From contig NZ_JAQGNX010000127.1 in the NCBI RefSeq assembly GCF_028293835.1, forward strand, positions 1 to 64,000: a DNA stretch of 64,000 nucleotides, written 5' to 3'. Shown one piece after another: positions 1 through 64,000 of the stretch (the first letter of the stretch is position 1; every line of letters begins with the position of its first letter). Below the pieces are notes generated by a model, which did not search any database, was not told the origin of the DNA, and was given only the letters and a program-made list of their open reading frames with translations. Position numbers and translations under genes: made by a program. This DNA is from Pseudomonas sp. (lineage in GTDB: Bacteria > Pseudomonadota > Gammaproteobacteria > Pseudomonadales > Pseudomonadaceae).

Positions 1-440
1 CTTGCAAGACCCGAGGCGAATTGGTTGCCGATCGGGACGACCTGCGCGCCGAGGCTGATCCTCGGGTCGGCGCTTTGATGCTCATGGCGCCGCTGAGTTT
101 GATGTTCGGTCGCCAGGCGCTGGCCGATGTGCATGTGCCGGTGCTGATGTATAGCGGCGACGGCGACCAACTGGTCGCACTGGATAAAAACGCTGAGGCG
201 CTGGCGCGTAAACTACCTAACGCACCGGATTTCAAGCTGCTGCCGGGCGCTGGGCACTTCGTGTTTCTTGCGCCGTGCACGGATGAACAGCGGGCGACAC
301 AAGCCATCCTGTGCACCGACGCCGAAGGCGTAGACCGGGTCGATATCCACCGTAACCTCACCGCTGACGCCGCACGTTTCTTTGCTGAAACCATCGGGCA
401 ACCAAGCCGGGCCGGGATGCAAACTGCGCATCAGGAGTGA
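1..440 (+). CDS. alpha/beta hydrolase, C-terminal part (5' end outside window or start uncertain)
   Basis: ORF 21..440; 'VPVLMYSGDGDQLV...LLPGAGHFVFL' resembles the C-terminal Asp/His region of alpha/beta hydrolases. Confidence 0.6.
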   Translation, partial: CKTRGELVADRDDLRAEADPRVGALMLMAPLSLMFGRQALADVHVPVLMYSGDGDQLVALDKNAEALARKLPNAPDFKLLPGAGHFVFLAPCTDEQRATQAILCTDAEGVDRVDIHRNLTADAARFFAETIGQPSRAGMQTAHQE

Positions 441-468
441 ATGGAGAGCTCCCTGCAGTAACCCCAGC

Positions 469-1278
469 TCACAAGAACACTACTTCAAAGGGCTGTAACA
501 AGCGCTCTAACACAGTGGCAGTCAGCACAGGAGAGAGGCTGATGTCCGGATCGCCCTGTAGGGGGTTGGCAAACGCGTCTGCCGCATGGCGTTTGCGCGC
601 AATGGTCATCGGGTCAAGCAGGATTTTGCGGGCACGTTGCCAAGGGATTGATTCATCCTCCGGCTGAGCCCAGTGCCACGTCCATAGGGGAACCTGATAA
701 CACTGCGCACCGGCGTTCCGTGCGGCCTGCAGAGCCGCGCGACCGACCGCTTCATTATCGCTACGGCCATCTAGCTCCCAGGTTACGAATACCACGTCGG
801 TGGGGCGCAGCTGGTACTCAATAAACAGGCTCAGCGCCTGTTCCTCCCGGGCGACGGCGCTGTCGCTGAAACCACCACGGACCCATTGCACGCTATCCAA
901 GGGCAGGTCGAGGCGCTGCAGCGCTTCGCTGGACGCTTTCGGCCGTACTGCCGCCACACGCTCTGTAGGCCATGTAGTGGAACCGGGCTGGCTGGGATCG
1001 CCATCAATGATCGAAATGAGCTGCATGGTGCGTCCCAGTTGCCCCAACTGTTGCATCAAGCCGCCAAAGCCCACCACTTGGTCATCAGGGTGCGGCGCCA
1101 CAATGACCGCACGCGAACTGACCGGGACCAGTATTTCGGCACTAATAACCGGCAGTTGTGCCAGATGTGTGGAGTGATCCCATGCGTGCAGCGAAGTACC
1201 CTCACCAAGAATCAATTTTTCGCTCATAAACCCCACGTCCTTGCCAGCACTCACCCGGCGCTTTGGCATCGGCATCAC
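469..1278 (-). CDS. PIG-L/LmbE family deacetylase
   Basis: 'VIVAPHPDDQVVGFGG' zinc-binding motif and overall length; start may be the internal MSEKLILG. Confidence 0.8.
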   Translation of the reverse strand: MMPMPKRRVSAGKDVGFMSEKLILGEGTSLHAWDHSTHLAQLPVISAEILVPVSSRAVIVAPHPDDQVVGFGGLMQQLGQLGRTMQLISIIDGDPSQPGSTTWPTERVAAVRPKASSEALQRLDLPLDSVQWVRGGFSDSAVAREEQALSLFIEYQLRPTDVVFVTWELDGRSDNEAVGRAALQAARNAGAQCYQVPLWTWHWAQPEDESIPWQRARKILLDPMTIARKRHAADAFANPLQGDPDISLSPVLTATVLERLLQPFEVVFL

Positions 1279-1317
1279 CGTGCTTGCGCCAGCTGAGGTA
1301 TTCGCTAAGCGCCTAGG

Positions 1318-3522
1318 TCAGGCTTGCTCTTCGTGGTGCAGTTCAAACAACAACAGAGAGCGTGCGGTCACTGCGTAATCGGTTCCGAAGGGCAGTTGCT
1401 CTTTACCGCGGATGTCGGGCTGGTTGGTATCGATCAGGCACGTCCAGTGAAAACCCTCAGCCACTTCCGGCAACTTGAAATTGACCATGTCATGGTGCGA
1501 ATTGACCACCAGCATCAACGTGGCATCGGCCCCAGGGCGACGAATGCCGGTAACTTGCGCCCGGCCGTCCATCAGCATGCCAAGGCAGCGGCCATTGGCG
1601 TCTTCCCACTGCTCTATGGTCATTTCGTTACCGTCTGGTGCGAGCCAGGTGACGTCCTTGACGCCGATTTCTTCGTTGTACTCGCCGACCAGGAAACGTC
1701 CGCGACGAAGAATCGGATAGGTTTTACGTAACTTGATCAGACGGCGAACAAATTTCAGCAGGGATTTGCCGTCTTCGTCCAGGTCCCAGTTGACCCAACC
1801 GATTTCGCTGTCTTGGCAATAGGCGTTGTTATTGCCGTGCTGGGTGCGGGCGAACTCGTCGCCGGCGACTAGCATTGGCGTGCCTTGGGCGAACAGCAAC
1901 GTGGCGAAGAAGTTGCGCATCTGCCGTAAGCGCAGAGCGTTGATTTCCGGATCATCGGTGGGGCCTTCAACACCGTGGTTCCATGACAGGTTGTTATTAC
2001 TGCCGTCCTGGTTGTTTTCGTCGTTGTCTTCGTTGTGCTTGTCGTTATAAGACACAAGGTCGTGCAGGGTAAAACCGTCGTGGGCGGTGATGAAGTTGAC
2101 TGAGGCGAATGTGCTGCGGCCACGTTGGTTGAACATCTGCCCGGACGCGGTCATGCGTGCTGCGAAATCAGACAATTGAGCCTCATCGCCTTTCCAGAAT
2201 GCGCGCACGGTGTCGCGGAATTTGTCGTTCCATTCCATCCAGCCCGGCGGGAAACCACCCACCTGGTATCCGCCGGGACCGCAATCCCAAGGCTCGGCGA
2301 TCATCTTCACCTGGCGCAATATCGGGTCTTGGCGGCAAGCCACGAGGAAACTGTGGCGTTCATCAAAACCATCATGGTAACGGCCGAGAATGGTTGCCAA
2401 GTCGAAACGGAAACCGTCGACGTGCATTTCGGTGGCCCAGTAACGCAAGGAATCAGTGACCATCTGCAGGACGCACGGGTGGCTCAAGTCCAAGGTGTTA
2501 CCGGTGCCGGAATCGTTGATGTAGAAACGTTTGTCATCAGGCATCAGACGGTAGTACGAGACGTTATCGATGCCACGCATCGACAGGGTAGGACCGAGCT
2601 CGTTGCCTTCAGCCGTGTGGTTGTACACCACGTCGAGGATTGCTTCCAATCCGGCTTCGTGCAGGTGCGCGATCATCTCCTTGAACTCAGCGATTTTGCC
2701 GCTAGCCAGATAACGTGGATCCGGTGCAAAAAAGGCGATGCTGTTGTAGCCCCAATAATTGGTCATGCCCTTTTGCAACAGGTGCTGGTCATTGACAAAC
2801 GCATGGATGGGCAGCAACTCCACGGAGGTCACGCCCAGTGAGCGGATGTGCTCGATGACTTCGTCGTTTCTCAACCCGGCGAACGTCCCGCGCAGCTCCT
2901 CGGGAACGGCCGGGTGGCGCATGGTGAATCCGCGGACATGGGTCTCGTATATGATGGTTTTGTCCCACGGCACGCTGACACGGTGATCGCGGCCCCAGGT
3001 GTAAGCAGGGTCGATGACTTTGCTTTTCGGCACAAAGGGCGCGCTGTCGCGCTCGTCGAAACTAAGGTCGCCGTCTTCATGACCAATGGTGTAGCCAAAG
3101 AGTGCCTCCGACCATTTCAGCTCGCCGACCAGCTGTTTCGCATAGGGGTCGATCAACAGTTTGTTGTGGTTAAAGCGATGACCGTTTTGCGGGTCATAAG
3201 GACCATAAACCCGGTAGCCATAGATCAACCCAGGGTGGGCGTCGGGCAAGTAGCCATGGAAAATCTCATCGGTGTATTCAGGCAGCTCGATGCGCTCGAG
3301 TTCCACTTCACCGGTTGAATCAAACAGGCACAGCTCAACTTTAGTGGCGTTCGCCGAGAACAGCGCGAAGTTCACCCCCAAACCGTCCCAGTTAGCGCCA
3401 AGCGGGAAGGGCAGGCCTTCGCGTATGCGCGAGGTGACTTGTGCTATATCTGCGCTTTCTAGCGCCGATTTGTCAGACTCTTTTGCAGCCTTGTCTTTAG
3501 TAGGTGCTTGTTGCGTACTCAT
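1318..3522 (-). CDS. glgX: glycogen debranching protein GlgX
   Basis: 734 aa GH13; 'VDGFRFDLATILGR', 'YNHTAEGNELGPTLSMRGIDNVSYYRL'. Confidence 0.93.
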   Translation of the reverse strand: MSTQQAPTKDKAAKESDKSALESADIAQVTSRIREGLPFPLGANWDGLGVNFALFSANATKVELCLFDSTGEVELERIELPEYTDEIFHGYLPDAHPGLIYGYRVYGPYDPQNGHRFNHNKLLIDPYAKQLVGELKWSEALFGYTIGHEDGDLSFDERDSAPFVPKSKVIDPAYTWGRDHRVSVPWDKTIIYETHVRGFTMRHPAVPEELRGTFAGLRNDEVIEHIRSLGVTSVELLPIHAFVNDQHLLQKGMTNYWGYNSIAFFAPDPRYLASGKIAEFKEMIAHLHEAGLEAILDVVYNHTAEGNELGPTLSMRGIDNVSYYRLMPDDKRFYINDSGTGNTLDLSHPCVLQMVTDSLRYWATEMHVDGFRFDLATILGRYHDGFDERHSFLVACRQDPILRQVKMIAEPWDCGPGGYQVGGFPPGWMEWNDKFRDTVRAFWKGDEAQLSDFAARMTASGQMFNQRGRSTFASVNFITAHDGFTLHDLVSYNDKHNEDNDENNQDGSNNNLSWNHGVEGPTDDPEINALRLRQMRNFFATLLFAQGTPMLVAGDEFARTQHGNNNAYCQDSEIGWVNWDLDEDGKSLLKFVRRLIKLRKTYPILRRGRFLVGEYNEEIGVKDVTWLAPDGNEMTIEQWEDANGRCLGMLMDGRAQVTGIRRPGADATLMLVVNSHHDMVNFKLPEVAEGFHWTCLIDTNQPDIRGKEQLPFGTDYAVTARSLLLFELHHEEQA

Positions 3523-3616
3523 AACGTTTCCTGTGCATTAATGCTTTCTGGAGAGCGGCCGAAATCTTCACCGCGGCCATGGGCGCCTCGGTGTGGAGTT
3601 AATCTTCAGTTAGAAC

Positions 3617-3657
3617 TACTGCAGGCAGTAATCGGTAATGAGCCGATGCCTGCAGTA
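3617..3657 (-). other. inverted repeat/hairpin between DUF2934 gene and glgX
   Basis: TACTGCAGGCA ... TGCCTGCAGTA arms with inner ATCGG/CCGAT; no clear U tract. Confidence 0.6.
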
Positions 3658-3680
3658 ATACACTTCTTGGCGACGAACAG

Positions 3681-4049
3681 TCAGGTCGCAGATGGCTTGC
3701 GCGGTGCGCGGGCTTTTTTCGCCGAGGGCGCTACCGGTGCAGCCACTGGGGTGGATTGTGCAGCCGGTGCCGCTTTAACTGCCGGCTTTGCAGCTGCTTT
3801 GGCCACAGGCTTGGCAGTGGCTTTGGCGGCTGGCTTGGAAGCTACGGATGTCGCGTCTGCCGCACCGTCGACCTTAGGCAGCTTAGGTTTGGCCGTCTTG
3901 CGTACATCTTTCTTGTCGGGCGCCAGAGCTTCGGCTTCAGCCAGTTTGCGAGCCATTTCCCAATGGCGTTCTTCCTCGCCCTCAGGTTGCCCTTCTGACT
4001 CCCAGATTTGGTACGCAAAATCCCGAATACGTTTCTCGTCGGCACTCAT
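3681..4049 (-). CDS. DUF2934 domain protein with Ala/Lys/Pro-rich C-terminus
   Basis: 'DEKRIRDFAYQIWESEGQPEGEEERHWEMA' is typical of DUF2934; low-complexity KPAAKATAKPVAKAA tail. Confidence 0.8.
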   Translation of the reverse strand: MSADEKRIRDFAYQIWESEGQPEGEEERHWEMARKLAEAEALAPDKKDVRKTAKPKLPKVDGAADATSVASKPAAKATAKPVAKAAAKPAVKAAPAAQSTPVAAPVAPSAKKARAPRKPSAT

Positions 4050-4066
4050 CTCGGCACTCCCAGGTA

Positions 4067-6859
4067 TTACACAGTTTGAATAATCAGGTTTACAGAAAAC
4101 GTGTCGAGCGCTGCACTGAGCAGCAGCTCCTTATCGGTTGAGACTGCCACCTCGGAAAAAAGTCCCTTCCAGCGATGGCCCGTCTCGGCGAACGGTACTA
4201 CCACTCGCGTATCACCCCAACTTTCTGCATTGATCAATGGAGTTTGCGCGGTGCCCAATAGTTCATTGATTAATCGCGGTGCGATGACAACAACATACTT
4301 TCCTTCACGTTCCCGTGCGAACGCGACGACGTGTTCGGCCTGTGCACCAAGCACCTGCAACGGTATATAACGACCGCGACTGAACACCTCAGAGTGCTCT
4401 GCTCGAACCGTTAATACGCGGTGAATCAACACCTGCTTGATCCGTCCATCTTGCCAGCTCTCGATCAACGCTTGCGGGGTCAGGGCTTGCGTCAAGGCTT
4501 CGACCCGGGCGGGGTAATCCACGGGGCGCCGGTTGTCGGGGTCGACCAACGTAAAGTCCCAGAACTCAGTGCCCTGGTACAAATCCGGTACGCCGGGTGC
4601 GGTGATCCGCAGCATCGTCTGGGTCAGGCTGTTGACAGCACCGGCGGCGGCGATGCGATTGGCGGTGGCACCCACCGATTGACGCAGGGCCAGTCCCTCC
4701 GGTGCCAGTAGCAGGGCTTTGAGAAATGCTCGGCATGCGCTTTCATAGGGTTCGTTGGGCGCGCTCCAGCTACTTTGCAGTTTGGCCTCGCGCAGTGCTT
4801 TTTCCTGCCATTTAACCAGGCGCTCGGCATACGCTTCGAATGCCGGCTCGCCTTCCATGTTCAGTGGCCAACTGCCGATCAATGCTTGATAGAGCATCAA
4901 CTCGTCACCGGCACTGATACTGACCTCGGCGCTTTTCAGCGGTGCGGCCAACTGTCGCCAATGCTCGACTTGTTCGGCGTACCAACCGGCGCACTCACTT
5001 AATACCGCGAGCCGGGCACGGGTGTCTTCACCGCGTTTGTGATCATGAGTCGCGGTGGCCAACAGATTGTCCGGGAAAAATTCGACCCGGCGTTGACAGG
5101 CGTCATGGAAGCTTTTGATCGGGGCGCTGAAGTGCTGAGGATGGAAACCAACGTCGTTGCGTGACAGCAACACAGCGGACCGATAAAACGAGGTGTCTTC
5201 AACGGATTTCGCGGCCACCGGCGACGTCAGTTGCTGAAAACGTACGCAGGCATTGCGGTGAATCTTGCGCAAACGTCCCAACGGCAATTGACGCCAGGGT
5301 TGACCACCCAACCAGCGTTGCAAGTAATTCAATACCGGCCAATCGGCCTCGCCTAGGCTAAGTCGTGCGCCTTCCAGCGCTTGCTGGAAAAACCGGTCAT
5401 CTTCAGCGGAGCGACCACACGCACTGATGTAGGTACGGTAAATCGGAAAGTTCACGATCAATGCCAATAACGCCCGGCGAATCGCGCCGAAGGTCAAATC
5501 CCGGCTCATCAGATCACTGCGGGCCACCTGCAGCAGTGCCTGGGCAACGCTCTCAAAATCGCCAGCCAACGTTCCGTGCAGCACCAAGTCCCGGGCTTCC
5601 AGAACTTCTTGGTTAAAGTCGGCGGTGCGCTCGCTGAGCCGATTCCACAATTCGCCCAGAGGCACTTCACCTTGAGGGTCGTGTTGCAGCAATGACACCT
5701 GGTTCATGAACTCATAACCGGTGGTGCCATCAACGCCCCAGTCCAGCGCCAGTTGTTCATCCGGGCCGAGAATTTTCTCGACGAAGATCGGCACATGGCT
5801 CAGTTGGGTTGCAGGGGGACGTTTCGCCAGCAGGCCCTCGACTCGCCGCCGCAGCTTGCGGCAGTAACCGCGCGGATCGGCGAGGCCGTCGATATGATCG
5901 ATGCGTAGGCCGTCTACAAGGCCCTCGCTGATCATTTCGAAGATTTTTCCATGGGTAGCCTCGAACACATTCGGTCGCTCGACACGCAGTCCGCCCAGTT
6001 CGTTGATGTCGAAAAAACGCCGCCAGTTGATATCGTCGCCCGCCGTACGCCAACTGGCCAAACGGTAGTGCTGACGTTCGAGTAGCTGGTGTAAGCGTTC
6101 GAAGCCGTCGGGCTCGCTGGAATCAAAGTGCTTCAGTCCCCCTTCGATGGCTTGCTTGATGTCCGGCTGCAGTGCCAGATCAGCCAGTTCGGCACGGGCT
6201 TGTCGCGCACGTTCGTAAGCCTGTGGGTACTGGTCAAGCGCGGTGAAGCGTTGAGCCAGTTCACTGAGCGCCGGGGATTGGGCCGCCTCCAGTAGCGAGC
6301 CAAAACAGCCCGGATTAATGGGGAAGCGATGCTGGTAGTGCTCGATGTAAAACGAACCCTGCGCCGGGTCGAAGCGCAGCGGAATCTCACCCGCTTGCAG
6401 CACGGCGCCGTAGTCACTGCTGAGGAATGGCAGCAGCAGTTGGCCTTCCAGCAGGGGGTCGGGCGAATGCCATTGGATGTCGAAGAAATCTGCGTAGGGA
6501 CTGCGGCGACCCCATTCCAGCAAATCCAGCCACCACGGGTTGTCCGCACCGCCGACGGCCATATGGTTGGACACGATGTCGAGAATCAGGCCCATGCCGT
6601 GTTCGCGCAAGGCGCTGACCAGGCGCCGCAGTGCCGGTTCGCCGCCGAGCTCCGGATTGATCACCCTTGGATCGACGACGTCGTAACCGTGCATTGAACC
6701 GGCGCGCGCCTTAAGCAGCGGCGAGGCGTAGACGTGGCTGATGCCCAGGCTCGCAAAATAAGGCACCAGGGGCACCGCGTCGTCTAGGGTAAAGTCCTTG
6801 TGAAATTGCAGGCGTTGGGTGGCGCGCAGGGGTTGCAACGGCTTGATTGGCGTATTCAT
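4067..6859 (-). CDS. treY: maltooligosyltrehalose synthase
   Basis: 930 aa; 'LGISHVYASPLLKARAGSMHGYDVVDP', 'LDIVSNHMAVGG'. Confidence 0.94.
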   Translation of the reverse strand: MNTPIKPLQPLRATQRLQFHKDFTLDDAVPLVPYFASLGISHVYASPLLKARAGSMHGYDVVDPRVINPELGGEPALRRLVSALREHGMGLILDIVSNHMAVGGADNPWWLDLLEWGRRSPYADFFDIQWHSPDPLLEGQLLLPFLSSDYGAVLQAGEIPLRFDPAQGSFYIEHYQHRFPINPGCFGSLLEAAQSPALSELAQRFTALDQYPQAYERARQARAELADLALQPDIKQAIEGGLKHFDSSEPDGFERLHQLLERQHYRLASWRTAGDDINWRRFFDINELGGLRVERPNVFEATHGKIFEMISEGLVDGLRIDHIDGLADPRGYCRKLRRRVEGLLAKRPPATQLSHVPIFVEKILGPDEQLALDWGVDGTTGYEFMNQVSLLQHDPQGEVPLGELWNRLSERTADFNQEVLEARDLVLHGTLAGDFESVAQALLQVARSDLMSRDLTFGAIRRALLALIVNFPIYRTYISACGRSAEDDRFFQQALEGARLSLGEADWPVLNYLQRWLGGQPWRQLPLGRLRKIHRNACVRFQQLTSPVAAKSVEDTSFYRSAVLLSRNDVGFHPQHFSAPIKSFHDACQRRVEFFPDNLLATATHDHKRGEDTRARLAVLSECAGWYAEQVEHWRQLAAPLKSAEVSISAGDELMLYQALIGSWPLNMEGEPAFEAYAERLVKWQEKALREAKLQSSWSAPNEPYESACRAFLKALLLAPEGLALRQSVGATANRIAAAGAVNSLTQTMLRITAPGVPDLYQGTEFWDFTLVDPDNRRPVDYPARVEALTQALTPQALIESWQDGRIKQVLIHRVLTVRAEHSEVFSRGRYIPLQVLGAQAEHVVAFAREREGKYVVVIAPRLINELLGTAQTPLINAESWGDTRVVVPFAETGHRWKGLFSEVAVSTDKELLLSAALDTFSVNLIIQTV

Positions 6860-8934
6860 TGGTCACGCTCTGTGGCTTGCAGGCGTGACTGAGAAAGCAA
6901 CTCTAAACGGCGAGCGGCGGTTTCATCGTCAAGCAATTTCGCGCTGTCGCCGGGTAAACGCCGGCGCCAATTGGGGTGACTGTCGGTGGTTCCCGGCAAG
7001 TTCGCTTGTTCGTGGATGCCTAAGGCGTCTTCCATGGGCAGCAGCACCAGCGGTGCGCGGGTATGGCCGAGGTAGCGCACGCTTGCGTCAATCACCTGCT
7101 CGCATTCGCTGAGGCGGTCACGGAAATTGGCGTGATCCTGTCGCAAGGCATGATGCAGACCTTCGCGTTCCCGTTGGCGATTGCCACGGGCCTGCTGCTC
7201 GGTATATTCGTCGATCAGGCCCAGCTCCCGACTGCAGTCGATATCCACTTCATTCCACCAGCCGGTGAGGGTTGGCAGGTCATGGGTGCTGGTAGTGGCC
7301 AAGGCTTCGTCGGACCATTTCAAAACCGGTTTGAAGTGCGCGTTGTCCTGTTCGAACAGCAGTACGCGCATGCCGAGAATGGCCCGAGCCGACAGTTTGT
7401 CATGCATGCCTTCAGGCACAGTGCCAAGGTCTTCACCCAGTACCACGGCTTTGTAACGCCAGGACTCCAAGGCCAGCAAGCGCAGCATGTCGTCCAGTGG
7501 GTAGTTCAAATAAGCGCCTTCGCTCGGCGGCGAGCCAACCGGCACGACCCACAAACGTTGCAGGCCCATCACGTGGTCGATGCGCAAGCCGCCGGCATGG
7601 GCGAAATTAGCCCGCAGCATTTCGATGAATGCGCGAAAACCATTCCTTTTCAATCCGTCGGGTGAGAATGCGGAGATACCCCAGCTTTGGCCGGAGCGAT
7701 TGAGAACATCCGGTGGCGCACCCACGGTCAGGGACGACAACAGTTCGTCTTGTCGGCTCCACGCCTGGCTGCCAGCGCCGTCGGCACCCACCGCCAAATC
7801 CGCAATCAGTCCCACGCGCATGCCGCTGCTGCGTGCGGCGACTTGCGCACGTTCAAGTCCCCGTGCGATTAGCCATTGGGTAAACGCATGGAAGCGAATC
7901 TGCTCCGGGTGCTGCTGTGCAAACTCAGCAATGGCCGTGCCTTCAGGGTCCTTGAATTCTTCCGGCCATTCGCGCCAGTCAAGGCTCATTCCTCGGTCAA
8001 CACACTCCGCCTGCAAGGCTTCGAAGCGGCAATGGTTTTCCAGCGCTTCGCCGCCGCTGTCGCAAAAACTCGCGAAGTCTTCACTGAGCGGATGGCTGCC
8101 ATTGTTGAAGCTTTCAAACAGCGCATGCAGCAGTGTCCATTTGGCAGCGGCTGCTGCTGGCCAGTCGATCAGCGACAGCGCTTCGAGACGCTCGAACTCA
8201 TCGGCCAGTTGCGTTTGCTCAATCGCCATGCGCACGTCCCGTTCTCCCAGGAGGGCACCGGGCGCCGCATACAAGCTATTCAGAAACAGGCGGCTGGAGG
8301 GCGAGTAGGGGCTGTAACGATGAGGGTCGCTGGCGAACATTGCGTGCATGGGGCTGATGGCCACGGCATCTGCGCCGCGCTCACCGGCGGCGCGAACGAA
8401 CACTTCCAATGCTTGGGTATCACCGAAGCCTCCATCGCCCTGCCGGCGTAACGCATACAACTGCACGGTCAGACCCCAGACGCGAGGCCGGGCTGATTCA
8501 GTGGCCATGGCGATGCTGTAGCAGGTTTTTGGCGCTACGGCCAACGTCAGGCGCTGGCCCTCAATGATCAATTGCTGATAACCCACCGCAGCCAACGCAG
8601 GTAGCTGCGCCGTGTCGGTCAGTACTGCGTCGAGGGTGCCGCCGTCTTCGAGCTCCAGCACAAAGGCGGTGTTAGGCGCGAACCAGGCCGACAGGTCAAG
8701 GGTCTGCCCGTAATCGACGGTCAGCAGGGGCGGCGCGGCGCGTTGTTTTTCTGCATCGTCCAGGCGTTGCAGGCTGCATTCGATATCCTCGGCGCTATCG
8801 GCAGGGTAGCCGAGGCCGTCCAGGACTTTACACAATACGTTGGAGCTAACGGTCTGTGGTCGTCCGTTCGCATCGACCCAGTCGACTGACAGACCAGCGC
8901 GGGTAGCCAATCTCTGGAGTAGCTCATTACTCAT
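6856..8934 (-). CDS. malQ: 4-alpha-glucanotransferase
   Basis: GH77; 'GLRIDHVMGLQRLWVVP', 'LGEDLGTVPEGMHDKL'; start chosen at MSNELLQ, whose ATGAGTAA overlaps the treZ stop. Confidence 0.92.
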   Translation of the reverse strand: MSNELLQRLATRAGLSVDWVDANGRPQTVSSNVLCKVLDGLGYPADSAEDIECSLQRLDDAEKQRAAPPLLTVDYGQTLDLSAWFAPNTAFVLELEDGGTLDAVLTDTAQLPALAAVGYQQLIIEGQRLTLAVAPKTCYSIAMATESARPRVWGLTVQLYALRRQGDGGFGDTQALEVFVRAAGERGADAVAISPMHAMFASDPHRYSPYSPSSRLFLNSLYAAPGALLGERDVRMAIEQTQLADEFERLEALSLIDWPAAAAAKWTLLHALFESFNNGSHPLSEDFASFCDSGGEALENHCRFEALQAECVDRGMSLDWREWPEEFKDPEGTAIAEFAQQHPEQIRFHAFTQWLIARGLERAQVAARSSGMRVGLIADLAVGADGAGSQAWSRQDELLSSLTVGAPPDVLNRSGQSWGISAFSPDGLKRNGFRAFIEMLRANFAHAGGLRIDHVMGLQRLWVVPVGSPPSEGAYLNYPLDDMLRLLALESWRYKAVVLGEDLGTVPEGMHDKLSARAILGMRVLLFEQDNAHFKPVLKWSDEALATTSTHDLPTLTGWWNEVDIDCSRELGLIDEYTEQQARGNRQREREGLHHALRQDHANFRDRLSECEQVIDASVRYLGHTRAPLVLLPMEDALGIHEQANLPGTTDSHPNWRRRLPGDSAKLLDDETAARRLELLSQSRLQATERDQ

Positions 8935-10738
8935 CCTGTTCCTCCAACACATCGTTCTCTACCAGGCTGACAATAGCCGTGTAGGGATTGAGGGTGCCGT
9001 GGCGAGAAAGTTCTGCCGCATTTGGCAAAGTCTCAAAAACGACGGTGCCGTGCTCGGATGCAACAACCTTGACTGGATGTTCGCTCAAGTTGAGGTCGAT
9101 GCGCAGTATTTGCCCATCACCCATTTGCCAACGTGCAATGACCGCGCCATGGCCCACTACAGTCGCGCCTAAAGGTCGCGCACCGAGCAGACGCGGCACG
9201 ATGTGCTGATGCCTAAGCGCCAATAACCGGGTGTATAGCGCGAGCCATTGTTGGTGGTCGCTGCCTATATCGGTTTCGAGGAACACCACGTCAAATGCCG
9301 GACGTGACGCCTCGAAGGTGCTGTGAGCATTGGGGTCGGGAATGTGCTCGCGTTTTTCTTCGTCGGCAAACGCCGGAAAATCAGCGAATTCGGCACGACG
9401 ACCTTCGCGCACTGCGTCGGCCAATTCGCCGTGATGGCTGGTGAAAAATAGAAAGGGTTCGCTGGCGCCCCATTCGTCACCCATGAACATCAACGGGATC
9501 ATCGGCGACAGCAGTAACAGTGCGGTGGCTGCACGCAATGCTGGAGCGGGGGTCAATAACGGCAGTCGTTCGCCGTAAGCGCGGTTGCCGATCTGGTCGT
9601 GGTTTTGCAAAAACAGTACGAATGCACTGGGCGGCAAATGCCCGCTGGGTTCGCCGCGCTGATGACCGTGGCGGGTATTTTCCCCCTGGTAAACGAAGCC
9701 TTCACCCAGGCACCTGGCCAGTTTTTGCGTGGGCTCCTGGGTGAAGTCGGAGTAGTAGGCTTCGCTTTCACCGGTCAACAGTACGTGCAAGGTGTTATGG
9801 CCGTCGTCGTTCCATTGAGCATCAAAGCCCTCCGCTAACAGACTGGCCTCGTTATGCTCGTTCTCCAGGTTCAGCCATACCTGCCGCGGCGCCTCGACGT
9901 GATGCCGAACCTGCTGGGCAAACTCTTGAAGGAAAGTGGGGTCGTTGATGGCGTGGACAGCATCCAGACGTAGGCCGTCGAAGCGGTAGTCCAACAACCA
10001 CATCAGAGCGTTATCGATGAAATAGTCGCGAACCTGCCGGCGGCGAAAATCGATGGATGAGCCCCACGGGGTTTTTATATCGTCGCGGAAGAAGCCCTTG
10101 GCATAATTGCCCAGGTAATTGCCGTCCGGGCCGAAGTGGTTGTAGACCACGTCGAGGATCACCATCAGGCCGTGGCTGTGGGCGGTATCAATGAGGTGCT
10201 TTAGTTGATCCGGAGTCCCATAAGAGGATTGCGGCGCATAAGGCAGAACGCCGTCGTAACCCCAGTTACGATCACCTGGAAATTGCGCCAACGGCATCAG
10301 CTCAATGGCAGTGATGCCCAGTTTGGCAAGATGTGGCAGGTGTTTTTCGACCTCGGCATAGCCGCCAAGCACCCCGACATGCAGTTCGTAGATAACCGCC
10401 TCATGCCATGGCCTTCCGGTCCAGGCTGTGTGTTGCCAGCGGTAGGCTGACGAATCGACCACCACACTGAAGGAATGCACACCGTCCGCTTGGGCTCTTG
10501 ACGCTGGGTCAGGCACCTTAAGCTCATCATCGATGCGGAAGCGGTAGTGAGTGCCTGCCGGGCAGCGGACTTCCAGCACAAACCAGCCGTCCTTCTGTGG
10601 CAGCATCGCCACAGAAGACTGGTTTTCAAACTCAACGCTTACGTCGCGGGCATCCGGTGCCCAGAGGGCAAACCGGGTATGTTCTGCATCCATCAATACG
10701 GCGCCGTGGCGCCAGTTTTCATCCGTGCGCATTGGCAT
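8927..10738 (-). CDS. treZ: malto-oligosyltrehalose trehalohydrolase
   Basis: 603 aa GH13; 'DGLRLDAVHAINDPTF', 'LDVVYNHFGPDGNYLG'. Confidence 0.93.
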   Translation of the reverse strand: MPMRTDENWRHGAVLMDAEHTRFALWAPDARDVSVEFENQSSVAMLPQKDGWFVLEVRCPAGTHYRFRIDDELKVPDPASRAQADGVHSFSVVVDSSAYRWQHTAWTGRPWHEAVIYELHVGVLGGYAEVEKHLPHLAKLGITAIELMPLAQFPGDRNWGYDGVLPYAPQSSYGTPDQLKHLIDTAHSHGLMVILDVVYNHFGPDGNYLGNYAKGFFRDDIKTPWGSSIDFRRRQVRDYFIDNALMWLLDYRFDGLRLDAVHAINDPTFLQEFAQQVRHHVEAPRQVWLNLENEHNEASLLAEGFDAQWNDDGHNTLHVLLTGESEAYYSDFTQEPTQKLARCLGEGFVYQGENTRHGHQRGEPSGHLPPSAFVLFLQNHDQIGNRAYGERLPLLTPAPALRAATALLLLSPMIPLMFMGDEWGASEPFLFFTSHHGELADAVREGRRAEFADFPAFADEEKREHIPDPNAHSTFEASRPAFDVVFLETDIGSDHQQWLALYTRLLALRHQHIVPRLLGARPLGATVVGHGAVIARWQMGDGQILRIDLNLSEHPVKVVASEHGTVVFETLPNAAELSRHGTLNPYTAIVSLVENDVLEEQDE

Positions 10739-10752
10739 CCGTTCAACCCCTT

Positions 10753-12339
10753 CTAGAGATGGGCGATAGCACCCACGTTCTTTTTCAGTAGTTCTTGATA
10801 AAGCTCAGCATACGGCTCAACTGCTTGAGTCCAATTGAAAGGCGCCGCCATGGCGCGGCAGCGCATGGCATTAAGCAACTCGGGACTATTGAACACTTTG
10901 AACGCCCGATTGAGTGCCTCGGTGTAACTTTCGATGGTCGCGTCTTCAAACAAGAAGCCGGTGACGCCGTCTTCAATAGTGTCAGCCAGGCCACCGGTAT
11001 TGCGTGCCACTGGCAATGAGCCAAACCGCTGCGCATACATCTGGCTCAAGCCACAGGGTTCATAGCGCGACGGCATCAATAAGAAGTCACTGCCAGCAAA
11101 CATACGCCGGGCGTCAGTCTCGTTGAAGCCGACACGCACACTGACTTGACCGGGGAAGCGCAGGGCGAGTTCCCTCATTGACTCTTCTTCTTCCGGTTCA
11201 CCACGACCGATGATTGCGATCTGGCCGCCGAGGTTGACAATGTGTTCAGCGACACCGATGGTCAGGTCTAGGCCTTTCTGGAAGACCAACCGTGATACCA
11301 CGGCAAATAGCGGTCCCTGGGACGGCTCAAGTTCAAACAGCTCACGCACGTAGTCGGCGTTGATTTCCTTACGCTGCCATTCGTTGGGCTCAAAACGGCA
11401 AATCAAGTGCTCGTCAGTGGCTGCATCCCAACTGGCATCAATCCCGTTTGGAATCCCGCTCAACAGACCCTGCTCGGCTTTGCTCTGGAGAAAACCTTCC
11501 AGACCACAGCCGAATGTCGGGGTGGTTATCTCTTTAGCGTAAGTAGCGCTCACCGTGGTGATATGGCTCGCGTAAGCCATGCCCGCCTTGATAAAGGAGA
11601 GCTTGCCGTAGAATTCCATACCGTCGGTGCCCAATGCCTGGTCAGGAATACCCAGTTCACGGTTGCAGCCGGTACTCACCGTCCCTTGGTAAGCAAGGTT
11701 ATGGATGGTGAAAATGCTTGGCGTAGTCTGGCCGCGCCATTTCATATAGGCAGGCGCCAGTCCGGCAGGCCAGTCGTGGGCATGAACCAGTTCAGGGCAC
11801 CACTGGGTTTTAACCGAGCCCCCTGCAAAATCCGCAGCGGCAAGACCAAGGCGCGCGAAGCGAATGTGGTTGTCGGCCCAATCGCGACCATTCTTGTCGC
11901 CATACGGTGTGCCTTCGCGTTCATACAGCTCAGGACAAATCACCACATAGATAACCAGGCCGTCTTTCATGTCCATGCGACCGATCTTGCATGGAGGCAG
12001 CCCGGCATATCCGCTCAATTGACTAATAACGTGTATCGGGTTGCCGCTGTTGAGAACCTGTGGGTAGCCGGGAATCAGCACTCTGACATCGTGCAGGTGG
12101 CGCATCGCTCGCGGCAGTGCGGCAGACACATCGCCAAGACCTCCGGTTTTTACCAGGTCAGCCATTTCCGAAGTCACGAATAGAATCTTTCTTTTATTCG
12201 TCAGAGTAACCGTTGGCGAGGAAGTCGGCAGTTGCAGCAGTGGCGCGCTAGTCGAGGCGAAGATCGGCAGAGGGGTCAGCCCGCTTGCCGGCTGGTTGAA
12301 ACTCTCTCCCTTCTGGGTTTGGACAGCGCCGCTAATCAT
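10753..12339 (-). CDS. glgA: glycogen synthase
   Basis: GT5; 'KILFVTSEMADLVKTGGLGDVSAALP', 'LMPSRYEPCGLSQMYAQRFGSLPVARNTGGLADT'. Confidence 0.93.
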   Translation of the reverse strand: MISGAVQTQKGESFNQPASGLTPLPIFASTSAPLLQLPTSSPTVTLTNKRKILFVTSEMADLVKTGGLGDVSAALPRAMRHLHDVRVLIPGYPQVLNSGNPIHVISQLSGYAGLPPCKIGRMDMKDGLVIYVVICPELYEREGTPYGDKNGRDWADNHIRFARLGLAAADFAGGSVKTQWCPELVHAHDWPAGLAPAYMKWRGQTTPSIFTIHNLAYQGTVSTGCNRELGIPDQALGTDGMEFYGKLSFIKAGMAYASHITTVSATYAKEITTPTFGCGLEGFLQSKAEQGLLSGIPNGIDASWDAATDEHLICRFEPNEWQRKEINADYVRELFELEPSQGPLFAVVSRLVFQKGLDLTIGVAEHIVNLGGQIAIIGRGEPEEEESMRELALRFPGQVSVRVGFNETDARRMFAGSDFLLMPSRYEPCGLSQMYAQRFGSLPVARNTGGLADTIEDGVTGFLFEDATIESYTEALNRAFKVFNSPELLNAMRCRAMAAPFNWTQAVEPYAELYQELLKKNVGAIAHL

Positions 12340-12915
12340 CTTTCTCTCCCGTTAAATGCAGTGATTGGTGCAGCTTTGAATTTCTTGTAGGCCATATCCT
12401 ATGGCGTCCACACAAGCGCTACGCAAGAACAGTACCCATTTACCGGATGCGTTATAGCTGGACAGGGGACAGAGCCTGAACTCGGGTTATGCCAATAGCT
12501 TAGGCTCTCTTTCATGATGACCCACCGTTGTCGTAGAAAGTTTCGAATATTTTTCCAAACGGGTCTGGAGCAGGGGTCGGGGCGTAGCTGACTGCTTTAG
12601 CGAAGGATATTACAAGGCATTTTTTGTGTGGAATGCGCTTTTATGGGGCGCGCACCTTGCCTGCCGGTGCTTCAGACCGTTGGTCTGATTGTTCTACAAT
12701 GAAACAACACGACGATGAAGGGGCCAGAATAAGCTTCAACAAAATAAGCGGAAAGTCGGGTAAAAAACTGACGTGCATTTTATCGGTGCGCGGATAGTTC
12801 TAGTTGTACGGATTTGAACGGTTTTCGTGCGAGGGTTAAGGAGTGATTTATATCGGCTCAGGTACGTCAGGCGTATTGGCGATCAACAGAATATGTGGGT
12901 GTATTTGTATAATAA

Positions 12916-12940
12916 AAGGCCCACCAAGTGGGTGGGCCTT
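12916..12940 (-). terminator. Rho-independent terminator downstream of cptA-like gene
   Basis: AAGGCCCACC-AAGT-GGGTGGGCCTT hairpin; T-rich tract on minus strand. Confidence 0.8.
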
Positions 12941-12946
12941 AAGCGC

Positions 12947-14704
12947 TTACTGGGCGACTACCTTCGCTACAGGGGGCGGGGGTGTGTTGCCGCGCATCAG
13001 ACTGAAGTCAGTCAGGCCTTTCTGTGCGTAGGGGTCACCTATCAAGCGTGGGCGTTCTTTGAAGTCAAAACCCACCAGGCTCTTGGTACTGTCCAACTGA
13101 TCAAAGCTCAAGCCCGCCAACTGCGCCCAGGTGTGGATCAGCGACGAACTGCTGAATGGCCGGCTCTTGATAGCGGAGAAGTCCCAGTTGTGGGTTTGGC
13201 GCCACTTCGGTGAGGCATACAGCATGAAGGGGATCGTATACATCGGTACGGTCGGGGCGGCCTCATTGCGGCCAAGCACATTGTATTTAGGGCCGTCATA
13301 GACGTCTTCGCCGTGGTCGGACAGGTACATCAAGAATCCGTTTGGGTCGGACTTGGCGTAGCTTTTAATCAGGCTAGACACCACGAAATCGTTATACAAG
13401 ACTGCGTTGTCATAGGTGTTGTAGATCGGCACCTGGTCATCAGTGAGTGCCGCTGGCACGCCCGTCCGGTCGGTAAACTTGTCGAACGACTCGGGGTAGC
13501 GGTACTGGTAGCTCATATGGGTGCCCAGCAAATGGACGACGATGAATTTGCGCGGCGCCGGATCGTCAAGAACCTTGTTAAACGGTTCGATGACATCGCC
13601 ATCGTACTGGCGCGCATTTTGGTTGCGGTTGTTGTTGAGGTAGACCTGCTCGTCGGTCTGTTCAGAGAACGTCGTGAGCATGGTGTTGCGCTTGGTCATG
13701 GTCTGCTGGTTGGTGATCCAGTAGGTCTTGTAACCGGCTTGCTTCATGACGCTAACGATCGACGGCGTTTTCAGGTAAAGGTCCGGGTCCTGTTCGTTGG
13801 CGAAGGTCAGCACCTGTTGCAGCGCTTCAATGGTGTAAGGCCGTGGGGTAATGACGTTATCAAATACCTGCAACTGGTCTTTCAGCGCGTCCAGGTTGGG
13901 CGTGGTCTCGCGGGGATAACCGTAGAGGCTCATGCGCTGGCGGTTGGTTGATTCGCCGATCACCAGCACCATGGTCGCTGGAAGATTGGCCTGTTGGTCC
14001 TTCAAGTTCGTCAGCGGCGGGATCTCGCTGCTGCTTTTAAGCATGCCTTGCATGCTGTTCAGCTGTTGGCCGTAACGGTGGTAAGCCACCAGCATTTGCC
14101 ATGGCACCGCGGGCTCGACGCGAGTTTCAAAGCTTTCGAACGCTCCTGCCATGTCACCGTGCCGGTCTATCTGCTTGTAGAACGGCAGCACGATAAGCAT
14201 GAACACGATGAACGCTGACGCGATCCAGGCCCTGCGGCGCGGCATTAGCACCGGGCGCAAGCGAGTCCAGAGGAATATCGCGAAAGCGGTGTGGGCCAGG
14301 AATGCCAGCAACATCCACCAGGCGAAATACTGGGTGATGTATTCGCCGGCTTCCGAGACGTTGGACTCGAACATGATAAAGATGACGCTTTGCGAGAACT
14401 CTTGCTGGTAGATGAAGAAGTAACCCAGGCTCGCCAGCGAACATAACCACAGCACGACGCCGATGACAGCAGCCATGACGCGGGTTTTAGAAGGGATCAA
14501 CAACATTGGCACAAGCCACAGCGCGCTCATGACGAACGCCTGGCGGAAACCGGCAAAGCCTGAAGTCCCGGTCACTTGGATAAGCAGCTGGGTGATGCCG
14601 GAAAAATACCAAAAGAACACAAAGAGCCAGCACAGCCCGGCCCAGTCAAAACCTTTCGGGGACGTCTTACCCCGTTTGAAAATCGCCATCAAGCGCTCCA
14701 GCAC
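12947..14704 (-). CDS. cptA: phosphoethanolamine transferase, CptA-like (sulfatase fold)
   Basis: N-terminal TM helices, 'VIGESTNRQRMSLYGYPRETTPNLD', 'YLSDHGEDVYDGP'. Confidence 0.85.
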   Translation of the reverse strand: MLERLMAIFKRGKTSPKGFDWAGLCWLFVFFWYFSGITQLLIQVTGTSGFAGFRQAFVMSALWLVPMLLIPSKTRVMAAVIGVVLWLCSLASLGYFFIYQQEFSQSVIFIMFESNVSEAGEYITQYFAWWMLLAFLAHTAFAIFLWTRLRPVLMPRRRAWIASAFIVFMLIVLPFYKQIDRHGDMAGAFESFETRVEPAVPWQMLVAYHRYGQQLNSMQGMLKSSSEIPPLTNLKDQQANLPATMVLVIGESTNRQRMSLYGYPRETTPNLDALKDQLQVFDNVITPRPYTIEALQQVLTFANEQDPDLYLKTPSIVSVMKQAGYKTYWITNQQTMTKRNTMLTTFSEQTDEQVYLNNNRNQNARQYDGDVIEPFNKVLDDPAPRKFIVVHLLGTHMSYQYRYPESFDKFTDRTGVPAALTDDQVPIYNTYDNAVLYNDFVVSSLIKSYAKSDPNGFLMYLSDHGEDVYDGPKYNVLGRNEAAPTVPMYTIPFMLYASPKWRQTHNWDFSAIKSRPFSSSSLIHTWAQLAGLSFDQLDSTKSLVGFDFKERPRLIGDPYAQKGLTDFSLMRGNTPPPPVAKVVAQ

Positions 14705-14949
14705 ATAAACCCGTGAGAATCCGGCGGCAAAAAGCCAGGCCGACTATCTCTTCACCCGAGAGCCGGGCCGTTTGAAAAGGGCGAGAAGTATAGCCGAGAG
14801 GACGTGAAGAAATCACATCAAGTGACGGGCGAGGGGAAAGGGGGCGGAACGTTAGTCAGTGTATCTGGTCCGAAGCAACAGTCTCGGCGCACAATGGCGC
14901 ATGGGAAGGGGGCTCGAAGAAGACCTGCGAGCCGCCCGGACCGGTTAGC

Positions 14950-15126
14950 TCACTGACGCAGTGGGGGAATTGACTCAAGCGGCAGGGACGTTTGGAGCAT
15001 GAGTGTTAGATGAGCAATTTTTTGCTGCAACTGTGCGTTTTCGTCCTTGAGCTGCCGCAACTCGTCACGGCGAATGCTCACGAACAGCGTTTGGGGTGGG
15101 AGTGCTGCCAGTAGGGTGGTGACCAT
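14950..15126 (-). CDS. small coiled-coil hypothetical protein (58 aa)
   Basis: manually read ORF MVTTLLAALPPQTLFVSIRRDELRQLKDENAQLQQKIAHLTLMLQTSLPLESIPPLRQ; heptad-like pattern; absent from ORF track because below 60 aa. Confidence 0.5.
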   Translation of the reverse strand: MVTTLLAALPPQTLFVSIRRDELRQLKDENAQLQQKIAHLTLMLQTSLPLESIPPLRQ

Positions 15127-15441
15127 TGCTTGCCTCGAAAAAAAGACGTGTATCGGCTCAGCGTCAGGCGTTTCGAGATTTTCAGGCTTCGTTGAAGCAT
15201 GACTTTTCGTTTAGCCTACTGAGCTATCGGCGCGATTCTGGTTTCTTTTATACAAAATTGGAACTTTTTTATTTTAAATTGTCGCGAACGTTGCTTGATC
15301 GCGAAAACAGATTGAATCAGGCAGGCTCACCTATGCCCCCTGCCTATGGCAAACCTGGTCCGAACGCTCTGGACTACCCTTTTTGTACTGCTGGGCTATA
15401 AGGTGAGGCATCCCTTTCTTCGTATTCAGGAGCACACCCAC

Positions 15442-16419
15442 ATGCAACTCGGGATTATTGGTTTGGGCCGTATGGGCGGCAACATCGCGCGACGGTTGAT
15501 GCTTGATGGCCATACCACGGTTGTGTATGACCGCGATGAGAGCTCCCGCGCCGCGCTCGCTAAAGAAGGCTCGACGGCCGTTGTGGACCTGGCGGCGTTG
15601 GTTGCCGGACTGGATAAACCCCGCGCAGTGTGGGTCATGCTTCCTGCGGGCGCGCCTACTGAAGACACGATCAATACCCTAAGCGAGTTGCTTGAGCCCG
15701 GCGACGTGATCATCGACGGCGGCAACAGCTTTTATAAAGACGATATTCGTCGCGCCCAGGCCCTGACGCAGCAGCAACTGCACTACGTTGATGTCGGCAC
15801 ATCGGGCGGCGTCTGGGGCCTGGAGCGCGGTTACTGCATGATGATCGGGGGTGATGCCGAGGTGGTTCAACGCCTTGATCCGCTGTTCAACACCCTGGCT
15901 CCCGGTTACGGATCGGTAGAGCGGACCAAAGACCGTAACGCGGCCGATGATCGTGCTGAACGTGGGTATATCCATGCCGGTCCCGCTGGGGCGGGGCATT
16001 TCGTGAAGATGATCCACAACGGCATTGAATACGGAATGATGCAGGCGTTCGCCGAGGGCTTCGACATCCTCAAGATGAAAAACTCGGAAAACTTGCCGCC
16101 AGAAGAGCGCTTTGATCTCAATGTCGCTGATATCGCTGAAGTCTGGCGCCGGGGCAGTGTGGTTTCTTCCTGGTTGCTTGACCTGACTGCCGACGCTTTG
16201 GCGATTGACCCGCAGCTCAGTGCCTACTCCGGCAAAGTGGCGGACAGCGGTGAAGGCCGCTGGACCATTGATGCCGCCATGGAGCAATCGGTGCCGGTGC
16301 CGGTGCTGTCCAGCGCACTTTTTGCACGGTTTCGCTCACGCCAGGACAGCACCTACGGCGACAAAATGCTGTCGGCCATGCGCTTTGGCTTCGGCGGTCA
16401 CAAAGAGGGGCCAAAATAA
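15442..16419 (+). CDS. gnd: 6-phosphogluconate dehydrogenase, short decarboxylating type
   Basis: '[24 protein letters not shown]', '[21 protein letters not shown]'; start set at MQLGIIG. Confidence 0.92.
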
Positions 16420-17948
16420 TGGGTCTGTCGCGCACGAAAACCAGGCAAGAACCGAAAGTTGCACCGCCGACCACGCTGTTTCTATTCGGTGCCCACGGTG
16501 ATTTGGTCAAGCGGCTGCTGATGCCCGCGCTGTATAACCTGAGCCGTGATGGATTGATTGGCAACGGCATACACATCGTGGGCGTCGACCATAACGCCAT
16601 TAGCGATGCCGATTTCGCTAAAAAGCTTGAGGACTTTATCCGCCAGGAAGCCGCCAGCAAGGTCGCCGAAGGTGGGGCAGAGCCGCTGGACCCGGAATTG
16701 TGGGACCAACTCGCCAGCCGTATCAGTTATGTCCAGGGTGATTTCCTCGACGACTCCACCTACCGCGACATCGGCGAAAAAATCAAAGCAACCGGCACTG
16801 GCAACGCGGTGTTTTACCTTGCCACTGCTCCACGCTTTTTCAGCGAAGTCGCCAAGCGTCTGGGTTCATCGGGCCTGTTGCTGGAAACCGATGACTACTT
16901 CCGTCGCGTGGTGATTGAAAAGCCGTTCGGTTCCGATTTGCCTAGCGCAGTGGCCCTCAATGCCTGCTTGCTCAAAGTCATGGCGGAAAAGCAGATTTAC
17001 CGGATCGACCATTACCTGGGCAAAGAGACCGTACAGAATATTTTGGTCAGCCGTTTTTCCAACGGCCTGTTCGAATCGTTCTGGAATAATCATTACATCG
17101 ATCACATTCAAATCACGGCAGCGGAAACCGTAGGCGTTGAGACCCGTGGCAGCTTTTACGAGCACACAGGTGCACTGCGTGACATGGTGCCCAACCACTT
17201 GTTCCAACTGCTGGCGATGGTTGCGATGGAGCCACCTGCGGCATTTGGCGCTGATGCGGTACGCGGTGAGAAAGCCAAGGTCATCGGTGCCATTCGCCCG
17301 TGGACCGAGGAAGAAGCCTTGGCCAACTCGGTGCGCGGCCAATACGCTGAAAGCACGATTGGCGACAAAAGTGTCGCCGGTTATCGGGAAGAGGCCAATG
17401 TGGCGCCGGACAGCACCACTGAAACCTTCGTCGCGCTGAAAGTGATGATCGACAACTGGCGTTGGGTGGGGGTGCCGTTCTATTTGCGCACGGGCAAGCG
17501 CATGAGCACTCGTGACACCGAAATTGCGATTTGCTTCAAACCCGCGCCTTATGCTCAGTTTCGCGACACGGAAGTGGATCAACTCAAGCCGAATTACTTG
17601 AAAATTCAGATTCAGCCTAACGAGGGCATGTGGTTTGACCTGCAGGCCAAGCGCCCAGGTCCGACCCTGGACATGGAAAACATTGAGCTGGGGTTCGCCT
17701 ATAAGGACTTCTTCGAGATGCAACCGTCGACAGGTTACGAAACCCTGATTTACGACTGCCTGACCGGCGACCAGACCTTGTTTCAGCGGGCAGACAACAT
17801 CGAAAATGGTTGGCGGGCCGTGCAACCGTTCCTGGATGCCTGGGCTAAACACGCCCAGGTCGAACAGTACAAGGCCGGTGAAGATGGCCCGACGGCTGCC
17901 GACGAACTTCTGCAACGTGACGGTCGCGAATGGCGCAGCATTAAATGA
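16419..17948 (+). CDS. zwf: glucose-6-phosphate 1-dehydrogenase
   Basis: 'RIDHYLGKETVQNILVSRFSNGLFE' signature; coupled to gnd (TAATG). Confidence 0.93.
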   Translation: MGLSRTKTRQEPKVAPPTTLFLFGAHGDLVKRLLMPALYNLSRDGLIGNGIHIVGVDHNAISDADFAKKLEDFIRQEAASKVAEGGAEPLDPELWDQLASRISYVQGDFLDDSTYRDIGEKIKATGTGNAVFYLATAPRFFSEVAKRLGSSGLLLETDDYFRRVVIEKPFGSDLPSAVALNACLLKVMAEKQIYRIDHYLGKETVQNILVSRFSNGLFESFWNNHYIDHIQITAAETVGVETRGSFYEHTGALRDMVPNHLFQLLAMVAMEPPAAFGADAVRGEKAKVIGAIRPWTEEEALANSVRGQYAESTIGDKSVAGYREEANVAPDSTTETFVALKVMIDNWRWVGVPFYLRTGKRMSTRDTEIAICFKPAPYAQFRDTEVDQLKPNYLKIQIQPNEGMWFDLQAKRPGPTLDMENIELGFAYKDFFEMQPSTGYETLIYDCLTGDQTLFQRADNIENGWRAVQPFLDAWAKHAQVEQYKAGEDGPTAADELLQRDGREWRSIK

Positions 17949-18772
17949 GCGATCCAGCGCAGCCCCTCATCCAGTTCTTGTTATCGGACATCGATGGCAC
18001 ATTGTTGCGTCCTGACCACAGCTTGAGTCAGGCCAACATTGACGCCATTGGTGAATTACGTGCCGCAGGTATTCGTTTCACTCTAGCCAGCAGTCGCCCG
18101 CCGAGGGCCATGCTTCAGCAGATCGAAGCCTTGGGCATCGATCTGCCGACGGTGGCGTTCAATGGTGGTCTGATTACCCATCCAGACGGTCGTGTGTTGT
18201 CTGCCCACCGGATTCCCCGGGCGGCGGCCGAGGACGCGCTGGCCATGTTCACCGGCAGGGACTGTTCGGTCTGGGTGTTTGCTGATGACCAGTGGCTTTT
18301 GCGCGATTTGAATGGAGCGTACGTCGACCATGAGCGCAAGACGCTGGGTTACGATCCGGTGCTGGTCGGCAGTTTCGATCCGTACCTGGATCGAATCGAC
18401 AAAATCGTTGCAGCCAGCGCTGACCATCAATTGCTCAAGGATCTTGAAGCACAGCTCAATCCGCAGATTATCGGATTGGCGTTGGCGTCCCGGTCGCAGG
18501 TGTACTACCTGGACGTTAACGCGGTGGCGGCCAACAAAGGTAATGCCTTGACCGTCCTGGCTGAATTTCTTGGCGTCCCGCTCGCGCACACCGCTGCCAT
18601 TGGTGACGGCAGCAACGATGTGGCAATGTTTCGTGTGGCCGGCTTGTCCATTGCCATGGGGCAGGGTGAGGAAAGTGTTCGCAGCCAGGCAGACCATGTC
18701 ACTGGCAGCAATCTGGAAGACGGCGTAGCGACGGCGATCAAACGCTACATTTTGCCGGGCCGGCTAAGCTGA
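17945..18772 (+). CDS. Cof-type HAD-IIB family hydrolase
   Basis: 'LLSDIDGTLLRPDH', 'AIGDGSNDVAMFRVAGLSIAMGQG'; ATGA overlap with zwf stop. Confidence 0.9.
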   Translation: MSDPAQPLIQFLLSDIDGTLLRPDHSLSQANIDAIGELRAAGIRFTLASSRPPRAMLQQIEALGIDLPTVAFNGGLITHPDGRVLSAHRIPRAAAEDALAMFTGRDCSVWVFADDQWLLRDLNGAYVDHERKTLGYDPVLVGSFDPYLDRIDKIVAASADHQLLKDLEAQLNPQIIGLALASRSQVYYLDVNAVAANKGNALTVLAEFLGVPLAHTAAIGDGSNDVAMFRVAGLSIAMGQGEESVRSQADHVTGSNLEDGVATAIKRYILPGRLS

Positions 18773-18869
18773 CAACGGTCTGGCGGAGGCGACATTACAT
18801 TACCCTGCGGGTCTCCTGGAGCGGGGGCCCGTTCGGAAATCGTTTACTGACATTTTCGGATAACTGCCC

Positions 18870-20693
18870 ATGGCCGCACTGATTGAAGACTACGCATTGC
18901 TCGGCAACTGCAAGACTGCCGCGCTGGTCGCCAAGGACGGTTCACTGGATTGGCTGTGTTTCCCCCGATTTGACGCTCCCGCCTGCTTCGCAGCATTGTT
19001 GGGTGAAGCCGATAACGGCCGCTGGAAAATCAGCCCGACCGATCCCGTCATCACCACCGAAAGACGTTACCGTGACGGCACGTTGATCCTGGAAACGGTG
19101 TTCGAGACCGACACCGGTCGCGCCATGCTCATCGACTTCATGCCCACCGAGACGTCCAGTAGCGTGGTGAGGATCGTCGTCGGACTGGAGGGTCGCGTTG
19201 AGTTCGACATGGACTTGGCGATTCGATTCGATTACGGCAGCAGCGTGCCGTGGGTCGAGATGAAAGATGAACACACCCTGACTGCCGTCGCCGGGCCGGA
19301 GATGCTGATCCTGCATACGCCTGTCCATTTGCACGCCCTGGATCACCACACCGGCAGTCACTTTCTGGTCGAGACCGGCCAGCGCAAAGTCTTCGTCCTT
19401 AGCCATCAGGCGTCGAATCATCCGGTGCACTCCGGGATCGATGGCGAGTTGGCACTGAAAAAAACCGAACATTTCTGGCTGAAATTTTCTGATCGCTGTC
19501 CGGAAGTCGGGCAGTGGTCCGCTCAAGTCAAGCGTTCGCTCATTACCCTCAAGGCGCTGACCTATGAACCGACCGGGGGCATCGTTGCGGCGGTGACCAC
19601 ATCGTTGCCGGAGCAGCTGGGTGGCGAGCGTAACTGGGACTACCGGTTTTGCTGGCTACGTGATGCAACCATGACGCTGCTGGCCTTTATGAACCTTGGC
19701 TATTACGAAGAGGCCGAAGCCTGGCGTGGCTGGTTGCTACGGTCGGTGGCGGGCAACCCGGAACAAATCCAGATCATGTACGGCCTTGGCGGAGAGCGGC
19801 GGTTGCCAGAATACGAACTGCCTTGGCTCAGCGGTTATGAACATTCCAGGCCGGTGCGCATCGGCAATGCGGCGGCGACGCAAATGCAGTTAGATGTCTT
19901 CGGCGAAGTTGCCGATGCCATGGCTCAGGCTGCTAAAGGTGGGCTGCCAAGGCCGCCACGCAGTGCAGCGATCATCAAGGTGATCATGCCGTTTCTGGAG
20001 AAGGTCTGGCACTTGCCGGACAAAGGTATCTGGGAGATGCGTTCCGATCCGCAGCACTTTACCCACTCGAAGGTCATGGCCTGGGTCTCTTTTGACCGCA
20101 ACGCGTACTTTGCCGAACAGTCAGCGAAAACCGACGAGGACCGGGCTCTGGCGATCCATTACCGGGCCATTGCCAACGAAATACATGCCGACGTCTGTCT
20201 CAATGGTTTCGATGCTCAGTTGGGCAGTTTTGTCCAGACCTATGGTTCCCAATCATTGGATGCGAGCCTGCTACAGATCGCGTTGACCGGCTTTTTGCCA
20301 GCCGACGATCTACGGGTAGTCGGCACGGTGCAAGCCATCGAGAACGCCCTGATGCAAGAGGGATTATTGCTGCGTTACGACGCAGACCGGACGGTGGATG
20401 GGGTCGCGGGTCACGAGGGTACGTTCCTCGTGTGTTCGTTCTGGCTGGCCGATGTTTATGTGCTGATGGGACGTTGGGCCGATGCTGAGGCACTATTTGA
20501 GCGCTTAAGCGGGTTGTGCAATGACGTCGGGCTGCTCGCTGAGCAATATGACCCGCGGGAGAAGCGCATGCTGGGTAACTTCCCGCAGGCGTTCAGCCAC
20601 ATTGGCATCATCAATACCGCATTGAATCTGCACCGATCTGCCTGTCCCGCCGTGGCGAGAGCCAGTGGTCATAGCGAGCCGTTAGCGAGCTGA
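18870..20693 (+). CDS. glycoside hydrolase family 15 protein (glucoamylase/trehalase-like)
   Basis: 'IEDYALLGNCKTAALVAKDGSLDWLCFPRFDAPACFAALLG', 'NWDYRFCWLRDATMTL'. Confidence 0.88.
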   Translation: MAALIEDYALLGNCKTAALVAKDGSLDWLCFPRFDAPACFAALLGEADNGRWKISPTDPVITTERRYRDGTLILETVFETDTGRAMLIDFMPTETSSSVVRIVVGLEGRVEFDMDLAIRFDYGSSVPWVEMKDEHTLTAVAGPEMLILHTPVHLHALDHHTGSHFLVETGQRKVFVLSHQASNHPVHSGIDGELALKKTEHFWLKFSDRCPEVGQWSAQVKRSLITLKALTYEPTGGIVAAVTTSLPEQLGGERNWDYRFCWLRDATMTLLAFMNLGYYEEAEAWRGWLLRSVAGNPEQIQIMYGLGGERRLPEYELPWLSGYEHSRPVRIGNAAATQMQLDVFGEVADAMAQAAKGGLPRPPRSAAIIKVIMPFLEKVWHLPDKGIWEMRSDPQHFTHSKVMAWVSFDRNAYFAEQSAKTDEDRALAIHYRAIANEIHADVCLNGFDAQLGSFVQTYGSQSLDASLLQIALTGFLPADDLRVVGTVQAIENALMQEGLLLRYDADRTVDGVAGHEGTFLVCSFWLADVYVLMGRWADAEALFERLSGLCNDVGLLAEQYDPREKRMLGNFPQAFSHIGIINTALNLHRSACPAVARASGHSEPLAS

Positions 20694-20717
20694 ATCCACT
20701 GTTGGGGCTATTTCGGG

Positions 20718-21398
20718 TTATTGGGCTTTACGAAACGTAACGTTAATTCGCTGTTCACCCAGCAACGGGTGTTCAGCGTGCTTGATCGGTAGCACGCCAT
20801 GGTAGCGCAGGCGGTCTTCGCCACCCCAGACAACTACGTCACCATGAAACAACGCAACGCGTTGGGTTTTGTCGCTGCGCTCCATGCCCCCAAACAGGAA
20901 AATTGCGGGAATCCCCAGTGATACCGAGACCACCGGCCATTCATAGCCGTGCTCATTTTTATCTTGATGCAACGACATCTTTGCCCCAGGGACATACCGA
21001 TTGATCAGGCAGGCGTCCGGGGTAAAGCCTGGAAAGCCGCTTTCGGCTGCTGCGGTTTGCGCCAGTTTCAGCAAGACGTCAGGCAGCGCCGGCCATGGCG
21101 CATCGGTTTCAGGATCAATTCGAGTGTAGCGATAGCCACTGCGGTCAGTGACCCAGCCCACGCGGCCACAGTTGCTCAGCGCCACCGACATGGTAAATCC
21201 GCCAGGCGTCATCATGTGCCTGAAAGGGGATTGTTCAAGCACCTGCTGCAAAGCAGGCAGCACTTGCTCGATCAGCGGTAGCGCAAAACCTCGTAGTACA
21301 AAAGCGCGTGGGCCGATTTGCTCGGTGCGCGGCGCTTGTACTGCCTCGTCGGCGAACATGTCCAGGGTGGTGGGTTCTGAACCCATGCGCCTAAGCAT
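20718..21398 (-). CDS. alkB: alkylated DNA repair dioxygenase AlkB
   Basis: 'MSLHQDKNEHGYEWPVVSVSLGIPAIFLFGG' HxD iron-binding motif. Confidence 0.92.
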   Translation of the reverse strand: MLRRMGSEPTTLDMFADEAVQAPRTEQIGPRAFVLRGFALPLIEQVLPALQQVLEQSPFRHMMTPGGFTMSVALSNCGRVGWVTDRSGYRYTRIDPETDAPWPALPDVLLKLAQTAAAESGFPGFTPDACLINRYVPGAKMSLHQDKNEHGYEWPVVSVSLGIPAIFLFGGMERSDKTQRVALFHGDVVVWGGEDRLRYHGVLPIKHAEHPLLGEQRINVTFRKAQ

Positions 21399-21491
21399 TC
21401 AGTGCCCTCCGTGAAGGGGGTTTTGTGCAGGTTGCCGACTTCACGGTGGTAAACACCCGGCACTTGTGGTCGAATCCCGGCCCGGAACGTT

Positions 21492-21671
21492 TTAGAGCGC
21501 CTTGCTGACTTTAACGTCAGTGATTTTATCGTCACTGCCGCTGTGCATTTTTTCAAGGGTCGCTGTAGCTTCTTCCGCTGAAGCCGATTGCAACTGGGCA
21601 AATTCAAAACGGCGTTCGCCATTGAGCTTGTAACTGATTGCGTATTTGGTGGTGGCGGTCGGGGTGCTCAC
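21492..21671 (-). CDS. small hypothetical protein (59 aa, GTG start)
   Basis: manually read ORF 'MSTPTATTKYAISYKLNGERRFEFAQLQSASAEEATATLEKMHSGSDDKITDVKVSKAL'. Confidence 0.5.
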   Translation of the reverse strand: MSTPTATTKYAISYKLNGERRFEFAQLQSASAEEATATLEKMHSGSDDKITDVKVSKAL

Positions 21672-21752
21672 AGGCGGCTCCTTTCAGATGCAGGGCTTCA
21701 GCTTCAGCTTTCGATACAAAAAAGTCAGGAAGTCAGGAAGTCAGAAAACGTA

Positions 21753-22058
21753 TCAGCTCAGCCGCGTTGCCGAGCGACGAACGATTTTAATAGTGTGAGT
21801 GAACACGGCCTTGCGACCGCCACCCGCATCGGCTTTACGGCCGGTGGTATCGATTGTGATGTTCCAGAAGCCGGTGCTGGGTGCAGCGATTTTTGCCGGG
21901 AAGCGGTCAAACGCACCGCCGTGGTAGGTGTGGCGTCCGCCGTTCTTGAAGCTGCGAAAATTCGCATCGTTCATCAGCCGGATGTTGCAGAGCTGGGAAC
22001 ACTCAATAACGACCAGGTCGTCTTCGTTGAGGTGTTCGCGCTGGTGTACAAATTTCAT
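21753..22058 (-). CDS. DUF1883 domain-containing protein
   Basis: 'MKFVHQREHLNEDDLVVIECSQLCNIRLMNDANFRSFKNGGRHTYHGGAF...FWNITIDT'. Confidence 0.85.
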   Translation of the reverse strand: MKFVHQREHLNEDDLVVIECSQLCNIRLMNDANFRSFKNGGRHTYHGGAFDRFPAKIAAPSTGFWNITIDTTGRKADAGGGRKAVFTHTIKIVRRSATRLS

Positions 22059-22222
22059 GGTGTCTCCGAAAAGGCTTTTTCTGCAAAATCAAAACGATAG
22101 CATGGGCGCGACGCCATTTATTCGTCGCGAATGGATTTATTGCGTTTATACCCGATAAAAGTGCCTAAATAGGGATCTATTCGGTCACCAGCCTGTCGTA
22201 GGTTTTTTAATGGAGTGATTGT

Positions 22223-22576
22223 ATGAAATTAGCTGTAGTTGTTTTGGCACTTGCGATGACCGGATGCGCGACCGTTGCCGACCTGGAGCATACACCGCCG
22301 ACGTTAAGTGTGATTTCTGGAAAAAGCCCACAGGGCTATGCCGAATGCCTGACCAATAAACTTGCCGGTAGCCGCAAACCACCGCTGGTCGAGCCGCATC
22401 ATGATGGCTTGCGCATGATTATCTCGCAGAATCTCAGTAAAGACCCTGCTGCGGTCGTGGTGATTGAAACCCGCACGAACAACGGCAGCTCCATCAAGCT
22501 GTATGAGCATTTATCCAACGTGCCAATCCGTCCTAAAGACATCCAGAACGCCGCTACTGCTTGCATTTCCGGCTGA
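22223..22576 (+). CDS. putative lipoprotein
   Basis: 'MKLAVVVLALAMTGCATV' lipobox. Confidence 0.75.
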   Translation: MKLAVVVLALAMTGCATVADLEHTPPTLSVISGKSPQGYAECLTNKLAGSRKPPLVEPHHDGLRMIISQNLSKDPAAVVVIETRTNNGSSIKLYEHLSNVPIRPKDIQNAATACISG

Positions 22577-22633
22577 TGTTCGACTGGTTCCTGTACACAT
22601 GGGGCAGGCACACATGCAGCAAATGGAGCGGTA

Positions 22634-22864
22634 ATGAAGCGCGAACTGGTTAAGCAACGTCACGCCGAAGGTCATATTTCAGCCACGCACATCATCCAGA
22701 ATCCAGCCGTTGCCGGCGAGTGGATCGTTTTTTTCAAGAAGAGTGCGGGCAGAAGTTTTTTTCTGGTGGATGACAGCGACGAGGTAGAGTCTTTCAGCCA
22801 GTTGGACGAAGTGGTGGTTATCGTCCGTGGGTTGGGCATCAAGTTTGCCGAGATACATCTTTGA
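22634..22864 (+). CDS. hypothetical protein (76 aa)
   Basis: ORF with plausible RBS (GGAGCGGT) before ATG. Confidence 0.55.
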   Translation: MKRELVKQRHAEGHISATHIIQNPAVAGEWIVFFKKSAGRSFFLVDDSDEVESFSQLDEVVVIVRGLGIKFAEIHL

Positions 22865-22952
22865 AGGCAGCTACAAGCCAGGCGCTTCAAGTCAGAAGCA
22901 AGAAGCCGGCCGCGCGGTCGAGCTTGAAGCTTGAACTCGTAGCCTCCAGCTT
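22864..22952. repeat. degenerate REP-like inverted repeat
   Basis: GCAGCTACAAGCC...GCTTCAAG / CTTGAA..CGTAGCCTCC arms between two small genes. Confidence 0.45.
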
Positions 22953-23232
22953 ACTTACACATCACCACAAGACTGCGGCTCTTGTAGTTGCCGACATCGA
23001 CCCCGAGGGTCTTGTCGCTTTCATTGGGCTGTGGTGTGCCATTGGTAGCAACAATGTTGTAGCCCTTGCCTGGGCAGGAGGCATCTGCTTTTTGATAGCA
23101 GCTGTCCCATGACATCGCTTCGCCCGAGCAATCGATGCTGATGCCTTGTTGGCCATTTTTGAGGACGGTGCTGGAGGCAGTCGCACAGCCGGTGAGCCCT
23201 GATACCGCTATAACCAGTAAAAGTCTGTTCAT
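22951..23232 (-). CDS. putative lipoprotein
   Basis: 'MNRLLLVIAVSGLTGCATASS' lipobox. Confidence 0.75.
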   Translation of the reverse strand: MNRLLLVIAVSGLTGCATASSTVLKNGQQGISIDCSGEAMSWDSCYQKADASCPGKGYNIVATNGTPQPNESDKTLGVDVGNYKSRSLVVMCK

Positions 23233-23348
23233 GTATTCATGCTTCGCAATAAGGACTGATGAGGGCCGTGGTGTTTCAAGACTGAAAATTCGACTGGCTG
23301 ATTGCGTAATAGTTGCGCTGTGGCGAACCCCTGCAGTCGGGCTCGGAA

Positions 23349-23540
23349 TCAGGGCTTGGGGCCAGAGCGACGACGGGAGTGCGCCTTGGGTTGGTCCTGC
23401 AACACGGCGGCGACTTCAATGGCCGCTGCTTCTGAGGCGAACGGACCGGCAATGGCCTCTCCGCTGGCATCCGATACCCACCACTGTCCATCGTGCAGTT
23501 TATTGATCAAATACCCGTTTACGTTTTTAGCTTCCGACAT
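23349..23540 (-). CDS. hypothetical protein (63 aa)
   Basis: ORF MSEAKNVNGYLINKLHDGQWWVSDASGEAIAGPF... Confidence 0.55.
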   Translation of the reverse strand: MSEAKNVNGYLINKLHDGQWWVSDASGEAIAGPFASEAAAIEVAAVLQDQPKAHSRRRSGPKP

Positions 23541-23821
23541 CGATCTATCTCGTTAAATGATTCAAGCGGCCCATGATAGAGCGCATGGTCATCGCCTGCA
23601 CATTATTCCCGCACAGACCGGGCGCTCAGCTAGACTTTCCTCAGCCATTACGCTTCATAACCGCTGGATCTCGGCGTGCGCAATGTCATCTTTGATGGAA
23701 CTATCCTTACGCAAATCCCTCTACCAAGGCATAAGGACGGCCAGTAAGGGCATTGTAAGGTGCCCTTAGCCTGATTAGACTGCGCCGCAAACAGCCACAG
23801 CCTTTTTTATTAGGGAATTAT

Positions 23822-24673
23822 ATGAGCCAGAATGTGATCAAGAAATGCTTGTTCCCAGCAGCCGGTTACGGCACTCGCTTTTTGCCAGCGACCAAAGCCA
23901 TGCCCAAAGAAATGCTGCCGGTGGTCAACAAGCCACTGATCCAGTACGGCGTAGAAGAAGCACTTGATGCTGGCTTGAAGGAAATCTCCATCGTTACCGG
24001 TCGCGGCAAGCGCGCACTGGAAGATCATTTCGATATCAGCTACGAGCTGGAGCATCAGATCAAGGGCACCGACAAAGAGAAATACCTGGTGGGTATTCGC
24101 CGTATTCTTGATGAGTGCAGCTTCTCTTACACTCGCCAAACCGAGATGAAAGGCCTTGGCCACGCAATTCTCAGCGGGCGTCCACTGATCGGTGACGAAC
24201 CTTTCGCCGTGGTACTGGCAGATGACTTGTGCGTTAACCTCGAAGGCGACGGCGTTCTGACCCAGATGGTCAAGCTGTACAACAAATACCGTTGCTGCAT
24301 CGTCGCCATCCAGGAAGTACCAGCTGACGAAACGCAAAAATATGGTGTTATCGCTGGCGAAGAAATTCACCCAGGCCTTTACCGTGTCAGCCACATGGTG
24401 GAAAAACCGAAGCCGGAAGATGCACCGTCCAACCTGGCGATCATCGGTCGTTACATCCTGACCCCGGATATCTTCAAGATGATTGAAGACACTCCGCCGG
24501 GCAGAGGCGGCGAAATCCAAATTACCGACGCTCTGATGAAAATGGCCGAAGAAGGCAACGTTCTGGCCTACAAATTCAAAGGTCAGCGTTTCGACTGCGG
24601 TGGTGCTGAAGGCTACATTGACGCCACCAACTTCTGCTTCGAGAACTTCTACAAGACGGGCAAAGCGTACTAA
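23822..24673 (+). CDS. galU: UTP--glucose-1-phosphate uridylyltransferase
   Basis: 'KCLFPAAGYGTRFLPATKAMPKEMLPVVNKPLIQYGVEEA'. Confidence 0.96.
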   Translation: MSQNVIKKCLFPAAGYGTRFLPATKAMPKEMLPVVNKPLIQYGVEEALDAGLKEISIVTGRGKRALEDHFDISYELEHQIKGTDKEKYLVGIRRILDECSFSYTRQTEMKGLGHAILSGRPLIGDEPFAVVLADDLCVNLEGDGVLTQMVKLYNKYRCCIVAIQEVPADETQKYGVIAGEEIHPGLYRVSHMVEKPKPEDAPSNLAIIGRYILTPDIFKMIEDTPPGRGGEIQITDALMKMAEEGNVLAYKFKGQRFDCGGAEGYIDATNFCFENFYKTGKAY

Positions 24674-24694
24674 ACAGCGCTTGTTTGATTGTAG

Positions 24695-24722
24695 GACAAA
24701 GCCACCTTCGGGTGGCTTTGTC
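24695..24722 (+). terminator. Rho-independent-type terminator after galU
   Basis: GACAAAGCCACC-TTCG-GGTGGCTTTGTC hairpin; weak T tract. Confidence 0.75.
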
Positions 24723-24791
24723 GTATATGGCTTTCGACGCTGACCGAAGCCGCCGAAGCGGTTATGCTGTGCAACAGCTTAGGAGACCACA

Positions 24792-26150
24792 ATGGCTTAC
24801 GACTTCGACCTCTATGTAATTGGCGCCGGCTCTGGCGGTGTACGTGCTGCACGTTTTGCTGCCAGTTATGGTGGGCGAGTAGCGGTAGCAGAAAGCCGCT
24901 ACCTGGGCGGCACCTGCGTTAACGTGGGCTGTGTGCCGAAAAAATTCCTGGTGTACGGAGCGCATTTTTCCGAAGACTTCCAGCAGGCCAAAAGCTACGG
25001 CTGGTCTAGCGGCGAGCCTGAGTTCGATTGGGCAACGTTGATCAGCAACAAAGACCGCGAAATTCACCGCCTTAATGAGGTGTATCGCGGCCTGCTGACT
25101 AACAGCGGCGTCACCCTGCACGAAGGGCATGCCAGATTGGTCGATCCACATCGGGTTGAAGTCAACGGTCAGACGTACAGCGCCGAGCGCATTCTGATTG
25201 CTACCGGCGGCTGGCCGCAGGTGCCGAAATTTCCTGGCAGCGACCTTGCAATTACCTCCCAGGACGCGTTTTTTCTTAATCAGCTGCCTAAGCGTATCGT
25301 GGTGGTGGGCGGCGGTTACATTGCTGTCGAGTTTGCCTCGATCTTCAACGGTTTGGGGGCCGAGGTAACCCAGCTCTATCGCGGCGAGCTATTCCTGCGT
25401 GGCTTTGACAATTCTGTTCGGGTCCATTTGAAAGAAGAGCTGATCAAGCATGGCATTGACCTACAGTTCAATGCTGACATCGAACGCATCGATAAAAATG
25501 ACAACGGCAGCTTGCGCGTTACTCTGAAAAACGGCGGCGTGCTAACCACCGACTGTGTGTTTTATGCCACGGGCCGCCGACCAATGTTGGATAACCTCGG
25601 TCTCGAAAACGTTGATGTAAAATTGACCGAAGCCGGTTTCATCGAAGTGGATGAGCTGTTTCAAACCAGCGAGCCTTCGATTCTGGCACTTGGCGATATC
25701 ATCGGCGGCGTGCAACTGACACCGGTAGCCCTGGCGGAAGGAACCGCGTTGGCCCGTCGCCTGTTCAAGCCGGAACAGTATCGCCCGGTGGACTACCGGC
25801 ACATACCGACCGCAGTGTTCAGCCTGCCTAATATTGGCACCGTCGGTCTGACCGAAGAAGACGCTAAAAAAGCCGGCCATAAAGTGGTGGTCTTCGAAAG
25901 CCGCTTTCGTGCGATGAAACTGCTGCTGACCGAGGGCATGGAGCGCACACTGATGAAGTTGGTGGTCGACGCCGATACTGATCGGGTGCTGGGCTGCCAC
26001 ATGGTCGGGCCTGATGCCGGTGAGATTATTCAGGGTCTGGCAATCGCCTTGAAAGCAGGCGCAACCAAGCAGATTTTCGATGAAACAATCGGCGTGCACC
26101 CCACAGTCGCCGAAGAGTTTGTCACTATGCGTACACCGGTCGGCAGCTAA
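24792..26150 (+). CDS. gor: glutathione-disulfide reductase
   Basis: '[21 protein letters not shown]' redox-active disulfide; '[16 protein letters not shown]'. Confidence 0.94.
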
Positions 26151-26203
26151 GCGCCGGGCGGGGCGGGGCTGTCAGCGCTACTCGGGCGTCCGGACGACGC
26201 TTG

Positions 26204-29200
26204 ATGCACTTCAGGACTCTTTCAGGACACGGATCCATCTTGAATAACTATAACGTCTGGTCAGCGCCGCCTTGGCTCGAGCAGGACCGGCTTGCCGCTC
26301 TTGCGCGCCTGGAAATCCTCGATACTTCCCCGGAGCTGGCCTTCGAAGAGCTTGCCAATCTCGCGGCTCAGCTGTGCGATGTGCCCATGGCCCAGATCAA
26401 TCTGATCGACGCTGATCGGCAATGGTCCATGGCGCAATTCGGTCTGTCGGAGCCCGATCAACCCCTTGAATTGTCCCTGTGTGCGCACGCTATTCACCAG
26501 CCTGGTGGAATGGTCATTGACGATTTGCGGACGGATCCGCGGTTTGCCAATCATCCGCAAGTTGCCGGTGGTGCCGGCTTGCGGTTCTACGCGGGTGCGT
26601 TATTGAACTCCGCCGACGGGCCTCTGGGCGCTATCTGCGTACTCGATGTGCGCCCGCGACATCTGTCTGAGCGCCAGGTTGCGGCGTTGGCAACCCTGGC
26701 ACGTCAGGTGGTCAGCCAGCTGGAGCTGCGCCGAGCATTGTCTGCTCAGCGTGAAAGCGAGATTCGACACCTGCAACAACAGGCGCGCCAATCTTTTTTG
26801 CTGCAGCTCAGTGACCGCCTGCACGACGCGGTTCGCGCTGAAGATGTAGTGTTCAACCTTGGCGAGAGTCTGGGGGCGACCCTTGAAATTCAGCGCATTG
26901 GCCATGGTCGCTTCGATTCGAATGGGCTGTTGACCATCGAAAGCGAATGGCTGGCGGGGCCGGCACTCAGCAGTCGAGGCCAGCACCGAATCAATGAATA
27001 CGGCGAAGGTTTGTTCGAACGCTTGAGTCAAGGTGAACTGGTCGCGGTTGAGGACGTCAACCTCGACCCGCGCACCGTTGGCGCTACTCAGCGCTATGCC
27101 CGGTACAACGCGCGCAGCATATTGATTGCTCCTCTTGGTGACGAGGACAGATTCAATGCATTGCTTTATATAAGCTCTGAGCAGCCACGGGTGTGGTCAG
27201 TTGAGGACATCGCTTTGGTACGCGAGGTGGTGGACCGTACTCGGGCCGCGGACGAGCGCGCCAAGGCTCGAAAAACGCTGATGGAGGCGGATCAGCAGAT
27301 CAAACTGGTCAACTCGATGCTGGAAAGCCAGATCGCCGAGCGTGCGCGCGCCGAGCGTTTTCAAGCGGCGCTGTTGATCCTTGGTGATCAACTGCGGGAG
27401 AAGACCGGGTGTGCAGAAATCCGCCAGTCCGCCGGAAGAATTCTCGGCATGACCCTAGGTATCCAGCGTGTTGCGTTCGCTAAAGTCAACGTCGAGCTGG
27501 ACAGCGTTGTTATCAAGCGCGATTGGGTCTTGGGCGCTACCCCCAGCATCGTAGGCACGTACAGCCTCGATAGCTTCGGCGCGTTGTTCGACAAGGTCCG
27601 CCCAGGAGAAGCGGTGGTGGTCAACGACACGCAACTCGATTTGCGCACCGCTTCGGGTCGTTGCGAATGCCAGACCCGGGGAATGCGCACGCTGATCAAT
27701 GTTCCTTTGCTTGAGCGCGGGGTTATTAACACGTTGCTGGCGTTGCACGGCGTTCAGCCGAGGGTCTGGAGTGACGAAGAGCTGAGCTTCGTTCGCGACG
27801 TCGCCGAGCGCTGCTGGGTTGCAATGGAGCGGTCCCGGGCGGAACAGGCCCTGCGGGAAAGCGAACTGCAGTTCCGCACGCTCGCTGACAACATGAGCCA
27901 GTTGGCCTGGACGGCGGAACCCTCGGGCAAGATTTATTGGTACAACAAGCGTTGGTACGACTACACCGGCACGTCGCTGGAAGCGATGCAGGCGCTGGGT
28001 TGGCGCTCGGTTCATCATCCGGCGCATTTCGAGCGGGTAACCGCCCGGATCAAGCATTGTTTTGCCACGGGTTCGGTCTGGGAGGATACGTTTCCGCTGC
28101 GCAGTAAAGACGGCAGTTACAGTTGGTTTTTATCCCGCGCCTTGCCCATTCGCGATGGGTTGGGGCACGTCATCCATTGGTTGGGAACCCATACCGACAT
28201 TACGGCGCAGGTGAACGCCGAAGAGGCGTTACGCGAGCTCAATGACAGCCTTGAGCGTCGTGTTGCGGAACGTACCCGGGAAATGGTCGCGATCAATGAG
28301 TTGCTGCAGGTCGAGATGTCCGAACGCGAGAGTGTTGAAGAGGCCTTGCGTCACGCACAGAAAATGGATGCCATCGGCCAACTCACCGGCGGCATTGCCC
28401 ACGACTTCAATAATATGTTGACGGGTGTTTTGGGGGCGCTGGATTTAATTCAGCGCCGGGTCGCTGCAGGGCGTGTCGCCGAGGTCGACCGTTATATCAA
28501 TGCGGCAATCACGTCGGCCAACCGCGCCGCTTCGTTAACCCATCGATTGCTGGCGTTTGCCCGGCGTCAATCGTTGAACCCGCAAGCTGTGGACGTCAAC
28601 CGAATGGTGATGTCCATGGAAGAATTGCTTCGACGCACCCTCGGTGAACGTATTGAGTTGTGTATCGATCTCCAGCCTCGCTTGTGGCATGCCAACACCG
28701 ATGAGCATCAACTGGAGAGTGCGCTGCTGAACCTTGTAATTAACGCGAGGGACGCCATGCCAGACGGCGGACGCCTTACGGTCAGCACTGCCGTGGTTCA
28801 CATTGAGGCTCAACTGGACGCCATGGTCCCCGGCGAATATGTGCTGCTGAGTGTGGAGGACAATGGTTTCGGGATGTCTGCGGAAGTCATGAGGCGCGCT
28901 TTTGACCCGTTTTTCACCACTAAGCCGATCGGGCAGGGCACCGGGCTTGGGTTGTCCATGGTATATGGCTTCGTCAAGCAAACCGGCGGCCACGTGCAGA
29001 TCGAAAGTGTTGTTCAGCAGGGCACGCGGATTCAGCTGTATTTGCCGTGTCATCTTGAGCAAGGCGAGCGGCATATCACCGAACCGGAAAACCCGAGCAC
29101 TCCGCGTGCGTTGATTGGCGAGCAGGTATTAGTCGTCGAGGATGAAGTGGCTGTGCGTACGCTGGTCATCGATGTGTTGCGCGAACTGGGTTACTCGACC

Positions 29201-29488
29201 CTCGAGGCAGAAAACAGCGAGACCGCGCTGCCGGTCCTGCAAGGTGTGGAGCGCATCGATCTGCTGGTCAGTGATGTGGGGCTGCCGGGGCTTAACGGTC
29301 GTCAATTGGCGGAAATGGCTCGGCAATACCGGCCAAATCTACCGGTGCTATTCATGACCGGCTATGCAGGGAACCCTGAAGTGCGGGCTGAGTTTTTCGA
29401 CCCTGGCATGGACATGTTGATCAAACCGTTTAGCGTCGACGACCTGGCCTTGAAGGTGCGAGAAATGATTGGCGACAAGAAAGTCTGA
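26204..29488 (+). CDS. hybrid sensor histidine kinase/response regulator (GAF-GAF-GAF-PAS-HisKA-HATPase-REC)
   Basis: 'AIGQLTGGIAHDFNNMLTGVLG', 'GQGTGLGLSMVYGFVKQTGGH', C-terminal REC 'VLVVEDEVAVRTLV'; exact start uncertain. Confidence 0.92.
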   Translation: MHFRTLSGHGSILNNYNVWSAPPWLEQDRLAALARLEILDTSPELAFEELANLAAQLCDVPMAQINLIDADRQWSMAQFGLSEPDQPLELSLCAHAIHQPGGMVIDDLRTDPRFANHPQVAGGAGLRFYAGALLNSADGPLGAICVLDVRPRHLSERQVAALATLARQVVSQLELRRALSAQRESEIRHLQQQARQSFLLQLSDRLHDAVRAEDVVFNLGESLGATLEIQRIGHGRFDSNGLLTIESEWLAGPALSSRGQHRINEYGEGLFERLSQGELVAVEDVNLDPRTVGATQRYARYNARSILIAPLGDEDRFNALLYISSEQPRVWSVEDIALVREVVDRTRAADERAKARKTLMEADQQIKLVNSMLESQIAERARAERFQAALLILGDQLREKTGCAEIRQSAGRILGMTLGIQRVAFAKVNVELDSVVIKRDWVLGATPSIVGTYSLDSFGALFDKVRPGEAVVVNDTQLDLRTASGRCECQTRGMRTLINVPLLERGVINTLLALHGVQPRVWSDEELSFVRDVAERCWVAMERSRAEQALRESELQFRTLADNMSQLAWTAEPSGKIYWYNKRWYDYTGTSLEAMQALGWRSVHHPAHFERVTARIKHCFATGSVWEDTFPLRSKDGSYSWFLSRALPIRDGLGHVIHWLGTHTDITAQVNAEEALRELNDSLERRVAERTREMVAINELLQVEMSERESVEEALRHAQKMDAIGQLTGGIAHDFNNMLTGVLGALDLIQRRVAAGRVAEVDRYINAAITSANRAASLTHRLLAFARRQSLNPQAVDVNRMVMSMEELLRRTLGERIELCIDLQPRLWHANTDEHQLESALLNLVINARDAMPDGGRLTVSTAVVHIEAQLDAMVPGEYVLLSVEDNGFGMSAEVMRRAFDPFFTTKPIGQGTGLGLSMVYGFVKQTGGHVQIESVVQQGTRIQLYLPCHLEQGERHITEPENPSTPRALIGEQVLVVEDEVAVRTLVIDVLRELGYSTLEAENSETALPVLQGVERIDLLVSDVGLPGLNGRQLAEMARQYRPNLPVLFMTGYAGNPEVRAEFFDPGMDMLIKPFSVDDLALKVREMIGDKKV

Positions 29489-29503
29489 ACATTTCTCGAT
29501 TTT

Positions 29504-29593
29504 TGTGGGGCGCGGACTTGTTCGGGAGGTTGGCAGTGCGGTTTGTCTGATACGCCGAGGTGCTGCATTCGGGAACAAGTTCCCTCCCATGTG
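29504..29593. repeat. degenerate REPIN-like inverted repeat
   Basis: GGACTTGTTCGGGAGG ... ATTCGGGAACAAGTTCCCTCCCATG. Confidence 0.5.
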
Positions 29594-29647
29594 ATCTGTG
29601 GGTTGGCCCAGGTCCAGCGCCACGCCGCGATTTCTATGGGAGCGAAT

Positions 29648-30655
29648 TTATTCGGGAAGCGCTATAAGCTCTGGCGGCTGCGGCGGGGGTTTTAAAGCGG
29701 CCGCGTCCAGGGCCAGTTGGGTCTTGATCAGCTCAAGCTGTACCACCTGATGGGCCTGTTGCTGCTCAGTCAGCGTCTGCTTGAGTGCGCCGTTTTCGTT
29801 TTGTGCGGTACTCAAACGCTCTTGGAGTACGGTGCACTGCGTGTGAGCAAATTGGTATTTCTCGCCTAATTCGGCCGTTACTCGGGTGGAGTTCTTCAGT
29901 TGTTCCTGGTGCGTGCCAAGCTCGCGTAACGTACTGCGCGTTTCGCTCAACAAGCGTTCGTTGTCTCTATTCAGCTGGGTAAGCTCTTCCTGTCGCACGA
30001 TGGCCGCCTGCTGAGCCTGGCGTAATTCCATCTGCACCTGTTGCAGTTGCCCTTCGTGACGGCGCTGCTCCTGTTCCCGTTGCTCCTTGGCTGCGTTGCG
30101 ATAGTGCTCGAGCGCATCACGGGCGTGCAGGTGCTTTTCTTCCAGGGAACGGATCTGTCCATCTTTGTCCTGTAGCCGAATTTCCAGATCGAGATGCGCT
30201 TGCTGGAGGCGGGCGTTAGTCGTTTGTGTGGTTTGCAACGCGTGCCGGGCACTGTCCAGGGTGGCGTTTGTAGCTTCCAGTTCACTGTTGAGCGCCTTGT
30301 TTTGTTGCTGCAGCGCGCCGAAATGCAACTGGGTTCTGGCCAACTCCTCCGACAGGGTTTGCAATTGATCATCGAACACGGCCTGGGCGCGATCAATGCG
30401 CTCTTGCCCTTGGTCCTGTAGTCGCTGAGCAAGACGGCTGACCAACTCGGTCAGCTCATCGTCGATCTGGGCGGGCGGCGCCGCCCGCCGCGACTCCTGA
30501 TCATCCAGCTCTTTCAGATAACGATGAATCGTGGTCTTGGAGCCGGTGTTACCCATCTCAATCCGCACGGCATCGATGCTCGGGTTTTCGCCGCGAGCCA
30601 GTAACGCCATGCGCGCCGTTTGAACCACTGCCTTGTTGACTCCGCCGCGTGCCAT
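29648..30655 (-). CDS. KfrA_N-domain coiled-coil DNA-binding protein (TnpT-like)
   Basis: 'MARGGVNKAVVQTARMALLARGENPSIDAVRIEMGNTGSKTTIHRYLKEL' N-terminal HTH then long coiled coil; divergent from tyrosine recombinase. Confidence 0.85.
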   Translation of the reverse strand: MARGGVNKAVVQTARMALLARGENPSIDAVRIEMGNTGSKTTIHRYLKELDDQESRRAAPPAQIDDELTELVSRLAQRLQDQGQERIDRAQAVFDDQLQTLSEELARTQLHFGALQQQNKALNSELEATNATLDSARHALQTTQTTNARLQQAHLDLEIRLQDKDGQIRSLEEKHLHARDALEHYRNAAKEQREQEQRRHEGQLQQVQMELRQAQQAAIVRQEELTQLNRDNERLLSETRSTLRELGTHQEQLKNSTRVTAELGEKYQFAHTQCTVLQERLSTAQNENGALKQTLTEQQQAHQVVQLELIKTQLALDAAALKPPPQPPELIALPE

Positions 30656-30692
30656 GCCGTACTCCTATGATTTCGTACTGTGGTACGTACAC

Positions 30693-30702
30693 TGTAATTA
30701 CA
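30693..30702. promoter_or_regulatory. palindrome TGTAATTACA, candidate KfrA-like operator
   Basis: perfect 10-bp palindrome in divergent intergenic region. Confidence 0.35.
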
Positions 30703-30748
30703 TACGATTTAATTCGCAATTATCATCCGTGTCTTTTAAAAACACACA

Positions 30749-30771
30749 CGGAATAATAAGGTATTATCCCG
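30749..30771. other. candidate recombination core site
   Basis: CGGAATAATA-AGG-TATTATCCCG, 9/10 matching inverted arms, between recombinase and KfrA-like genes. Confidence 0.4.
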
Positions 30772-30816
30772 CGTCATCGACTAATTCGGCATTTGGACGT
30801 GGTTTTCAGTACAAAT

Positions 30817-31791
30817 ATGAACCCCTCCGGCAGCAACGAACTGGATCGTTACCTCAACGCCGCCACCCGCGACAACACGCGGCGCAGTTATCGGGCAGCC
30901 ATTGAGCACTTCGAAGTGACGTGGGGCGGCTTTCTGCCTGCCACCAGCGACAGCGTGGCGCGCTATCTGGTGGCGTTTGCGGGGGTGCTCTCCATCAATA
31001 CGCTAAAGCTGCGCTTGTCAGCGCTGGCGCAGTGGCATAACAGTCAGGGATTCCCTGACCCCACCAAGGCGCCGATGGTACGCAAGGTGTTCAAGGGCAT
31101 TCGGGCGCTACACCCCGCGCAGGAAAAACAAGCCGAGCCGTTGCAGTTGCGGCAACTGGAGCAGGTGGTCGCAAGGCTTGATCTTGAGGCCGCACAGGCC
31201 GTTGCCGATAGCGATCGTCCGTCACTGCTGCGTTGCCGGCGCGACGCCGCGCTGATTTTGCTGGGATTCTGGCGTGGCTTTCGCAGCGATGAGCTGTGCC
31301 GACTGGACATCGAGCATGTGCGGGCGATGCCAGGCTCGGGGATCAGCCTGTACCTGCCGCGCAGCAAAAGTGATCGCGACAACCTCGGACGTACCTATCA
31401 AACGCCGGCCTTGAAGCGTTTGTGTCCGGTGCAGGCTTACATCGAATGGGTCAACTGTGCGGCGCTGGTGCGTGGGCCGGTATTTCGGGGAATTGATCGT
31501 TGGGGGAATCTGGCAGAGGAGGGCTTGCACGCCAACAGTGTCATTCCGTTGCTGCGCCAGGCTCTGGAACGCGCGGGTATTGCCGCCGAACACTACACCA
31601 GCCACTCATTGCGTCGCGGCTTCGCCACGTGGGCCCATCAGAGCGGCTGGGACTTGAAGTCACTGATGAGCTACGTCGGCTGGAAGGACGTCAAGTCGGC
31701 CCTGCGCTACATCGACGCCAGCCCGTTTGCCGATATCATCGCGCCCTCAGATGTGTCACAGATTTCTTCTATTAATAAGAACCCCTTATAG
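30817..31791 (+). CDS. tyrosine site-specific recombinase (TnpS/Xer-like)
   Basis: 'HYTSHSLRRGFATWAHQSGWDLKSLMSYVGWKDVKSALRYID' (HxxR...Y catalytic box); start set at MNPSGSNELDRYL. Confidence 0.92.
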   Translation: MNPSGSNELDRYLNAATRDNTRRSYRAAIEHFEVTWGGFLPATSDSVARYLVAFAGVLSINTLKLRLSALAQWHNSQGFPDPTKAPMVRKVFKGIRALHPAQEKQAEPLQLRQLEQVVARLDLEAAQAVADSDRPSLLRCRRDAALILLGFWRGFRSDELCRLDIEHVRAMPGSGISLYLPRSKSDRDNLGRTYQTPALKRLCPVQAYIEWVNCAALVRGPVFRGIDRWGNLAEEGLHANSVIPLLRQALERAGIAAEHYTSHSLRRGFATWAHQSGWDLKSLMSYVGWKDVKSALRYIDASPFADIIAPSDVSQISSINKNPL

Positions 31792-31824
31792 TGAAAAGTA
31801 ATCGGCGGCATCAGGTTTGCCAAT
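31788..31824 (+). promoter_or_regulatory. candidate OxyR binding site upstream of ahpC
   Basis: ATAG-N7-TAAT-N7-ATCA-N7-CAAT, 11/16 to ATAG-N7-CTAT-N7-ATAG-N7-CTAT with exact spacing. Confidence 0.35.
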
Positions 31825-31893
31825 GAGCCTATATCGCCGGTTTTGCGTAAGATTCATTTCATCAACTTTTACCCACCATCAGGAGATTCACCG

Positions 31894-32457
31894 ATGCCTA
31901 TCATCAACAGCCAAGTCAAACCATTCAAAGCCACTGCGTTCGCTAACAACGAATTTGTTGAAGTGTCGGAAGCAAACCTGAAAGGCAAATGGTCTGTCGT
32001 ATTCTTCTACCCAGCTGACTTCACCTTCGTTTGCCCTACCGAATTGGGCGACCTGGCTGATAACTACGCTGAGTTCAAGAAATTGGGCGTTGAAATCTAC
32101 GGCGTGTCTACCGACACCCATTTCGCTCACAAAGCTTGGCACGACACGTCTGACGTGATCGGCAAAGTTACCTTCCCGTTGATCGGCGACCCGACCCACG
32201 TGATCTCTCGCAACTTTGACGTTCTGATCGAAGAAGCGGGTCTGGCTGACCGTGGCACGTTCGTTATCAACCCGGAAGGTCAGATCAAGATTGTTGAACT
32301 GAACGACGGCGGTGTTGGCCGTGACGCTTCTGAGCTGCTGCGCAAGGTTAAAGCCGCTCAATACGTTGCTGCTCACCCAGGCGAAGTTTGCCCAGCTAAA
32401 TGGAAAGAAGGCGAAGCCACGTTGGCACCGTCTTTGGACCTGGTTGGCAAGATCTAA
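31894..32457 (+). CDS. ahpC: alkyl hydroperoxide reductase subunit C (peroxiredoxin)
   Basis: '[16 protein letters not shown]', '[21 protein letters not shown]'. Confidence 0.96.
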
Positions 32458-32530
32458 GTCGACATGCTTCGGCTGGGGGCCATGGGCTCTGCTTCAAGCA
32501 CGTAATCAAGTAAGCCGCATCGCCCCCAAA

Positions 32531-32568
32531 AAACGCCCGGGCGACCATCGCTCGGGCGTTGTTTTTTC
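32531..32568 (+). terminator. Rho-independent terminator between ahpC and ahpF
   Basis: AACGCCCGGGCG-ACCAT-CGCTCGGGCGTT-GTTTTTT. Confidence 0.85.
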
Positions 32569-32594
32569 TACCGAATGAAAAAGGAAATCGCGCC

Positions 32595-34157
32595 ATGTTG
32601 GACGCCAATCTGAACGCCCAGTTGAAATCGTACCTGGAGCGGGTTACCCGCCCGATCGAGATCGTTGCGTCCCTTGATGACGGCGCGAAATCTCAGGAAA
32701 TGCTGGAACTGCTCAAAGAAGTTTCTAGCCTTTCTAACTTTATTACATTGAAAGACAACGGCAGCGATGCGCGTACGCCGTCGTTTTCGTTAGACAGCCC
32801 GGGACAAAATATCAGCCTGCGTTTCGCCGGCATCCCAATGGGCCACGAATTCACCTCGCTGGTACTGGCGTTGCTGCAGGTCGGCGGCTACCCCTCTAAA
32901 GCCAGTGCGGACGCTATTGAACAGGCGAAAGCGCTGAAGGGCGATTTCAAGTTCGAAACCTATTTCTCTCAGTCATGTCAGAACTGCCCGGACGTCGTTC
33001 AAGCGATCAACCTGATGGCAGTGCTTAACCCGAACATCAAACACGTCGCTATCGACGGTGCGCTGTTCCAGGCGGAAGTGACTGATCGTCAGATCATGTC
33101 GGTGCCAAGCATCTACCTCAACGGTGAGCTGTTCGGTCAGGGTCGCATGGGTCTGGAAGAAATTCTGGCCAAAATCGACACCAGTGCCGGTGATCGGCAG
33201 GCAGAAAAACTGAACGCAAAAGAAGCCTTCGATGTTCTGGTCATCGGTGGCGGCCCGGCAGGTTCGGCGGCAGCGATTTACGCGGCCCGTAAAGGTATTC
33301 GTACCGGTGTTGCTGCAGAACGTTTTGGCGGTCAGGTGCTGGACACCATGGCCATCGAAAACTTCATCTCTGTTCAGCACACCGAAGGTCCTCAGTTGGC
33401 CGTGGCGCTTGAAGAACACGTCAAGCAATACGAAGTCGACATCATGAATCTGCAGCGTGCAGACAAATTGATTCCAGGCAAAGCGGGGGAGCTGCACGAA
33501 GTGAAATTCGCCAGCGGCGCTTCGTTGAAGGCCCGCACCGTGATCCTCGCGACCGGCGCAAGATGGCGCGAAATGAACGTGCCAGGTGAGCAGCAATATC
33601 GGAACAAGGGCGTGGCGTACTGCCCGCATTGCGATGGTCCATTGTTCAAGGGCAAGCGTGTTGCGGTCATTGGTGGCGGTAACTCCGGGGTTGAAGCTGC
33701 AATCGACCTGGCCGGTATCGTCAGCCACGTCACCTTGCTGGAGTTCGATGTGCAGCTGCGTGCGGACGCAGTATTGCAGCGTAAGTTGTTGAGCCTGCCG
33801 AACGTGACAGTGATCACCAACGCACACACCACCGAAGCCACAGGTGATGGGCAGAAAGTCAATGGTCTGCGTTACAGGAATCGCTTGAACGACGAAGAAA
33901 TTGCTATTGAACTGGAAGGAATTTTCGTTCAAATCGGTTTGCTGCCTAATACCGATTTCCTGAAGGGCACGATCGAACTGTCACCCCGCGGCGAAATCGT
34001 TGTGGATTCCCGTGGCGAGACGTCGATTCCAGGCATCTTCGCAGCTGGCGACGTGACCACCGTGCCGTTCAAGCAGATCATTATTGCCTTGGGCGAAGGT
34101 GCCAAAGCGTCGCTGAGCGCCTTTGATCACTTGATTCGCACTTCAGCGCCAGAGTAA
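32595..34157 (+). CDS. ahpF: alkyl hydroperoxide reductase subunit F
   Basis: '[30 protein letters not shown]', '[33 protein letters not shown]'. Confidence 0.96.
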
Positions 34158-34190
34158 ACAAACGTTGCTGTGCAACACCTGAGCGTCAGG

Positions 34191-34227
34191 AAAATCCGGA
34201 ATCTGAAAAGACTCCGGATTTTTTTTG
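34191..34227 (+). terminator. Rho-independent terminator after ahpF
   Basis: AATCCGGA...TCCGGATT followed by TTTTTT. Confidence 0.85.
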
Positions 34228-34389
34228 TGTAAGAGGGCCACACAGATTCTGGGGGCAACCTGTTGGCGAAGCGCTTTCGCACCGTGGCGCAGCCGTCGGT
34301 AAATCCCACAAATAAGGTCCATTGCTGGCCCTTTGACCTTGATCTTGTTGTCAGAATCGTCGGCTATTCAGGCGCTTGGGATAAGCCGC

Positions 34390-34719
34390 ATGCGGATTTT
34401 GGTGTCGATACTCGCAACGTTTTTCTTGGTTAGTGTTGCGCTTTGCGCTCAGGCAAAGGAGTTGAGCAAGAGCGACCGGTTTGTGTGCGGTTGGGGAGCG
34501 GGAATAGCGGGAGGCGCTCAGGCATCAAAACTCTCGGGAGTTAGTCTTTACGGTGCCCGCAGAAAGTTACAGTACCGCAGGTTCCAACAAAGCTGGATGC
34601 GCATGATGGCAATGGGGATCACCGAGCAGACGTACAACAGTGCATCACGGCTCAAGCCTGACGGCGTTGCCCAGACGTATAACGAAGAATGCTTGAAGCA
34701 TGAATTGGCGCAGCGGTAA
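34390..34719 (+). CDS. hypothetical exported protein
   Basis: signal peptide 'MRILVSILATFFLVSVALCAQAK'. Confidence 0.6.
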   Translation: MRILVSILATFFLVSVALCAQAKELSKSDRFVCGWGAGIAGGAQASKLSGVSLYGARRKLQYRRFQQSWMRMMAMGITEQTYNSASRLKPDGVAQTYNEECLKHELAQR

Positions 34720-34855
34720 AAAGGCAGTCGCGTCTGTGTATCACGCGGTCCGGTAGTTGCATGTCGAGTGCCATCCGCCGGGATGTTGACGCGTGTAAAA
34801 CGGCATTGCCTGAATCACGCTTGATCCGGCAACTCGCTGACTAGGTGATCTGGAC

Positions 34856-36517
34856 GTGATACTCGACCGTTTGTTTTCGATACCTGCGCCGGCATTGCTG
34901 CTGTTGGCCTCAGGAATCGCACTGGTCGTCACCCTGCGACTGGTGCCCCGACGCGAGGGGCCGGGGCGCCGCGACCTGATCGGTTTTTTATGGGCAACGG
35001 TCTGGTGGAGCGCCTGCTCTATGACCGAAAACCTGTCGCTGCCAGCGACGTATCGTCTGGTATTCGGCAATCTCGCCTGGTTCAGTGTCACCTTGGCGCC
35101 GTTACTCGCGTGTTTCCTGTTGTGGGCCAATACGTTTGGCAATCGCCGTTCCGTGTCAGCAAGGCTACGCGCAGCCGCCGTTACTGTTAGCGTGGGCGTC
35201 TGCCTCGTCGCGTTCATTAATCCCGCTCACGCGATGTACCAACAGGTGATCCCCTCAGCCGACAACAACGGTCCGTTGCGTTACGTTCACGGGCCGTTCT
35301 TTTATCTGATCGTCAGCCTGATTTACCTCATCGTCCTGCTGACCATGGCGATCACGGCGTGGGCACAGCGCAAGCTGTCAGCGCGCCGACGGCGCATCCA
35401 TGTGGGTGTGATCCTTGCGATCAGCGCGCCACTGATTGCCAGCGCCTTTTACGCCAGTGGCCTGTTATTGGTCTTCGCTTACGACCCAACCCCTTTTACT
35501 TTCCTGCTCACTGCGCCGGTGTTGGCGTGGCTGTTGGCCTATAACGACCTGTGCGATCCGTTGCCCATCGCGCGTCGGGCGTTACTCGACGTGCTAAGCG
35601 ACTCGGTTATCATTCTGGATAACGACGGGCGTATCGTTGACTTGAATCCGTCCGCTTACAACTTGGCGCAAATGCCGGCGCGACCCCTAGGCACCGTGCT
35701 TTCGCAGCTTTCGTATTGGCAGCAGACAGTAAATCTGTCCGTTGCCCAACCGCATCATCCCGTGTCGGTTCGTTTGCCCCTGGACCCGCCGCAATATTTT
35801 GAGCTGACGACGACGGTACTCGAAGATTCGGGGATCGTTGCCGGACATTTGCTCCTGGTGCGGGACATGACCTTGCGCCAGGAAACGGAAAACCACCTGC
35901 AAGCAACGTTGGACGCGCTGAATGTGCAACTGGCCGATAACCTGTTGTTGCAGGCCGATCTGCACGCTCAGGCACGGCGCGACCCGCTGACCGGCTTGTA
36001 CAACCGGCGGCAACTGGATGAAGCGTTGCCCTCGACGCTGAGCAACGCGATCCAATCCAGGCGTCCCGTGTCCGTTGCGATGATCGATCTGGATCATTTC
36101 AAATCGATCAACGATAACCACGGTCACATGTTTGGCGACAGCGTGCTGAAAGCCTTCGCCACCCATCTGGCCCAGATTTCTCGCAAGAATGATGTGTTGT
36201 ACCGCATGGGCGGCGAGGAGTTTCTCGCCGTCCTGCCCGACACTTCGCCCAATGAGGCCGCCGAGGTGGTCGGTCGTTGGCTGGAAAGTTGCCGGGCAGG
36301 ATTGATGGTCGAGGGCAAGATGCTGTTTATCACTTTCTCTGCGGGAATCAATGCGGTGCCGACGCTTGAGTCGGACCCCGGCATGCTGGTTGCCCACGCC
36401 GACAGTGCGACTTATTTAGCCAAGCGTCGCGGTCGCAACCAAGTGATTTGCTACCAACTCAATGGTCCAGATACTCAATTTGAGCCGGAAACAACAAGTG
36501 GATCGCCGATGGCGTAG
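34856..36517 (+). CDS. diguanylate cyclase with N-terminal 7TM (7TMR/HisK-type) and PAS domains
   Basis: N-terminal TM helices; 'YRMGGEEFLAVLPD' GGEEF; 'RKND' I-site. Confidence 0.88.
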   Translation: MILDRLFSIPAPALLLLASGIALVVTLRLVPRREGPGRRDLIGFLWATVWWSACSMTENLSLPATYRLVFGNLAWFSVTLAPLLACFLLWANTFGNRRSVSARLRAAAVTVSVGVCLVAFINPAHAMYQQVIPSADNNGPLRYVHGPFFYLIVSLIYLIVLLTMAITAWAQRKLSARRRRIHVGVILAISAPLIASAFYASGLLLVFAYDPTPFTFLLTAPVLAWLLAYNDLCDPLPIARRALLDVLSDSVIILDNDGRIVDLNPSAYNLAQMPARPLGTVLSQLSYWQQTVNLSVAQPHHPVSVRLPLDPPQYFELTTTVLEDSGIVAGHLLLVRDMTLRQETENHLQATLDALNVQLADNLLLQADLHAQARRDPLTGLYNRRQLDEALPSTLSNAIQSRRPVSVAMIDLDHFKSINDNHGHMFGDSVLKAFATHLAQISRKNDVLYRMGGEEFLAVLPDTSPNEAAEVVGRWLESCRAGLMVEGKMLFITFSAGINAVPTLESDPGMLVAHADSATYLAKRRGRNQVICYQLNGPDTQFEPETTSGSPMA

Positions 36518-37056
36518 AAGTGGCCTCCGGCCAAGTAATGCAGACTTCTCCAGCGCGGTTCTGCGGTTTCGAACTTCCAGTGCCCATTTTCAAAGATTCG
36601 GGTATCAGCCCACGCGCCGATCACTTCTCCGATGAACAGGTCATACGTCGTTTGGTTGTGCGGTTCCGGAATGATTTTGCAGATCAGCCAACCCGAGCAT
36701 CCCTCAACCAGCGGCGTGTCGAAACCATCGATTTTGAACAGCTTGGCGCCGCTTCGCTCGACCTTGTCTGGCGTGTCGCCCAAGCTTGAGTTTCCTAGGG
36801 CGTAGGTGAGTTCGAGCTGGCCGGCATTGGGGATCTGCAGGGCGAAATAACCGCTCTTCTCTACGAGTTGTCGTGTCTGCGCGGTTTTATCAATCACCAC
36901 CGTCACCTTGGGTGGAGAAAAATCCAGGGCGCATGCCCAAGCGGCAGCCATGACATTGTCGGCGCCCGCATAGCTGGACGACACCAGAACCGTCGGACCA
37001 TGGTTCAACAGGCGGTAAGCCTTGTGCAACTCAACACTGCGAATGTTCTCGTCCAT
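36475..37056 (-). CDS. flavin reductase family protein
   Basis: 'GPTVLVSSSYAGADNVMAAAWACALDFSPPKVTVVID'. Confidence 0.85.
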   Translation of the reverse strand: MDENIRSVELHKAYRLLNHGPTVLVSSSYAGADNVMAAAWACALDFSPPKVTVVIDKTAQTRQLVEKSGYFALQIPNAGQLELTYALGNSSLGDTPDKVERSGAKLFKIDGFDTPLVEGCSGWLICKIIPEPHNQTTYDLFIGEVIGAWADTRIFENGHWKFETAEPRWRSLHYLAGGHFYAIGDPLVVSGSN

Positions 37057-37156
37057 TGTCCTTACCCTTTATTCAGTCGGCAAGAATAATACTCCAGTGC
37101 GCGGCGTAAGTAGCGGTGTAGGCTGTGGGCAAGCAACCACTCCACAGGGTACACAC

Positions 37157-37930
37157 ATGGAAAGCTTCAAGGCGAAGGTCGTCCTCGTAACCGGCGGCTC
37201 GAAAGGTATCGGCTTGGCGTGCGCCAAGCATTTTGCCGCCGAGGGCGCGCGCGTGGTGATCAGTTCGCGCTCCCAGGCCAACATCGACACGGCGCTTGAA
37301 GCGTTACCAAATGCGATCGGCTTTGCCGCCGACCTTTCGGACGATGTTGCGGCCGCCGCACTGGTTGAGCGCGTTATACGGGAAGTGGGACCTATCGACG
37401 TGCTGGTGAATTCGGCGGGCGCGGCCAAGCGGTCGCCGCCGGACGACCTCACTCCGGCGTTTTGGCGTGCTGCCATGGACGCCAAATTCTTTTCCACGAT
37501 TAACGTCCTTGACCCCGTGGTGAAGACCATGGCTGCGCGTGGTCAGGGAGTCATCGTCAATGTCATTGGTGTGGGCGGAAAAGTCGCTAGCCCCATTCAT
37601 CTAGCCGGCGGTTCGGCCAACGCTGCGCTGATGTTGGCGACTGCCGGGCTCGGTAATGTTTATGCGGCATCGGGTGTGCGAGTGGTGGGGGTCAGCCCAG
37701 GGCTGACGGAAACCGGTCGCGTCGCAGAAGGCATGGCGGCGGACGCGAGTCATGCCGGGATTACCCTGGAAACGGCGATGGCGCGTAGCGTGCAGAAAAT
37801 TCCTATGGGCCGCATGGCCAAACCGGAAGAAGTCGCCGACCTTGTACTGTTCCTGGCGTCTGACAAGGCACGCTATATCACCGGCATCACCGTCACTATG
37901 GACGGTGCGATGTATCCGATGGTGGTGTAG
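37157..37930 (+). CDS. SDR family oxidoreductase
   Basis: 'VVLVTGGSKGIGLACAKHFAAEGARVVISSRS'; start set at MESFKAKV. Confidence 0.88.
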   Translation: MESFKAKVVLVTGGSKGIGLACAKHFAAEGARVVISSRSQANIDTALEALPNAIGFAADLSDDVAAAALVERVIREVGPIDVLVNSAGAAKRSPPDDLTPAFWRAAMDAKFFSTINVLDPVVKTMAARGQGVIVNVIGVGGKVASPIHLAGGSANAALMLATAGLGNVYAASGVRVVGVSPGLTETGRVAEGMAADASHAGITLETAMARSVQKIPMGRMAKPEEVADLVLFLASDKARYITGITVTMDGAMYPMVV

Positions 37931-38150
37931 GCGCTGGCCGAAACCGCCCATGGGAGTACGAACGTTGATGGATTTTCTGACGGCACAAGAGGAATAACTG
38001 CACTGGCTACGAGATCGGAACCGGCAGATAGATTCAGCGGGATGAGATTGTTATTTTTTGTGAGGAGTAACCGAGCGGGGGTTATATTTTTTGCGCACCG
38101 GGAAGAGTACGAACCTTCCCGATGTCGCTCATACCATCAACGCTTTTAAA

Positions 38151-38522
38151 TCAGCGCTTAAGCCAAGACTCAACTTCATCCGAGCCATGCTCGCTTTTCC
38201 AAGCCTTCAATAGCTTGTGATTGCCGCCCTTAGTTTCGATCGACTCTCCCGTATGCGGGTTGTTGTACACCTTCATAGTACGAGCGCGGCGAGTTACTTT
38301 GCCAGCAGGTGCGGCCGTTTTCATGCCTTTGGCGCCAGCATGTGGGTCGAGAATCGATACGACGTCTCTTAGGCTTTTGCTGTATTGGCCCAGCAGAGTG
38401 CGCAGTTTGCTTTCAAATTCAATCTCTGCCTCCAGGGCTTTGTCGCCTTTCATGGCTTCCAGGGCTTGGAGCTGTTCAGCCAGGTGGCGTTCGAGCTGGC
38501 GGAATTCTGCGAGTTTTGACAT
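38151..38522 (-). CDS. MvaT/H-NS family xenogeneic silencer
   Basis: 'MSKLAEFRQLERHLAEQLQALEAMKGDKALEAEIEFESKLRTLL...KVYNNPHTGESIETKGGNHKLLKAWK'. Confidence 0.92.
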   Translation of the reverse strand: MSKLAEFRQLERHLAEQLQALEAMKGDKALEAEIEFESKLRTLLGQYSKSLRDVVSILDPHAGAKGMKTAAPAGKVTRRARTMKVYNNPHTGESIETKGGNHKLLKAWKSEHGSDEVESWLKR

Positions 38523-38645
38523 GTTGATCTCCGTTAGTCAGGTGGATAGCTTTAGCTGATCATAAAATAAGCTTATCAGGCAGTTGGTGAAAGCTTTGTT
38601 AGTTTCAAGAAATATTTAGTGCGTTGTAGCGTTCGTCACCGGGGT

Positions 38646-39080
38646 TCAACTTCGGTGTTCGGGTTTCCAATATTTTTGCATCTCCAGAAACAGAAAGGAC
38701 GCCGTCCAGGTAATCAGCATAAGGCCGGTCAGAGCTTCTAGCCCCGTTAGAAATTTGATGTGGCCAACAGGATGGATATCGCCGAAGCCGATGGTGGTGA
38801 AGGTGGTGAAGGAAAAATACGCGCAGTCCAGTAGGCTGCCATCGAACTGGCCCTGCAGACTTCCCCAATCACCGTATTGGATGATTAAGTAGTAGGTCAG
38901 CGCAAAGCACCATACTTCCAGAGCGTGAGCAGCCATTGCGCCAAGCACGCCCAATACGATCCTGAAGCGATGCCGCCGGTTGAGCCGCGAAAAGACCAGA
39001 TTCATACGCAGCAAGCATTCGTAATGGATCATCACCGCAGTGACGATGACTATTAAATTGACGAGAATCACTGCGATCAT
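38646..39080 (-). CDS. ion channel family protein (K+-channel pore)
   Basis: pore motif 'FTTFTTIGFGDIHPVG'. Confidence 0.85.
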   Translation of the reverse strand: MIAVILVNLIVIVTAVMIHYECLLRMNLVFSRLNRRHRFRIVLGVLGAMAAHALEVWCFALTYYLIIQYGDWGSLQGQFDGSLLDCAYFSFTTFTTIGFGDIHPVGHIKFLTGLEALTGLMLITWTASFLFLEMQKYWKPEHRS

Positions 39081-39350
39081 TCAGCGCTACATCCTTTATG
39101 AGGCCAGCCGTGGCTATTTTACTGTGCTAACGGTTTTTGTGAGGCAGCACAAAGCAGCAGTTTCTTCGTGCAGCTACCTGCGCATTGAATCGGCACCGGC
39201 AATGGGGCTGGGCACGGGAAGCGCGGCCAGTGGCGACACGCACAGCTTCAGCCCGCAACGGCACTTCCTGGTTGCGAGATAATTAGTTCGCACAGCGCGC
39301 TTGTTTCGCCATAATACTCGACCATAACACCCAGCTTTCACGAGGCAGTC

Positions 39351-41285
39351 ATGTACCCGTCCGAGCCCCTCAACGAGACCTTTGCGGAAGGCGACCGTTA
39401 TCGACTGCTTGTAGACGCCGTGGTTGATTACGCAATTTATATGCTTGATCTCGACGGCATCGTTCGCAGCTGGAATTCCGGCGCGCAGCGAATCAAGCAT
39501 TACAGTGAAAGTGACGTGTTGGGAAAACATTTTTCGCTGTTTTATACGCCTGAAGACCTGGCCACGGGTTTACCTGCACGCGCACTCAAAATCGCTGCTG
39601 ACTCGGGACGGTTTGAAGGCGAAGGCTGGCGCGTCAGGAAAGACGGTACGCGGTTCTGGGCGCTGGTTATCATCGACCCTATACGCTCCCCGAAGGGTTC
39701 GCTTATTGGTTTCGCGAAGGTCACACGGGACCTGACCGAGCGGAAAATGGCGCAAGAGGCCCTGCGTCATAGTGAGCAGCAATTCAGTTTGCTCGTACAA
39801 GGTGTGACCGACTATGCGCTTTATATGCTGGATCGCTCTGGCATCATTACGACGTGGAACGCAGGTGGTCAACGCATCAAAGGGTATGAGCCCTCAGAAG
39901 TTATAGGGAAGCATTTCTCCATTTTTTTTCAGACTGAAGATGCCCGCAAGGGTATTCCTCAACAGTCTCTTGACCTTGTTATTCGCGACGGGCGTTACGA
40001 AGGTCAGGGCTGGCGCCTGCGAAAAGACGGTACTCGGTTCATGGCCCATGTTGTTATTGATCCGATAAAAAACGACCATGGCGTACTGATCGGGTTCGCG
40101 AAGGTTACAAGGGATATTACCGAAAGTGCTCAGGCGCAACTTGCGCTTAAGGAGGCCAGGGAGGCCTTGTTTCAATCGCAGAAAATGGAGGCTCTGGGGC
40201 AGCTCACAGGCGGTATTGCCCATGACTTTAACAATCTGCTGATGGTAATTCTTGGGAGTCTGGAACTTGCCAGGAAGCGCATCTCAAGCGACTCCAGGAT
40301 TTTTGCTCTGCTAGACAACGCCATTGCCGGCGCTCAACGGGGGGCGACGCTCACTCAACGCATGCTGGCGTTCGCCCGCCGCCAGGAGCTTGATCCTCAG
40401 CCCGTACATGTAGTCAGCCTGATTCGGGACATGTCAGATTTATTATCCCGCATGTTGGGCTCCGGTATCGCTGTAGAAACAAGATTCCCCCTGGTCCTGC
40501 GCCCTGTTCTGGTCGACATGGGCCAACTGGAAATGGCGATCATAAACTTAATGATCAATGCCCGGGACGCAATGGCGGGAAGTGGCAAAATTTTGATATC
40601 GGCAAGGGAAGCTACATTTCCCAATAGTCTGGAGGGTTCGGACGACTTTCTGTGTATTTCCATTGTCGACGAAGGAACGGGAATGGATGAAGCAACGCTA
40701 CAGCGAGCAATGGAGCCGTTCTTCACGACCAAGGGAGCAGGTAAGGGCACAGGATTGGGTCTATCGATGGTTCATGGACTGGCCGCGCAATCCGGTGGCC
40801 ATTTTGTATTAAAAAGTACGGTGGGAGAGGGCACCACCGGAGAACTTTGGCTGCCGGTCGCACTGATAAATGCCGCTCCACCCGTATCTGCAGCCAATCC
40901 TGTCCCTGTCCCATCAAAGTCTTCAGAGCGTCGAGGCTTCAAAATTCTGTTCGTCGACGACGACCCCTTGGTCCTCATTAGCACTGAAGCAATGCTGGAA
41001 GACCTTGGTCATTTCGTCATTTCAGCGGCCGGGGGACAGGAGGCATTGTCGTTGTTGGAACAATCTGCGGGGTTCGACTTGGTCATCACCGATCTGGCAA
41101 TGCCCAATATGACCGGGATTGAACTTGCGGCGAAAATTGCACCGCTGTTTCCCAGGCTGCCGATCATTCTGTCATCAGGCTACGCGGAACTTTCTTCAGA
41201 CGTCACGACCAGCCTGACCAGATTGCCCAAGCCATTTGATCAAGCCGCGCTGGCCAGAGTAATCGCTGAGGTTATGCAGTGTTGA
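39351..41285 (+). CDS. hybrid sensor histidine kinase/response regulator (PAS-PAS-HisKA-HATPase-REC)
   Basis: 'ALGQLTGGIAHDFNNLLMVILG', C-terminal REC 'ILFVDDDPLVLIS'. Confidence 0.92.
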   Translation: MYPSEPLNETFAEGDRYRLLVDAVVDYAIYMLDLDGIVRSWNSGAQRIKHYSESDVLGKHFSLFYTPEDLATGLPARALKIAADSGRFEGEGWRVRKDGTRFWALVIIDPIRSPKGSLIGFAKVTRDLTERKMAQEALRHSEQQFSLLVQGVTDYALYMLDRSGIITTWNAGGQRIKGYEPSEVIGKHFSIFFQTEDARKGIPQQSLDLVIRDGRYEGQGWRLRKDGTRFMAHVVIDPIKNDHGVLIGFAKVTRDITESAQAQLALKEAREALFQSQKMEALGQLTGGIAHDFNNLLMVILGSLELARKRISSDSRIFALLDNAIAGAQRGATLTQRMLAFARRQELDPQPVHVVSLIRDMSDLLSRMLGSGIAVETRFPLVLRPVLVDMGQLEMAIINLMINARDAMAGSGKILISAREATFPNSLEGSDDFLCISIVDEGTGMDEATLQRAMEPFFTTKGAGKGTGLGLSMVHGLAAQSGGHFVLKSTVGEGTTGELWLPVALINAAPPVSAANPVPVPSKSSERRGFKILFVDDDPLVLISTEAMLEDLGHFVISAAGGQEALSLLEQSAGFDLVITDLAMPNMTGIELAAKIAPLFPRLPIILSSGYAELSSDVTTSLTRLPKPFDQAALARVIAEVMQC

Positions 41286-41412
41286 CTGCTGTCTGAAGTC
41301 GACGACGCTGCCTGATTCATTATTTGATCCCAGGCGCAAAACTGGCGCCAGACAGAATGGGTTGAGACTCAGCCATGCGACCTCTATCCCAAGCTGCCGA
41401 AAAAACACCCTT

Positions 41413-41601
41413 CTAGTTACCGTCCGCGACCTTGCGTTCTATCTCCGCTGTTTTTCGACTAAGTTCATCAGCAGGGTTCTCCTCGTTGCTATCTGTGGAG
41501 GTCGTGACGTTTTCATCAGCATTTTCGATGTCCTCACTATTGCTGTCCTCGATATTCTGTTCGACGACGTTATCTGGTTTTCCCGACGTATCGTTGCTCA
41601 T
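41413..41601 (-). CDS. small acidic hypothetical protein (62 aa)
   Basis: 'MSNDTSGKPDNVVEQNIEDSNSEDIENADENVTTSTDSNEENPADELSRKTAEIERKVADGN'; RBS AGGGGG upstream. Confidence 0.6.
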   Translation of the reverse strand: MSNDTSGKPDNVVEQNIEDSNSEDIENADENVTTSTDSNEENPADELSRKTAEIERKVADGN

Positions 41602-41694
41602 TTCGTTGTCCCCCTGCGGTGGAGCCTTGAGTTTAGACCAAGGCACGGCTGCTGAAGGCGACTGCGCCCCTCTTCGTCGCCTCGCTGTTGTGCG

Positions 41695-41716
41695 CACACA
41701 CACACACACACACACA
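41695..41716. repeat. (CA)11 dinucleotide microsatellite
   Basis: 22 nt of uninterrupted CA repeats upstream of the small acidic ORF. Confidence 0.97.
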
Positions 41717-41811
41717 AGCGCGATCCATGCCGAAGCGCTCAGGGGTGATATTCACGTCAATTATTCTTTGACGAGAATGCTAGTCTGCATTGGAAATTAT
41801 GATATTGATGA

Positions 41812-41825
41812 CGTCTGAACAGACG
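41812..41825. promoter_or_regulatory. perfect palindrome CGTCTGAACAGACG, candidate operator
   Basis: 6-2-6 inverted repeat about 60 bp upstream of CoA-transferase ATG. Confidence 0.4.
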
Positions 41826-41884
41826 GCTGAGGGTCAGCAAAGCTGCCAAGTCGCCCTAATAATAAAAGAACTTAAAGGTGCGCC

Positions 41885-44113
41885 ATGAACGACGGGATTC
41901 TGCGCGGGATTCGGGTTATCGATGTGTGCAGTGGTATCGCGGGCTCGGCGGCTGCCTTGCAATTGAGCGAAGCGGGTGCCGAGGTGCTGAAGGTCGAACT
42001 GCCTGCGGGTAACCTTCAACGTGGCGAGCCGCTGTTCGCGGTGCTTAATCGGGGGAAGCTCAGCGTCACGCTGGACCTGGATAAACCCGATTCGCTGGAT
42101 TCTCTGTTGGCCGGCGCGGACGTACTGATTCATGAATTCACCCCAGCTAAAGCAGCCAGTCTTGGGCTGGATGACGCGACCCTCGGCCAGGGTTTTCCTC
42201 GGTTAGTAGTTTCGGCAATCGGTGGCTGGCCTCAACGCCATGAATTGGCTAATGAACTGTCGAGGGAAACGCTGGTATTGGCCCGGCTTGGCCTGCTCGA
42301 TGAGCAACCCGGTCACCGCGCCGGGCCTGTTTTTGTGCGGATGCCTTATGCGAACTGGCTGGCCTGTTGGCTGTGCGTGGTCGGCGTCATGGCGCGGCTG
42401 ATTGCACGGGACCGAGACGGTCGCGGCGGCCCCGCCCATACCAGCCTGGCGCAAGCGGCACTGGTGCCCATGACCATGCATTGGACCCGCGCCGAAACCC
42501 CGACGCCGGTGTTTGCCAAAGGTCTGGATAAGCACATTCCGATCCCGCTGCACCGTTGCAGCGACGGTCGTTGGGTGCATGTGCATTACTCTCCGGATAA
42601 AGCGCCGTGGATGGCGGCTGCGTTTGCCCAGTTGGGAGCCGCCGAGGTGGCGCGACTCAACGGGTTATGGCCGCCTAGCCACGTCGCGCCGAACTTCGGA
42701 GCAAATCGGGCTGTTTTCGCCACCCGAACGGCGCAGGATTGGGTTGAACATTTGTGGGCGAATGACGTCGCCGGGCAAATCGCAGCGCCCTTCGGTGCGA
42801 TCTATTTCGATGAGCAGGCGAAGCTCAACGGCTACGTGGTCGCGGTGGACGATCCGCTGTTGGGGAGGACCTTGCAGCCGGGGCCTTCTTATTGCGTCGA
42901 ACCACCCGCGCACGTGCGTGGGCCCTTGCGTGCACCAGGGGCGGACAACCACTGTTTGGCGGACCGTGTGCCTGTGGCAACGGTGCGGCAAGAACCTCCT
43001 GTTGATCCTCAATTGCCGCCGTTGCACGGCCTGAAGGTCCTGGACCTCGGCGCCTATCTGGCCGGTCCTTTCGCCTGCATGATGTTGGCTGACCTGGGTG
43101 CCGAGGTGATCAAGGTCGAGGCGCCCACCGGTGACGCCATGCGCCGCCTGGAGCGCACGTTCAGTGGCACTCAACGGGGCAAGCGTGGGGTTGCGTTAAA
43201 GCTTGGCGACCCACAGACCCTGCCACTGGTAGAGGCATTGGTGCAGTGGGCGGACGTAGTCCACCACAACATGCGCCTGCCCGCTGCGCGCAAACTCAAG
43301 GTTGATTACTCCAGCCTGAAAGCGCTCAACCCCAGCTTGCTTTACTGCCATGTCAGCGCATACGGACCGCACGGTCCGCGTGCCGACTGGCCCGGCTTTG
43401 ATCAATTGATGCAGGCTTCGTGTGGTTGGGAAACGGCTCAGGGCGGCGAAGGCAATCCGCCGCAATGGTTGCGATTCGGTGTAGGGGATTTCTTTGCCGG
43501 GCTGTCCTCGCTGTATGCCCTGTTGCTCGGTCTTTACCAGCGTAATCGCAGCGGGGAAGGGCAGATGGTCAGCTCATCGCTGCTGGGCGCGACGCTATTA
43601 ACCATGAGCGAAGCGGTGGCGTTGGACGATGGCAGCATCAGTGAAGTCGATGTGCTCGACAGCGAACAGACCGGGGTGAGCGCCGAACACCGTCTCTATC
43701 GCTGCCTTGATGGCTGGATAGCCGTGGCGGCGTTTGAACCTGCTGAGATTGAGAACTTTCACGTCACGGTGGGCGCCACGCCCACCGCCTATTTCACAGC
43801 GCGCACCCAAGCCCAGGCGTTGGCAGATCTGCAGGCTGCCAACGTACCGGCCGACATCGTCCGCGAGGCACAGCTCGATCCATTTCTCGACGATCCAGCC
43901 CATGCCGCAGCCGGCTTGCATGCCCATTACCCGCACGCGGTTTACGGCAATTTGCAGCAAATCGGTGGGTTCTGGGATTTCGGTGATCTGCCGCTTTCAC
44001 TCAACCGTGCGCCGCCATCATTGGGCCAACACAGCCGCGAAGTGCTCAACGCCCTTGGTTTTACCGACGAGCAGCTTCAACCGTTGGCCGACGCTGGCTT
44101 ACTCAAGCTGTAA
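41885..44113 (+). CDS. fused tandem CaiB/BaiF family (type III) CoA-transferase
   Basis: two CaiB-like halves, 'GIRVIDVCSGIAGSAAALQLSEAGAEVLKVELP' and 'GLKVLDLGAYLAGPFACMMLADLGAEVIKVEAP'. Confidence 0.93.
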   Translation: MNDGILRGIRVIDVCSGIAGSAAALQLSEAGAEVLKVELPAGNLQRGEPLFAVLNRGKLSVTLDLDKPDSLDSLLAGADVLIHEFTPAKAASLGLDDATLGQGFPRLVVSAIGGWPQRHELANELSRETLVLARLGLLDEQPGHRAGPVFVRMPYANWLACWLCVVGVMARLIARDRDGRGGPAHTSLAQAALVPMTMHWTRAETPTPVFAKGLDKHIPIPLHRCSDGRWVHVHYSPDKAPWMAAAFAQLGAAEVARLNGLWPPSHVAPNFGANRAVFATRTAQDWVEHLWANDVAGQIAAPFGAIYFDEQAKLNGYVVAVDDPLLGRTLQPGPSYCVEPPAHVRGPLRAPGADNHCLADRVPVATVRQEPPVDPQLPPLHGLKVLDLGAYLAGPFACMMLADLGAEVIKVEAPTGDAMRRLERTFSGTQRGKRGVALKLGDPQTLPLVEALVQWADVVHHNMRLPAARKLKVDYSSLKALNPSLLYCHVSAYGPHGPRADWPGFDQLMQASCGWETAQGGEGNPPQWLRFGVGDFFAGLSSLYALLLGLYQRNRSGEGQMVSSSLLGATLLTMSEAVALDDGSISEVDVLDSEQTGVSAEHRLYRCLDGWIAVAAFEPAEIENFHVTVGATPTAYFTARTQAQALADLQAANVPADIVREAQLDPFLDDPAHAAAGLHAHYPHAVYGNLQQIGGFWDFGDLPLSLNRAPPSLGQHSREVLNALGFTDEQLQPLADAGLLKL

Positions 44114-44144
44114 GCCAGCCCTTTCTCGATACAAGGAACCTTAC

Positions 44145-44897
44145 ATGCACGAGCGTCACAGGCACGAGCTGGATTTCAGCGGTAAAACCGTTCTGGTCGT
44201 CGGCGGCTCCAGCGGAATCGGCAACGGGATTGCGCAAAACTTTCTGAGTCGCGGCGCCGAGGTGCACGTTTGGGGCACTCGGGCGACAGCAGAGGATTAC
44301 GTCGACTCATCTGACTCCAATTTGCAGGGTCTGCATTACACCCAGGTCGATGTGGGTGACGCCGGGCAAATTGAAGGTGCGCCTGTGGTCTTCGAACGCC
44401 TGGACGTGCTGGTTCAGGCCCAAGGCACCGTGTTGTACGACCGACAGGAGTTTCAAGTCGAGGGCTTCCGTAAGGTAGTCGACATCAACCTCACCAGCCT
44501 GATGGTGTGTGCGCAAAAGTTTCACCCGATGCTTAAGGCGGCGCAGGGCGCGCTGATCATCGTCAGCTCAGCAGCGGCCTTCCATTCCACCCGTGGCAAC
44601 CCGGCCTACAACGCGTCGAAAACCGGCGCGTTCGGCCTGACCCGAACGTTGGGCGAGGCATGGGCGCGAGATGGCATTCGGGTCAACGGCATCGCACCGG
44701 GGCTGGTGGAAACCAAACTCACGCGCATCACCACCGGCAATCCCAAACGCCTTGAAGGCGCGCTGCGTGCGATTCCCTTGGGTCGTCTCGGAACCCCCCA
44801 AGACATGGCCAACGTCGCGTTGTTTCTCGCTTCACCGTTGGCCAGCTACATGCTCGGCCAGACCCTCTTGGTTGACGGCGGCATGTTGCTCGCCTGA
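44145..44897 (+). CDS. SDR family oxidoreductase
   Basis: 'VLVVGGSSGIGNGIAQNFLSRGAEVHVWG', 'YNASKTGAFGLTRTLG'; start at MHERHRHELDFSG. Confidence 0.9.
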   Translation: MHERHRHELDFSGKTVLVVGGSSGIGNGIAQNFLSRGAEVHVWGTRATAEDYVDSSDSNLQGLHYTQVDVGDAGQIEGAPVVFERLDVLVQAQGTVLYDRQEFQVEGFRKVVDINLTSLMVCAQKFHPMLKAAQGALIIVSSAAAFHSTRGNPAYNASKTGAFGLTRTLGEAWARDGIRVNGIAPGLVETKLTRITTGNPKRLEGALRAIPLGRLGTPQDMANVALFLASPLASYMLGQTLLVDGGMLLA

Positions 44898-44932
44898 TTG
44901 CATGCACTGTACGAAAAGTTAAGGAGGCCCCG

Positions 44933-46234
44933 ATGGCCTGGGATTTTGAGACCGATGCCGATTTTCAGGCAGAGCTGGACTGGATCACCCATTTTGTTCG
45001 CGAAGAAGTCGAACCGCTGGAGCATGTGCTGGGCAGTCCATGGAATATTCATGACCCGCTGTTCAAAGAGCTGGTACGACCGCTGCAGGCGCAGGTCCGT
45101 GAGCGTCGTTTGTGGGCCTGTCACTTAGGCCCCGAGTTGGGCGGCCCGGGTTACGGCCAGGTGCGGTTGGCGCTGATCAACGAAATCCTCGGTCGGGCGT
45201 TGTTTGGCCCTATGGTTTTCGGATGCCAGGCGCCGGACTCCGGCAACAGTGAGATCCTCGCGCATTACGGTACCGCCGAACAAAAAAGCGCTTATCTGCA
45301 ACCGTTGCTGGACGGCGAAATCGTCTCCTGTTTTGCCATGACCGAACCCCAGGGCGGTGCCGATCCGAGTGTGTTCACCACTGAGGCGCTGCGCGAGGGT
45401 GACGACTGGATCATCGACGGGGAAAAATGGTTTGCCTCCAATGCCCGCTACGCTGCGTTTGTGATCGTAATGGCGGTGACTGATAAGGCCCTCGGCGCCC
45501 ATGGCGGCATGTCCATGTTCATTGTGCCTACCGACACACCAGGGCTGCTGATCGAGCGCAACGTCGGCATTGCCGATGACCCGGAAGCGACCCACGCCTA
45601 CCTGAAATTCAACCAGGTACGAGTATCGGCCAGCAGCATGCTGGGTAAGCCAGGGCAGGCGTTTGTGGTTGCGCAGGTCCGGCTCGGCGGCGGACGCGTG
45701 CATCACGCCATGCGGGTCATCGGTCAAGCGCAAAAAGCGCTGGACGCCTTGTGCCAGCGGGCCTTGTCGCGCACTACTCAGGGCAGTCGTTTGGCAGACA
45801 AGCAAATGGTGCAGGAAAAGATCGCCGATTCGTGGATTGAGCTTGAACAGTTCCGCCTGCTGGTGATGCGCACGGCGTGGCGGATCGATAAATATCAGGA
45901 TTATCGCCAAGTGCGCAAAGACATCGCTGCCGTTAAAGCTGCCATGCCCAAAGTGCTGCACGATATCGCCGCCAGGGCGCTACAAATCCACGGCTCACTG
46001 GGCGTCAGTGAAGAAATGCCGTTTGCCGGTTTTATCATTCGTTCGTTCCAGATGGGCCTGGCGGATGGCCCGACCGAAGTGCACAAAGTCACGGTTGCCA
46101 AGCAACTGCTGCGTGACTATCAGCCGGAAGAACGGATGTTCCCCGACTACCACCGGCCGACGGCCGCGGCCAAGGCACGGGAAAAGTACCGGGTCGAACT
46201 GGCACGCTGTAACGACCGGGAAACCCAGCGATGA
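44933..46234 (+). CDS. acyl-CoA dehydrogenase family protein (ACAD10/11-like)
   Basis: 'CFAMTEPQGGADPSVFTTEALREGDDWIIDGEKWFASNA', 'QIHGSLGVSEEMPFAG'. Confidence 0.92.
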   Translation: MAWDFETDADFQAELDWITHFVREEVEPLEHVLGSPWNIHDPLFKELVRPLQAQVRERRLWACHLGPELGGPGYGQVRLALINEILGRALFGPMVFGCQAPDSGNSEILAHYGTAEQKSAYLQPLLDGEIVSCFAMTEPQGGADPSVFTTEALREGDDWIIDGEKWFASNARYAAFVIVMAVTDKALGAHGGMSMFIVPTDTPGLLIERNVGIADDPEATHAYLKFNQVRVSASSMLGKPGQAFVVAQVRLGGGRVHHAMRVIGQAQKALDALCQRALSRTTQGSRLADKQMVQEKIADSWIELEQFRLLVMRTAWRIDKYQDYRQVRKDIAAVKAAMPKVLHDIAARALQIHGSLGVSEEMPFAGFIIRSFQMGLADGPTEVHKVTVAKQLLRDYQPEERMFPDYHRPTAAAKAREKYRVELARCNDRETQR

Positions 46235-47295
46235 GCAGTTCGGACTGGGAAGCCTTGGTGGATATACCTCGGTTGAAGCGGTGGATGGACGAGCAAGGCC
46301 TGGAAAGCGGTCCCATACAGAACCCAAAACGCCTGACCGGTGGCACGCAAAACCTGCTGCTGCACTTTCGCCGTGGTGATCGTGAGTTTGTGCTGCGTCG
46401 GCCGCCGTTGCACCCGCGCCAGGACGGCAGCAAAACCATCGCTCGAGAAGCGCGGGTTTTAGCGGCGTTGGCAGGCAGTCGCGTGCCCCATGCGGCGTTG
46501 ATTGCTGGGTGTGACGATGCATCCGTGCTTGGCGCTGGCTTTTACCTGATGGAGCCAGTGGATGGCTTCAACGCTTCGGCGGGGATGCCGGCGCTGCATG
46601 CCAGCGATCCGCAGGTGCGTCGGCAGATGGGGATGTCCATGGTCGACGCTTTGCTGCGGCTGGGCGAAGTGGATTATCGAGCGGTGGGACTGGACGACTT
46701 CGGCAAGCCCGAGGGCTTTCTAGAACGTCAGGCGCCGCGTTGGCTGTCACAACTGCAGGGTTACGCCGATTACTCCGGTTGGCCTGGGGTTGGTGGGTTG
46801 CCTGATGTCCAGGCGATTGGGCAATGGCTGATGCAGAACTGCCCGACCCACAACACCCCCGGTATTTTGCACGGTGACTTTCACCTGTCGAACGTGATGT
46901 TCAGTAGCCACGGTCCGACACTGGCTGCCATCGTCGATTGGGAGCTGGCGACCCTGGGCGACCCGTTGCTGGATCTGGGCTGGTTAGTGGTCAGTTGGCC
47001 CGGTGCCGACGGCCATGGCGCCGGGACTATCCATGTGCAGCCGTGGGACGGATTTCCCAGTGCCGATGAACTGGTTGCCCGGTATCGCGCCTCGACCCAC
47101 CGCGACCTGTCCGCGCTGGACTGGTACATCGTGCTCGCCGGTTTCAAACTCGGAATCCTGCTTGAAGGCAGCTACGCCCGGGCCTGCGCCGGAAAGGCAC
47201 CCATGGATGTGGGCCAGACCCATCATGGGTCGGCGTTGCGGCTGTTCCAAGGAGCGCACGCCTCGATTTCACGCAGTAAACACAACTCTCTGTAG
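46231..47295 (+). CDS. APH-type phosphotransferase family protein (ACAD10/11 N-domain / LvaA-like)
   Basis: 'LTGGTQNLLLHF', 'ILHGDFHLSNVMF', 'IVDWELATLGDPLLDLGWL'; ATGA overlap with ACAD. Confidence 0.9.
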   Translation: MSSSDWEALVDIPRLKRWMDEQGLESGPIQNPKRLTGGTQNLLLHFRRGDREFVLRRPPLHPRQDGSKTIAREARVLAALAGSRVPHAALIAGCDDASVLGAGFYLMEPVDGFNASAGMPALHASDPQVRRQMGMSMVDALLRLGEVDYRAVGLDDFGKPEGFLERQAPRWLSQLQGYADYSGWPGVGGLPDVQAIGQWLMQNCPTHNTPGILHGDFHLSNVMFSSHGPTLAAIVDWELATLGDPLLDLGWLVVSWPGADGHGAGTIHVQPWDGFPSADELVARYRASTHRDLSALDWYIVLAGFKLGILLEGSYARACAGKAPMDVGQTHHGSALRLFQGAHASISRSKHNSL

Positions 47296-47369
47296 GAGCC
47301 AACTTGTTGGCGAGGCGGCTGATTGCGTACATACGGCTGGGCCTCTCGCTAACAAGTTGGCTCCTACAG
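47290..47369. repeat. REPIN-type inverted repeat pair
   Basis: CTGTAGGAGCCAACTTGTTGGCGAGGC ... GCCTCTCGCTAACAAGTTGGCTCCTACAG. Confidence 0.9.
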
Positions 47370-47405
47370 GTGCGCTACTTAGATGTGATTGATAGGAGCT
47401 TGGCA

Positions 47406-48176
47406 ATGGAAACCCGTTTGCAGTTGCAAGGCAGGAAAATCATCGTCACCGGCGGCGCTCGCGGGATTGGCGCCGCCGTGGTCAAGGCGTACGTCGACGA
47501 AGGTGCCCACGTGGTCAGCCTGGACATCGGCGAAAGCGCGGTGCCAACGGCGGAGCAGGGCGGTGGTTGGGCCAAAGGCTATGTCTGTGACATCTCCAGT
47601 CCTGAGTCCATCAGTGAAGCGTTCGCCTGGGCGGCGCAGCAGTTGGGTGGGCTGGACGTGCTGGTACATGCGGCCGGCATTGCACCCAATGCCATGGCTG
47701 ATCAGATCGAACTGGACGAATGGGAGCGGGTGTTCGCGGTCAACACTCGCGGCACCTTCCTCACCAACCGTGCAGCCTACGACCTGCTCAAGGACCATGG
47801 CGGACGCATCATTAACTTCGCTTCGGCGGCGGGGGTGGTCGGTCAACCGGGTAAGGCCCATTACGCCGCCAGCAAGGGCGCAGTCCTGGCATGGACTCGC
47901 ACCGTGGCGCGAGAGTGGGGAGCCAAAGGTATTACGGTAAACGCTATCGCGCCGGCCATGTGGACGCCGATGTATGAAAACACACGGGCCAGCATGTCGG
48001 CAGACCAACTGAAAGAGCACGACGCTTTCATGGCTGGGCAGATACCCATGGGCGGGCGTTTGGGCGATGCGGCCCAGGACTTGGCACCTGTGCTGGTGTT
48101 TCTGGCGGGTGAAGGTTCACGTTTCGTCACGGGCCAGACCCTGATGATAGACGGCGGCATGGTGATGCTCAGTTGA
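47406..48176 (+). CDS. SDR family oxidoreductase
   Basis: 'IIVTGGARGIGAAVVKAYVDEGAHVVSLD', 'HYAASKGAVLAWTRTVAREW'; start at METRLQLQG. Confidence 0.9.
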   Translation: METRLQLQGRKIIVTGGARGIGAAVVKAYVDEGAHVVSLDIGESAVPTAEQGGGWAKGYVCDISSPESISEAFAWAAQQLGGLDVLVHAAGIAPNAMADQIELDEWERVFAVNTRGTFLTNRAAYDLLKDHGGRIINFASAAGVVGQPGKAHYAASKGAVLAWTRTVAREWGAKGITVNAIAPAMWTPMYENTRASMSADQLKEHDAFMAGQIPMGGRLGDAAQDLAPVLVFLAGEGSRFVTGQTLMIDGGMVMLS

Positions 48177-48276
48177 AGACTCTGTTGGGTCACCGAAAAT
48201 AGTCTGAACTTGCTTCGAGTTGCGCTTCTCTATTGCTGTGTGTGCATTTCTTGCACACTTTTAGGAGAACTGCCCA

Positions 48277-48627
48277 ATGAACAGGAACAGTCTTTTGCTT
48301 GTGAGTGTCATCGCCTGCTTGCCAATGCTGGCGATGGCCGACGATGTGCTGATGGATAAACACTTCAACGGTCTGAAAATCGACGCCGCAATGGAAGGCA
48401 GCAGCGACAGCGGTGGTCAGAACGCTGGCGGCAGCATCCAGGCCTTGAAGCTCACCAATAACGATACGGTCGCTGTGGTGTGCATGCTCAAGCCCGGTCC
48501 AGCGGAATCCAGTGACGCCCAATCACCACCAGCGGTTATGGCGCCCGGAGAGTCGGCGTTGCTGCGGGTCGAGGGCAAATACACGGGGGCACCGCTCAAG
48601 GCCAGTCTGGACTGCCATAAGAAGTAA
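48277..48627 (+). CDS. hypothetical exported protein
   Basis: signal peptide 'MNRNSLLLVSVIACLPMLAMA'. Confidence 0.7.
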   Translation: MNRNSLLLVSVIACLPMLAMADDVLMDKHFNGLKIDAAMEGSSDSGGQNAGGSIQALKLTNNDTVAVVCMLKPGPAESSDAQSPPAVMAPGESALLRVEGKYTGAPLKASLDCHKK

Positions 48628-48635
48628 GGGATGCA

Positions 48636-49235
48636 TTAGTTCGGCGTGCCTGCAGAAGGCAACAAGGCGCCGCCGATCATTTTCATGTTGAGCTCGACGG
48701 CGGCGGTCATCGACACATGCGGGCCAAACCAATTGCCCGCATCGTTGAGTAGCGACAGTAAGCACGGGACGAGGGTATCGACCGCCACAGGTTTGAATAC
48801 CCGACGCTCGATGCCATGGTCCAGGATTGCAGCCAACCGTTGAGTACAGGTCGTACGCAGGTGCTGAATGTAAAGCTGTTGCTCAGGTTCCAGGCAGCGG
48901 AATTCCATACGCGTCAGGCGTGAGCGTTGCGCCTGGCGCAGGGTGAAATGGAGAAACGCGCGGACAAAGATGCCGAGGGTCTTGTGCGGATCAGGGTCCA
49001 GAGACTTGGACCTGGGCAGGGCTTGCAGGAGTTCGGTTTCGTAGCTTTCGATCAGTTCAAACAACAACGCCTGCTTGCTCTCGAAGTGGTTATACAGCGA
49101 TCCCGCCTGCATCCCTGCGGCCGATGCCAACTGACGCAGGCTGACGGCCTGAAAACCTTGCTCGACAAACAAATCAAGCGCCACATTCCGGACGTGTTCC
49201 CGTGGGGATGTACAAATTCTTTCCGCAACAGACAT
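48636..49235 (-). CDS. TetR/AcrR family transcriptional regulator
   Basis: 'VRNVALDLFVEQGFQAVSLRQLASAAGMQAGSLYNHFESKQALLFELI'. Confidence 0.92.
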   Translation of the reverse strand: MSVAERICTSPREHVRNVALDLFVEQGFQAVSLRQLASAAGMQAGSLYNHFESKQALLFELIESYETELLQALPRSKSLDPDPHKTLGIFVRAFLHFTLRQAQRSRLTRMEFRCLEPEQQLYIQHLRTTCTQRLAAILDHGIERRVFKPVAVDTLVPCLLSLLNDAGNWFGPHVSMTAAVELNMKMIGGALLPSAGTPN

Positions 49236-49253
49236 GAGGTTGACCTTAAACGG

Positions 49254-49375
49254 ACCTGTAGGAGCTGCCGAAGGCTGCGATTCGACCGGGAACCGGTCGC
49301 CCTCGTTATACCGCTGAAGGTCGTGCCGGTCGCCCGCGACCCCGGCCTATCGCAGCCTTCGGCAGCTCCACAGGT
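49254..49375. repeat. REPIN-type inverted repeat pair
   Basis: ACCTGTAGGAGCTGCCGAAGGCTGCGAT ... ATCGCAGCCTTCGGCAGCTCCACAGGT. Confidence 0.9.
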
Positions 49376-49452
49376 TGTGTGTTTGCTGCGCGACAGCGCG
49401 GCGCCGGAGACGTGGCGGAACGTCCTACAGAGAGTTGGGATTCAGCTATGAA

Positions 49453-52400
49453 TCACAGCTGTATGACCTCTATCTTTTTCCCCGCCGGCGCTGCGTCGAC
49501 AAACAACGTTTTGCCTTGCCATTGATTCAGCAACACCTGGCGTTTCGCTTGGGCATGCACCAGATAGCGCTCTTTTACCGGGCCATAGCCGCGTACGGCA
49601 TCGGGTAATTCGGCCAGGCTTACGGCGAGTAGGTGATTGTCCAGGCTCAATTCCTTGAGAATCAGATCAAGCACCGTTTCGTAGTCCGCCAGCCATTGGC
49701 GTTCGACCTTGCGCTCATGGGTGCGGCCAAACGGGTCGAGCCACGTGTTGCGCAGGAATTTCATTCGCGCCAACACTTTGAAACCGCTGAGCATCCATGG
49801 GCCATAGCTGCTTTTCTTCGGTTCGACGCCGGCTTTATTTAACACGGGCGGGGCGAGGTGGAAGCGCAGGGCGAAATCTCCCTCGAAATTGGCCTCGATC
49901 TTTTTCAAAAACTCACCGTCGGTAAACAACCGCGCCACTTCGTATTCGTCCTTAATCGCCAGCACTTTGAAGTAATAGCGCGCCACGGCTTCGGTCAGCG
50001 GCCCTGGCTTGCCCAGCAGCAGGGACTCAGCCTTGCGAATCGCTTCGATGCGGCGCTGATAGCGTTGCGCATAACCTTCGTTTTGATAGGCACGCAATAC
50101 ATCCATACGGCGGTTGATGGATTGGTTCAGGGTTTGTGACAGCACCCGATCCGGGCTTTTCACCTTGAGGGTTTCCAGGCGCGCCAACAGGCGCGGCAGA
50201 TCGACCGCAGCGCGACGTCCCCAGAGAAATGCCATGCGGTTGAACTCAACGGCCGTACCGTTCAGTTCTATGGCTTGCATCAGTGCCTCTTCTCCCACCG
50301 GCAGCCAGCCGTTTTGATACGCATGGCCGAGCATGAACGTGTTGGTGGCAATAGAGTCACCCATCAACGCAGTGGCGATTCGGCTGGCGTCCAGGAACAC
50401 CGCGTGGTCACTGCCGACGCTGTCGACAATCTGTTCGGCCATGCCCTGACTGCGAAACAGTGGATCCGGGTTGGCGTCCAAGTCGCCGGTTTCCGCCTGT
50501 CGGGCGAAGGTACGGACAAACGCGCTGGTGATGCTCTGTTCGCTGTTGATCAGCGCATGGGTCACGCCGTGCCGCAGTTTTGTCAAGGTTTCGCTGTGGG
50601 CACTGACCACCAGGTCACAGCCCAACAGCAAGCTGGTTTCTCCCTCGGCAATGCGGGGCGCGAAGAGCTGGTCCTGACGCTCGGCGATACGGATGTGCGA
50701 CCACACCGCGCCACCTTTTTGCGCCATGCCAGCCATGTCCAGGTTAAGCGCACCCTTGCCCTCGATAAACGCCGCCATGCCAAGCAGGGCACCAATAGTG
50801 ACCACGCCGGTGCCGCCAACGCCAGTTACCAGAATGCTGCACGGCTCGTTCAGCGATAAGGCCGCTGGAGTGGGCAATACCCACTGTTCTTCCGCACGTT
50901 GCGTTAGGGCCTTGGGTTTGCGCAGGGTGCCGCCTTCGACAGTGACGAAGCTCGGGCAGAAACCGGTCAAGCAAGTGAAGTCTTTATTGCATGACGACTG
51001 ATCGATTTCACGTTTGCGGCCGAACTCGGTGTCCACCGGCACCACCGACATGCAGTTGGATTTGCTGCTGCAGTCGCCACAGCCTTCGCACACGGCTTCG
51101 TTGATCACCACCCGACGTGCCGGGTCGGCGAATTTGCCGCGTTTGCGCCGACGACGCTTTTCTGCGGCGCAGGTTTGGTCGTAAATAAGCGCGGACACGC
51201 CGGCAAATTCCCGTAACTCATGCTGCACCTGGTCCATCAGGTCGCGGCGATAGACCGGCACCCCGGGAGCAAGATCATTAATGTGCTGATATTTATCAGG
51301 TTCTTCACTGACCACGACAATTTTCAACACGCCTTCAGCGGCCAATTGTCGGCTGATCTGCGCAACACTTAGGCTGCCGTCCACCGGTTGGCCGCCAGTC
51401 ATGGCCACGGCGTCGTTGTAGAGAATTTTGTACGTGATCGAGACCTTGGCCGCCACCGATGCCCGAATCGCCAGAAGGCCCGAGTGGAAATAAGTACCGT
51501 CGCCCAGGTTAGCGAACACATGGCGGGTTTCGGTGAATGGCGATTGCCCGATCCAGGCGACGCCTTCGCCGCCCATTTGGCTGAAGGTCTGGGTTTGCGG
51601 ATAGATCCATGCCGCCATGTAATGGCAACCGATCCCGGCCAGCGCACGGCTGCCTTCAGGGACTTTGGTCGAGGTATTGTGCGGGCAGCCGGAGCAATAA
51701 TGCGGCACTCGCTCCATCAGATTGCCCAACGGTTGGCAGGCTTGCAGCTGGGCATCGAGCACCGCCAGACGCACTTGTAACGGACCGCTCTGGCATACGC
51801 GCAAGATACGTCGGGCCAACGCCCGAGCAATCTGTGCCGGGGTCAGTTCACCAATCGCCGGCAATAACCAGTCCGTGTGCGGCAGGCTCCATTCGCCTTT
51901 GTCGTCAAACTTGCCGACGATGCGTGGGCGAACGTCTTCGCGCCAGTTGTAGAGTTCTTCTTTAAGCTGGTACTCGATGAGGTGGCGTTTTTCTTCCACC
52001 ACGACGATCTCTTCCAGGCCCTCGGCGAACTGCCGTACGCCATCGGCTTCCAGTGGCCAAATCATCCCGACCTTGTACACCCGCAAGCCAATCTGGGTTG
52101 CCAAAGCCTCATCGATGCCAAGAATTTTTAGCGCCTGGCACACGTCCAGGTAGGACTTGCCCGAGGTGATGATACCGATCCGCGCCTTGGGCGAATCGAG
52201 CACTATGCGGTCCAGGCGGTTGGCCTTGGCGTAGGCGAGGGCGGCGTACAGCTTGTGTTCCAGCAGGCGTTTTTCCTGCGCCAGCGGTGGATCTGGCCAA
52301 CGGATATTGAGGCCGCCTTCGGGCAACTGGAAATCCGGGATGATCGGCTGCACGCGTTGTGGGTCGAGGTCGACGATGGCCGCGCTTTCCACAGTATCCG

Positions 52401-53004
52401 CCACGGCCTTTAGCGCCACCCAGCACCCTGAGTAGCGCGACATTGCCCAGCCGTGAAGGCCGTAGTCAAGGTATTCCTGAACCCCGGATGGCGCCAGCAC
52501 CGGCATCATCACGGCTTTGAAAATATGCTCGGTCTGGTGCGGCAGTGATGAACTGCGGGCACCATGGTCGTCGCCAGCAATCGCCAACACACCGCCAAAA
52601 GTGGAGGTCCCAGCGGCGTTAGCATGGCGGAACACATCACCGCAGCGGTCGACACCCGGACCTTTGCCGTACCACATGCCAAATACGCCATCGTATTTGG
52701 CGCCTTCAAAAATGCTGACCTGCTGCGTACCCCAGACCGAAGTGGCCGCAAGGTCTTCGTTGACCCCTGGGTGAAACACCGTGTGATTGGCTTTCAAGTG
52801 ATCACGGGCTTTCCACAACGCCTGATCGAAATTGCCCAACGGTGAGCCGCGATAGCCGGAAATGAAACCGGCGGTATTCAGCCCGTTGGCCAGGTCACGC
52901 TGACGCTGCATCAAGGGCAAGCGGACCAGCGCTTGAATACCGGTCAACAACACCTTGCCATGCTGCTGCAGGTACTTGTCTTCCAGGGATGGAAGCTTAC
53001 TCAT
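49453..53004 (-). CDS. fused indolepyruvate ferredoxin oxidoreductase family protein
   Basis: about 1183 aa; 'HYCSGCPHNTSTKVPEGSRALAGIGCHYMA', Cys-rich 'CEGCGDCSSKSNCMSV'; start set at MSKLPSLEDKYL. Confidence 0.92.
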   Translation of the reverse strand: MSKLPSLEDKYLQQHGKVLLTGIQALVRLPLMQRQRDLANGLNTAGFISGYRGSPLGNFDQALWKARDHLKANHTVFHPGVNEDLAATSVWGTQQVSIFEGAKYDGVFGMWYGKGPGVDRCGDVFRHANAAGTSTFGGVLAIAGDDHGARSSSLPHQTEHIFKAVMMPVLAPSGVQEYLDYGLHGWAMSRYSGCWVALKAVADTVESAAIVDLDPQRVQPIIPDFQLPEGGLNIRWPDPPLAQEKRLLEHKLYAALAYAKANRLDRIVLDSPKARIGIITSGKSYLDVCQALKILGIDEALATQIGLRVYKVGMIWPLEADGVRQFAEGLEEIVVVEEKRHLIEYQLKEELYNWREDVRPRIVGKFDDKGEWSLPHTDWLLPAIGELTPAQIARALARRILRVCQSGPLQVRLAVLDAQLQACQPLGNLMERVPHYCSGCPHNTSTKVPEGSRALAGIGCHYMAAWIYPQTQTFSQMGGEGVAWIGQSPFTETRHVFANLGDGTYFHSGLLAIRASVAAKVSITYKILYNDAVAMTGGQPVDGSLSVAQISRQLAAEGVLKIVVVSEEPDKYQHINDLAPGVPVYRRDLMDQVQHELREFAGVSALIYDQTCAAEKRRRRKRGKFADPARRVVINEAVCEGCGDCSSKSNCMSVVPVDTEFGRKREIDQSSCNKDFTCLTGFCPSFVTVEGGTLRKPKALTQRAEEQWVLPTPAALSLNEPCSILVTGVGGTGVVTIGALLGMAAFIEGKGALNLDMAGMAQKGGAVWSHIRIAERQDQLFAPRIAEGETSLLLGCDLVVSAHSETLTKLRHGVTHALINSEQSITSAFVRTFARQAETGDLDANPDPLFRSQGMAEQIVDSVGSDHAVFLDASRIATALMGDSIATNTFMLGHAYQNGWLPVGEEALMQAIELNGTAVEFNRMAFLWGRRAAVDLPRLLARLETLKVKSPDRVLSQTLNQSINRRMDVLRAYQNEGYAQRYQRRIEAIRKAESLLLGKPGPLTEAVARYYFKVLAIKDEYEVARLFTDGEFLKKIEANFEGDFALRFHLAPPVLNKAGVEPKKSSYGPWMLSGFKVLARMKFLRNTWLDPFGRTHERKVERQWLADYETVLDLILKELSLDNHLLAVSLAELPDAVRGYGPVKERYLVHAQAKRQVLLNQWQGKTLFVDAAPAGKKIEVIQL

Positions 53005-53205
53005 TGGGGCGTTCTCCAGGCTTGTTTTGGCGTGCGTCCGCAGGGAGAGAACCGGCGCACTTGTTATGAATTCGAGTTTCGGCAGGTGACCTGACAACGT
53101 AAAAAACCGACATTTCCACGCTAGGCATTCGTCAACCAGGTACCACCCGCAGTGATCTCATCTGCTTAAAGTAAGACATATTTCTAAAAAGTGTTCTATT
53201 ATTTT

Positions 53206-53219
53206 CAATCGGACGATTG
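53206..53219. promoter_or_regulatory. perfect palindrome CAATCGGACGATTG, candidate operator
   Basis: 6-2-6 inverted repeat 31 nt upstream of the ADH ATG in divergent intergenic region. Confidence 0.4.
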
Positions 53220-53250
53220 CCAATCACAAAAATCATAAAAGGAGTCAGTC

Positions 53251-54180
53251 ATGCGTGCTGCTGTCATTCATGAGCGAAACGCCCCGCCGGTACTTGAAGA
53301 TTTCGCCGAACCCCAGGCTTTGCAAGGCTCGACGCTTATCGATGTCGATACTGCCGGTCTTGGTGGCTGGGATGTGTTGGGCGCTTATCGACTGGGGGTG
53401 AGCTATCCCTGTGTCATTCGTGGCGAAGGTGTCGGGCATACCACGGACGGCCGTCGGGTGTATTTCGGCGAGCGCTCCGTTCAGCCGTTCGGTGCCTGGG
53501 CAGAACGCACAGTGGTGCCCAGTGAAGAGGTCTGGGATGTACCGGACGATATCGATGACAAGACAGCGATCAGCATGGGCATCGCGGCGACGGGGGCCAT
53601 CGTGCCGCTGGAATACGCAAAGATTCAGCAGGGTGAAAAGGTCTTGATCCTTGGGGCCACCGGCACCTTGGGTCTGATCGCTTTGCAACTGGCGCGACAT
53701 ATGGGCGCGGGCCGGGTCGTGGGTGCTGCGCGTTCTGAACAGGCGTTGCAAGGGCTCAAGTCACGCGGCTTCGCCGATGAGGTGGTGTGCCTGGGTGGCG
53801 ACAACGACAGCGCTGCGTTGAAAGAAGCGGCCGATGGCGGCTTCGATGTGGTGCTGGACCTGGTCTGTGGTCAGCCGTTGCTGTCGGCACTCAAAGCGAC
53901 TAATTGGGGCGCACGGATCATGACCATCGGCACCGGGGCCGGGCGCAAGATTGAGTTGGACATCGCCGACCTGTTGTTCCGCAACCTGTCGTGCATCGGT
54001 ACTGGGCAGCGCCCACCGGCGGATCGGCAGCAGATCTGGCAGCGCTTGTTACGCATCGCCAAAGAGCGCGAGATTCAGGTCGATTACGCGGACTACACCC
54101 TTGACCAGGCGGCACAAGCCTGGGCCGCGCAGGTCGCCGGTCCCCACGCGAAGATCACCGCCAGCATCCGCCGCTCATAG
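53251..54180 (+). CDS. zinc-less MDR/quinone oxidoreductase family protein
   Basis: 'KVLILGATGTLGLIALQLARHMGAGRVVGAARS'. Confidence 0.88.
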   Translation: MRAAVIHERNAPPVLEDFAEPQALQGSTLIDVDTAGLGGWDVLGAYRLGVSYPCVIRGEGVGHTTDGRRVYFGERSVQPFGAWAERTVVPSEEVWDVPDDIDDKTAISMGIAATGAIVPLEYAKIQQGEKVLILGATGTLGLIALQLARHMGAGRVVGAARSEQALQGLKSRGFADEVVCLGGDNDSAALKEAADGGFDVVLDLVCGQPLLSALKATNWGARIMTIGTGAGRKIELDIADLLFRNLSCIGTGQRPPADRQQIWQRLLRIAKEREIQVDYADYTLDQAAQAWAAQVAGPHAKITASIRRS

Positions 54181-54216
54181 CACCCGGCACGGACCACAAC
54201 AATAAGGAGAGCAACA

Positions 54217-55236
54217 ATGCTGATAGACGTACACGCGCACCTGCTGACCAAAGGGATGCTCAACCAGCATGAGTTCTGGGGGCCATTCATGAAGACCCAA
54301 GGGTTGACGGTAGGGCACTTTTCCCTGGGCACCAAACAACCGACGAAGGCTGCCACCGACGAAGAAGCGGAAGCCAACCTGCTGGCCCGCATGACCCACG
54401 CCAGCCGCCGAAAGCTCATGGCCGAACGTGGCGTCGATAAGTTGGTGCTGTCTACGCCGTCACATGCATTCATGTACTGGGCAGGGGAGTTCGGCACGGA
54501 GTATGCCCGGACCTGCAACGATGAGTTGTCAGCGTTCTGCCGTGCCGACCCGGCGCACTTTGATTTTTGGTGTCACGCCAATCTGGCCGAACCCGCAGCC
54601 GCAGTCAAAGAGATCGAGCGGGCGGTAACCCAGCTCGGGGCCAAAGGCGTGTGCGTCGGTGGTGCGAATTTCAACGGGCTTGAAGCCCATGACAAGCGAC
54701 TGTTTCCAGTATGGGAAAAACTCACCCAGCTGGATGTACCGATCATGGTTCACGGCTACAACCAGTCGATTTACCTGGGCGAAAAGCACACCGACGATAA
54801 ATTTGAAACCAGCTCCATCGTGGGTGACTGCGTCGATGAAACGTTGTTCTTCTGGTATTTGATCTGCGGCGGCGCGCTGGATGTATTCCCAACGCTGAAA
54901 ACCTATATCACCCATGCGGGCGGTATGGCAGTGTTCCAGTTGGGGCGTTTGAGCGAGTTGAACCGGGCCATGGCGCCGGATACACGGAACAAGCGCCCGT
55001 TCATGGATTATCTGGCCAATTTCTATTTCGACCTCGACGTGCATGCGCCTGGTTTACGCCGTGGCGTGGCGGAAGTGGTAGGCAGCGAACGGCTGTTGTA
55101 CGGGACCAATTTCGGCGGCGCCTATGACCACGGCGACTTGACAGAGGGCTTGGGATTATCGACTCAAGAGCGCGAGCGTATTCGCAGTGGTAATGCGATT
55201 GAGTTGTTGAAGCTAGAGGTGCCGGTAGCAGTCTGA
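54217..55236 (+). CDS. amidohydrolase family protein (ACMSD-like)
   Basis: 'MLIDVHAHLLT' HxH; 'YITHAGGMAVFQLGRL', 'LLYGTNFGGAYDHG'. Confidence 0.88.
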   Translation: MLIDVHAHLLTKGMLNQHEFWGPFMKTQGLTVGHFSLGTKQPTKAATDEEAEANLLARMTHASRRKLMAERGVDKLVLSTPSHAFMYWAGEFGTEYARTCNDELSAFCRADPAHFDFWCHANLAEPAAAVKEIERAVTQLGAKGVCVGGANFNGLEAHDKRLFPVWEKLTQLDVPIMVHGYNQSIYLGEKHTDDKFETSSIVGDCVDETLFFWYLICGGALDVFPTLKTYITHAGGMAVFQLGRLSELNRAMAPDTRNKRPFMDYLANFYFDLDVHAPGLRRGVAEVVGSERLLYGTNFGGAYDHGDLTEGLGLSTQERERIRSGNAIELLKLEVPVAV

Positions 55237-55256
55237 TCGAAACATGGACACAACCC

Positions 55257-55336
55257 CTGTAGGCGTGAGCTTGTTCGCGAGGCGTTAAACCTGACACGCC
55301 GCGCCCGGCCTCTCGCCGACAAGTTGGCCCGTACAG
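55257..55336. repeat. degenerate REPIN-type inverted repeat pair
   Basis: CTGTAGGCGTGAGCTTGTTCGCGAGGC ... GCCTCTCGCCGACAAGTTGGCCCGTACAG. Confidence 0.75.
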
Positions 55337-55482
55337 ATATCTGTCGGGCCAAGATTTTTTGTGTATTGAATATCGATTTGCGGAACCGCAATCTCGGTGG
55401 GAGCGAATACGTTCGCGTTCACCGAGATCCGGGTGATGCCCAGCTGGATATATACACTCAGGTAAGCGCCAGGAAAATCGCC

Positions 55483-56325
55483 TCAGACCCCCTCATTACG
55501 CTTTCTAACCATCTCCGCAAAATCACGCTTCAGCGTCGGGAAGTAGGCAATCTGCCCACCCATGCCCCCCGCGATGTCGATCGACGCGGCGCTGATGAAG
55601 CTTGCATATTCACTGGCAAGAAACAACGCCATGCCCGCCACGTCTTCCGGCTTGCCATAACGCCCCAGCGGCACGACTTTCATGACCATGGCGTCGAACT
55701 CTTCCCGCGTTACGCCTGGCCCCATCTCTTTGTAGTGACGATCCCATTGCCCGGTATCGATCCAACCCATGTTCAGGCTGTTGACCAGGATATTGTCCTT
55801 CGGCAGCGACATCCCGAGTGACCGCGACAGCGCGACGCACGACGCGCGGTTAATCACCGAGGGGATGCCGTCTGGTGTTGGAACAACCCCCGCCAAGGCG
55901 TTGATTTCGATGATCCGTCCCCAACGCTGCGCACGCATGTGCGGCACCACCGCCTGCACAAAACGGAAATGCCCCATCTGCAGGATATTGGCGTGTTCCA
56001 GAATCAATTCCGGCGTGAGGGTTTCAAGGTTGCCTCCGCGGCCCTGACCCGCGTTGTTGACCAGCACATCAACGCCGCCCCAGGCAGACGCAACCTCATT
56101 GACGAAGGCTTTGACCCCCTCGCTGTCGGTCACGTCCACCGCGCGAGCGATGACCGCTTGAGCCTGTTCTGCCAGTTGATCGCCGGCAGCCTTTACCGCC
56201 TCCTCACTGCGCGCACAAATCGCGACCCGGGCACCTTCCGCCGCGAAAGCGCGGGCGATTGCCAAGCCGATACCACGTGACGCGCCCGTAACGATGACGC
56301 GTTTCCCACTCAAATCAATGTTCAT
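55483..56325 (-). CDS. SDR family oxidoreductase
   Basis: 'VIVTGASRGIGLAIARAFAAEGARVAICARS', 'VLVNNAGQGRGGN'. Confidence 0.92.
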   Translation of the reverse strand: MNIDLSGKRVIVTGASRGIGLAIARAFAAEGARVAICARSEEAVKAAGDQLAEQAQAVIARAVDVTDSEGVKAFVNEVASAWGGVDVLVNNAGQGRGGNLETLTPELILEHANILQMGHFRFVQAVVPHMRAQRWGRIIEINALAGVVPTPDGIPSVINRASCVALSRSLGMSLPKDNILVNSLNMGWIDTGQWDRHYKEMGPGVTREEFDAMVMKVVPLGRYGKPEDVAGMALFLASEYASFISAASIDIAGGMGGQIAYFPTLKRDFAEMVRKRNEGV

Positions 56326-56753
56326 GACGGTTCCTTTGCTGTTCTTGTTTTATGGCTACCTGTCAGGTCGTGTCGGTGCACTGTCGCGGTTCGACAATCG
56401 ACCGGGGCGAGCCATTTAAACCGAAAAATACGGGCTAACAAAGATTATTTGAACATTTATGTTTGATCTGTGCAGTAATGTCCGAAGGCGCTAAGCTGCG
56501 GCTTGCCGGGAGATACACACGATTTACAATCAATTCTGTATAGAGAACTGCAATCTTTATGTGGAATTCTGAATGATGATCCGTTACGGTGGCATTCAGC
56601 TGAAGAGGCTTGGTGATTACTCGATGTGGCGCGAGCCCTCATGAGCCAACCGTTCAGATGGAGGTACGCAGTGACGGAGCATGCTGTACGGTCGCTGAAG
56701 AAACCGTTTGAATGTACATAAACGACTGAAAATAAAAATAAAAGGTAGTTTGT

Positions 56754-58412
56754 ATGAACGACAAGTTTCGCTGCAGTCGAAAAATTACCAATGGGGCTTT
56801 GACGCTCCTGACAATAGGTATCGCTCAAGGCGCCTTTGCAGCCGCTATTGATTTGCCTAACCCCGAATACCGCCTGCGGATCGACACGACCGTGCGCTAT
56901 AACCTGGGTATGCGCATGGAAGGCCAGGACAGCCACATCGCCCATAGCCCTTCGTACGATGAGTCTGATGGCAAGTTCGGAAAAGGCGATGTTGTTACAA
57001 ATCGTCTGGATCTGTTGAGCGAAATTGACTTTTCATATCTGAACCAATGGGGCGCGCGACTCAGCGCTTCCGGCTGGTACGACCAGGCCTACCACGACAC
57101 CGACGTGAAAAGTAACGTTGCCGGCTACGCCACCAGCTATAACAACAACACCTACAGCAACGAGGTCAAACGCTATGTTCGTGGGCCGTCCGGGGAAATC
57201 CTCGATGCCTTCGTGTGGAAGAACTTCAACATCGGCGCCACGCCGGTCAACGTGAAGATCGGTCGCCACACCAACTACTGGGGCGAGGGCCTGCTGTTCG
57301 GCGCCCACGCCATTTCATATTCCCAGGCACCTACCGATGGCGTGAAAGCGTCTACCAGTCCGGGTATTGAAACCAAGGAAGTATTCTTGCCAGTCGGGCA
57401 GATCTCAGCCAAGGCGCAAGTCACTGACAACCTATCGGTCGCCGGTCAGTACTTCTACGAGTGGGAGCCGACCCGTATCCCATACGGCGGCACTTATTTC
57501 GGTGCAGCGGATCCCCTGTTTGAAGGTCCGGACCGTTTGCCGTTGGCTCCTAACGGCGCGACCTTTCAACGCCAGGATTCGAAGTTCGGACGTGATGGTC
57601 AGAACTGGGGTGTGATGTCCAAACTTAACGTGGAAGCCATCGAATCGACGTTCGGCGCCTACTACCGCCAGTTCGATGACTATCAGCCATGGTTTTCTCC
57701 TGAAGTCAAAGCTGCGCTGGGCGAGTACCGGGTCATCTATCCACGTGGTGTGAAATTGGCCGGCCTGAGTTTCTCGCGGGTATTCGACACTGTTTCGGTA
57801 GGTTCCGACCTGTCGTATCGCCACAACGGTGCGTTGAACGCCACGGGTATCAGCACAGTCGACAACGAAGGTCCGCGCGGTAACACCGTTCACTTCGTGG
57901 CCAACGCTGTGTATGGCGTGCCCCGCAACTTCATCGCTGACAACGGTACGCTGATCGGCGAGTTTGCTTACAGCCACCTGGACAGCGTTACCGAACACCC
58001 TGAGTTATTCAAAGGCGAGGGCACCGCTCAATGCGTCAACGGCCATACGCCGACCATTGCCGGGTCCGGAGACAAGTCCGACGGTTGCTCAACCAAAAAC
58101 TACTACGCCGTGGCAGTCAACTACACGCCGCAATACTTGAACGTTTTCCCGTCGTGGGATATGGATATACCGCTGACCGTCAACTACGGCATTCACGGTA
58201 ACGCAGCGACAGCGGGTGGCGGTAGCGAAGGCGCGTTGGCCTGGTCTGTGGGTACTCACTGGACCTACGCCCAATTGTATGAATTCACCCTCCGTTACGC
58301 AGACACTGCAGCCCAAGCCAAGAACCTGAGCGATAACACCGTGGCCGGTAACGGTAACGTCGGTGGTACTGACCGCGGCTGGCTGGACTTCACATTCAAA
58401 ACCTCCTTCTGA
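56754..58412 (+). CDS. DUF1302 domain-containing protein (outer-membrane beta-barrel-like)
   Basis: signal peptide; 'YRLRIDTTVRYNLGMRME', 'VNVKIGRHTNYWGEGLLFGAHAISYSQAPTDGVKA'. Confidence 0.9.
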   Translation: MNDKFRCSRKITNGALTLLTIGIAQGAFAAAIDLPNPEYRLRIDTTVRYNLGMRMEGQDSHIAHSPSYDESDGKFGKGDVVTNRLDLLSEIDFSYLNQWGARLSASGWYDQAYHDTDVKSNVAGYATSYNNNTYSNEVKRYVRGPSGEILDAFVWKNFNIGATPVNVKIGRHTNYWGEGLLFGAHAISYSQAPTDGVKASTSPGIETKEVFLPVGQISAKAQVTDNLSVAGQYFYEWEPTRIPYGGTYFGAADPLFEGPDRLPLAPNGATFQRQDSKFGRDGQNWGVMSKLNVEAIESTFGAYYRQFDDYQPWFSPEVKAALGEYRVIYPRGVKLAGLSFSRVFDTVSVGSDLSYRHNGALNATGISTVDNEGPRGNTVHFVANAVYGVPRNFIADNGTLIGEFAYSHLDSVTEHPELFKGEGTAQCVNGHTPTIAGSGDKSDGCSTKNYYAVAVNYTPQYLNVFPSWDMDIPLTVNYGIHGNAATAGGGSEGALAWSVGTHWTYAQLYEFTLRYADTAAQAKNLSDNTVAGNGNVGGTDRGWLDFTFKTSF

Positions 58413-58442
58413 TAAATCCAATAAAAACGGAGACAGTCTGAA

Positions 58443-59801
58443 ATGAAAAGACAACTTGCCTTATCCGTTGCTCTCCTGGGGTTTGCTGCCACAACCCTGG
58501 CTGCGGCACCTGACGCCCAGGAATTGGGTAAGAGCCTGACGCCTTTTGGCGCGATCATGGCCGGTAACGCCGAGGGGACCATCCCTGCCTATGAAGGTGG
58601 TTACACCAAAATCCCTGCGGGCTTCAAGCCGGACAGTGGATTTTGGGTCGATCCGTTCAAGGACGAGAAACCGCTGTTTCGCATTGATGCGAAAAACGTC
58701 GACAAGTACGCGGATAAATTGAGCGAAGGTCAGAAGATGATGCTCAAGAAATTCCCTGACTACTATTTCGACATTTTTCCGACGCACCGCACCACGGCCT
58801 ACCCAAAGGATGTACTGGAGGCGACCGTGCGCAATGGCAGCGCCAACTGCATCTTGAAAGACGGCTTGGCGGTGGATCCGGCATGCCGTGGCGGTTTGCC
58901 GTTCCCGTTGCCGAAGACTGGTAACGAAGTGATGTGGAACCAGCAACTGCGCTACCGGGTCGGTCATGGTTACTCGACCACCTCGTCGTCCAACAGTTGG
59001 GTCGTCGATGCCAACGGCGTGGTGACCAAAACCGCTGAGCAGGCCACCTTCGAAGAAGCACCGTGGTATCAGGTCGCCCAGGCTGATCGTGATCCTATGA
59101 TGTATTCCCGAGTGTTCTCGGTGAACGGTTATCCGGCACGCCGCGCGGGTGAAGTGGTAGGACTGAACGACTACCTCGACCCCGAGGCCAAGCCACGCCG
59201 CTCCTGGAGTTACTCACCGGGGCAACGTCGAGTCAAACTGGCTCCTGAGTTCAACTACGACACCCCCGTAGCCAGTCAGGGCGGCGTGACGCTGTTCGAC
59301 GAACTGCAGATGTTCTCCGGTGCTCAGGACCGGTTCGATTACAAGCTGGTCGGTCGCAAGGAAATGTACATTCCGTACAACGCCTACAAGTTTTACTTCG
59401 ATGCCAAGCAAGAAGACCAATTCATGACGCATCACGCCAACCCGGCGCTGGAGCGTTGGGAGTTGCACCGCGTGTGGGTAGTGGAAGCGACCCTCAAGCC
59501 GGGCATGCGTCACGTTTACGGCAAGCGTACTTACTACCTTGACGAAGACACCTTCGGCGCGGGTCTGTATGACGCCTGGGACAAGAGCGGCGCGTTGTAC
59601 CGTTCGATTTTCCTGGGTGGCATCCAGATGTACGACAAAACCATTCCGTACAACGTGAAGAACGTGGTCTACGACTTCAACAAAGGCATGTGGGCGTTGC
59701 TTAACGACGGACTCAAGGGTGGCTACATGATCTCTGATACGCCACGGTCCGAGCGCGACATGAATGCCGAGGCGATCGTTGCCAAGGAAACCCAGCGCTA
59801 A
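58443..59801 (+). CDS. DUF1329 domain-containing protein
   Basis: signal peptide; 'LGKSLTPFGAIMAGNAEGTIPAYEGGY', 'RRSWSYSPGQRRVKLAPEFNYDTP'. Confidence 0.92.
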   Translation: MKRQLALSVALLGFAATTLAAAPDAQELGKSLTPFGAIMAGNAEGTIPAYEGGYTKIPAGFKPDSGFWVDPFKDEKPLFRIDAKNVDKYADKLSEGQKMMLKKFPDYYFDIFPTHRTTAYPKDVLEATVRNGSANCILKDGLAVDPACRGGLPFPLPKTGNEVMWNQQLRYRVGHGYSTTSSSNSWVVDANGVVTKTAEQATFEEAPWYQVAQADRDPMMYSRVFSVNGYPARRAGEVVGLNDYLDPEAKPRRSWSYSPGQRRVKLAPEFNYDTPVASQGGVTLFDELQMFSGAQDRFDYKLVGRKEMYIPYNAYKFYFDAKQEDQFMTHHANPALERWELHRVWVVEATLKPGMRHVYGKRTYYLDEDTFGAGLYDAWDKSGALYRSIFLGGIQMYDKTIPYNVKNVVYDFNKGMWALLNDGLKGGYMISDTPRSERDMNAEAIVAKETQR

Positions 59802-59939
59802 ACAGGCTGGGGACTGGCCGCGCGACAGCGATTTGGCTGCGCGCGGTCAGGCATTACCGGTTTACCCATTATTAGCGAACGTGTGCAGCGTCGGCCCAGG
59901 CAGCGTGGCACACCAGTTACACGGTTGAGGACAATAATA

Positions 59940-61082
59940 ATGACCCATCCCGGCCTTTACGTAGTGCAACTGGCTGCTCGTCTTCGGTTAACGAGCGGCA
60001 TCCGGTTGACGAGCGCCACCCTTATTTCGTTGGCGCTGCTCGGTGGTGTCGCACAGGCGGCATCGGACGTCATCGTCGACACCCTGCGCGAACCAGCGCC
60101 CGTGGTAGACCTGCGCTTGCCGGCCCCGATGTTAGCCGTGGCGCGAGCCGGTGACGCCTTGGTCAGCGTTGGCCTGCATGGGCTGATTCAGCGCTCGGTT
60201 GATGGCGGCCAGACCTGGCAGCAAATGCCTGGCCCGGTCGCTACGGACCTGGTCCAGGTACGTTTTCGCGACGCCTTCAACGGTTGGGCGGTCGGCCACG
60301 ATTCCGTGGTGCTGCACACAGTTGACGGCGGCTTGACCTGGAAAACGCAGCTCGACGGCCGCAGTTTGCTAACGCTGTTGCACGGCTTTTACGGCCCGCT
60401 GGCCGCTAAAGGCGATGAAAACGCAGCGAGCATGCTTCAGGAAGTCACCCTTGCGCTAAGCACGTCGGCCACACCGGACGTACTGAGCGCGCCGTTTCTC
60501 GACGTGTTATTCGATGCCCAGGGCCACGGCTTTGTGGTCGGCGCCTTCGGCATGCTGCTGCGCAGCGCTGACGACGGGAAAACCTGGGAACCCTGGACTG
60601 ATCGCACCGACAACGAGCGGCGCATGCACCTCTACGGCCTGGCTGAAAACGCCGGGGTGTTCTACGTCAGCGGTGAGCAAGGCTTATTGATGCGTCTCGA
60701 CCCGGCGACCCAACACTTCGTTCAGATCGCCACGCCGTATGCCGGCACGCTGTTTGGCGTGAACGCCCAAGCCGATCTGCTGCTGGTCTATGGGTTGCGC
60801 GGCAATCTGTTCGCCAGCCGCGACAGTGGACTGACCTGGCAGAAGATTGAAACCGGTATTAATTCCAGCTTGGTGAGTACTGTCGATCAGGGCGCCACCA
60901 CGATTCTCGTCAGCCAGGGCGGGCAAATCGCCGCGCTGGATCGAAGCACCTTGCAAGTCACCACACTTGCACCCGCGACCGGCGGCGACGTTTATGCCGC
61001 CAGTGATTCCGGTCAGGCCGGACAACTGATCGTGACCCGTTTTTCCGGTACCAAGGTCGTTCAGCTCGCCAAGGCGAATTGA
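59940..61082 (+). CDS. YCF48-related/BNR-repeat protein
   Basis: 'SVDGGQTWQQMPGP', 'FRDAFNGWAVGHDSVVLHTVDGGLTWKTQ'. Confidence 0.88.
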   Translation: MTHPGLYVVQLAARLRLTSGIRLTSATLISLALLGGVAQAASDVIVDTLREPAPVVDLRLPAPMLAVARAGDALVSVGLHGLIQRSVDGGQTWQQMPGPVATDLVQVRFRDAFNGWAVGHDSVVLHTVDGGLTWKTQLDGRSLLTLLHGFYGPLAAKGDENAASMLQEVTLALSTSATPDVLSAPFLDVLFDAQGHGFVVGAFGMLLRSADDGKTWEPWTDRTDNERRMHLYGLAENAGVFYVSGEQGLLMRLDPATQHFVQIATPYAGTLFGVNAQADLLLVYGLRGNLFASRDSGLTWQKIETGINSSLVSTVDQGATTILVSQGGQIAALDRSTLQVTTLAPATGGDVYAASDSGQAGQLIVTRFSGTKVVQLAKAN

Positions 61083-61115
61083 GTCCACCCGGCACCTCTG
61101 AGTGAGAAAGCAGCG

Positions 61116-63617
61116 ATGGTAGAGCAAAAATACAACAGCGGAATGCCGGTGATTCGTGATCTCAAAGACTTCGACAAGTCGTCTGGCGGGTTGCTTGAGC
61201 GGATCATTTTCAACAACCGCATTCTGATAATCGTTGCCTGTGTTCTGGCTACCCTGACGCTGGGTTTTTTCGCAACGCGGTTGCAGGTCAACGCCAGCTT
61301 CGAAAAAATGATTCCGAGCAACAGCCCGTACATCAAAAACTACCTGGCCTATAAGAATCAGCTGCCGGGCCTGGGCAATACCATTCGCATCGTGGTCGAG
61401 AACAAAAAAGGCGACATTTACGACCCGGAATATCTGCAAACCCTGCAGAAAGCCAACGACACCCTGTACCTGATTCCTGGCGTTGATCGCTCATGGATGA
61501 AATCCCTGTGGATGCCTATCGTTCGCTGGAAAGAGGTCACCGAGCAGGGCATCGAAGGCGGCGCAGTGATGCCGTCAACCTACAACGGCAGTGAGGCTTC
61601 CATTGACGCCTTGCGCCAGAACATCGCCCGTGCCGGGATCGTCGGCAGCCTGGTGTCCAACGATTCGAAATCGAGCATGATCGTCGCGCCGTTGCTCGAC
61701 ACCAACCCGAAAACCGGTTTGCCCCTGAGTTATGGCGACTTCTCCAAACAGCTGGAAGAGCAGATTCGTTCCCTGGAAAGCCCGACCATTGGCATTCACA
61801 TTGTCGGCTTCAGCAAACTGGTCGGTGACTTGATCGACGGTTTGTATTCGGTGATGTTCTTTTTCGGCATCTCGGTGGTCATTGCCGCGCTGTTCGTCTA
61901 CCTCTATACCCGATGCCTGCGCAGCACCTTGCTGCTGGTCGGCGTGGCAATTGCCGGCGTTGTCTGGTTGCTGGGCTTGATGGAGCTGCTGGGCTACGAG
62001 CTGGACCCGTATTCAATTCTGGTGCCGTTCCTGATCTTCGCCATCGGCCTGTCCCATGGCACGCAAAAGATGAACGGCATCCTTCAGGACATTGGGCGTG
62101 GCACTCATAAGTACATCGCTGCGCGTTATACCTTTCGCCGCCTGTTTCTCACCGGTCTGACTGCGCTACTAACCAACATCGTTGGCTTTGCGGTGCTGGT
62201 GATCATCGATATCCCGGTGATCCGCGACCTGGCACTGACCACCAGCATTGGTGTGGCGGTGCTGATTTTCACCAAGTTGCTGCTGATTCCGGTGGCCCTG
62301 TCGTACATCGGTGTAAGCGAGAAAGCCGCGCGCATCGCCATCGAAAAAGACCAGGCCGGCGAAGCCAACAGGGGGTTGCTGGGTCGCATCTGGAAAAGCC
62401 TCGATCGGTTTACCGAGCGGCGCTGGGCCACGGCCGTCATCGTCATGTCAGTGGCGGTCACCGCAGTCGGTTGCGTGGTGATGCTGCACCTGAAAGTCGG
62501 CGACCTTGACCCTGGTGCCCCGGAGCTGCGCCCCGACTCCCGCTATAACCGCGACAGCGCCTTCATCACTAGCAATTACGGACTGTCCAGTGATCAGTTC
62601 GTGGTGATCATGAAGACCGCCGAAGACAGCTGTCGTCTGTACCCGGCATTGCAGGCCATGGACCAGCTGGCGTGGCGCCTGCGTCAGACCGAAGGCGTAC
62701 AGACTACCAACTCTTTGGCGGAAAACGTGCGGATGATCACCTCAGGAATGGCCGAGGGCAGCGGAAAATGGCTGACCATCAGCCGCGATCAAGCCATCAC
62801 CAACTCCTCGGTTGATGCCGCGATGATCTCCTCGCCGGGTATCACCAACCAACAATGCTCTGTAACCCCGCTGATTGCTTACCTGACCGACCACAAAGCC
62901 GACACCCTGACTCGAGTGCTAAAGGTTGCTGAAGAGTTTGCCAAGGAGAACAACAGCAAACCCGATGCCCCACAGTTCCTGTTGGCTGCCGGTAACGCCG
63001 GGATCGAAGCGGCGACCAATATCGAGGTGGAGAAGGGCATCATCACCATGTATTTCGCAGTCTATGGCGCCACGGCGCTGCTGTGCCTACTGACCTTCCG
63101 CAGTTGGCGCGCCACGTTGGTCGCGATCATTCCGCTGATCATGACCACCATTATTTGCAAGGCGCTGATGGTCTGGCTGGGGATTGGCCTGAAAGTCGCA
63201 ACATTGCCGGTGATTGCAGTAGGGGTGGGGGTCGGCGTCGATTACGCCTTGTACTTGCTCAGCGTGCAGCTCGCCGTTCAGGCCAGGGGCGGTTCGTTGG
63301 CAACGGCCTACCGTCGTTCGTTGGATTTCACCGGCCGTGTGGTGGCCCTTATCGGCCTGACCATGGCCGCTGGCGTGATCACCTGGGCGTGGTCGCCGAT
63401 TAAATTCCAGGCCGACATGGGCATCCTGCTGACCTTCATGTTCCTGTGGAACATGCTTGGCGCATTGGTTCTGATTCCGGCGCTGTCGCACTTCCTGCTG
63501 AACCCGAAAATAAACACCTCGGCGCAAGAATCCGAGGTGGAACACGCCGATGCGATTGAACCGGTCCTGCCCGAGCAGCGGCCGCGAAAAAACTCCGCCG
63601 CGATCATCGCGCATTGA
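61116..63617 (+). CDS. RND/MMPL family transporter
   Basis: 833 aa; large periplasmic loops and TM clusters; 'VGVGVGVDYALYLLSVQL'. Confidence 0.9.
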   Translation: MVEQKYNSGMPVIRDLKDFDKSSGGLLERIIFNNRILIIVACVLATLTLGFFATRLQVNASFEKMIPSNSPYIKNYLAYKNQLPGLGNTIRIVVENKKGDIYDPEYLQTLQKANDTLYLIPGVDRSWMKSLWMPIVRWKEVTEQGIEGGAVMPSTYNGSEASIDALRQNIARAGIVGSLVSNDSKSSMIVAPLLDTNPKTGLPLSYGDFSKQLEEQIRSLESPTIGIHIVGFSKLVGDLIDGLYSVMFFFGISVVIAALFVYLYTRCLRSTLLLVGVAIAGVVWLLGLMELLGYELDPYSILVPFLIFAIGLSHGTQKMNGILQDIGRGTHKYIAARYTFRRLFLTGLTALLTNIVGFAVLVIIDIPVIRDLALTTSIGVAVLIFTKLLLIPVALSYIGVSEKAARIAIEKDQAGEANRGLLGRIWKSLDRFTERRWATAVIVMSVAVTAVGCVVMLHLKVGDLDPGAPELRPDSRYNRDSAFITSNYGLSSDQFVVIMKTAEDSCRLYPALQAMDQLAWRLRQTEGVQTTNSLAENVRMITSGMAEGSGKWLTISRDQAITNSSVDAAMISSPGITNQQCSVTPLIAYLTDHKADTLTRVLKVAEEFAKENNSKPDAPQFLLAAGNAGIEAATNIEVEKGIITMYFAVYGATALLCLLTFRSWRATLVAIIPLIMTTIICKALMVWLGIGLKVATLPVIAVGVGVGVDYALYLLSVQLAVQARGGSLATAYRRSLDFTGRVVALIGLTMAAGVITWAWSPIKFQADMGILLTFMFLWNMLGALVLIPALSHFLLNPKINTSAQESEVEHADAIEPVLPEQRPRKNSAAIIAH

Positions 63618-63703
63618 TGCCCAGCCCCGCACCGGCTGCCAACGAATAAAAAAGACCCATCGCTTGAACGGTGGGTCAGCGAATACGCAAAGGGGAAAAC
63701 GGT

Positions 63704-64000
63704 ATGTTCGAATTGTTGATGAGCGCTGACATGATGGTTCCGGATCCGGACGCCATGACCGAAAAACTGGTCGATAAGCTCGGTATTTTCAAACACGAGC
63801 GCTGGCGTCAGGCGTTCGATCATCACCCATACATTGCGCATTTCCTGCGGGTACACAAGTCGCTGGCGGTCTCACCCACCCGCGTCGAACCGCAATGGCA
63901 TCTGGACAAGCCGAACCTGGGCGACCCGCTGTTTCACGACTTTCTCGAAAGCCTGAAAGACTTTCAGGGCCGTCACCGGCCAATGATCACCCACTCTATC
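63704..64000 (+). CDS. hypothetical protein, truncated by window end
   Basis: open frame MFELLMSADMMVPDPDAMTEKLVDKLGIFKHERWRQAF... to the window edge. Confidence 0.6.
   Translation, partial: MFELLMSADMMVPDPDAMTEKLVDKLGIFKHERWRQAFDHHPYIAHFLRVHKSLAVSPTRVEPQWHLDKPNLGDPLFHDFLESLKDFQGRHRPMITHSI

Follow-up and report, generated by a model that had tools for sequence, protein, structure and literature searches.

The genes tnpT and tnpS are already known as the copy-separating machinery of Tn4651-type transposons. In the window, by which we mean the whole stretch of 64,000 nucleotides of Pseudomonas sp. DNA analysed here, a gene pair of this type is found fixed in the chromosome without a transposon. 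This locus raises the question of what such a pair is kept for in a place where no transposon accompanies it.

The gene pair and its spacer

According to ORF calls and sequence, a tnpT-like and a tnpS-like gene diverge from a 161-bp AT-rich spacer (Table 1). In Pfam searches, the tnpT-like protein matched KfrA_N (PF11740, E 3.3e-23), followed by a long coiled coil, and the tnpS-like protein matched PF00589 (E 4e-13). An earlier note on this DNA had described the pair, its strands and divergence, the short AT-rich spacer and the placement between a histidine kinase gene and ahpC, all of which were recovered from the ORFs and Pfam matches. The hybrid histidine kinase gene adjoins the pair only in L001-L003 among the best 30 loci.

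Table 1 Features of the tnpT-tnpS locus and its flanks (window coordinates)
Feature	Position	Strand	Description and basis
Hybrid histidine kinase/response regulator gene (flank)	26201-29488	plus	ORF
tnpT-like gene	29648-30655	minus	335 aa; KfrA_N DNA-binding domain and coiled coil; ORF
Divergent spacer, putative counterpart of the rst (resolution) region	30656-30816	none	sequence; spacer alignments
Accessory element CTCCTATGATTTCGTACTGTGGTACGTACACTGTAATTACATAC... adjoining tnpT	30662-30710	none	conservation; likely TnpT-binding part
Core inverted repeat CGGAATAATAAGGTATTATCCCG	30749-30771	none	conservation; likely TnpS crossover site
tnpS-like gene	ATG 30817 to stop 31791	plus	324 aa; tyrosine recombinase, Cre/TnpS type
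ahpC (syntenic flank outside the module)	31894-32457	plus	ORF, synteny; followed by ahpF

A comparison with plasmid records matched the recombinase to TnpS of pWW0/Tn4651 and its relatives, with TnpS proteins at 62-68%, and the partner to their TnpT. In pairwise comparison, TnpS of pWW0/Tn4651 shows 68% identity to the window recombinase over 294 aa, and TnpT of the same locus 55% identity to the KfrA_N protein over 247 aa. The pWW0 TnpT also matches KfrA_N in a Pfam search. We take the pWW0 gene pair to be tnpS and tnpT of Tn4651; the PLSDB table labels the two genes merely 'site-specific integrase' and 'DNA-binding protein', and the naming rests on their position in pWW0, the label of a relative and general knowledge. 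A close relative is labelled 'Tn4652, cointegrate resolution protein T' in the plasmid records. With these identities, KfrA_N in both TnpT proteins and the shared divergence, the relationship and layout proposed in the earlier note hold.

The nearest solved structure to a TnpS-type profile of ten proteins is Cre (E about 1e-15). The likely catalytic residues R155, K183, H262, R265, W288 and Y297 (numbering omits the initial Met) are invariant in 114 of 114 relatives of the ahpC-linked clade. XerC/XerD equivalog scores were not reached, with 27.5 bits for TIGR02224 (cut-off 335) and 28.8 bits for TIGR02225 (cut-off 330). Based on TnpS homology and the score cut-offs, an identity as phage integrase or XerC/D was rejected, and the grouping with such enzymes that the earlier note had named as its counter-case did not occur. 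A phage or ICE integrase was likewise rejected, given the fixed ahpC synteny and scores far below the cut-offs of curated integrase models; the window also yielded no tRNA.

Two conserved blocks were observed in an alignment of 91 distinct ahpC-clade spacers, with drifting sequence between and after them. The mean top-base frequency is 0.80 over positions 30670-30710, compared to 0.56 in the AT spacer, and reaches 0.90 in the best conserved part (30746-30776). The accessory element is also kept in the P. putida-type clade and in the spacer of pWW0/Tn4651, where it is accompanied by a related core. In published accounts, rst has these two parts, with the accessory palindrome serving TnpT and the core serving TnpS (PMC4619425, PMC7157771). 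A predicted rst of the module, with core inverted repeat and accessory element, is thus present between the genes.

The core occurs once in the window, with 0 copies expected by chance. The clade consensus core was found exactly once per genome in 11 of 11 matching ahpC-clade genomes; with three mismatches allowed, 12 others, including that of the window, gave no match to this consensus, since their cores deviate from it. A series of TnpT boxes along the window was considered and rejected, as only one palindrome was found. A terminator-like hairpin on the minus strand overlaps the core (30746-30774), and a terminator function of the core was rejected since the T-run falls in the unconserved AT spacer.

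A profile search detected no Tn3 transposase (PF01526, DDE_Tnp_Tn3) in the whole 5.7-Mb assembly, and the same held for 65 of the 79 other genomes searched (66 of 80 when the assembly of the window is counted). The Tn4651-type end GGGGNNATGCCGAGATAAGG was not found in the window, and a search around the pair yielded no long inverted repeats bracketing it. These results bear out the lack of tnpA and Tn3 terminal repeats reported previously, and the pair is not a recent transposon relic. It had also been called a cointegrate-resolution module without a transposase. Its stand-alone state is supported, but cointegrate resolution is unsupported as its present role, because cointegrates would need a transposase to form and a single core was found per chromosome.

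Like the TnpS-TnpT-rst module of Tn4651/Tn4652, the window locus combines a homologous recombinase and helper, encoded by divergent genes, with a spacer holding an accessory element and a core inverted repeat. Unlike that module, it lacks tnpA and terminal repeats, its chromosomal synteny is fixed, its core is clade-specific, and in the TnpS tree it forms a single separate clade. Cre/loxP of phage P1, besides being the structural neighbour, resembles it in having a single recombinase and one palindromic core, but the window recombinase has low sequence identity to Cre, and the KfrA-like helper and accessory element are additional to the Cre/loxP design. In P1, loxP sits opposite the origin (PMC11724359).

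Distribution and descent in Pseudomonas

A recombinase match was found in 240 of 300 Pseudomonas genomes, 224 of which are TnpS-type after 16 weak matches were dropped. By our own count, about 154 of these 224 genomes fall into the close class (about 76% identity or more), and a close TnpS is missing in about a quarter of the 300 sampled members of the genus. Outside the Pseudomonadaceae, it was found in one of about 270 sampled Gammaproteobacteria. Of the 70 group-B TnpS genomes examined, 69 were found to have the tnpT partner. The order tnpT-tnpS-ahpC-ahpF is seen in 30 of the 30 best loci. Among 80 named loci, drawn from species of the P. fluorescens, syringae, fragi and chlororaphis types, 77 show tnpT-tnpS-ahpC; the remaining three end at a contig edge, which leaves 77 of 77 untruncated loci with this order. 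Its recurrence in every untruncated relative examined in the ahpC clade places the arrangement far beyond chance. Synteny had been suggested earlier as a check on the pair: the order with ahpC is kept, and the two genes proved to be co-conserved.

Median dN/dS ratios in the ahpC-linked clade, which are approximate with dS near saturation, are 0.059 for TnpS, 0.062 for AhpC and 0.075 for AhpF, with a looser value of 0.17 for the TnpT N-terminus. TnpS is thus under strong purifying selection and changes no faster than AhpC, and both recombinase and helper are intact. Taken together, the transposase-free TnpS-TnpT-rst module is, as judged from sequence, a fixed chromosomal system in most sampled Pseudomonas species.

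Single genomes show other states. In G299 (L243 8987-10794), an orphan tnpT stands at ahpC, where tnpS and the core are lost; the same genome has a tnpS from a different lineage, accompanied by a complete rst-like site, 29 kb from dif. The ahpC-side tnpS of G109 (L242 9072-9976) is apparently split in two frames, through sequencing error or early decay. A KfrA/TnpT-like gene is found in G105 (L246 9563-10291), a genome without a listed TnpS relative.

The ahpC-linked TnpS proteins form one clade with full support in both FastTree and mixture-model trees, and the pairs of other lineages are located elsewhere than ahpC. According to AU tests on groups defined after the first tree had been seen, the transposon-borne copies are not one clade (p 0.012) and neither are the chromosomal copies (p 0.010). 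The deepest branches differ between the two trees, and the root is uncertain with very distant outgroups. Either of the origins named in the earlier note, domestication from a transposon or a resident ancestor, may fit these trees. It is rather improbable that the chromosomal pair is the ancestral source of the Tn3-family resolution module. In its favour, chromosomal pairs occupy the deepest branches of the mixture-model tree with distant outgroup, and many Pseudomonadaceae but few other Gammaproteobacteria have chromosomal forms. However, a transposon-copy group branches outside the ahpC and Tn4651 clades in FastTree, the branches to the outgroup are very long, and the pair's repeated relocation points to mobility, with neither form being one clade.

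In the P. putida-type clade (L062-L101, L252-L271), tnpS and tnpT mostly occur once each, in divergent orientation, and lie 3 to about 100 kb apart. The genes between them are ordinary and constitute a block largely common to the genomes. An EAL-domain gene often adjoins tnpS in this clade. There, tnpS has its own upstream region, in which no core was found, and a search by tnpS detected no second core. Both conserved blocks persist upstream of tnpT. There, most of the 26 loci aligned show little change in the core AATAATCACGGCTTATCGCATG, and the rest of the upstream sequence varies. This core was found exactly once in 20 of 25 genomes and was absent at three mismatches in 5 of 25. Its persistence beside tnpT after tnpS moved away indicates that the site is kept for itself and not as part of the tnpS promoter, so that a function as tnpS promoter only was rejected.

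The same loci bear on the idea that incoming rst-bearing elements dock at the chromosomal site, or that the gap between tnpT and tnpS is an integration hotspot. The distances in P. putida-type genomes would fit it, and TnXocp1 carries passengers between tnpS and tnpT (PMC4619425). With no second core found on the tnpS side, however, the split does not represent an insertion with a core at either end, and the intervening genes are largely shared, so that a hotspot was rejected for this clade. Core spacers also differ among lineages and from Tn4651, which should hinder cross-recombination, and the whole idea is very unlikely.

In P. putida strains, the locus tags of tnpS and tnpT are several to many genes apart, and PP_3239/PP_3181 and their strain equivalents are listed as tnpT/tnpS genes of Tn4652 (PMC3056050). 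These genes probably represent split chromosomal pairs like those described here. The parts of that account considered here treat them as mobile-element genes only, and site, synteny and terminus link go unmentioned in these parts (PMC3056050). In the literature on the pair at ahpC and on the P. putida locus tags, nothing was found on function.

Position relative to dif and possible role

The dif site was located by consensus in complete genomes, and a canonical dif is present in nearly all of those tested. In the ahpC clade, tnpS lies 62-465 kb from dif (median 161 kb, 53 genomes). The related pairs of other Pseudomonadaceae, in other surroundings, are mostly close to dif as well. For 12 other groups, which represent at least eight different gene neighbourhoods, none of them at ahpC, the group medians are at most 8.3% of half a chromosome from dif, with some chromosome lengths rounded to 0.1 Mb. 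Single cases in other groups range from 240 bp to 10 kb. The distance table holds the main copy per genome; extra copies in the multi-copy genomes G406, G418 and G273 and the only copies of G372, all more than 1 Mb from dif, were left out. The combined distance figure is descriptive, because groups were treated as independent and main copies alone were used. Since dif of the assembly of the window is on another contig, the near-dif placement is taken from relatives. In one genome (G323, L250 3560-4910), dif lies 240 bp downstream of tnpS, which places it about 1.2 kb from the rst-like site.

A single recombination site in the terminus region suggests that the module, as predicted from its parts, now serves the chromosome itself. 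Our tentative explanation, to which we assign a probability of roughly 0.4, is a fixed chromosomal recombination system of the Cre/loxP kind, in which sister chromosomes would be exchanged near the terminus as an auxiliary to XerCD/dif. We infer that TnpT would bind the accessory element and assist TnpS, which would cut at the core and carry out strand exchange between two copies of this site. Given an intact recombinase, the lack of a transposase and the single core found per chromosome, the site would regularly meet no partner other than its sister copy after replication. The reaction would then interconvert chromosome monomers and dimers near the terminus, in the working zone of septum-linked FtsK. 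Its putative contribution would be to undo or tolerate dimers beside XerCD/dif, and not to act as a cointegrate resolvase.

Published systems make such a role conceivable. FtsK activity in E. coli covers a zone of about 400 kb around dif (PMC3140498), and Cre/loxP can substitute for dif in an FtsK-dependent manner (PMC11724359). In xerS-difSL and xerH-difH, a single recombinase gene is linked to a terminus site (PMC2731167). The window locus resembles these in having one recombinase gene beside a site in the terminus region, but differs in the coexistence of a canonical dif, the greater distance from the terminus and the helper gene. The strongest objection is that relocated E. coli dif sites resolve dimers poorly (PMC3140498), and the ahpC-clade loci are over 60 kb from dif. 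The terminus-site test gave a mixed result, with a single core and near-dif placement in relatives, yet a distance of 62-465 kb in the ahpC clade. Furthermore, the presence of dif in nearly all complete genomes tested would make the system redundant with XerCD.

The near-dif position may instead be inherited from transposon insertion bias. According to this alternative, which we regard as somewhat unlikely, Tn4651-type elements insert preferentially near dif and the pair was left after loss of the transposase, to be kept for another reason or to decay slowly. Tn4651-type ends lie about 25 bp (L237 15573-15665) and 100 bp (L238 11043-11191) from dif, and two further cases (L236 and L239) at 3.5 and 9.7 kb. 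All four chromosomal transposases with a Tn4651-type end are within 13 kb of dif, and most other Tn3 transposases are 0.45-3 Mb away. A preference for the terminus is also described for Tn917 and Tn1 of the Tn3 family, and that of Tn917 is weaker when RipX or SpoIIIE is missing (PMC8116780). No TnpS or TnpT was seen within the 20-kb stretches of L238 and L239, which indicates that the bias may belong to the transposase and not to the resolution module. Insertion bias is unable to explain prolonged retention without a transposase, dN/dS values of about 0.06, invariant catalytic residues and a conserved single core; it can account for arrival, not for retention.

Retention could also be due to DNA binding. 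KfrA proteins are DNA-binding plasmid proteins, and TnpT is KfrA-like according to Pfam. TnpT and TnpS might mainly be autoregulators or terminus organisers, with recombination being incidental, and Tn3-family resolution sites are known to hold promoters as well (PMC7157771). This is unlikely. The tyrosine nucleophile and the rest of the catalytic set do not vary among the 114 relatives, the core is still an inverted repeat of the form expected for a crossover site, and neither the core nor the accessory palindrome was found a second time in the window.

Implications

Compared to the earlier note, the analysis adds the breadth of synteny, the conserved rst-like site and the link to the dif region. 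If the sister-chromosome reading is extended to the genus, most Pseudomonas species would possess a second, Cre-like system with one rst site near dif, which would exchange sister chromosomes or resolve dimers and whose parts would have been exchanged with Tn3-family transposons; we hold this with more doubt than confidence. A transposon resolution module conserved as part of the chromosome would change the reading of many annotations as 'site-specific integrase' or 'DNA-binding protein' in a large and much-studied genus.

Tn4651-type ends near dif (L236-L239) point to an insertion preference for the dif region. With ends that almost touch dif, the reason for the accumulation of these elements at the terminus and the way in which transposons and chromosomes hand on resolution systems become testable. 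G323 offers a natural arrangement for comparing the rst-like site and dif systems. If the module acts on sister chromosomes, it would constitute an extra layer of terminus processing beside XerCD/dif.
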